IMG/VR virus record: IMGVR_UViG_3300047564_001711
Location: 1 to 24,930 of that record
Source: a virus
DNA: 24,930 nucleotides
Direction: 5' to 3' (one strand)
Position numbers and translations under genes: made by a program. The notes under the pieces were generated by a model, which did not search any database, was not told where the DNA came from, and saw only the letters and a program-made list of their open reading frames with translations. How positions within the stretch are numbered: the first letter of the stretch is position 1; every line of letters starts with the position of its first letter. Shown in pieces: positions 1 through 24,930 of the stretch.

Positions 1-34
1 CCGCAACAGCAAGAACTCCTAAAGGAATAGGCAT
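1..34 (-). CDS. start of a further tail-region protein (partial, runs off window)
   Basis: An ATG at 34 overlaps the TAA of the preceding gene as TAATG and opens a frame reading MPIPLGVLAVA to the window edge. The same one-base TAATG coupling is used at many junctions here, which supports a real start. The first 11 residues are hydrophobic and small, a start often seen in minor tail proteins, but too little is present to name a family. Confidence 0.5.
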   Translation of the reverse strand, partial: MPIPLGVLAVA

Positions 35-675
35 TATGCAGTTATCTTTCCAACTACTCGGTAGGTGTTAGCTGCAACCTTTTGAACAGTTGCGGCATTG
101 TATTGCTGGTCAATCTTGAAGGTGACGGCTGTTCCTGCGGTGCCGGCACCTGCCCATGAGGTCACGCCTGTTCCAGCAGCAATAATTACCGTGCCCGCCC
201 CGTCACGCCAAAGGTCTATCCTGTCGCCAATAGTAAAGATATCTGGGATCACCGCTGTTGCATTAGCCGTTGCAACAGAATAAATTACGTTATTTGCGTC
301 ACCTGCTACTGCTGTATATGCAGTAACGGCTGAACCAATAGACGCTACAGATGTAAGTATTTCGGAAGCTGGCACGTTATTTACATTTAGAGTTACAGAA
401 CCGCTTGTGCCACCACCAGATAATCCTGTGCCAGCAGTAACGGCAGTAATGTCGCCTTCGACTGGATAAACCTGTTGCCAAGCAGTTCCGTCATAGACAG
501 TTATTGTATCCGTGTCGGTTTGGTAGGTAACCATACCTTCCGTAATGATCCCCGTTCCCAATGCGGTGCCCCTGGCAGCGGTTCCAGCAAAAACCATTAC
601 CGACTGACGCATTAGAAATTCGTCTACCTCTAAAGAAGTAAGAACTTGACCAACTGTAAAATCTTTGAACGGCAT
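34..675 (-). CDS. putative minor tail / tail fibre protein
   Basis: The protein has 213 residues and follows the minor tail protein after a 3-base gap. The N-terminal third (about 1-75) has a segment DTITVYDGTAWQQV typical of phage tail-tip and fibre proteins. The middle (about 75-100) has GTGLSGGGTSGSVTLNV, a glycine/serine-rich stretch common in phage fibre and trimerising beta-structured proteins. The rest is rich in A, T, V and G, as expected of a beta-helical or beta-sandwich adhesin. No catalytic motif or signal peptide is seen. Position downstream of the tape measure fits a distal tail or receptor-contact role, which is inferred from composition and gene order rather than a recognised domain. 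Confidence 0.6.
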   Translation of the reverse strand: MPFKDFTVGQVLTSLEVDEFLMRQSVMVFAGTAARGTALGTGIITEGMVTYQTDTDTITVYDGTAWQQVYPVEGDITAVTAGTGLSGGGTSGSVTLNVNNVPASEILTSVASIGSAVTAYTAVAGDANNVIYSVATANATAVIPDIFTIGDRIDLWRDGAGTVIIAAGTGVTSWAGAGTAGTAVTFKIDQQYNAATVQKVAANTYRVVGKITA

Positions 676-678
676 TAT

Positions 679-1887
679 TTACCAACCTAAAATGTTTGCT
701 TCGTCAAGCTTACCAAATACAGGGTCGTCCAGAACAAAAAGAGTACCCTGTGTAGATTGAAGCTGTAAAGTCACTTCTTGAAAATTGGGGGTTATTTGCA
801 TTTTGATGCCTATAACTTTGCCATATCTAGTCAGGGCTGGTGGTATTTTGCTTGGGGTAAAGTCAACACGCACGACATCACCTAATTCCAAGCCAATAAC
901 CTGTGCTTTTTGAGCTGGACTTATGGCCTGTAGGTCTACAGTTATGCCCTCAAAGCGGTATTCTGGTTGGCCATAACGGCTAACTAGATACTCGGCCAAT
1001 TCCCCTAATTGTGTCGTACTGCTTAGATAGGTCTCTTGGTTTAGTGCACGTTGCCCATAGATAGTCACGCTAGTTTCATTTGTTGAGGTGGCAGTACCAG
1101 CAGAACTAAAGGTATTGACTATGTTATAAAGCAATTCTGATCCATAGATAGCCCTTATGTTTTTATACGGGATACCTGCACCAGAATCACTAAAAATTGC
1201 CCCAGACGAGCTAAAACCAGTATTTCTTCCTACAAGTTTGACATCTCCGTCTTTAGAAATAAACAAATCACCAGGTTCAGAAAATGACACTATTTGCATT
1301 ATTGGTAAAGCATCTTTTACCTCAGTAATTGCAGTACCAGCAAGTGTCGCCCCAGTATTTGCTATATCTCGTTTGGTTTGTGACCAGTTGAGGTTATCCA
1401 ATAAGTTATTTAGTCTGTCGGCAGTAGTTTCCGTACCATATGTTGCAGTTCCAAGTTCAGCAGAAACAAAATAGCTAAAAGAATCAAAAGCATTTAGGGC
1501 TGCCTCAGAGTTTGTACCTGGTTCGTAACTGATGTTCCAGTCATCTACAGTTCCCTCATATTGAATTACATTGTCTACACTGATACGCACCTGACGTTTG
1601 GGCACAATTTGCCCATAGTACGGACTTGCCTCATAGGTGGGGTCAAATACCCGTGCTTGATTATCGAACGTCACAGAAGCCTGTCCAGCCTCATAGCGAT
1701 CTAATTCTCTTGATTTACCACGATTGATTGCCAATGCACGAAAATACTGGCTTACGTCTATAAAGACTTCGCCACCAGCAAGAAAAACATTAGGATCATC
1801 AAGCCGACCCAAAACAGGATCATCTAAAGTAAAGAACGGAGCACCAGCCCCGTCAGCTGTAAAGCCTAGTTCTACCTTTACACTCAT
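679..1887 (-). CDS. minor tail protein (distal tail / baseplate-like)
   Basis: The protein has 402 residues and starts at ATG 1887, which overlaps the tape-measure stop by ATGA. Its N-terminal region reads RALAINRGKSRELDRYEAG followed by ASVTFDNQARVFDP, a pattern typical of minor tail proteins encoded directly after the tape measure in actinophage-like siphoviruses. Later segments (ITVDLQAISPAQKAQVIGLE, then GDVVRVDFTP) resemble the beta-rich hub domains of such proteins. A motif LDDPVxGxLDxxN occurs at both ends, residues 21-33 and 386-398, framing the molecule. It probably forms part of the tail tip that orients the receptor-binding apparatus. The exact homologue in the lambda or SPP1 tail cannot be fixed by eye. 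Confidence 0.72.
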   Translation of the reverse strand: MSVKVELGFTADGAGAPFFTLDDPVLGRLDDPNVFLAGGEVFIDVSQYFRALAINRGKSRELDRYEAGQASVTFDNQARVFDPTYEASPYYGQIVPKRQVRISVDNVIQYEGTVDDWNISYEPGTNSEAALNAFDSFSYFVSAELGTATYGTETTADRLNNLLDNLNWSQTKRDIANTGATLAGTAITEVKDALPIMQIVSFSEPGDLFISKDGDVKLVGRNTGFSSSGAIFSDSGAGIPYKNIRAIYGSELLYNIVNTFSSAGTATSTNETSVTIYGQRALNQETYLSSTTQLGELAEYLVSRYGQPEYRFEGITVDLQAISPAQKAQVIGLELGDVVRVDFTPSKIPPALTRYGKVIGIKMQITPNFQEVTLQLQSTQGTLFVLDDPVFGKLDEANILGW

Positions 1888-4370
1888 GCACTAACAAAAA
1901 CCTTCCCCGATACTGCTTCGTAACGTTTGATTGCATCAGTTACATAGCGACCGATTGATACTGGATCTGAGCCTATACCAGCATTTATCGTAATGTTGTA
2001 ACTTGCTGCGCCGCCTGAACCGCCAATGCCCATCAAATTTTCAAACCTATCAAGTGGCATTACAACCTCTGGGCCAGCCTCACCAACAATGGCATTGATT
2101 GGTTGCTGAACGAAACCACCAGCTGCCAAAAATTGCTGTGGTGAACCACCGCCACTTGTCATTGTTTCTTCAAAGCGATTCAAGAATGGATTTACCTCGT
2201 CAGGCATTATTCCAGCCTCAGAAACACCCCTTGACAAATTACTAAATGAGTCTAAAACGGACTGAACGGCATTTGTTAGTTGCTCAGTTCCGTCATTGAC
2301 ACCTACAAATAAAGTATCTAGTGCTTCTTGAAAACTCATACCAAAAACAAATTTTTCTACTTCACGCATTTGCTCTGCAGTTTTTGCACCCATGTAATCG
2401 TAAATTGCATTGATATCATCAGTGGCTTTACCGACATCAAATAACTGCCCTGTGCGAGTGGTGACATTGACTGGAACACCAAAGTTTGAATAAATTTGAG
2501 TAATTCCAGCCTTGTTCAAAGCTGCTTGTGCTTTATTAGCAGCTGCCAAAGCCATTTCAGTTGCAATATCTTCGATTGCTGGGATAGTTACCTTCATACC
2601 CATTACGAAGCCTTCACCAACGTCAATACCTAAATCATAGAAAACACGTGAAGGTGACCTGATACCCAGCAAACCTTTCACGCCATTGACAAGGATTGTT
2701 CCCATTGATTTTGCAGCTTCACCAAGTATGCGTGGTGCATTTTCAAGAATTCCCTGTGCCAATCCCTTTACAATTTCAAATCCAGCCTGTAAAAGCTTTG
2801 GCATATTCATAAGTAGGGCATTGGTTATTTTTGGGATCAAACCAATAACTGCATCAAGAATCTGAGGTGTTGCCCTGATAATACCCTGCACAAGACCAGT
2901 AAAAAGCTGAAATGCGGCTCTAATAAGTTCGGGTAGCATGTCAATAATCGTGTCAATAATTACGGGCAATAAATCAATAAGAGCATCAATAAGTGGCGGA
3001 ATGATCTGAGGTATTGCAGTAACAATGGCGGAAAAGAGCTCTACTGCTGACTTGATAATGTCAGGTAGCATTTTCAAAATTGATTTTACGATAACAGGTA
3101 ATAGATCTGCAATCGTTCTTATCAAAGACGGCACAATGTCAATTACAGCCTCTACCAAAGTATTGAATAGGGTTGTTGCGCCCTTCAATAAATCAGGAAC
3201 AGCTGCCAAAAGGGTTTCAACAAGAACTGGTAACGTCTTTGCCACCACGTTAGCCAATTCCTTGATAATAAAAACAAATTCCTTTAGTAAAAGTGGCAGT
3301 AGGTCATTTACCAAGAAATTTACTAATGGCGGAATGAAGTTTATAAATGCTTGAATAATGCCAGGTAGCGCTTCCGTAACGGCCTTGAAAAAATCCATTC
3401 GCATTTCTTCAATCCTGTCAAATGCTTTCTGAAGTCCACCAGCACCAAGAAAGTTAGCCACCCCGTCGCTTAGATCGGAGAAAATTTTGCCTAAATCGAG
3501 TCCATTTTCTTTCACGTCAGCAGTAAAAGCCTTGAAAGCATTTGCAGCAGCTGTGGCACCAGGCACAATGTACTTATTTAGGAAGTTTGCCAATAGTGGG
3601 AATACATACTCGACCAATGGAACTAATGCAGTTGTCAGCGTTGCCATTACTGGGGTTAGGTTTTCACCGATTTGCGCCTGTAGATTTTGAACATTGGCAG
3701 CCAAAATACGCTGAGAGTTAGCTAATCCGTTTGAGGTATCTGCAAAGTCACCAGCAGTCTTTGCTGTGGATTGAAGCAATAATCCATAACGTGCTTGGAC
3801 TTTTTCTGTTTCAGTAAGTTTTGCACCAACGTTGGCAATTCCATTTGCATAGGCATACGCCTTGACCTCAGAATCAAGAAGGTTTATACCAAATCGTTTT
3901 AGTGGTTCAGCCTCGCCAGATAAACCAGACTGAAAAACCTGTAAAGCCTCAGATACATCAATGTTGAATACGGAAGCAAAGTCAGCAGCCCTGGTAGTTA
4001 GGTCACCTACAAAACCAGCAACGTTTCCACCTTCACCAACTACCTTCTCAGCAAAGGCAGAAAATCTTACGGCAGCAGCATTGAAATCTACAGTTGCCAG
4101 ACCAAGACGGCTAGCGACATCATCACCCAAGGCAAGAACATCTTTGGCATAGTTTCCGTAGGCTTTATTTACGGCATTTATAGATTCGCCAAGATCAGAA
4201 GCCTGTTTGATTGAATCCTTTAGAAACTGACCTGCACCGATTGTGGCAAAGGCCGTAGCTGCGATACCAGCAAACTTACCAATGGCAGAACCAATACCAC
4301 CAAATGCAACCTTGGCCTCGTTCACACCCTTTGGGTTGAACTTAGAAATAATGTTTAGATTTAGTGCCAT
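1884..4370 (-). CDS. tail tape measure protein
   Basis: With 828 residues this is the longest gene in the window. It lies after the tail tube, chaperone and pre-tape-measure genes, the canonical position. Residues 20-60 are alanine/glycine-rich and hydrophobic. Residues about 55-240 resemble tape-measure N-terminal regions (KQASDLGESINAVNK, then SGLSGEAEPLKRFGI). Residues 340-560 form a hydrophobic helical zone with four 44-residue repeats (382-425, 426-469, 470-513, 514-557). GIRSPSRVF (569-577) and VGEAGPEVVMPLDRF (762-776) are C-terminal signatures of tape-measure proteins. The product sets tail length during assembly and is ejected at infection. The start ATG overlaps the upstream stop as TAATG. 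Confidence 0.96.
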   Translation of the reverse strand: MALNLNIISKFNPKGVNEAKVAFGGIGSAIGKFAGIAATAFATIGAGQFLKDSIKQASDLGESINAVNKAYGNYAKDVLALGDDVASRLGLATVDFNAAAVRFSAFAEKVVGEGGNVAGFVGDLTTRAADFASVFNIDVSEALQVFQSGLSGEAEPLKRFGINLLDSEVKAYAYANGIANVGAKLTETEKVQARYGLLLQSTAKTAGDFADTSNGLANSQRILAANVQNLQAQIGENLTPVMATLTTALVPLVEYVFPLLANFLNKYIVPGATAAANAFKAFTADVKENGLDLGKIFSDLSDGVANFLGAGGLQKAFDRIEEMRMDFFKAVTEALPGIIQAFINFIPPLVNFLVNDLLPLLLKEFVFIIKELANVVAKTLPVLVETLLAAVPDLLKGATTLFNTLVEAVIDIVPSLIRTIADLLPVIVKSILKMLPDIIKSAVELFSAIVTAIPQIIPPLIDALIDLLPVIIDTIIDMLPELIRAAFQLFTGLVQGIIRATPQILDAVIGLIPKITNALLMNMPKLLQAGFEIVKGLAQGILENAPRILGEAAKSMGTILVNGVKGLLGIRSPSRVFYDLGIDVGEGFVMGMKVTIPAIEDIATEMALAAANKAQAALNKAGITQIYSNFGVPVNVTTRTGQLFDVGKATDDINAIYDYMGAKTAEQMREVEKFVFGMSFQEALDTLFVGVNDGTEQLTNAVQSVLDSFSNLSRGVSEAGIMPDEVNPFLNRFEETMTSGGGSPQQFLAAGGFVQQPINAIVGEAGPEVVMPLDRFENLMGIGGSGGAASYNITINAGIGSDPVSIGRYVTDAIKRYEAVSGKVFVSA
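2700..3227 (-). repeat. four tandem 44-codon (132-nt) repeats within the tape measure gene
   Basis: Residues 382-557 split into four units of exactly 44 residues with no gaps. Each has a hydrophobic pair at positions 1-2, proline at position 11, and an aliphatic/aromatic segment near 20-25. The first three end in LLP or LIP, and the fourth has drifted (KSMG). Proline recurs near position 29-33. A more diverged unit probably precedes them (residues 338-381). The pattern is protein-level repetition with only moderate DNA identity, so it is an old duplication kept in register. Confidence 0.85.
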
Positions 4371-4876
4371 TAGAGTTGTCGCTCTATTTCTTTGAGTTTG
4401 TTATTTATTATGTTTTCAGCTCGCTTTTGAATTTCTGGTGCTGACTTCAAAAATGCTCGCCAAGCAAAACGACCACCACGTTTGGGAACTAACGGATATC
4501 TGGCTTGTAACCCTCGGATCATAGCCCTACCAGTAGGAGTCTGACCCTTTGTCTGTGAACCTGCCAACTCGGCTATTTGAAAACCGCCTTGTGGAGAATC
4601 CAGCGTAATAGCCAAAAGTCTTGCTTTGGTCTTACTTCCACCACCAGGAGTAAATGAAACCTTCGCCCTTGGTGGTGCGTAGCCCTTTGCTCCCTGGTGA
4701 GCCATACCTGAAAGTGGGGCTATTTGAGGTACTGAACTTGCTATACGAGTAGCAAATGGTTGTAATTCTGTTCTTAGTTCTTTACGTAGATTTGTAATAA
4801 CATCGGGTTCTACGGTCTTCAAAATTGCTACGACTTTGCGTAATAACGCTGGGTCTATTTTTTCAATTTCAATCAC
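4370..4876 (-). CDS. basic protein preceding the tape measure; unknown tail assembly role
   Basis: The protein has 168 residues and starts with GTG at 4876, chosen because TTAGGAG lies 6 bases upstream and no ATG is better placed. The stop overlaps the tape-measure ATG as TAATG. The protein is rich in K and R (KTKARLLAITLD, RYPLVPKRGGRFAWRAFLK) with helical ends (residues 1-45 and 140-168). This resembles the HK97 gp10-like class of tail-completion or minor structural proteins, but its position between the chaperones and the tape measure is not the usual one for that class. No enzymatic motif is seen. A structural or assembly role is inferred from position only. Confidence 0.72.
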   Translation of the reverse strand: MIEIEKIDPALLRKVVAILKTVEPDVITNLRKELRTELQPFATRIASSVPQIAPLSGMAHQGAKGYAPPRAKVSFTPGGGSKTKARLLAITLDSPQGGFQIAELAGSQTKGQTPTGRAMIRGLQARYPLVPKRGGRFAWRAFLKSAPEIQKRAENIINNKLKEIERQL

Positions 4877-4899
4877 CGCAAACTCCTAACGAGTAAATT

Positions 4900-5300
4900 C
4901 TACCGCTTGCGTTGTGATTGTTTATTTGCTATGTATTCCAGAACCTTGCCCATAGTCCAAAGCATTCTCGGATCTAGCTTCATTAGTTCTCGTGGGCTGA
5001 TTTTGAACTCATAAGCTAGAACGGCTAGCATCCAATGTGTACTACTAGCGCCTAGCCCTTTGATTTTTTTGGTTCTTCTGCCCTGACGTCTTCCAGGGTT
5101 TCAACCCAAGTATCAAAATCTAGGTCGGTAGCCTTGGTTCGTTTTTCAACATACCAAGCCAGCCAAGCCATATGCTCTAGCCTTTCTAGGCTTTGAATAC
5201 TTAGGTTATAGGTTTTTTCAAAAGCAATAAAGTCAGCTGGTTTTGCAACCACTGTCTTTTTTACATTGTTGGCTTGTTCAATGTATAGGTTGATTTGCAT
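4900..5300 (-). CDS. tail assembly chaperone G-T, -1 frameshift product
   Basis: Translation that slips -1 at the heptamer A_AAA_AAA (5070-5064) leaves the G frame after residue 79 and continues 54 codons to TAG at 4902-4900, giving about 133 residues. The added part reads IKGLGASSTHWMLAVLAYEF, then KISPRELMKLDPRMLWTM and GKVLEYIANK. The SPxEL, DPRMLWTM and C-terminal basic features match the T domains of siphovirus tail chaperones. The T segment has no start of its own. As in lambda gpG/gpGT, the longer form is expected to bridge tape measure and tube subunits during assembly and to be absent from mature virions. The fusion is read directly from sequence; its use in vivo is inferred. Confidence 0.85.
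5023..5070 (-). promoter_or_regulatory. programmed -1 ribosomal frameshift site with downstream stem
   Basis: The slippery heptamer A AAA AAA at 5070-5064 is in the correct zero-frame phase (X XXY YYZ). Six bases after it, GGCTAG (5057-5052) can pair perfectly with CTAGCC (5028-5023) across a 23-base loop, a typical position for a stimulatory stem. The zero-frame stop TAG lies inside the 5' arm of the stem. Confidence 0.82.
5052..5300 (-). CDS. tail assembly chaperone G
   Basis: The unshifted product has 82 residues and lies between the tail tube and tape-measure genes, the fixed position of this family. It is acidic, with a central helix-rich segment (LERLEHMAWLAWYVEKR) and a W-rich motif (FDTWVETLEDV) typical of G chaperones. 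It starts at ATG 5300 with AAGGA about 7 bases upstream and ends with EEPKKSKG right at the slip site. It should bind the tape measure and deliver tube subunits. The sequence of the family is poorly conserved, so the call rests mainly on position, size and the in-phase frameshift signal. Confidence 0.88.
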   Translation of the reverse strand: MQINLYIEQANNVKKTVVAKPADFIAFEKTYNLSIQSLERLEHMAWLAWYVEKRTKATDLDFDTWVETLEDVRAEEPKKSKG

Positions 5301-5310
5301 TTAGTTTTCC

Positions 5311-5718
5311 TTATACAGTTCCGCGAGTTACTGAACCACTTACAGGCCAGGTTACTGATAGCGTTGCCAGATCCCCTACCGCATTTGCGAAAGGCTGGTA
5401 TTGAGTGACAACAGCTGTTCCAGAGTAGCTTGGGTTTGTTGCTGTTACAGTACCAGAAGTTGGCTTGATTGCCCATGCAACTGCTGATCCCAGAAGTGGG
5501 AATAGAGTTTGGTCAACTGAACCTGCACCAAAATCTTGCATAAAATCAAGAGTTAGCGAAGCATCACGAAGCCCAGCAATACGAGTTCTGTAAGTGTCAC
5601 CAAACGCCGTGGTTTCCTGCTCATCTGTGGTTATATCAAGCGTTACTGAGTTGAGCGATGCACTGAAATTGGCTGTGCCAATGGTAATTGCATAGTCCGT
5701 AGCAACAAACTTGGGCAT
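5311..5718 (-). CDS. major tail (tube) protein
   Basis: The protein has 135 residues, is beta-rich, and forms the repeating ring of the tail tube. Typical tube-protein features are the opening YAITIGTANFSASLNSV, then TDEQETTAFGDTYRTRIAG, SLTLDFMQDF and a closing LATLSVTWPVSG. The gene sits between the tail terminator and the chaperones, as in HK97-like phages. The Shine-Dalgarno AAGGAGAA lies 5 to 6 bases before ATG 5718 and overlaps the stop of the gene before it. This is one of the strongest ribosome sites in the window and fits a product made in many copies. Confidence 0.9.
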   Translation of the reverse strand: MPKFVATDYAITIGTANFSASLNSVTLDITTDEQETTAFGDTYRTRIAGLRDASLTLDFMQDFGAGSVDQTLFPLLGSAVAWAIKPTSGTVTATNPSYSGTAVVTQYQPFANAVGDLATLSVTWPVSGSVTRGTV

Positions 5719-5729
5719 TCTATTTCTCC

Positions 5730-6137
5730 TTAGTTAGAGTATACATTCACCGTAAACTCGGCTGCTAGATAGGTAGCGTCGTTTAGTTGAATGTTACCAA
5801 TGTTATCCAATGAAACAACACGAGTATCAAATGCCGCACCGCCTAAAGTCTTTGCAGATTCTATGGCAGTTTTGACACTTTGGTTGCCCGTGTTATCACA
5901 ATAATCATTCAGTTTCCGCTGGGCAATACGCTCAGCAGCCCTGCCAACAATTACCGTGACAATAAAAGTATACACCGCCAGACCTTTGCCAAAAGTCTGG
6001 TCGTAATTGATGCTGCGTAGATTTACTATGGCGATTGGTGGGTTTGGATTATCTGGTAATTCGCTGGCGGTTCTAAGACCAGTAATCGTTGCAAGATTGG
6101 TCGCTAGACCATTTCTCATATCGTCTATTGTGCTCAT
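5730..6137 (-). CDS. tail terminator / tail completion protein
   Basis: The protein has 135 residues and starts at ATG 6137 within an ATGA overlap with the connector stop. It opens with a helix (STIDDMRNGLATNLATI), then alternates beta strands (PPIAIVNL, VYTFIVTVIVGR, YLAAEFTVNVYS) with a helix around AAERIAQRKLNDYC, the alpha/beta layout of the lambda gpU/HK97 gp10-type tail terminators. It lies exactly between connector and tail tube, where that gene is expected. It should cap the finished tube and dock it to the head. Confidence 0.75.
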   Translation of the reverse strand: MSTIDDMRNGLATNLATITGLRTASELPDNPNPPIAIVNLRSINYDQTFGKGLAVYTFIVTVIVGRAAERIAQRKLNDYCDNTGNQSVKTAIESAKTLGGAAFDTRVVSLDNIGNIQLNDATYLAAEFTVNVYSN

Positions 6138-6730
6138 GCAAATCTTGGTTTCTTGAAAGCCATAATCAGGGCTTCCACGTCTGGATCTAGTTTGCCAACA
6201 CGCACAACACCGAGATCACCAAATCCAGCAACTCCAAGTGGGCTGTCGTTTCGCTTGTACAACCTACTAGCCATAATTATTGTTGCTTGCTTTATGGCAG
6301 TCGGCGTTGCAGACCAACCCCAAACGCCACGCACCTCTACAAGTGCCTCGCCTTCTTCAATCGGGAACAAATAGGTATCTCTAGATGTAATCCCTGTAAA
6401 TGGTGAGACAAAACCACTTACAAAACCATTTAGTGGTTCAAGCTGGTAATCTCCTGCGGACCAGGTAATTGTGTATTGTCCGTCGCCGTCTGGATCTGTC
6501 TTTAGATGTTCGATTGAAACCAAATCATCTATTTCACAAAAGTAGGGATCACGAGCTACAAATTTACGAGTAGCAGTACCCATGTTGTAAAAAGTTCGTT
6601 CGCAACTGGTATCAATTTCACGACTGGCAGCCTCAATAGACAGCTCTAGTATTGCGTCGTCTACGCTATCTGTAATTCGTAGACTGTTTTTTAGCTCTTG
6701 AAGTGAGCAATATCCATTACTTATCGGCAT
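6134..6730 (-). CDS. head-tail connector (adaptor) protein, HK97 gp6-like
   Basis: The protein has 198 residues. Its N-terminus (YCSLQELKNSLRITDSVDDA, then ILELSIEAASREIDTSCERTFY) is the hallmark helical pair of gp6/gp15-type head-tail adaptors, which form a ring under the portal. The following region is beta-rich, with PDGDGQYTITWSAGDYQLEP, and ends in a basic helix. The gene starts the neck and tail module directly after the sugar cassette, while the capsid gene it would normally adjoin lies more than 3.4 kb upstream. Confidence 0.85.
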   Translation of the reverse strand: MPISNGYCSLQELKNSLRITDSVDDAILELSIEAASREIDTSCERTFYNMGTATRKFVARDPYFCEIDDLVSIEHLKTDPDGDGQYTITWSAGDYQLEPLNGFVSGFVSPFTGITSRDTYLFPIEEGEALVEVRGVWGWSATPTAIKQATIIMASRLYKRNDSPLGVAGFGDLGVVRVGKLDPDVEALIMAFKKPRFA

Positions 6731-6734
6731 AGTT

Positions 6735-7286
6735 CTAGTCTATCGCCTGAAATACCAGCAGAATGTCGTCATATCGGCCTTTTTTGGTACGAAGGTCATA
6801 CAGGGCGACTAATTTCAAGCCTAGATTTTTGCCAGTTTTTGTAAGCATTTGAGCAACTTCCAAACTGATTATGTCTTCAATAAAGTAAATACCGCCTGGT
6901 TTTAGGCTTTTATAAAGTAGTTCCAGCGATACCTTCTGGTGATCGGGATTGTGGCTTCCGTCATCAATAATGTAATCAAACATCAAATTACCAATCGCTT
7001 TTTCTAATGAATCCTTATTGGTTGCATCACAGATTTTGGCATTTACCTCAAATTGTAGATTCGTAAGGTCAATGTCCAACCCAACGACATTTCCAGTAAA
7101 AAATTTTGCAAACATAGCCAAACTATGTCCCTGATACACACCAATTTCTAATAAATCTGCATCTGGTTTCAAAAATTTTTCGTAAATTTCAATGTAACTA
7201 TGTATTGTTCCCTTGTCACCGCCACCTTCTGGCCCCTGAAAAGACTGGTAAAGCGTGGTAAGGGTTACATCAGTTTGTTTGCCCAT
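6735..7286 (-). CDS. class I SAM-dependent methyltransferase, probable sugar O-methyltransferase
   Basis: The protein has 183 residues. GGGDKGTIHSYIEIYEKFL (about 22-40) matches the N-terminal signature of MycE/TylF-like sugar O-methyltransferases. LLEIGVYQGHSLAMF (about 45-59) is SAM-binding motif I, and VVGLDID and YIIDDGSHNPDHQ (about 109-121) provide the acidic and metal-site residues of this group. It probably methylates a hydroxyl on a sugar made or transferred by its three neighbours. The start overlaps the epimerase gene by 22 bases and has only a weak ribosome site. It is the last gene of the sugar cassette. DNA-methyltransferase motifs such as DPPY are absent, so a protein or sugar acceptor is more likely than DNA. 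Confidence 0.85.
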   Translation of the reverse strand: MGKQTDVTLTTLYQSFQGPEGGGDKGTIHSYIEIYEKFLKPDADLLEIGVYQGHSLAMFAKFFTGNVVGLDIDLTNLQFEVNAKICDATNKDSLEKAIGNLMFDYIIDDGSHNPDHQKVSLELLYKSLKPGGIYFIEDIISLEVAQMLTKTGKNLGLKLVALYDLRTKKGRYDDILLVFQAID

Positions 7287-8272
7287 GTTCTTGGTGTCTT
7301 GTCGTTTACGATTTCAAGATCCAAGTGGTATTCAAACTGTTTAGCGCCCTTGGCTTGAATCCAGTCCACCAATTCAGATAGTCCATCAGCCTGGGTCGTT
7401 TTGGCTTCGTATCCTAAGAGCCTACGAGCCTTCTCAGACGAGCAAAGGGCTATTTTGACCTCATTAGGTCTACCCTCTACGTAAATGGGCTCTAAATCGA
7501 ATCTGAGCCTTCTGGCGACCATTTCTGCAAGGGTCTGAATTGTGCAAGATTCAGTATCGGGGCCAACATTGATAATCTCGCCATTTGTTTCTTTCATTAC
7601 GCTTGCTTTATAAAGGGGTTCAACCACGTCAGTCACAAAGGTAAATGACCTTTTCTGCTGTCCGTCTCCATAGATAATCGGCTGCTTGCCTTGCAACATT
7701 CGATTGGCAAAGATACTGGCTACATTTCTAAAAGGGTCGTCATACTTCTGGCGACTTCCGATAATGTTGTGCGGAACAATAATCGTCCATTCAATTCCGT
7801 GTGTTTCACAAATGTTCTGAATCAGTTGCTCGGAAGCCAGTTTTGCTATTCCATATGGATCTTTTGGTTTTGGAACCATAGTTTCAGAAAACATTGTGCC
7901 CAGATCTCCATAGCGAGCCATAGAACTGAGGAATACAAATCGCTTGGCATTATTCTTGACCGCAGCAGTTACGGCATTGACCGTTGCCATAACGTTACTA
8001 TCTACGATTAGAGCTGGACTAAAAACTGAAAGACCTTCGTGCGCAAGAGCCGCCGAGTGAACCACCAAATCGGTATCGTCCCAAAAGGTTTGGTCAATAA
8101 CAGCTCTATCGGTTAGATCAAATTCATAGAATCTAACGCCCTCTGGAATGTTCTCGTAATCGCCACCAATCAAGTTATCAATTCCGACTACTTCCCAGCC
8201 CTCATCTAGGTATTTGTCGGCCAGATGTGAGCCGAGAAAGCCAGCCACGCCAGTAATTACTACTTTGCCCAA
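7265..8272 (-). CDS. NAD(P)-dependent sugar epimerase/dehydratase (extended SDR)
   Basis: The protein has 335 residues. TGVAGFLGSHLA (7-18) is the TGxxGFxGS dinucleotide-binding loop. DNLIGG follows strand 2, VVHSAALAHEG carries the cofactor loop, LSSMARYG (115-122) supplies the catalytic serine region, and YGIAK (140-144) is the YxxxK active site. SFTFVTDVV, INVGPD and a C-terminal RPNEVKIALCSSEKAR region are typical of UDP/GDP-sugar epimerases. It should make a nucleotide sugar used by the two glycosyltransferases. The start is TTG at 8272, chosen because AAGGAG lies 6 bases upstream and the nucleotide fold begins at once. Exact sugar specificity cannot be read. Confidence 0.9.
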   Translation of the reverse strand: MGKVVITGVAGFLGSHLADKYLDEGWEVVGIDNLIGGDYENIPEGVRFYEFDLTDRAVIDQTFWDDTDLVVHSAALAHEGLSVFSPALIVDSNVMATVNAVTAAVKNNAKRFVFLSSMARYGDLGTMFSETMVPKPKDPYGIAKLASEQLIQNICETHGIEWTIIVPHNIIGSRQKYDDPFRNVASIFANRMLQGKQPIIYGDGQQKRSFTFVTDVVEPLYKASVMKETNGEIINVGPDTESCTIQTLAEMVARRLRFDLEPIYVEGRPNEVKIALCSSEKARRLLGYEAKTTQADGLSELVDWIQAKGAKQFEYHLDLEIVNDKTPRTWANKLM

Positions 8273-8910
8273 GAGTTACTCCTTGTTCTTTGTAAATTCC
8301 ATTCACCACAAGAGAAGTCCTGGGCTTGGATTTTAGATTCATAATAGCTTTGATTTGCCACAAATGTAGCAGAATTCCTTTTGGCAAAATGGTCGTCTGA
8401 CTGAATTGTCGAGCTATTATCGTGACCACCAGCAAGGTCTAAATACGAAATTCCAATGCCCTCATTTTGAGCTCGTCTTGCATAATCGTTATCTTCAAAA
8501 TAAATCGGGTGAAGTGCCTCATCAAAAAGCCCTATTTTTTCCACCACTTTCTCGCCAATGGCGAATGTGTGCCAATGCGGAAATAATCTATGTAGTGAAA
8601 TACGCCCTGGGTCGGCGTTCGCTAACTTTTCTAAGTCTCCAACTCCAAACCACATATCTGCTGAGGCAAAATAAAACACATCATGCCGAAAGAAATTTTT
8701 GATACCGAGGTTCCAACTAGTTGCAACGCCCAAATTCGACAACATTGGCAAGACCCTGTACTCTTTGACAGTACTTGGAACTTGTAAATCAGCAAGTTTA
8801 CCACCATTGTCAATTATGAGCAGTTGCTCTATTGGGTAATCAATCGTATCCAGCATACGCTGGAGTAGGTCATACCGATTCAGTACTGGAATCGTTAGAT
8901 TGCTTAGCAA
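8260..8910 (-). CDS. GT2-like (GT-A fold) glycosyltransferase
   Basis: The core begins NLTIPVLNRYDLLQRMLDTI and continues LLIIDNGGK, the first strand and helix and the nucleotide-sugar loop of family 2 glycosyltransferases. VLPMLSNLGVATSWNLGI matches the conserved N-x-G-x-A-x-x-x-N stretch, FASADMWF holds the acidic residue where DxD usually stands, and YFEDNDYARRAQNEGIGI carries the catalytic-base ED/ND motif. TTG at 8910 is preferred because GGACGG lies 6 bases upstream and the fold starts there; another TTG at 8964 would enlarge the overlap with the previous gene to 95 bases. The DxD is reduced to SAD, so metal binding may be atypical. It acts with the adjacent GT-B enzyme and epimerase. 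Confidence 0.85.
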   Translation of the reverse strand: MLSNLTIPVLNRYDLLQRMLDTIDYPIEQLLIIDNGGKLADLQVPSTVKEYRVLPMLSNLGVATSWNLGIKNFFRHDVFYFASADMWFGVGDLEKLANADPGRISLHRLFPHWHTFAIGEKVVEKIGLFDEALHPIYFEDNDYARRAQNEGIGISYLDLAGGHDNSSTIQSDDHFAKRNSATFVANQSYYESKIQAQDFSCGEWNLQRTRSNSWAK

Positions 8911-10096
8911 AATAATCCGTCCAAAATGGTTGCCACTTTTCTTCCCAAATTTTTGAATCTTCAAAGTTACTGGCGAAATCTATGCTTGTCTGATCTACTC
9001 CTCGCTCGGCTTGATAAGCCAATTCAAGAGCTTGAACAATTCCGTCTATTGAAGGTATTTTGAACCATGCAACCTGTGGCTCGTCCCAGAAAGGCATGCC
9101 CTCTACTCGCCAACTATTTTTACTTACAAGGTCTTTGCTGGCTGCCCAATTACTGACGATTGCTCTTGTTCCGCAAGCCTGAGCTTCCATTGTTGGAACT
9201 CCAAACCCCTCTCCATAACTTGTTGCCAGTAATACATCAAATGCGGTATAAAGTGCAGCCATGTTCTCGCGACTTAGACCATAACGATAATCAGTCCAGT
9301 CAGGCAAGATAACCGTGTCTGCTGGAATACCACAAGCCTTGAGTAAGTTGGCTAGTCCAAAACCACCAGTAATCTTGCTGGGTTCAGAGTGGATATAAAG
9401 TTTGGCATTTGGGTATTTACGCTGAAAAATGCTAAATGCCAATATGTTTTCAGCAAATGCCTTTCTGTGAACTAGACCATTAGATTTATTAGCGGCTACC
9501 ATGCCGACCAAAAAATCATCATCGGCAATTTGTAAAAATTTACGAGTTGGCTCATTCCGTAATTCAAAAGTTGGTTTATAAACTTTCGTATCAATTACGT
9601 GAGGAATGTAGGTATTTTCAATACCAGCTAAATTTAGTTGTTCATGTCCATCTGGTGCCATGCTTATAACAGTTACATTGGGCTTTTTCAGGAACGCAAT
9701 TACGCTAGGCGGAAGCGTTACGTGATCAATCGGTGCCCAGATAACAACGTTTTCTTTGTCTAAATCTGGATAACCGTTATAAACCCAAGAATCGTAAAGG
9801 ACAAAAATGGCATTGGGTAAGTCTTTATGCTTAGATCTAAAGTGGTTGTGGTTCGCAGCCAAAGTATCTACTGAATAACCAGTAAAACTTCTTGGATAGT
9901 GCGTTGCTGTGCCAGCCTTGAGTTTCAGCGGTTGAATTCCGCTTTCGTTTCCGTAATTAGACATAATCGCAAGGGTCATGCCAGCTTTGAGCATACGATT
10001 CGACAGATACTCTGCTTGCTGTCCGTAGCCTGTTGGGACGCCAGGGCTGTTGCTGGCAAAAGATACTAAGCCGTTGATTTTATGGTTGATAGTCAT
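8870..10096 (-). CDS. GT-B fold glycosyltransferase, family 4-like
   Basis: The protein has 408 residues. The C-terminal half has the diagnostic EGFGVPTMEAQACG (296-309), with the two glutamates of the E-x7-E nucleotide-sugar site. The N-terminal half begins with a strand and loop, SPGVPTGYGQQAEYLS (18-33), typical of the acceptor-side domain. AAPDG-like and FLVGMVAANKSNGLVHRK (195-212) mark the interdomain region. It is the first gene of the sugar cassette, about 75 bases past the capsid stop and just after a terminator hairpin. No clear Shine-Dalgarno precedes ATG 10096. The acceptor is unknown: capsid or tail protein, or host envelope glycan. Confidence 0.9.
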   Translation of the reverse strand: MTINHKINGLVSFASNSPGVPTGYGQQAEYLSNRMLKAGMTLAIMSNYGNESGIQPLKLKAGTATHYPRSFTGYSVDTLAANHNHFRSKHKDLPNAIFVLYDSWVYNGYPDLDKENVVIWAPIDHVTLPPSVIAFLKKPNVTVISMAPDGHEQLNLAGIENTYIPHVIDTKVYKPTFELRNEPTRKFLQIADDDFLVGMVAANKSNGLVHRKAFAENILAFSIFQRKYPNAKLYIHSEPSKITGGFGLANLLKACGIPADTVILPDWTDYRYGLSRENMAALYTAFDVLLATSYGEGFGVPTMEAQACGTRAIVSNWAASKDLVSKNSWRVEGMPFWDEPQVAWFKIPSIDGIVQALELAYQAERGVDQTSIDFASNFEDSKIWEEKWQPFWTDYFAKQSNDSSTESV

Positions 10097-10107
10097 AACA
10101 GCACATT

Positions 10108-10136
10108 AGCATAAAAAGAAACCCAGCTGGCATCAA
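10108..10136 (-). promoter_or_regulatory. candidate promoter for the sugar cassette, embedded in a terminator
   Basis: TTGATG (10136-10131, in the loop of the capsid terminator), a 17-base spacer and TATGCT (10113-10108) form a 4/6 plus 4/6 sigma70-like pair. A start near 10101 would leave about 5 bases before ATG 10096, a nearly leaderless message, consistent with the missing ribosome site. This is pattern evidence only. Confidence 0.3.
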
Positions 10137-10151
10137 CCAAACCAGCTGGGT
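10112..10151 (-). terminator. Rho-independent terminator after the major capsid gene
   Basis: On the minus strand ACCCAGCTGG (10151-10142) pairs perfectly with CCAGCTGGGT (10130-10121) around an 11-base loop and is followed by TTCTTTTTAT. It begins 20 bases past the capsid stop. The hairpin is symmetrical and could also end plus-strand transcripts, although no plus-strand gene is seen. Confidence 0.85.
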
Positions 10152-10170
10152 CTCGCTTTTTACATCAGGA

Positions 10171-11328
10171 CTAAGAAGCAGCCCCGATGAAGTAGTTAAC
10201 GTGACTTGAGTGAGTCAGGTTTCCGTCTAGACGAATCAGGAATCTCCAGGTCGTCAGGTCGGTGTTGAAGGCGTAGTCCTGCGAAGAAGCAACCTGTAGG
10301 CCACCAGCAACACGAACCTTGTAGCTTGGGAAGTGGCCAAATAGAACCGACTTCACCGAAGTACCTGCGTTGCTCATAGCTGGGTTTTCAATTACAGGGA
10401 AGCCAGCAAAGGTGTCTGGCTGTCCAACGCCTACCTGGTAAAGGTAGTTTCCAGCGGTGTCCTTGAGTTTTCTCATCGCACCAATCGAACGACCATTTGC
10501 CATGTATCCAACACCAGGAAGTCTGCGAACAGCTCCGTCAATGTTGTTGTAGGCAAGGTCAATTAGGTTGTCAGCGGTGAAAGCACCAGATACGCCAGTT
10601 CCACCAACTAGACCAGATCCAGCAGCGGTAACGATACCACGTGGCTCTACAGTTCCAGTTCCAACGGTCATTGCATTGTTTACTGCAAAACCAATGGCGT
10701 TACCAGCTTGCTGAGCAAGGTGAGAAGCTAGGTCGAAACCTGCGTCTGCAACTAGCTCGTTTGCTGCCTGGATTAGGAAACCATACTTGTAAGCACCAAG
10801 AGTGATAGAGCTGTAAGTTGGGTCACTTGCATCTAGCGCAGAACCAGCTGCCTTGATTGAAGCAGTTGAGTAAGCGGTAAGGGTTGGGATGGTCAGGTCT
10901 TCACCAGAAGTGGTATTGATTACCTGAGAAACATCAAGCATAGGACCGACCAGGCGAGCAATATCAAATACCTCGTCAAAGAATGACTTTGGTACTGTGT
11001 TGGTGCTTGGTACGAGAGTACGCTTTTCGAATGTGTGAGATCCACGAGTGTTGGCAATCTCACGAAGAACGTCAGTTGCGGAACGCTCTGAAACAACTGG
11101 GGTGAATCCCTTAGCTGCTACAGAAAGCTCTGCCTTACGCTCCTCGTTGCGCTGAGCAACAGCGATTGTCTCGTCAGTGCGAGCAATATCTGCCTCAATG
11201 CGCTCAATTTTTTGTAGGTCTTCTGCAGTTAGTCCACGCTTGCCAGCCTCAGCTGTATCAATAACCTCACGAATCTGCTCGGTTAGGTTAGCGCGCAACT
11301 CTTGCTGAGTCTTTACAAATTCAGACAT
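10171..11328 (-). CDS. major capsid protein (HK97 fold)
   Basis: The protein has 385 residues. Residues 1-70 are a charged helical segment (TAEDLQKIERIEADIARTDE), the delta scaffold domain removed by the capsid protease. The mature part begins around 95-110 and has the phage-capsid family pattern: FFDEVFDIARLVGPM, EDLTIPTLTAYSTASI, KYGFLIQAANELVADAGFDL, and the C-terminal LFGHFPSYKVRVAGGLQV with TTWRFLIRLDGNL. It forms the icosahedral shell. AAAGG lies about 10 bases before ATG 11328. Strong hairpins stand on both sides of the gene, so its message is probably bounded or stabilised separately from its neighbours. Confidence 0.96.
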   Translation of the reverse strand: MSEFVKTQQELRANLTEQIREVIDTAEAGKRGLTAEDLQKIERIEADIARTDETIAVAQRNEERKAELSVAAKGFTPVVSERSATDVLREIANTRGSHTFEKRTLVPSTNTVPKSFFDEVFDIARLVGPMLDVSQVINTTSGEDLTIPTLTAYSTASIKAAGSALDASDPTYSSITLGAYKYGFLIQAANELVADAGFDLASHLAQQAGNAIGFAVNNAMTVGTGTVEPRGIVTAAGSGLVGGTGVSGAFTADNLIDLAYNNIDGAVRRLPGVGYMANGRSIGAMRKLKDTAGNYLYQVGVGQPDTFAGFPVIENPAMSNAGTSVKSVLFGHFPSYKVRVAGGLQVASSQDYAFNTDLTTWRFLIRLDGNLTHSSHVNYFIGAAS

Positions 11329-11431
11329 AGTAGTTGTTACCTTTCAATAGTTATTTGCGGTGGCGGTGACGCTCAACCAATAGACGGCGATTACGCTCAG
11401 TCTGCTTCTAGCTTACATTAGGGCATAACAT

Positions 11432-11462
11432 AAGAACCCCGACTGGGGGTGTCGGGGTTCTT
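11432..11462 (-). terminator. strong hairpin between a small gene and the capsid gene
   Basis: A perfect 12-base inverted repeat, AAGAACCCCGAC with GTCGGGGTTCTT, has a 7-base loop. In the minus direction it is followed by ATGTTATG rather than a clean T run, so it may be a weak terminator or a stabilising 5' structure of the capsid message (start 103 bases downstream). Both readings are open. Confidence 0.6.
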
Positions 11463-11488
11463 ACTTCTCCTGCTTGGTTGGAGATCTT

Positions 11489-11671
11489 TTATTTATAGAA
11501 AAGAAATCCGATTGAAGAATTTAGTTCAATAATTCTTGAATCTACTGTATTTTTCATTGCTAGGGCCTCAACTGTATTTCTGTCTCTAAAACCCACAAAT
11601 GATCGCTCTAACTGATCTGCCAGTCTTTCTAGGTTTTCTAGTAGATCCCAAGTTTTCTGAAAATCATTCAT
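11489..11671 (-). CDS. small helical protein of unknown function
   Basis: From ATG 11671 the product has 60 residues (NDFQKTWDLLENLERLADQL, then ERSFVGFRDRNTVEALAMK). This start is chosen because GGAAGGG lies exactly 6 bases upstream; in-frame starts further out extend to 11710 without a better ribosome site. The first half is amphipathic with leucine spacing suitable for a short coiled coil. No family is recognised. The gene stands between a candidate promoter and a hairpin, just before the capsid gene, so it may be made late alongside the capsid. Confidence 0.6.
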   Translation of the reverse strand: MNDFQKTWDLLENLERLADQLERSFVGFRDRNTVEALAMKNTVDSRIIELNSSIGFLFYK

Positions 11672-11698
11672 TTCATACCCTTCCATTTGTATAGGTTT

Positions 11699-11726
11699 AT
11701 TCAAACACAAAGGCTTGAAATGTCAA
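11699..11726 (-). promoter_or_regulatory. candidate sigma70-like promoter upstream of the capsid region
   Basis: A perfect TTGACA (11726-11721), a 16-base spacer and TTGAAT (11704-11699, 4/6) with an upstream TGT (extended -10 TGn) point toward the small gene and the capsid gene. A start near 11692 leaves a leader of about 20 bases carrying the GGAAGGG ribosome site. This is the best promoter candidate in the window. Confidence 0.5.
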
Positions 11727-11755
11727 TCAGAAAATCGTCATAATTTAGATTGTTA

Positions 11756-11974
11756 TCAAGTTGTTATCTTTAGCTCTGTCTTGACCCATTCCCAGAAGTC
11801 GTCGGGGTCTATAGCGCTATTCTCAGACGCCCTTAGTTCTCGCTCTCGCAGTCGTCTAGCCTGTTTCCATCGGTTATAGTGAAGAGCCTCATAGTGACTG
11901 CGACACAGCGATTTAGCATGTTGGGGTTTATCACATTGAAGATTTACGCATTTTCGATTTTTTCTGTTAGGCAT
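11756..11974 (-). CDS. small predicted zinc-binding protein
   Basis: From ATG 11974 the product has 72 residues. CVNLQCDKPQHAKSLCRSHY (10-29) has Cx4C then Cx2H spacing, a short zinc knuckle found in many small actinophage proteins and at the N-termini of some phage HNH proteins. A basic helix follows (RWKQARRLRERELR), then an acidic tail. The start is fixed by GGGAGGG 4 bases upstream; a longer frame to 12079 lacks such a site and would read through a hairpin. No HNH active site is present. A nucleic-acid-binding role is inferred from the knuckle and basic helix. A possible TGTTATAGT extended -10 lies at 11993-12001. Confidence 0.7.
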   Translation of the reverse strand: MPNRKNRKCVNLQCDKPQHAKSLCRSHYEALHYNRWKQARRLRERELRASENSAIDPDDFWEWVKTELKITT

Positions 11975-11992
11975 TTGACCCTCCCAAAAATT

Positions 11993-12001
11993 ACTATAAC
12001 A
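11993..12001 (-). promoter_or_regulatory. candidate extended -10 element
   Basis: TGTTATAGT has a TGn extension and a 5/6 match to TATAAT (TATAGT at 11998-11993). No good -35 box lies at 16-18 bases. A start near 11986 would place the GGGAGGG ribosome site at the very 5' end of the message for the small zinc-binding protein. Confidence 0.3.
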
Positions 12002-12048
12002 AGGACTAAATTTTTGTGATAGATTTACGACCATAACTAAATAGACTT

Positions 12049-12098
12049 CCCCCGTTGGTTCGTGTCCATACTCTTCCATAATCTCCGACCAACGGGGG
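12049..12098. terminator. 11-base inverted repeat with T-rich flank on the plus side
   Basis: CCCCCGTTGGT (12049-12059) pairs perfectly with ACCAACGGGGG (12088-12098) around a 28-base loop. On the plus strand it is followed by TTTTAGTTTTTA, which resembles a terminator; in the minus reading direction of the genes no T run follows. It may block antisense transcription or form a structured leader ahead of the zinc-binding gene. Confidence 0.5.
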
Positions 12099-12128
12099 TT
12101 TTAGTTTTTACAAGATCTTACATAAGCG

Positions 12129-12166
12129 AAAACCCAGCCTGGCGAAGGAAGGGGAACCAGGCTGGG
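12129..12166 (-). terminator. terminator hairpin after the head accessory gene
   Basis: On the minus strand CCCAGCCTGG (12166-12157) pairs with CCAGGCTGGG (12142-12133) around a 14-base loop, followed by TTTTCGCTT. It lies just past the stop at 12178 and probably ends or attenuates the terminase-to-protease transcript. Confidence 0.72.
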
Positions 12167-12177
12167 CGAACTCGTTT

Positions 12178-12375
12178 CTATCGCTTTTCGGCGACCTCAA
12201 TAACACGAGTTTCTTTAGCTGGCAGAGAATCTGACAAGCCTTTTCTATCTTCGGCCTTGTTCTCATCGCCAACAACTGCGTTCACAATCGTGTCCAGGTT
12301 GTCTACGATAACTCCACTACTTGGGTTACCAAGTGCGTTCAAAATTGCGCTTTTGATTTCGTCTTTGCTTTTCAT
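12178..12375 (-). CDS. small acidic head-region protein of unknown function
   Basis: The protein has 65 residues and starts at ATG 12375 directly after the protease TAA. It has an N-terminal helix (KSKDEIKSAILNALGNP), a segment SGVIVDNLDTIVNAVVGDEN, and a charged tail. The NPxSGVIxDN-like pattern recurs in short phage proteins next to capsid genes, but no function is established that I can name. Direct coupling to the capsid protease, followed by a terminator, suggests a head-assembly accessory or decoration role; that is inference. Confidence 0.7.
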   Translation of the reverse strand: MKSKDEIKSAILNALGNPSSGVIVDNLDTIVNAVVGDENKAEDRKGLSDSLPAKETRVIEVAEKR

Positions 12376-13890
12376 TTATGCCTTCTTGATCAGTGTTTCT
12401 AGTTTTTTCTTTTTGAGAGCAAGCCAAGCCTGACCATCAAATTCGTCCTGTGTTTCAGTAATGTCTGGTGCAAGCGTGTCTAGGACTTTGGTAATAAGTG
12501 ATTTTTCTTCAATCGTCATGTCCATACCAGATTCAATTTTTAGTAAAGCATCAGCCAGTTGGTCTGCATCTACATCTGCTCGCTCAGCAATTCTGTCTAA
12601 TCCACGAACCGAGGTTGTGCCATTTGTCGCTGTATAGGCTGGGAAGGCCACGATACTGACTTCGTGAAGTCGAACTTGATTTAGGGTTCGTTCGGTTCCG
12701 TTCTCATTCCAACTATCGCCATTCTTTGGAACGCTAAAACCAAAACTCATAGCGCTAACATCTCCACGCCTAATCAGTTCGGCTGTATCTCTACCTAGCG
12801 TTGTGTTCGGCAACATAGCCCTTACCTTCAAGCCCCTATCGTCTTCTTCAAGATAGAGAGTTTTGGCACGAGTAGATCCAAGTACTGCTCCCGTATCGTG
12901 ATTCCAAAGCATTTTTATGTCATTTCGCATACGTAAACTGCCTCGGAAGGCACCAGGGGCGATACGCTCAACAAATGGCAGGGGTTCACTTGGGCTGTTG
13001 AAAACAGCAGCGTAACCTTCGAACATCATTCCGCCAGTTTCGTCCTGACGAATTTCAAACTCAGTCGTGTGTATGCGAGTTTCTATCTTTGACAAGGCTT
13101 CACCTTTCGCTCTGCCTTCATTTTCTGCTTCAATTCTAGTTACTACCCCTTCGGCATAATCAAGAGCTCGCTGAGCTGCTCTCTTTGAAGGCCCTGATCC
13201 CCAAAGTAGGTGAGCAACTACTCCTGGGCTTGGATAATCTTCGTGACCTGGTTGTGCTGAGGGAACATCTAGGTCTACCAAGTGTCTAGCAATCCAAGCA
13301 CGAATACGAACCCACTTATCCGCGGTCACAGTTCCGTTTGCCATAGCTCTCGCCTCACGTATGGTTCTATCTACTAATCCGTCTCCACCTAGACCCTCTT
13401 CGTAATAACGAAGCCCTTGCCTCGCGGCTGCCCTCATATAGGCAGGTGGGGTTAGATTCACCTGGCGCGTCTCGGATCTAAGTGAGTCAATTTTTGTAAG
13501 CGTTGAAAATCTATGTCCAACTAAAACATCTGTTTCTTCCCAGCCGTCTTCACCTTCACTCCAAATACGGATTAGGGCTGTTGGGTTATCCTCACTTGCT
13601 TCAAGCGTAAAATCGCTATCTGGAACATTCAAAGTTCCCTCGGTAATTATTCTTTCAATCTGACCCCTGGCTCTTCCACCAGACGAGTTCCAGCTAACAA
13701 AATCGCCGACTTCTAAATCCCCTGCCATAGCTCGTTCTCCACCAGGCTCGATATCCTCAGCAATACTGACAGCAACCATTTGGTCTATGGCTTCCTGCTT
13801 TGTATTGTGGCAACCAATTACCTCGCCGTCTTCCTTTTCCACTGCCCAATTTGTACATTCTGGGTTGTCGTTTGTAATGTAATAAGGCAT
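12376..13890 (-). CDS. capsid maturation protease fused to Tudor-like and other N-terminal domains
   Basis: The protein has 504 residues in four parts. Residues 1-52 (ECTNWAVEKEDGEVIGCHNT, then KQEAIDQMVA and EPGGE) form a small domain seen at the front of phage head proteins. Residues 61-112 (GDFVSWNSSGGRARGQIERI) resemble the HVA1/DUF2945 Tudor-like barrel. Residues 150-255 (AAARQGLRYYEEGLGGDGLV, then WVRIRAWIARHLVDLD and GVVAHLLWGSGPSKRAA) form a helical domain common in actinophage proteases. Residues about 270-425 are the S78 HK97 prohead protease with FEGYAAVFN, H331 in LWNHD, S382 in SAMSFGF and E410 in LHEVSIV. It cleaves the capsid delta domain. HK97 protease is about 225 residues, so this is more than twice the usual size. 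Confidence 0.92.
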   Translation of the reverse strand: MPYYITNDNPECTNWAVEKEDGEVIGCHNTKQEAIDQMVAVSIAEDIEPGGERAMAGDLEVGDFVSWNSSGGRARGQIERIITEGTLNVPDSDFTLEASEDNPTALIRIWSEGEDGWEETDVLVGHRFSTLTKIDSLRSETRQVNLTPPAYMRAAARQGLRYYEEGLGGDGLVDRTIREARAMANGTVTADKWVRIRAWIARHLVDLDVPSAQPGHEDYPSPGVVAHLLWGSGPSKRAAQRALDYAEGVVTRIEAENEGRAKGEALSKIETRIHTTEFEIRQDETGGMMFEGYAAVFNSPSEPLPFVERIAPGAFRGSLRMRNDIKMLWNHDTGAVLGSTRAKTLYLEEDDRGLKVRAMLPNTTLGRDTAELIRRGDVSAMSFGFSVPKNGDSWNENGTERTLNQVRLHEVSIVAFPAYTATNGTTSVRGLDRIAERADVDADQLADALLKIESGMDMTIEEKSLITKVLDTLAPDITETQDEFDGQAWLALKKKKLETLIKKA

Positions 13891-14603
13891 TAGTCTTGCC
13901 TCATAACTGCTACTTGTATGCCGTCACGAATTGCGTCAGCAGTTATACCTTCGCCTTGCTGTAGCTGTAATTGTATTTTTTCGCCACCACGAAGCCTTAT
14001 TGCTGAACCAGCAGTTCCATTTAGCCAAATGTCGTTATAGCCATTGTATTTTTCTACCCAATTGATTTGAGCAAATGCTTTTAGTCCTTGACCCCCAACA
14101 TCTTTGAATCTAAATCCATATTGAGTATTTGGTTCTAGCGTTACAATTTTGTTTGATTGAACTCCGCCACCAGACTGATTAGATGCTGGAACAAACTCAG
14201 CCATGATTACTGTTCCACCTGTTATGGCTGAAGCTGTAAAAAGTTCAGCTTCATAACTATCAGAAAAATTACGATTCAAGTTATGACCAGGAACAGCGGT
14301 GGCTGTTGCTGTAACTGTTCCGCCTTCGATAAGCTCAGCAAACATATCTGAGCCAGAAGAGTCAAACTGCCAATAGTCAAACTGTGCCCCAGTTTCCCCA
14401 GTCGTAAAAGAAAACAGCGCAGTTCCGTTATTACCAATAGTGAAATACTGATTTACGCCGTAGGAATAACCAGCGCGAGAAAAATCACCAACGTTGTTGC
14501 TTGGCTCTAGATTTTCAATCCAAATTGCTTGAGCATCTACAGTTGGTAACGCAAGTGTTGCACCAGCAGTTCCGACTGAAACGATTTGTGTTGTTATTGC
14601 CAT
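13890..14603 (-). CDS. unknown beta-rich protein between portal and protease
   Basis: The protein has 237 residues, joined to the portal stop by TGATG and to the protease start by TAATG, so it is translated in step with head genes. The sequence alternates short hydrophobic strands with G, S, N and T loops (ATLALPTVDAQAIWIENLEP, GTALFSFTTGETG, SNKIVTLEPNTQYGFRFKDV, GEKIQLQLQQGEG), suggesting a jelly-roll or Ig-like fold. There is no signal peptide, membrane segment or catalytic motif. Position suggests a head structural or decoration protein, but portal-protease junctions normally carry no such gene. I do not recognise a family. Confidence 0.8.
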   Translation of the reverse strand: MAITTQIVSVGTAGATLALPTVDAQAIWIENLEPSNNVGDFSRAGYSYGVNQYFTIGNNGTALFSFTTGETGAQFDYWQFDSSGSDMFAELIEGGTVTATATAVPGHNLNRNFSDSYEAELFTASAITGGTVIMAEFVPASNQSGGGVQSNKIVTLEPNTQYGFRFKDVGGQGLKAFAQINWVEKYNGYNDIWLNGTAGSAIRLRGGEKIQLQLQQGEGITADAIRDGIQVAVMRQD

Positions 14604-15964
14604 CAGTTGCCCTCATATAAACTAGTTGGGTCGTTTGGATCTAGTTGTGCTAGCTGTTGTAGTTGAACGCTTGGAACGCCTGTGTGTGTAATTGCTGGTA
14701 GTCCAAACGCTTGTAGGGTTTCAATCGGGTCGTAACCGACCATAACCAATTCACGAGCCATACGAACCCTTACTTGCTGTGCAGAAAGGTCGGCTGCCTC
14801 TACATTTATGTTTGCCAATGGAACACGCACCGTATCGGCTGATTCATCGTCAATACGAGGTAGGTTCTCAAATCTACGAATGTCATTTACTGTATAAAAA
14901 CCAGCTTGCAATCCAACACTATAGGCAGAGTTACGAACAGCAAAGTCAGCTCTAAGTAGTGAATCTAGGTTGAACTTTAGATAAGCAGTCTCGCCACCTG
15001 GGTAACGATTCATCAGTCTACTTAGACCGCCTTCGATTTTTTCAACGATTGGACGGATGCAGTATTTGACGAACATCAGCGAGTTTTGTTCAACAGACGA
15101 GTAGGTATTTGTGCCAGGCAGGTTTAGAAAGTTACTAGGGATTGAAAAAGCACGAGCAACATCTTCAACAGACATTCTTCTAGCTTCTAGGGCTTGTGCC
15201 TTTTCTGGATCAACTGATGTTTGCTTGTATTTTGCACCACCAGACAATACGCCAGTCTTATGAGCCCTGCGCCCTGAGTTTCTGTGTCGTGCATCAAATC
15301 CGTCGGCCAGATTTTTAGCCTGTTCTGCTGTTAGATTGCCCTCAAATTCAATTACGCCAGCAGGATTCGCACCTTGTCCAAAAAAGCGAGCAGCGTATTC
15401 TTCAATCGCCATAGCCAAGCCAAAGTTTTCATTCAGGGCTGCGACACGACTTACCCCACGAACGTGTCCAGGCTGAACAATGTCAATAATTTGAACAATC
15501 TCGTCCTGAGTCAAAGGTTTAGATTCGCCAGTTACTATGTACCTGACGTTACCGAAACTTGTTCTTTGAACTGTAACGGAACTTGGATCTAAAACGCTTA
15601 GGTTTACAATCTCGCCATTTCGCCCAGTAAAAACTCGAATAAAAGCGTTGCCATCTAAAAGCATTGAGGTAACAACAGCTGAATAGAACGGGGTCTTATC
15701 ACCAAAGTCAATATCTGGTCGCTGAATCCAAGCTGGTGCTGGTCGGAAAGCTCGTTGCTCTCCGTCTCTACGAATCAAAACATCTAGCGGAAGAGTTGAA
15801 ACTGTATTGCTAATCAAACTAATGGCTGAAAAAACAGCATTGATTTGTAACGCCGTGTCTTCATTGATAAGAGTTCCAGATCTAGTTCCAAGTTCAAAGT
15901 CAGAACCAGCACCCCATAGGGTTTGAAAACTTATAGCTCGCTTTTCGAGCAGATTATTCAGCAT
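14603..15964 (-). CDS. portal protein (HK97 type)
   Basis: The protein has 453 residues. Family signatures are ALQINAVFSAISLISNTVST near the N-terminus, PLDVLIRR, AWIQRPDIDFGDKTPFYSAV, SMLLDGNAFIRV, NPAGVIEFEGNLTAEQAKN, KYKQTSVDPEKAQALEARRM, EDVARAFSIPSNFLNLPG and FVKYCIRPIVEKIEGGLSRL, in that order. It forms the dodecameric ring at one vertex through which DNA is packaged and ejected and to which the terminase and connector bind. Its start overlaps the end of the small membrane gene, and it is followed by an unknown beta-rich gene rather than directly by the protease. Confidence 0.96.
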   Translation of the reverse strand: MLNNLLEKRAISFQTLWGAGSDFELGTRSGTLINEDTALQINAVFSAISLISNTVSTLPLDVLIRRDGEQRAFRPAPAWIQRPDIDFGDKTPFYSAVVTSMLLDGNAFIRVFTGRNGEIVNLSVLDPSSVTVQRTSFGNVRYIVTGESKPLTQDEIVQIIDIVQPGHVRGVSRVAALNENFGLAMAIEEYAARFFGQGANPAGVIEFEGNLTAEQAKNLADGFDARHRNSGRRAHKTGVLSGGAKYKQTSVDPEKAQALEARRMSVEDVARAFSIPSNFLNLPGTNTYSSVEQNSLMFVKYCIRPIVEKIEGGLSRLMNRYPGGETAYLKFNLDSLLRADFAVRNSAYSVGLQAGFYTVNDIRRFENLPRIDDESADTVRVPLANINVEAADLSAQQVRVRMARELVMVGYDPIETLQAFGLPAITHTGVPSVQLQQLAQLDPNDPTSLYEGN

Positions 15965-16109
15965 TACGCCTCTCTATCGCCAAACCAAATAGCACCAAAA
16001 ATACTCCAGCAATTACTACTCCTGCTGGTGGAAAAACCATAAATACGCCAGTTGAGATAGCGGTAGCACCTGACGTTTGTAATGCAAGCGCAAATAAGTT
16101 TCTAGTCAT
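15954..16109 (-). CDS. small two-helix membrane protein (51 aa)
   Basis: This short frame fills the 154-base gap between terminase and portal. It reads MTRNLFALALQTSG, a hydrophobic segment ATAISTGVFMVFPPAG, a second one VVIAGVFLVLFGLAI, and a charged ERRNAE tail, so it probably spans the membrane once or twice. ATG 16109 has AGGAAA just upstream, and the stop lies 11 bases inside the portal gene. Small membrane proteins at this site are common in actinophage-like genomes, but no role is established that I can name. It is too small for a holin call by sequence alone. Confidence 0.75.
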   Translation of the reverse strand: MTRNLFALALQTSGATAISTGVFMVFPPAGVVIAGVFLVLFGLAIERRNAE

Positions 16110-16118
16110 TTTCCTAGC

Positions 16119-17636
16119 CTACAAGAAAAACTCAGGTACTGGTTGTTCTATTCTACCTGCAAGCGCCCTATCTACTGCAATAATGGCTGCCACAGCAGCA
16201 TCAATCTTGCGTGGGCTGTTTCGGTTTTCTTTCACGATTCGTGGACCAATGTGATCCACTTTGACGGCAGCATTACCCAAGTGCCTAGCCAATACTGGAT
16301 TGCCGTCGTGAATTAGCTGATTTTCATTCAGGGCATCCTTGAATTTTGCACAGGCTGGCACCATACGCCTTGCATTGGTTGAAGGCCACTTGACTATGGG
16401 TAAATCAAAGTCCGTTTCCAGTATCTCCATTGAACGCTCCCAGCGAAAAGGGTCACAGGCTATTTCACGAACATTTGGATACTTTTTGCAGAATTCAATA
16501 ATCGTTTGTTCTACCTCTTGTACATCAACTCGCCAATCTATGTCGTGAATTGCTGGGTCTTTTTCCCAACTTTTCACCATAAATACCTTGACTGGTTCTT
16601 GTTCTTTCGGGATTGTTGCACCGATAATGACCGTAGCATCGTTATTGAAAGATCCGTCAAAGCCAAGAATTATCTCGTCCTCTGGACTAATTTCAAATTC
16701 GCCTTGCTTAGATTCCCAAAGCCCGTCAGGAAGCCAACTATTTGTAGAACTTACCCACTGATTACAGCGTTTTGTACGAAATTCGGATTCCATTGTTCGC
16801 TTTACAGCTGATTCAAAGTCAGAAGCGGCGTTTAGATCACCAAAACCAGGATTTGCCTTTGCCCAGGTATCTGGCGAGCGATAGTCCCCGTCAGATTCCC
16901 ACCAAGCCATAAAAAACGCATTATCTTCCTGCTCGCCCTGCGCAACTCGTTCACCATACTGTTTTAGCCAGTAAGCGATTGAATCTTTACCAGAACTATC
17001 GGTTTTTACGCCAGCAGTCGTGATAGCAAGAAGCATGGCGAGATTGCCTCTTGCACCCATAGCAAGTGACATAACATCATAGAGTTCACGACTGGGCTGG
17101 GCGTGTAACTCGTCAAATAGAACAAAATGCGGATTCAAACCTTCTTTTGAATAAGCCTCAGCAGATAGAACCCTATAAACGGAACCTAGCGACTTGACCT
17201 CAATAGCATCACGATAAAGCGTGGTAATTGCTGATAATTCTTCGCTTGCTTCAATAATTCTTTTAGCATCTGCGAAAACAATTCGTGCCTGTTCCTTTTC
17301 TGCTGCTACTGAATAAACTTCACCACCACGAGGGCCAAGAATCAGGCTATAGAGAGCAAGGACTGATCCCAAAGCTGACTTACCATTCTTTCGTGGCATA
17401 CCAATCAGTGCGTTTTGGTGTCTTAGTCCACCGTCTTCCCTGGCAAATACGTGTCTGATTAGTTCCTTTTGCCAATCTCTCAGGACTAGTGGTTCGCCAG
17501 TTTTGCCAGCAACCGAATCCTTGGTAATCAAACCAAAAGCCTCGGCAAAATCAATTACAAGCTGACCTTCACCATCGGCTATTGCCGATTCTGGTACTGG
17601 GGTTAGCCACTTTGGTGGCCAGCTACTGCTTTTCAT
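16119..17636 (-). CDS. terL: terminase large subunit (ATPase and nuclease)
   Basis: The protein has 505 residues. The ATPase half carries the Q-like region LRDWQKELIRHVF (52-64), Walker A GMPRKNGKS (79-87) and Walker B FVLFDELH (171-178; D175, E176). TTAGV (207-211) is the coupling motif. The RNase H-like nuclease half has D327 in ILGFDGSF, D395 in IACDPF and D479 in RKIDAAVA. It drives DNA into the prohead and cuts the concatemer, with the small subunit encoded just upstream (14-base overlap). All key residues look intact. ATG 17636 fits the family length. A large-terminase sequence of this type often goes with cohesive-end packaging, which is supported here by a nearby HNH gene. Confidence 0.97.
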   Translation of the reverse strand: MKSSSWPPKWLTPVPESAIADGEGQLVIDFAEAFGLITKDSVAGKTGEPLVLRDWQKELIRHVFAREDGGLRHQNALIGMPRKNGKSALGSVLALYSLILGPRGGEVYSVAAEKEQARIVFADAKRIIEASEELSAITTLYRDAIEVKSLGSVYRVLSAEAYSKEGLNPHFVLFDELHAQPSRELYDVMSLAMGARGNLAMLLAITTAGVKTDSSGKDSIAYWLKQYGERVAQGEQEDNAFFMAWWESDGDYRSPDTWAKANPGFGDLNAASDFESAVKRTMESEFRTKRCNQWVSSTNSWLPDGLWESKQGEFEISPEDEIILGFDGSFNNDATVIIGATIPKEQEPVKVFMVKSWEKDPAIHDIDWRVDVQEVEQTIIEFCKKYPNVREIACDPFRWERSMEILETDFDLPIVKWPSTNARRMVPACAKFKDALNENQLIHDGNPVLARHLGNAAVKVDHIGPRIVKENRNSPRKIDAAVAAIIAVDRALAGRIEQPVPEFFL

Positions 17637-18075
17637 TACGTCTTGCCATTAGTTCTTCTAGTTTGCTTTGCGCTTTGACCTCAGCCACGCCAAGTCTTGT
17701 TCTATCGGCAGGAGTAAAACCTAAAAGCGATAAATTCTCTTGAATTAGCTTTGTTAGCTGATTTAGATTGCGCCTGTCCTTCGAATCTTCGCCCTGTAAG
17801 ACCTTGGCTCGTAAATTCCAGCGCTCATCTATCATTTCGCACGTAATAAGCAAAATTTCAACGTCTGTTGTGGGGCTTACCCACGTAGCACCAGCAAGCC
17901 ATACCCTGTCCCATAACTCACGACCTGGTTTGCCCAGTGGTCGGGTTGGTTCTGGGATCTGAGTTGCCATAGGCAGAACTTGAATCGTGCCAGACTTGGG
18001 GATTGCCCGCTTTCCTGGGTTACCCAGCATCCGCTTTTGTTCTAATGGCTTTGGCGGTCTACCTTTATTTGGCAT
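17623..18075 (-). CDS. terS: terminase small subunit, P27 family
   Basis: The protein has 150 residues. The opening GRPPKPLEQKRMLGNPGKRA is the signature of P27-type small terminases, followed by PRPLG-like RPLGKPGRELWDRVWLAG, a helical core EILLITCEMIDERWNLRAKV, and the C-terminal LLGFTPADRTRLGVAEVK. It recognises the packaging site and stimulates the large subunit. It overlaps the large-terminase start by 14 bases and the glycosyltransferase end upstream by 11 bases, so the three are translated together. Confidence 0.93.
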   Translation of the reverse strand: MPNKGRPPKPLEQKRMLGNPGKRAIPKSGTIQVLPMATQIPEPTRPLGKPGRELWDRVWLAGATWVSPTTDVEILLITCEMIDERWNLRAKVLQGEDSKDRRNLNQLTKLIQENLSLLGFTPADRTRLGVAEVKAQSKLEELMARRNEKQ

Positions 18076-18952
18076 TGTTCTTGTAGTTCTCCACGACCTT
18101 AGCCAAATGTGCCGATTTGATTTCAGCTTGTTGTATCAGCTTTAGGTCTAATTTTTCATTTTCTATTGCTGACCAATCAATATCATCTCGCCTTATCAGG
18201 GGAGTATCAAATTGTGTCCAGATTTTCTTCACGTGATGTTGTGGTCGCTGATACTTGCGTTTGGTTTCGACAACATAAGGCCAGTTTCGCTCCAGACTAC
18301 GAGCCATTTCCAGTCTGCCGTCACCTGCATACAGTTGGTCTGTATTTCCGCCCTTCATTGTCATAGTTCGGGCTTTTCGGATCATATAGATGTTGAATAA
18401 CACTGTTGCCCAGTTATTTGATAGAACTTGAAGGCATAAATCTGTATCTTCGTTGTATCTCCCACGCCATTCAAAAGGAATATCGTTTTTGATAAGCAGG
18501 TTTGAATAAACACGACAATTACGAATGTAGGGCGTTGGTTTCCAAAAGGCAAAGGATTCATAATTCATACCAGCAACAGCTATGTTGGTGTATCTATCTA
18601 CAAACTTCTCTATCTCAGTTATGGCTATGTTTGCGTTTATTGCCACCCTTCGACTTTCCCAATAGAACGAAGTTCGGCTGATGTTGTCGTCCCAGATCCA
18701 ATGGCGTTCGGCACCACTGGCCTTAGCATCTTGCCAAACCCAGTTTCGAGCTGGGATAGAACCTAGACCTAAGTTGCTGAATGGTAAGGTGACGATAATT
18801 TCTTTTGGGTAATACTTGGCATAGTCTTCAAATTCTTGTGGTTCTACAACCAATTTGAACGGCACTTTGTCTTCGACAAACATTCGTGCAGTAAGGCAGA
18901 TGTCAGCCCTACCTTTGCTGATTACATAAACGGGATATTTAGGCTTCTTCAT
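18065..18952 (-). CDS. TET-associated-type (GREB1-like) glycosyltransferase, possible DNA-base glycosyltransferase
   Basis: The protein has 295 residues with a GT-A-like layout. The opening PVYVISKGRADICLTARMFV has the first strand and helix, LVVEPQEFEDYAKYY the second, GSIPARNWVWQDAKASGAER (64-83) leads to HWIWDDNISRTSFY (84-97) with the metal-binding acidic pair, WRGRYNEDTDLCLQVL (162-177) holds the catalytic ED motif, and MTMKGGNTDQLY (197-208) closes the site. This pattern matches the TAGT group described by Aravind and co-workers, linked to glycosylation of modified bases in phage DNA. It lies between a double ParB protein and the terminase. No TET/JBP oxygenase or pyrimidine hydroxymethylase is in the window, so DNA as substrate is inferred. 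Confidence 0.78.
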   Translation of the reverse strand: MKKPKYPVYVISKGRADICLTARMFVEDKVPFKLVVEPQEFEDYAKYYPKEIIVTLPFSNLGLGSIPARNWVWQDAKASGAERHWIWDDNISRTSFYWESRRVAINANIAITEIEKFVDRYTNIAVAGMNYESFAFWKPTPYIRNCRVYSNLLIKNDIPFEWRGRYNEDTDLCLQVLSNNWATVLFNIYMIRKARTMTMKGGNTDQLYAGDGRLEMARSLERNWPYVVETKRKYQRPQHHVKKIWTQFDTPLIRRDDIDWSAIENEKLDLKLIQQAEIKSAHLAKVVENYKNNAK

Positions 18953-20009
18953 CTATGCCGAACCTAATGTTTCGTATGTCTTCACGCTCACGCTCAGGCC
19001 ACCAAATTGACCAGACCGCACCTTGCTTGGCATTTACAACAGTTGCGCCTATCAGTTCCATAAACCTTTGCCTGTCGTCTTCGTCTTCAAAGCGAACATT
19101 TATCGTTGGATAGTTTGGGCGAGGTTCCCAGTCGGCCATTCCGACCCATTCGGCTGCCGTATCTTGAGTTTGCATTTCGCTGGCTGGTCTGGTTGTAAAG
19201 GCGAGCGCCGCTAACTGATTCTCGTCAAAACCTGTTCCCATAAGAGCACCGTTGCCCTCAATCTCCAGTAAGCCTTTCAGCAGTTCAGTCAAAGCCCTGT
19301 CGTTCACTTTTGCCAAGTTATTTATTTCATTATCTGAGGTCATAACCTTTAGGGCTTTTGGATCATCAGAACTTATGTCTAATTTGATTACTGGAACTCG
19401 TTTTTTACCCATTCGCTTGGCTGCTTCAACTACTCCGTGACCTGCAAGTATGGTGTTGTCACTAGCTACTACTACGTTTCTGTAAAAACCGTGCTGACGA
19501 ATGCTGGCTTGGATTTGCTCTAGCTGAGAATCGGGGTGGGTCTGGTAGTTTCCTGGGTGGGGTTTGAGGTCTGCGATATTCATTCGAACCATTTGAAACG
19601 GATTAGCTTGCCACTCGACCAAATCGTCCAGTTCGTCCTGAGTAAAACCTACGATGTCGGGATTCCAGTCAGCAAGTTGTAAATCAAAAAGTTCGTCTAT
19701 CAGTAGTTCGGTATTCCAGTTTGAAAGTTCGCTGGTTCTGTTGTCGGCTATTGCAAACGCTTTGATTTTGTCCTCAGTCCAGTCGGCTGGTATTTCTACG
19801 ACTTGGATCTCAGTCCAGCCAAGTTCACGAGCAGCTTCGACTGTGCCGTTACCAGTAACGACAAGGTTGGCTTTGGTGACCACAACGGGCTTGCGCTGAC
19901 CGAAACTATCTAGCGACTGTTTTATGGCTTCTATTGAGCGTTTATCGTGTTTTCTGACGTTTTCTGGGTCTAGCTGTAATTTGGCTAGTTCGATTGTTTT
20001 GAGTTCCAT
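18939..20009 (-). CDS. ParB-like protein with two tandem ParB/sulfiredoxin-fold domains
   Basis: The protein has 356 residues. Domain one (about 1-130) has LDPENVRKHDKRSIEAIKQS, then FGQRKPVVV and VVTGNGTVEAARELG (50-64). Domain two (about 137-270) repeats the plan with LKPHPGNYQTHPDSQLEQIQ, HGFYRNVVV and ILAGHGVVEAAKRMG (187-201). A C-terminal alpha/beta segment follows (YPTINVRFEDEDDRQRFMEL, then WSIWWPE). Single or double ParB domains are common beside phage terminases and methyltransferases, where they may bind DNA, hydrolyse CTP or cut DNA. GAAGGAG lies 5 bases before ATG 20009. Partition is unlikely because no ParA is visible. Confidence 0.9.
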   Translation of the reverse strand: MELKTIELAKLQLDPENVRKHDKRSIEAIKQSLDSFGQRKPVVVTKANLVVTGNGTVEAARELGWTEIQVVEIPADWTEDKIKAFAIADNRTSELSNWNTELLIDELFDLQLADWNPDIVGFTQDELDDLVEWQANPFQMVRMNIADLKPHPGNYQTHPDSQLEQIQASIRQHGFYRNVVVASDNTILAGHGVVEAAKRMGKKRVPVIKLDISSDDPKALKVMTSDNEINNLAKVNDRALTELLKGLLEIEGNGALMGTGFDENQLAALAFTTRPASEMQTQDTAAEWVGMADWEPRPNYPTINVRFEDEDDRQRFMELIGATVVNAKQGAVWSIWWPEREREDIRNIRFGIDEEA

Positions 20010-20136
20010 TTTGCTCCTTCGCTTTTCAGTTTACCCAGCTGAACCCCTAAAACTCAACATTTCAACAAAAAACGGGATTTTCGCGGATGCCTGTAAAAGG
20101 TTGGCACTACGGATGGCAAATCAGTCGTTGCTAAAC
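20010..20136. other. gap between HNH gene terminator and ParB gene
   Basis: No gene is seen here. The sequence is AT-rich with one GC patch: two near-identical 8-mers CGGATGCC (20084-20091) and CGGATGGC (20110-20117) lie 26 bases apart, next to ACGGGATTTTCGCG. A packaging (cos) site or operator would be plausible in a gap beside an HNH and ParB gene, but nothing is diagnostic. The ParB ribosome site is at its lower end. Confidence 0.35.
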
Positions 20137-20156
20137 AAAAAGCCCACCCCTGGGCT
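20137..20156 (-). terminator. terminator at the end of the HNH gene
   Basis: On the minus strand AGCCCA GGGG TGGGCT forms a 6-base stem with a 4-base loop, followed by TTTTTG. The HNH stop codon (20157-20155) overlaps the 5' arm. It separates the small-gene block from the packaging block. Confidence 0.7.
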
Positions 20157-20517
20157 ACAACCCTGTGGTGGGGGTTCGGTAGGACTTTCTTAGGTTACAG
20201 CTAGCGTGGACAGCCCGTAAAGGTGACTCTGATCCCAGCTGCGGATAGATGTGGTCAGCATGCAGTTTCTCACCATTTGCTAGTGGTTTATGGCAGATAC
20301 CACAATTCAATCCCTGTTGTAGGGAAAGTTCTTTGATCTCCCTTGCCCTCTTGCGGTAGTCACCTTTGTACTTGTCTTTATTATTTGTTACTTCATGCAG
20401 CATGTTTAGTCTTTGAATTGCTCTGGCCTTGTCTTGGGCTTGATGCTGCTCACATTTGTTGTTTCCCTTTGTAAGTTTGCCACAGACCACACAAGGAATC
20501 CTAAATTTGTAACCCAA
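20155..20517 (-). CDS. HNH endonuclease
   Basis: The protein has 120 residues. An N-terminal zinc knuckle CVVCGKLTKGNNKCEQHQ (9-26) is followed by a basic helix (AIQRLNMLHEV) and a C-terminal HNH core with CGICHKPLANGEKLHADHIY, then LRAVHASCNLRKS, which supplies DH, the asparagine and the second Cys pair. Phage HNH proteins beside terminases often nick at cos sites during packaging, which fits its position one gene above the ParB/terminase cluster. The start is TTG at 20517, the only start between the in-frame stop just upstream and the first zinc cysteine. Confidence 0.9.
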   Translation of the reverse strand: MGYKFRIPCVVCGKLTKGNNKCEQHQAQDKARAIQRLNMLHEVTNNKDKYKGDYRKRAREIKELSLQQGLNCGICHKPLANGEKLHADHIYPQLGSESPLRAVHASCNLRKSYRTPTTGL

Positions 20518-20520
20518 GCT

Positions 20521-21669
20521 CTATAGTTTCCAAACTGTGCCAGTGAAGTCCTTGGCTTTTTCTAGGGCAAAAACTACCAACCCCGGTACGGAATCTTCCC
20601 CCGTTATCTTTTTCCACCAGCCAGAACCATTATCAAGTGTGCTAGCCATGACTATAAATCGTGAGGTACCCCTAGGGGTGCTTCCAAGTTCTGTGATACG
20701 AAGGTGGTGCCAGTGACCATGTACAAGTAACGTAGCATCTGCAACGGGTTGCTTTCCAAATGCTTGCCCTCTCCACCAAGTAGCCATTTGGTCAGGTCTT
20801 TTGGCTTGATGTCCGTGAACTATACCTAGAATGTGGTATCCGTCACCGAATACGTCTAACGCAAGGGATTCATCGTCTGGTTGTGGTTCTATAAACTGAA
20901 TGTGATTTAGTCCAGATTCTTTTGCCAATCTAGCTAATTGGCGACCAATAAATACTCCCCAGTCATCTGTCGCCTTACCCACGTGTTCTCTACCCATACG
21001 CCATTGACAATGATTAGAGCCTACTGAGGCATAAATAACTTGGGGAACTTTCTGGGCAATTTTCCTAAGTGTTTGCCAAGCAAAAGTGGTAGCCAAATCT
21101 ACCTGTTCCATAATGCTTAGATCATTGGTGACGGCTTGTTGCATTGGGCTGGCATTATTGAAGCCCTCAATCGTATCGCCTAGATCTACGAAGACTACCT
21201 TTTGAGGTTTCTCGCTTTTGATTTTTGCAAGTAGGCGTTCCTGCATTATGGTTACTCGTTCGATAAGACTCTGAGTATTACCCCTGTAATCTACCTTTCC
21301 TACTTGTAAGTCTGACCATAGAACTACCAAAGCTTGCTCATTCGTCTTGGTCTCTAAATTGACTTTTACTTTTTTCTGAGCTTCGGCGAAAAGTATCGGC
21401 AGATCTAGTGTGTTGGCCTTCTTACGAAAGTTGAATTTATAGGCTGTCAGCCACTCGCCGTCATACTTCTGCCAGCGTGAAGTTCGTGGAGTTCCTACTA
21501 TTTCAATCTCGTTTGGATCAAAGCCAGCGTCTAGTAAAAATTGGCTAAAGTCTGGTTGTTCTGAATAACCTGGCGTAGTTGCCACGCCCTCAATGCCGTC
21601 AAATTCAACTCCTGGTCTGAAATTGACTGGAGCTGTAACCTTTACGGCTGGTTGTAAATTTTCCAGCAT
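20521..21669 (-). CDS. calcineurin-like metallophosphoesterase
   Basis: The protein has 382 residues. The C-terminal two thirds hold the phosphoesterase blocks in order: LWSDLQVGK (117-125; D120, Q122), VDLGDTIEG (161-169; D162, D165), VGSNHCQ (216-222; N219, H220), IVHGHQA (283-289) and LLVHGHWHH (314-322). The usual first-block DxH is DLQ, with glutamine replacing histidine. The N-terminal 110 residues include a segment RTSRWQKYDGEWLTAYKFNF shared by phage proteins of this type. It may act on nucleic acid ends or phosphodiesters, but substrate cannot be read. It begins MLENLQPAVK, like the small gene next to it. Confidence 0.85.
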   Translation of the reverse strand: MLENLQPAVKVTAPVNFRPGVEFDGIEGVATTPGYSEQPDFSQFLLDAGFDPNEIEIVGTPRTSRWQKYDGEWLTAYKFNFRKKANTLDLPILFAEAQKKVKVNLETKTNEQALVVLWSDLQVGKVDYRGNTQSLIERVTIMQERLLAKIKSEKPQKVVFVDLGDTIEGFNNASPMQQAVTNDLSIMEQVDLATTFAWQTLRKIAQKVPQVIYASVGSNHCQWRMGREHVGKATDDWGVFIGRQLARLAKESGLNHIQFIEPQPDDESLALDVFGDGYHILGIVHGHQAKRPDQMATWWRGQAFGKQPVADATLLVHGHWHHLRITELGSTPRGTSRFIVMASTLDNGSGWWKKITGEDSVPGLVVFALEKAKDFTGTVWKL

Positions 21670-21673
21670 TGTC

Positions 21674-21919
21674 TCAGTCTATTTCTGCATCGGCTCTATA
21701 GCAAGCACATAAAGCCCGTCTATGTCTGGTAATTGTTGTATCGGCAATACTTACACCTCGGGTTTTTAGTTGGTCGCTTAGTGTTCTTGCTGGCCAAGCT
21801 TCCTGATTTTCAACTGCTTTTCGCAGTATTTCAACATCAGCACTTTTTAGTGTTGACAGGTAAAAATCCACCTTACAAACGTAGTTCTTACGAACGGGTG
21901 GGGTAAGTCCTTCTAGCAT
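21674..21919 (-). CDS. putative small DNA-binding (HTH-like) protein
   Basis: The protein has 81 residues with a strong ribosome site AGGAAGG before ATG 21919. It reads MLEGLTPPVRKN, then CKVDFYLSTLKSADVEILRK, WPARTLSDQLKTRGVSIADT and TITRHRRALCACYRAD. The middle resembles a helix-turn-helix (LSDQLKTRGVSIADTTITRH) with a recognition helix ending in RHRR, and a CxC pair follows. Short proteins of this layout occur near phage packaging and phosphoesterase genes. The HTH call is by eye and no family is established. Its start resembles that of the phosphoesterase encoded 4 bases downstream. Confidence 0.65.
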   Translation of the reverse strand: MLEGLTPPVRKNYVCKVDFYLSTLKSADVEILRKAVENQEAWPARTLSDQLKTRGVSIADTTITRHRRALCACYRADAEID

Positions 21920-21928
21920 TTTGCCTTC

Positions 21929-22138
21929 CTAGTCTGCTATAAATCGTTCAACAACTTCTATCAAATGTCTACTATTTGAGGCACCTAATTCGGCTCGTTC
22001 TCGTAGGTATTTAGCCAAATCCTTACGAATTGAATCTAAGTCAGCCGACCAGATCAAGTTATCGTCATCTAATAATTTGGCTGCTTCAATAAAGTCGCGT
22101 TTGACGAACTTATCTAATTTCACTTCTCTAATAACCAT
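21929..22138 (-). CDS. small charged helical protein of unknown function
   Basis: The protein has 69 residues and overlaps the end of the metallopeptidase gene by 19 bases. It is nearly all helix by composition (VKRDFIEAAKLLDDDNLIWS, then IRKDLAKYLRERAELGASNS and LIEVVERFIAD). No motif or family is recognised. Its place in the compact block of small genes suggests an early host-takeover or regulatory protein. Confidence 0.65.
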   Translation of the reverse strand: MVIREVKLDKFVKRDFIEAAKLLDDDNLIWSADLDSIRKDLAKYLRERAELGASNSRHLIEVVERFIAD

Positions 22139-22470
22139 AGTAACAATTTGGGATTATCCTTCATAATCATTAGCAGGGAGTTCTCCCATACTGAAATAAA
22201 GTGATGTTCCCAGTCCTCGTATTCTGTTTTATTTTTAGGGCGTTCATTTTCAAAGACAAATCTGGCTGCGTGCATAACCTCGTGCCAGACTGTAACCCGT
22301 TTCTTGGATTCGTGCATTGTTCTATCTATCACAATGATGTTTCTCGGATCTTGGGTATAGCCGTAATTACCTTCCGTCAAAATTGGGTCGAGTTTTGGGT
22401 CAAGTTCGATTATTTCAAAATCTTGCACGCCAATTCTGACCACTTTAGGACAGGTCGCTTTCTGGCTCAT
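22120..22470 (-). CDS. HExxH zincin, ImmA/IrrE-like phage metallopeptidase
   Basis: The protein has 116 residues. RVTVWHEVMHAARFVF (58-73) contains H63, E64 and H67 of the HExxH zinc site. YEDWEHHFISVWENSLLMIM (84-103) supplies acidic candidates for the third ligand (E85, E88), and DNPKLLLWLLEK closes the protein. IIVIDRTMHESKKRVTVWHE follows the IxVD...xxxTLxHE layout common to small phage relatives of ImmA/IrrE. Related proteins cleave repressors, but no repressor is visible in this window, and the phage relatives have no proven target that I can name. ATG 22470 has GAGG about 10 bases upstream; the gene overlaps both neighbours. Confidence 0.75.
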   Translation of the reverse strand: MSQKATCPKVVRIGVQDFEIIELDPKLDPILTEGNYGYTQDPRNIIVIDRTMHESKKRVTVWHEVMHAARFVFENERPKNKTEYEDWEHHFISVWENSLLMIMKDNPKLLLWLLEK

Positions 22471-22651
22471 TATCTAAAACCTCTAGGTATTCTTGCAATT
22501 CTTCAAGGTAGACGATAGCACCGTGTTCGTTATGTGTGTGTAATTCGTTTATTGCAGCCAAAATTCGGCGTTTTTCTACCTCTTTACCAGCCTGCAATCC
22601 ATTTTGAAAGCCTATGGTAACAATGTCATTTATTTGTTTTTGATCTAGCAT
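22445..22651 (-). CDS. small helical protein of unknown function (a)
   Basis: The protein has 68 residues and starts at ATG 22651 within a TAATG overlap. The segment FQNGLQAGKEVEKRRILAAI followed by NELHT resembles GQTAERRKVLSLL in the next gene upstream, with the same spacing from the N-terminus. The C-terminal part is acidic (YLEELQEYLEVLDNEPESD). It may be a diverged duplicate of its neighbour. No enzymatic motif is visible. Confidence 0.65.
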   Translation of the reverse strand: MLDQKQINDIVTIGFQNGLQAGKEVEKRRILAAINELHTHNEHGAIVYLEELQEYLEVLDNEPESDLS

Positions 22652-22863
22652 TATGACTCCTCTATTACTTTGATTGCTGTTTGATACCCCTGAATAAATT
22701 GAGGGGTAAAAATTGGGTCTTTACTCATTTCTTCCAAAACGCCAATTAGTAACGAAAGTACTTTTCTACGTTCTGCAGTTTGACCACTATGAAATGCCAC
22801 CACGCCCTGTCTGGCAATAATGTCTTGTAGTCCGTCCTTTTTCTCTATTGTTTGGTCACTCAT
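22651..22863 (-). CDS. small helical protein of unknown function (b)
   Basis: The protein has 70 residues and its ATG at 22863 overlaps the stop of the 26-residue membrane peptide as ATGA. It reads GLQDIIARQGVVAFHSGQTA, then ERRKVLSLLIGVLEEMSKDP and QGYQTAIKVIEES. The GQxxERRKVL core is shared in style with the gene downstream, so the two may be related. No family is recognised. Confidence 0.65.
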   Translation of the reverse strand: MSDQTIEKKDGLQDIIARQGVVAFHSGQTAERRKVLSLLIGVLEEMSKDPIFTPQFIQGYQTAIKVIEES

Positions 22864-22940
22864 TTTCTTCCCATTATCGTGATTACTATTGCTGTAAGTA
22901 GGATGTTTATTATTTGAAACATCAATAAATACTCAATCAT
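22860..22940 (-). CDS. 26-residue single-helix membrane peptide
   Basis: The short frame reads MIEYLLMFQI, INILLTAIVITI, MGRK. It has one hydrophobic segment of about 18 residues followed by a positive end, consistent with a membrane-anchored peptide. ATG 22940 lies inside the end of the redoxin gene and the TGA overlaps the next ATG (ATGA), so it exactly fills an otherwise empty gap in a coupled gene series. There is no separate ribosome site. Confidence 0.5.
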   Translation of the reverse strand: MIEYLLMFQIINILLTAIVITIMGRK

Positions 22941-23241
22941 CTTCGCCAATTTCTTCGGCTATTTGTATTATCGGTTGATCTGGCATATTTATGCCTTTTG
23001 GTCTTTCATTCTTCAAGTGAAAATCTAGGGCTTTGATTTTCTCTAATCTAAAACCAGACCAACGCTTTGTATCAGTTTCAATAATTGGAGCTTGACTAAA
23101 TCCCAATTCCAAGAACCGCTTGGTGGCTTTTGTAGACTTGTCTAATCGTTTGGTCTGATAGACAATGCCTCGCCTATCAAATTCGCGCTTGGTTTGTTGA
23201 CATTGAACACAGTTGGGCAGTTCCCAAACTGTGATTTTCAT
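22933..23241 (-). CDS. NrdH / glutaredoxin-like protein
   Basis: From ATG 23241 (TAATG overlap with the preceding stop; another ATG at 23250 is possible) the protein has 102 residues. KITVWELPNCVQCQQTKREF gives the first strand and a CxxC redox site (CVQC). VYQTKRLDKS is the second strand, FSQAPIIETD holds the cis-proline loop, and WSGFRLEKIKAL matches the WSGF motif typical of NrdH. The last 25 residues are an acidic extension beyond the usual NrdH length. NrdH reduces class Ib ribonucleotide reductase; no reductase is in the window, so the partner is host-encoded or elsewhere in the genome. Confidence 0.85.
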   Translation of the reverse strand: MKITVWELPNCVQCQQTKREFDRRGIVYQTKRLDKSTKATKRFLELGFSQAPIIETDTKRWSGFRLEKIKALDFHLKNERPKGINMPDQPIIQIAEEIGEDD

Positions 23242-23486
23242 TAGTGGCATACTGGTTCAACCTTTTCTGCCACATAACGAGCGTAGTCATAACCCATTCG
23301 TAGTTCTTCGCTTGAAAAGTTATACAAAGACTTATCGTGCAATTCCCTAAGTATCGCAGCCCTTCCAGCGTTGTATCCAAAGATATATCCGTCAGCGTAG
23401 GCTTGTACATCGTCAGGTGGGTTTAGGTGTCGCTTTAGTTTGTAATAAACCCTATCCAGCCAGGTGAGAAATTTCTTTTTAGCCAT
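23241..23486 (-). CDS. small protein of unknown function
   Basis: The protein has 81 residues with a basic start (MAKKKFLTWLDRVYYKLKRH) and a central DVQAYADGYIFGYNAGRAAI pattern, an aromatic/glycine helix seen in small actinophage proteins. The C-terminal part is MGYDYARYVAEKVEPVCH. It overlaps the gene upstream by 8 bases and the redoxin gene downstream by TAATG. No function can be assigned. Confidence 0.65.
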   Translation of the reverse strand: MAKKKFLTWLDRVYYKLKRHLNPPDDVQAYADGYIFGYNAGRAAILRELHDKSLYNFSSEELRMGYDYARYVAEKVEPVCH

Positions 23487-23694
23487 TTTGTCTTATCCAT
23501 TCCTTTAGTTCGTAAGTGATTATGTCTATTGTTTTCAGATCTGATTCATAACTAAATAGAGGTTTGATGTGGTCTTCTATGTATTTGACCGCTTCTTTTC
23601 TACCTAGACTTATCAGCCCTTCCTGCTTTTCTTTTATTGCATCAGTCATTAGATTGTCGTAACTGTATTTTTTTAGTTCTGGTTTTAGGGTCAT
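23479..23694 (-). CDS. small protein of unknown function
   Basis: The start ATG 23694 is chosen because it forms an ATGA overlap with the previous stop; a GTG at 23709 would lie inside that gene. The product has 71 residues (MTLKPELKKYSYDNLMTDAI, then GLISLGRKEAVKYIEDHIKP), mostly charged helices with a central segment SYESDLKTIDIITYELKEW. No motif is recognised. Confidence 0.62.
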   Translation of the reverse strand: MTLKPELKKYSYDNLMTDAIKEKQEGLISLGRKEAVKYIEDHIKPLFSYESDLKTIDIITYELKEWIRQNG

Positions 23695-23993
23695 ACTGCT
23701 TTTGCCCACAGAATCGTTTGCCTACCAAATTTTGTTTCACCAATTCCGGCCTTCTTGACTAGTCCTCGTTCAACCAATTCGGCTCTTCGTGATCTAAGTC
23801 CTGATTCTGATGCTGGTTTCCAGCGACCATGTTTTACCCCGTCTTCAAACCAAACACGAATTTGCTCATCACTCATTTGCACATTCCTAAGAATGTATAA
23901 AATCGCCTGTTGAGTTTCTGAAATGTTTTCTGCTTTTAGTGATCTAGCTGCTTTGTGTGATGTCTCTGGGTCTGTGTGTCTTGCGTTTGCCAT
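23691..23993 (-). CDS. winged-helix DNA-binding protein
   Basis: The protein has 100 residues. The start HTDPETSHKAARSLKAENIS, a first helix TQQAILYILRNVQMSDEQIR, and then SGLRSRRAELVERGLVKKAG followed by the hairpin TKFGRQTILW form a winged helix with the recognition helix at SRRAELVERGL. Small phage proteins of this pattern occur in early operons. It is the best candidate transcription regulator in the window. Targets are unknown; the candidate operator upstream of the operon would be a first place to look. Confidence 0.78.
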   Translation of the reverse strand: MANARHTDPETSHKAARSLKAENISETQQAILYILRNVQMSDEQIRVWFEDGVKHGRWKPASESGLRSRRAELVERGLVKKAGIGETKFGRQTILWAKAV

Positions 23994-23998
23994 TTTTA

Positions 23999-24406
23999 TT
24001 AGTCCACCTTCGGATAATAGCCGTCTTCTTCTAAAACTCTGGTATAACCTAACCAGTCGTAATCAAGGTATGTATTTACATACATAAATCGTGAATCTTC
24101 ATCAGCCAAATCTGGCAAGGTATTTAGTACTTTTTGTTTTCCAGCCAGTTTTACTATTTTGTAGATACACGCCCATAGAGCATCTAGTTTTACTAGTTCC
24201 TCTTTGGTCATTTTTGATTTTGGTTCGTTGTAATCCACCGCCTCTTTCCAGTTATCGTGGGCAAGTAAGGCAGCGATTCCGTGACCAACGTGTTTCCAGC
24301 TTTGTTCGTCTCTATCACCTAGATCCCAAATGTCACCAAGCCACCTTTTTAGTAGAGCTTTGTTGTTTGGGTCTAGTTTGTCTGTTGAATAAATGGTCTT
24401 TGGCAT
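23999..24406 (-). CDS. protein of unknown function
   Basis: The protein has 135 residues and starts at ATG 24406 with GGGAG upstream. The core WLGDIWDLGDRDEQSWKHVG followed by HGIAALLAHDNWKEAVDYN is helical and rich in W, D and H, and the C-terminal part has aromatic clusters (FMYVNTYLDYDWLGYTRVL). H, D and E residues are frequent, but no order matches a catalytic motif I know. It is among the larger proteins of the small-gene block. Confidence 0.7.
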   Translation of the reverse strand: MPKTIYSTDKLDPNNKALLKRWLGDIWDLGDRDEQSWKHVGHGIAALLAHDNWKEAVDYNEPKSKMTKEELVKLDALWACIYKIVKLAGKQKVLNTLPDLADEDSRFMYVNTYLDYDWLGYTRVLEEDGYYPKVD

Positions 24407-24408
24407 TT

Positions 24409-24513
24409 TTATGCTCCCAAAATCAATCTGGTTAGAAATTCAGGGATTGCGTGGAGTGCCACCAGTCCCAAAAACAACAGAACGGTAAACCCTACAAATT
24501 CAAGCGCCTTCAT
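24409..24513 (-). CDS. 34-residue single-pass membrane protein
   Basis: The frame reads MKALEFVGFTVLLFLGLVAL, then HAIPEFLTRLILGA. A hydrophobic helix occupies residues 6-21. ATG 24513 overlaps the preceding stop as TAATG, and the TAA is followed at once by the ATG of the next gene, whose ribosome site GGGAG lies in its last codons. It fills an otherwise empty gap. Function is unknown. Confidence 0.6.
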   Translation of the reverse strand: MKALEFVGFTVLLFLGLVALHAIPEFLTRLILGA

Positions 24514-24683
24514 TACTTCACCTCTGTAATGGATTTGACACCAATAAAGGGATTGAATTGGTTTATCATCTCTATTGCCTTGGTCTCTTCGTTTCGGACT
24601 GATTCCAAACTAGATCCCAGAACGATTAGGCTGTTCTCGGTTTTTCTAATTGCGTTGAAGTAAATAACCTCAAATTTCTTCAT
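24513..24683 (-). CDS. 56-residue protein of unknown function, first gene of the operon
   Basis: The product reads MKKFEVIYFNAIRKTENSLI, then VLGSSLESVRNEETKAIEMI and NQFNPFIGVKSITEVK. Alternating strands and a helix suggest a small alpha/beta protein. AGGAAGG lies 8 bases before ATG 24683. The plus-strand frame over the same bases has no ribosome site, so the minus reading is preferred. No family is recognised. Confidence 0.65.
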   Translation of the reverse strand: MKKFEVIYFNAIRKTENSLIVLGSSLESVRNEETKAIEMINQFNPFIGVKSITEVK

Positions 24684-24930
24684 TTTCCATACCTTCCTAG
24701 TATTTGACCCTCTTGGGTTAGTTCAACTATTACAGGTAATCGGTTATTAGTGGGGTCGTTTCTCCCGTTGTTATCTTTTCGTTACAATTCAGTTTTTTAT
24801 CGTTTTTGTGGTTTTTTCCGTTTTTTCCCGTTTTACTAATAAAATCGTTAGTTTTGGGTTTTTGCCCCTGTAACTAAAGGGGAGTACGGACGGGACTTGC
24901 TTGGATCACAGAACTGATGAATGAAAAAAC
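24684..24930. promoter_or_regulatory. gene-poor regulatory region with phased T tracts
   Basis: No convincing gene is seen in 247 bases. T tracts on the plus strand at 24793-24798, 24803-24807, 24812-24817, 24821-24826 and 24831-24834 recur about every 9 to 10 bases, suggesting curved DNA. A -10-like TGTAAT (minus, 24734-24729) would give a leader that keeps the ribosome site of the first gene; an alternative pair TTGAAC (24726-24721) and TACTAG (24702-24697) would not. ACCC-N4-GGGT (24707-24718) is a possible operator, and CCCCT/AGGGG (24865-24869/24878-24882) a short hairpin. A minus frame ending TAG at 24876-24874 could be the tail of a gene beyond the window. Confidence 0.4.

Follow-up and report, generated by a model that had tools for sequence, protein, structure and literature searches.

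The window, i.e. the whole analysed stretch of 24,930 nucleotides of the viral record IMGVR_UViG_3300047564_001711, carries four genes for sugar enzymes between the genes of the major capsid protein (MCP) and the head-tail connector, which raises the question of what these enzymes glycosylate. The virus probably infects aquatic actinobacteria. A sequence-only reading had described the four open reading frames, and all of them are present on the minus strand, encoding a GT-B glycosyltransferase (GTB), a GT-A glycosyltransferase (GT2), a nucleotide-sugar epimerase/dehydratase (SDR) and a methyltransferase (MT) (Table 1). The overlaps of 22, 13 and 41 bases given in that reading hold with the TTG at position 8910 as start of GT2; the longest-ORF start gives 95, and an alternative longer TTG start of GT2 is located at 8964.

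Table 1. Features of the cassette and its borders in the window.
Feature	Coordinates	Strand	Basis
gp6-like head-tail connector, bounding the exchange site on the right	6134..6730	-	Phage_connect_1; phrog_442
MT, MycE/TylE-like sugar O-methyltransferase, 183 aa	6735..7286	-	Pfam Methyltransf_24, at or over cut-off
SDR, nucleotide-sugar epimerase/dehydratase, 335 aa	7265..8272	-	Pfam Epimerase 1.1e-53; TGVAGFLG and YGIAK motifs
GT2 (subtype GT2a), GT-A glycosyltransferase, 216 aa	8260..8910	-	Pfam Glycos_transf_2, exactly at cut-off; phrog_29879 5.5e-50
GTB, GT-B GT4-like glycosyltransferase, 408 aa	8870..10096	-	Pfam Glycos_transf_1, at or over cut-off
Intrinsic-terminator-like hairpin with T tail, 3' of the MCP gene	10112..10154 (hairpin 10154-10118)	-	Sequence
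Major capsid protein, HK97 fold, proposed acceptor	10171..11328	-	Phage_capsid 2.6e-50; phrog_10; RcGTA capsid match
MCP Thr323 codon, weaker second candidate site	10360..10362	-	S/T in 86/102 GTB-containing loci; lost in 5/6 GTB-less clades
MCP Ser238 codon (loop TAAGSG), predicted O-glycosylation site	10615..10617	-	S/T association with GTB

The PHROGs matches of the cassette correspond to glycosyltransferase, galactosyl transferase, nucleotide-sugar epimerase and methyltransferase. GTB possesses a GT-B fold with an EX7E motif (E296, E304), the features of a GT4-type retaining glycosyltransferase; in its family H210-R211-K212 and E304 are invariant, and E296 is present in 101 out of 102 members. 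The AF2 model of GTB (pLDDT 87.8) has 3oy2, the chlorovirus NY-2A protein B736L, as top fold match, and the fold matches also include MshA, BshA and PimB'. The structural matches of the GT2 model (AF2, pLDDT 94.5) are GT-A enzymes, and the closest solved relative of SDR is the UDP-glucose 4-epimerase 4zrm (9e-48). For MT, the closest solved relatives are 8ia9, a demethylmacrocin O-methyltransferase (2.7e-9), and 3ssm (4.1e-8), which we take to be MycE, in agreement with the earlier guess of a MycE-like enzyme. MT is thus nearest to macrolide-sugar O-methyltransferases; it is related to the catalytic domain of MycE/TylE over residues 26-140 only, and the N-terminal part of MycE/TylE is absent from it. 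The GC content of the cassette genes (0.38-0.45) resembles that of their neighbours (0.40-0.50), so the cassette genes do not look foreign, and a foreign composition was ruled out. The TTG starts and overlaps, which had been taken as a sign of joint acquisition, are weak evidence for it.

A search of related genomes for the same cassette had also been suggested, and the MCP-connector site of relatives indeed holds related genes. Across 128 dereplicated loci, the site proves to be a hotspot: it occurs in 34 architectures, and 22 of the loci hold no cargo. Where the site is filled, the cargo nearly always begins with GTB, and it consists almost entirely of sugar enzymes in a fixed order and with functional pairing. 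Given the strong variability of this cargo and the occasional entry of HNH genes (L007, L362), the site could be a non-specific moron hotspot, with genes that are passengers without a role in the virion. We regard this as extremely improbable in view of the type, order and pairing of the cargo, and of the catalytic residues of GTB, which are kept in 101-102 out of 102 sequences.

The exchange of cargo was observed in near-identical backbones. Loci L018, L019 and L057 possess MCPs that are 100% identical and connectors that are 98.7-100% identical, and they carry GT2a-SDR, GT2b-X1-MT and GT2b-X1 as cargo, X1 being a cytidylyltransferase. In the comparison of L045 with L058/L055, one breakpoint coincides exactly with the GTB stop and the other is located 12 bp ahead of the connector start; swap breakpoints in the relatives lie 12-13 bp ahead of the connector start. 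GT2b is paired with X1 in 37 out of 38 cases and GT2a in 0 out of 19, and SDR was found only alongside GT2a. Placed on the MCP tree, the cargo requires at least 19 changes. The correlation with MCP distance was highest for GTB (Mantel, rho 0.63 overall, 0.80 within one architecture), followed by the connector (0.52 and 0.66) and X1 (0.18 and 0.16). GTB is a quasi-core gene. Acquisition of the cassette as a self-contained unit, as proposed earlier, is not supported by these data, since GTB follows MCP while GT2, SDR and MT are swapped irrespective of GTB. In 20 GTB-less records, GTB was absent from the rest of the record as well. One scan of genome collections for a bacterial donor of GTB returned only eight weak or distant relatives with at most 42% identity, and such a donor was rejected. 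On the contigs of the better four out of the eight, ORFs with matches to phage structural genes such as MCP or protease occur as well, so these are phages again.

The terminator reported ahead of the cassette is a real hairpin, but it does not mark the cassette. Terminator-like hairpins are present in 97 out of 103 GTB-containing loci and also in 17 out of 22 empty loci, so the cassette is not delimited by the terminator, and its role as cassette border was ruled out. The terminator belongs to the core of these phages.

Regarding the acceptor, position 238 of MCP is Ser or Thr in 98 out of 102 loci with GTB and in 0 out of 24 loci without it, the latter belonging to six clades. GT2a-only loci also lack Ser/Thr at this position, so Ser/Thr238 goes with GTB. 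In a clade-matched permutation that covered every column and residue class, 0 out of 2000 replicates were as high (maximum 0.85, observed 0.96). Further empty loci were added to raise the number of contrasts, which was too small in an initial independent-pairs test; the sign test, with only 6 independent contrasts, gave a median p of 0.125, with 4.4 out of 6 pairs in favour and 0 against. The GTB-containing loci without Ser/Thr at 238 are L132, L239, L178 and L180, and the last two possess Ser/Thr one residue earlier (AASD/AATD). The distant MAG phage L184 encodes GTB and has Ala at this position. Such loci would fit a cassette that glycosylates another virion protein, like the major tail protein (MTP), the connector or the tail fibre, with MCP 238 covarying for a structural reason; virion glycosylation in mycobacteriophages is reported on capsid, tail or both (PMC11652166, on Freeman et al. 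2023). However, none of the columns in MTP, connector, tail terminator or portal came close to MCP 238, and a structural cause would need to have affected the same residue six times, only where GTB is missing, which makes this explanation unlikely. The initial claim that a sugar is made, transferred and methylated on capsid or tail therefore holds as far as a virion target is concerned, with the evidence pointing to MCP Ser/Thr238; its tail part found no MTP column to match.

Three further signals were discarded. MTP Thr134 was promising in a small set and failed in the large one. Columns in the N-terminal region of the protease scored high (0.79) and are not interpretable, which we attribute to the variable domain make-up of this region. 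Match lengths had hinted that the C-terminus of MCP differs between empty and filled loci, but this difference disappeared once the sequences were aligned.

The gtr serotype-conversion clusters are phage-borne and target the host O-antigen; their glycosyltransferase module is variable apart from a conserved first part. The cassette is similar in this organisation, and its enzymes could act on the host envelope (wall polysaccharide or teichoic acid) and block superinfection or reinfection. Some relatives encode a TagD-like cytidylyltransferase, the type of enzyme that makes CDP-glycerol for teichoic acids, and for glycosyltransferases of freshwater actinophages, a role in changing the cell wall or protecting DNA has been proposed (PMC10202952). 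Nonetheless, the four cassette proteins contain no transmembrane stretch and have no Pfam match to the flippase GtrA or the bactoprenol transferase GtrB, so that gtrA/gtrB and the membrane transferases of gtr clusters are missing here. The cassette is also part of the late structural operon, the association of GTB with MCP Ser/Thr238 would be unexpected for an envelope target, and GTB tracks MCP more closely than the connector does. An envelope target is thus distinctly unlikely.

Phage DNA could be another target, if the enzymes were part of a TET/TAGT hypermodification system. The window possesses a TET-associated glycosyltransferase (TAGT, 18065-18952), which adjoins a ParB-domain gene. However, only 6 out of 24 related records contain TAGT, and its occurrence does not depend on GTB, by which the link to the cassette was ruled out. 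Two empty loci (L099, L090) have TAGT together with Tet_JBP, and most genomes with GTB lack TAGT; the cassette sits with the capsid gene, 8 kb away from TAGT. Tet_JBP could not be detected in the record of the window, which is incomplete. DNA glycosylation by the cassette is accordingly very improbable.

Based on the comparison of sequences, it is likely that this is a modular capsid-glycosylation locus, in which GTB primes an O-glycan on MCP Ser238, GT2, SDR and MT extend and cap it, and phages exchange the extension module by recombination. GTB would be made late in infection, together with the structural proteins, and would attach the first sugar to a Ser/Thr at the surface of MCP (Ser238 here). 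A second sugar would be added by GT2 from a nucleotide donor made or altered by SDR, and MT would O-methylate the glycan. The GTB-MCP pair would form the stable core and the genes between GTB and connector the exchangeable extension module, so that phages with the same capsid could carry different glycans. A more specific proposal, for which the chances appear evenly balanced, is capsid glycotype switching, similar to the bacterial exchange of capsule or O-antigen genes. GTB would be inherited along with the capsid and recognise a single capsid Ser/Thr. Wild phages would recombine the second transferase, together with its own donor-making enzyme, between the GTB stop and the connector start, and a phage would thereby receive another coat sugar while otherwise staying identical. 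The glycan would probably serve to alter adsorption, to protect, or to evade capsid-binding factors.

Phage virion glycosylation is already known, although from few isolates, and its frequency and variability are little understood. The variant here combines, at a single site, a stable primer, an exchangeable module and a predicted acceptor residue; the small aquatic phages to which the site belongs form a widespread group. If true, phages could change the chemistry of their capsid surface while the capsid itself remains unchanged. The prediction of Ser238 makes the target of a phage capsid glycosyltransferase directly testable, and the enzyme pairs GT2b with cytidylyltransferase and GT2a with SDR offer a handle for working out the donors.

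Virion glycosylation was described in mycobacteriophages, Che8 and others (Freeman et al. 2023, as described in PMC11256854 and PMC11652166). These are also phages of actinobacteria, with phage-encoded glycosyltransferases and O-glycans on capsid and/or tail proteins, comparable to the glycan predicted here. Related methyltransferases are present in some mycobacteriophages. The window carries a phage-encoded glycosyltransferase together with structural genes, as expected for virion glycosylation. In contrast, the transferases of mycobacteriophage Maravista (F1) are located near the 3' end of the genome and not between MCP and connector. No mycobacteriophage relative of GTB was found, and the swapping of the extension module among near-identical phages and the single predicted acceptor set the present locus apart.

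Similar to what is predicted here, chloroviruses (PBCV-1, NY-2A) decorate their MCP by virus-encoded glycosyltransferases, and the glycans contain methylated sugars (PMC9614988). Their glycans are, however, N-linked, the host is eukaryotic, and there is no clustered exchangeable module. B736L of NY-2A is the best PDB match of GTB by both sequence and fold, which may reflect no more than the shared GT4 fold; B736L has no proven role in the capsid (PMC9614988).

The nearest sequenced phage with a known host is Pontimonas phage phiPsal1 (MG835450), which was not discussed further in its genome paper and whose locus is undescribed there (PMC6106888); the isolate has since been lost. Its MCP is 65%, its GTB 54% and its GT2 45% identical to those of the window, at the same site. 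The order in phiPsal1 is GTB-MT(-)-GT2; unlike the window, it has no SDR, and its methyltransferase is unrelated to MT and encoded on the opposite strand.

Four genes, encoding a GT-B glycosyltransferase (GTB), a GT-A glycosyltransferase (GT2, of the GT2a subtype), a nucleotide-sugar epimerase/dehydratase (SDR) and a sugar O-methyltransferase (MT), are located between the major capsid protein (MCP) and connector genes. They overlap by 41, 13 and 22 bases, given the GT2 start at TTG 8910, and their GC content matches that of the neighbouring genes. GTB residues H210-R211-K212, E296 and E304 are conserved in 101-102 of 102 family members, and its EX7E pattern corresponds to GT4-like retaining GT-B enzymes. 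The predicted GTB structure (pLDDT 87.8) resembles those of GT-B enzymes; B736L of chlorovirus NY-2A ranks first in both sequence and fold. GT2 was confidently predicted as a GT-A fold (pLDDT 94.5). The closest SDR relative is the UDP-glucose 4-epimerase 4zrm, with no fit to NCBIfam equivalogs, and those of MT are the macrolide-sugar O-methyltransferases TylE and MycE.

Features of the viral record
Feature	Position	Strand	Remark
Window record	24,930 bases		virus, incomplete
Connector, gp6-like	6134-6730	minus	flank of cassette
MT	6735-7286	minus	between MCP and connector
SDR	7265-8272	minus	between MCP and connector
GT2	8260-8910	minus	start taken as TTG 8910; between MCP and connector
GTB	8870-10096	minus	between MCP and connector
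Hairpin	10154-10112		3' of MCP
MCP, HK97-type	10171-11328	minus	flank of cassette
HNH-like small ORF	11756-12079		directly before MCP gene; weak PHROG hits
Head maturation protease	12376-13890		long N-terminal part
TET-associated glycosyltransferase (TAGT)	18065-18952		PF20691, 1.9e-43
TAGT and ParB-domain gene	18065-20009		upstream of terminase genes

Capsid queries and a GTB query of IMG/VR yielded 242 loci in which MCP and connector were both present, dereplicated to 128 (97% MCP identity and identical architecture). These harbour 34 architectures at the MCP-connector site, which is a hotspot; 22 of the 128 are empty, with about 41-107 bases separating the two genes. In almost every filled locus, GTB adjoins MCP and leads the cargo. 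Behind it were found GT2a or GT2b, a second GT-B (X2 or Y1), another GT-A (X3), a TOD1/MUCI70-like transferase, SDR, RmlD-like SDR, several methyltransferases, and X1, a CTP_transf_like protein akin to TagD. X1 occurs alongside GT2b in 37 of 38 loci versus 0 of 19 for GT2a (Fisher 3e-14, uncorrected for kinship), and within this comparison SDR accompanies GT2a only, which fits transferases travelling with their donor-making enzyme. Very distant phages of the HK97 type, located in MAGs from other phyla, also have a GTB relative near or directly after MCP (L184, L187, and L185, region 5704-8440 of a Steroidobacteraceae MAG contig).

Three loci with 100% identical MCPs (aligned part) and connectors 98.8-100% identical carry different cargo, namely GTB-X2-GT2a-SDR (L018), GTB-X2-GT2b-X1-MT (L019) and GTB-X2-GT2b-X1 (L057). 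When L045 is compared with L058 and L055, the identity breaks off precisely at the stop codon of GTB and returns 12 bases upstream of the connector start. Across 78 loci, the MCP tree requires 19 or more changes of cargo state. Distances correlate with those of MCP at rho 0.63 for GTB (0.80 within GTB-GT2b-X1), 0.52 for the connector (0.66), 0.40 for GT2b (0.42) and 0.18 for X1 (0.16). The distal genes are thus swapped between phages as modules, and the four-gene unit proposed in the sequence-only reading gives way to a stable primer gene, GTB, plus an exchangeable rest. The exchange could be driven by homing endonucleases. HNH genes are present within the cassette site of two relatives (L007 and L362).

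A tree of 126 MCPs requires at least six switches between presence and absence of GTB. Each MCP column and residue class was scored for presence in GTB+ loci and absence in six GTB-less clades. Position 238, in the loop TAAGSG past the conserved GDGxxxPxG, scores 0.96: 98 of 102 GTB+ loci have Ser/Thr there, residues that can accept an O-glycan, and none of the 24 GTB-less loci does, with Ala, Glu, Gly or Leu instead. The second-best column is Thr323 (0.68), and the top score outside the Ser/Thr class is 0.60. In 2000 permutations, each drawing six clades matched on size and stem length, no draw had any column of any class at 0.955 (best-score mean 0.51, maximum 0.85). With six pairs, the independent-pairs sign test does not by itself reach significance (median p 0.125); therefore, the acceptor case rests on the permutation and the residue identity. 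Of the four GTB+ exceptions, two carry Ser/Thr at the preceding residue; the others, L132 and L239, are real exceptions with intact GTB, and the distant phage L184 is a further one. GTB-less loci with GT2a have Glu at 238, so Ser/Thr goes with GTB rather than GT2. GT2a alone was observed in L087 and L088, and also in L051, L052, L054 and L065, all placed among GTB-less phages and with Glu238. A query that recovers the window's own GTB detected no copy at another place in 20 GTB-less records.

GTB would prime a glycan on MCP Ser238, GT2 would add a further sugar from a donor produced or modified by the SDR enzyme, and MT would then methylate the glycan, every step being cytoplasmic and late, while capsid is produced. 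What was measured are the associations, such as that of GTB with residue 238; the steps themselves we infer. Modification of the host envelope instead is unlikely, as the cassette lacks membrane parts (no membrane-spanning stretch was found in its proteins) and residue 238 would be left unexplained. Less probably, the target may be a virion protein other than MCP, such as tail fibre or tape measure; nothing comparable to position 238 was found in the columns of the major tail protein, connector, tail terminator and portal. That the cassette glycosylates DNA is very improbable; a TAGT gene does neighbour a ParB-domain gene in the window, but the occurrence of TAGT is independent of that of GTB. 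The TAGT/ParB region is likely a second, DNA-directed glycosylation system. Tet_JBP was not found in the window, an incomplete record, and two empty relatives carry both TAGT and Tet_JBP.

A hairpin with a T tail lies 3' of MCP in most loci, whether GTB is present (97 of 103) or the site is empty (17 of 22). The terminator reported to precede the cassette exists, but belongs to the capsid gene; it may plausibly serve to damp expression of everything past the abundant capsid message. The hairpin loop is conserved (commonest TGTAGGTT, TTGGTTGAT-like in the window), unlike the stem, whose sequence varies freely, as if something read the loop.

WhiB, an actinophage marker, was found in 10 of 15 related records and is absent from the window, which is incomplete. 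The closest record with a cultured host, Pontimonas phage phiPsal1 (MCP 65%), possesses GTB, an opposite-strand methyltransferase and GT2 at the same site, and its host belongs to the Microbacteriaceae (PMC6106888). Therefore, the host of the window is probably an aquatic actinobacterium.

Phage virion glycosylation is already known; mycobacteriophages glycosylate capsid or tail, lowering antibody binding (Freeman et al. 2023, as cited in PMC11256854 and PMC11652166). A literature search, with most subscription journals outside its scope, found no description of the exchangeable locus or of the MCP 238 residue. The glycan may serve in adsorption, in shielding from capsid-binding factors or grazers, or in avoiding recognition by host or competitor. 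The protease of head maturation carries, in the window as in its relatives, an extended N-terminal part of variable domain make-up; Hva1_TUDOR, DUF2188-like and other domains occur there, and close relatives differ in them.
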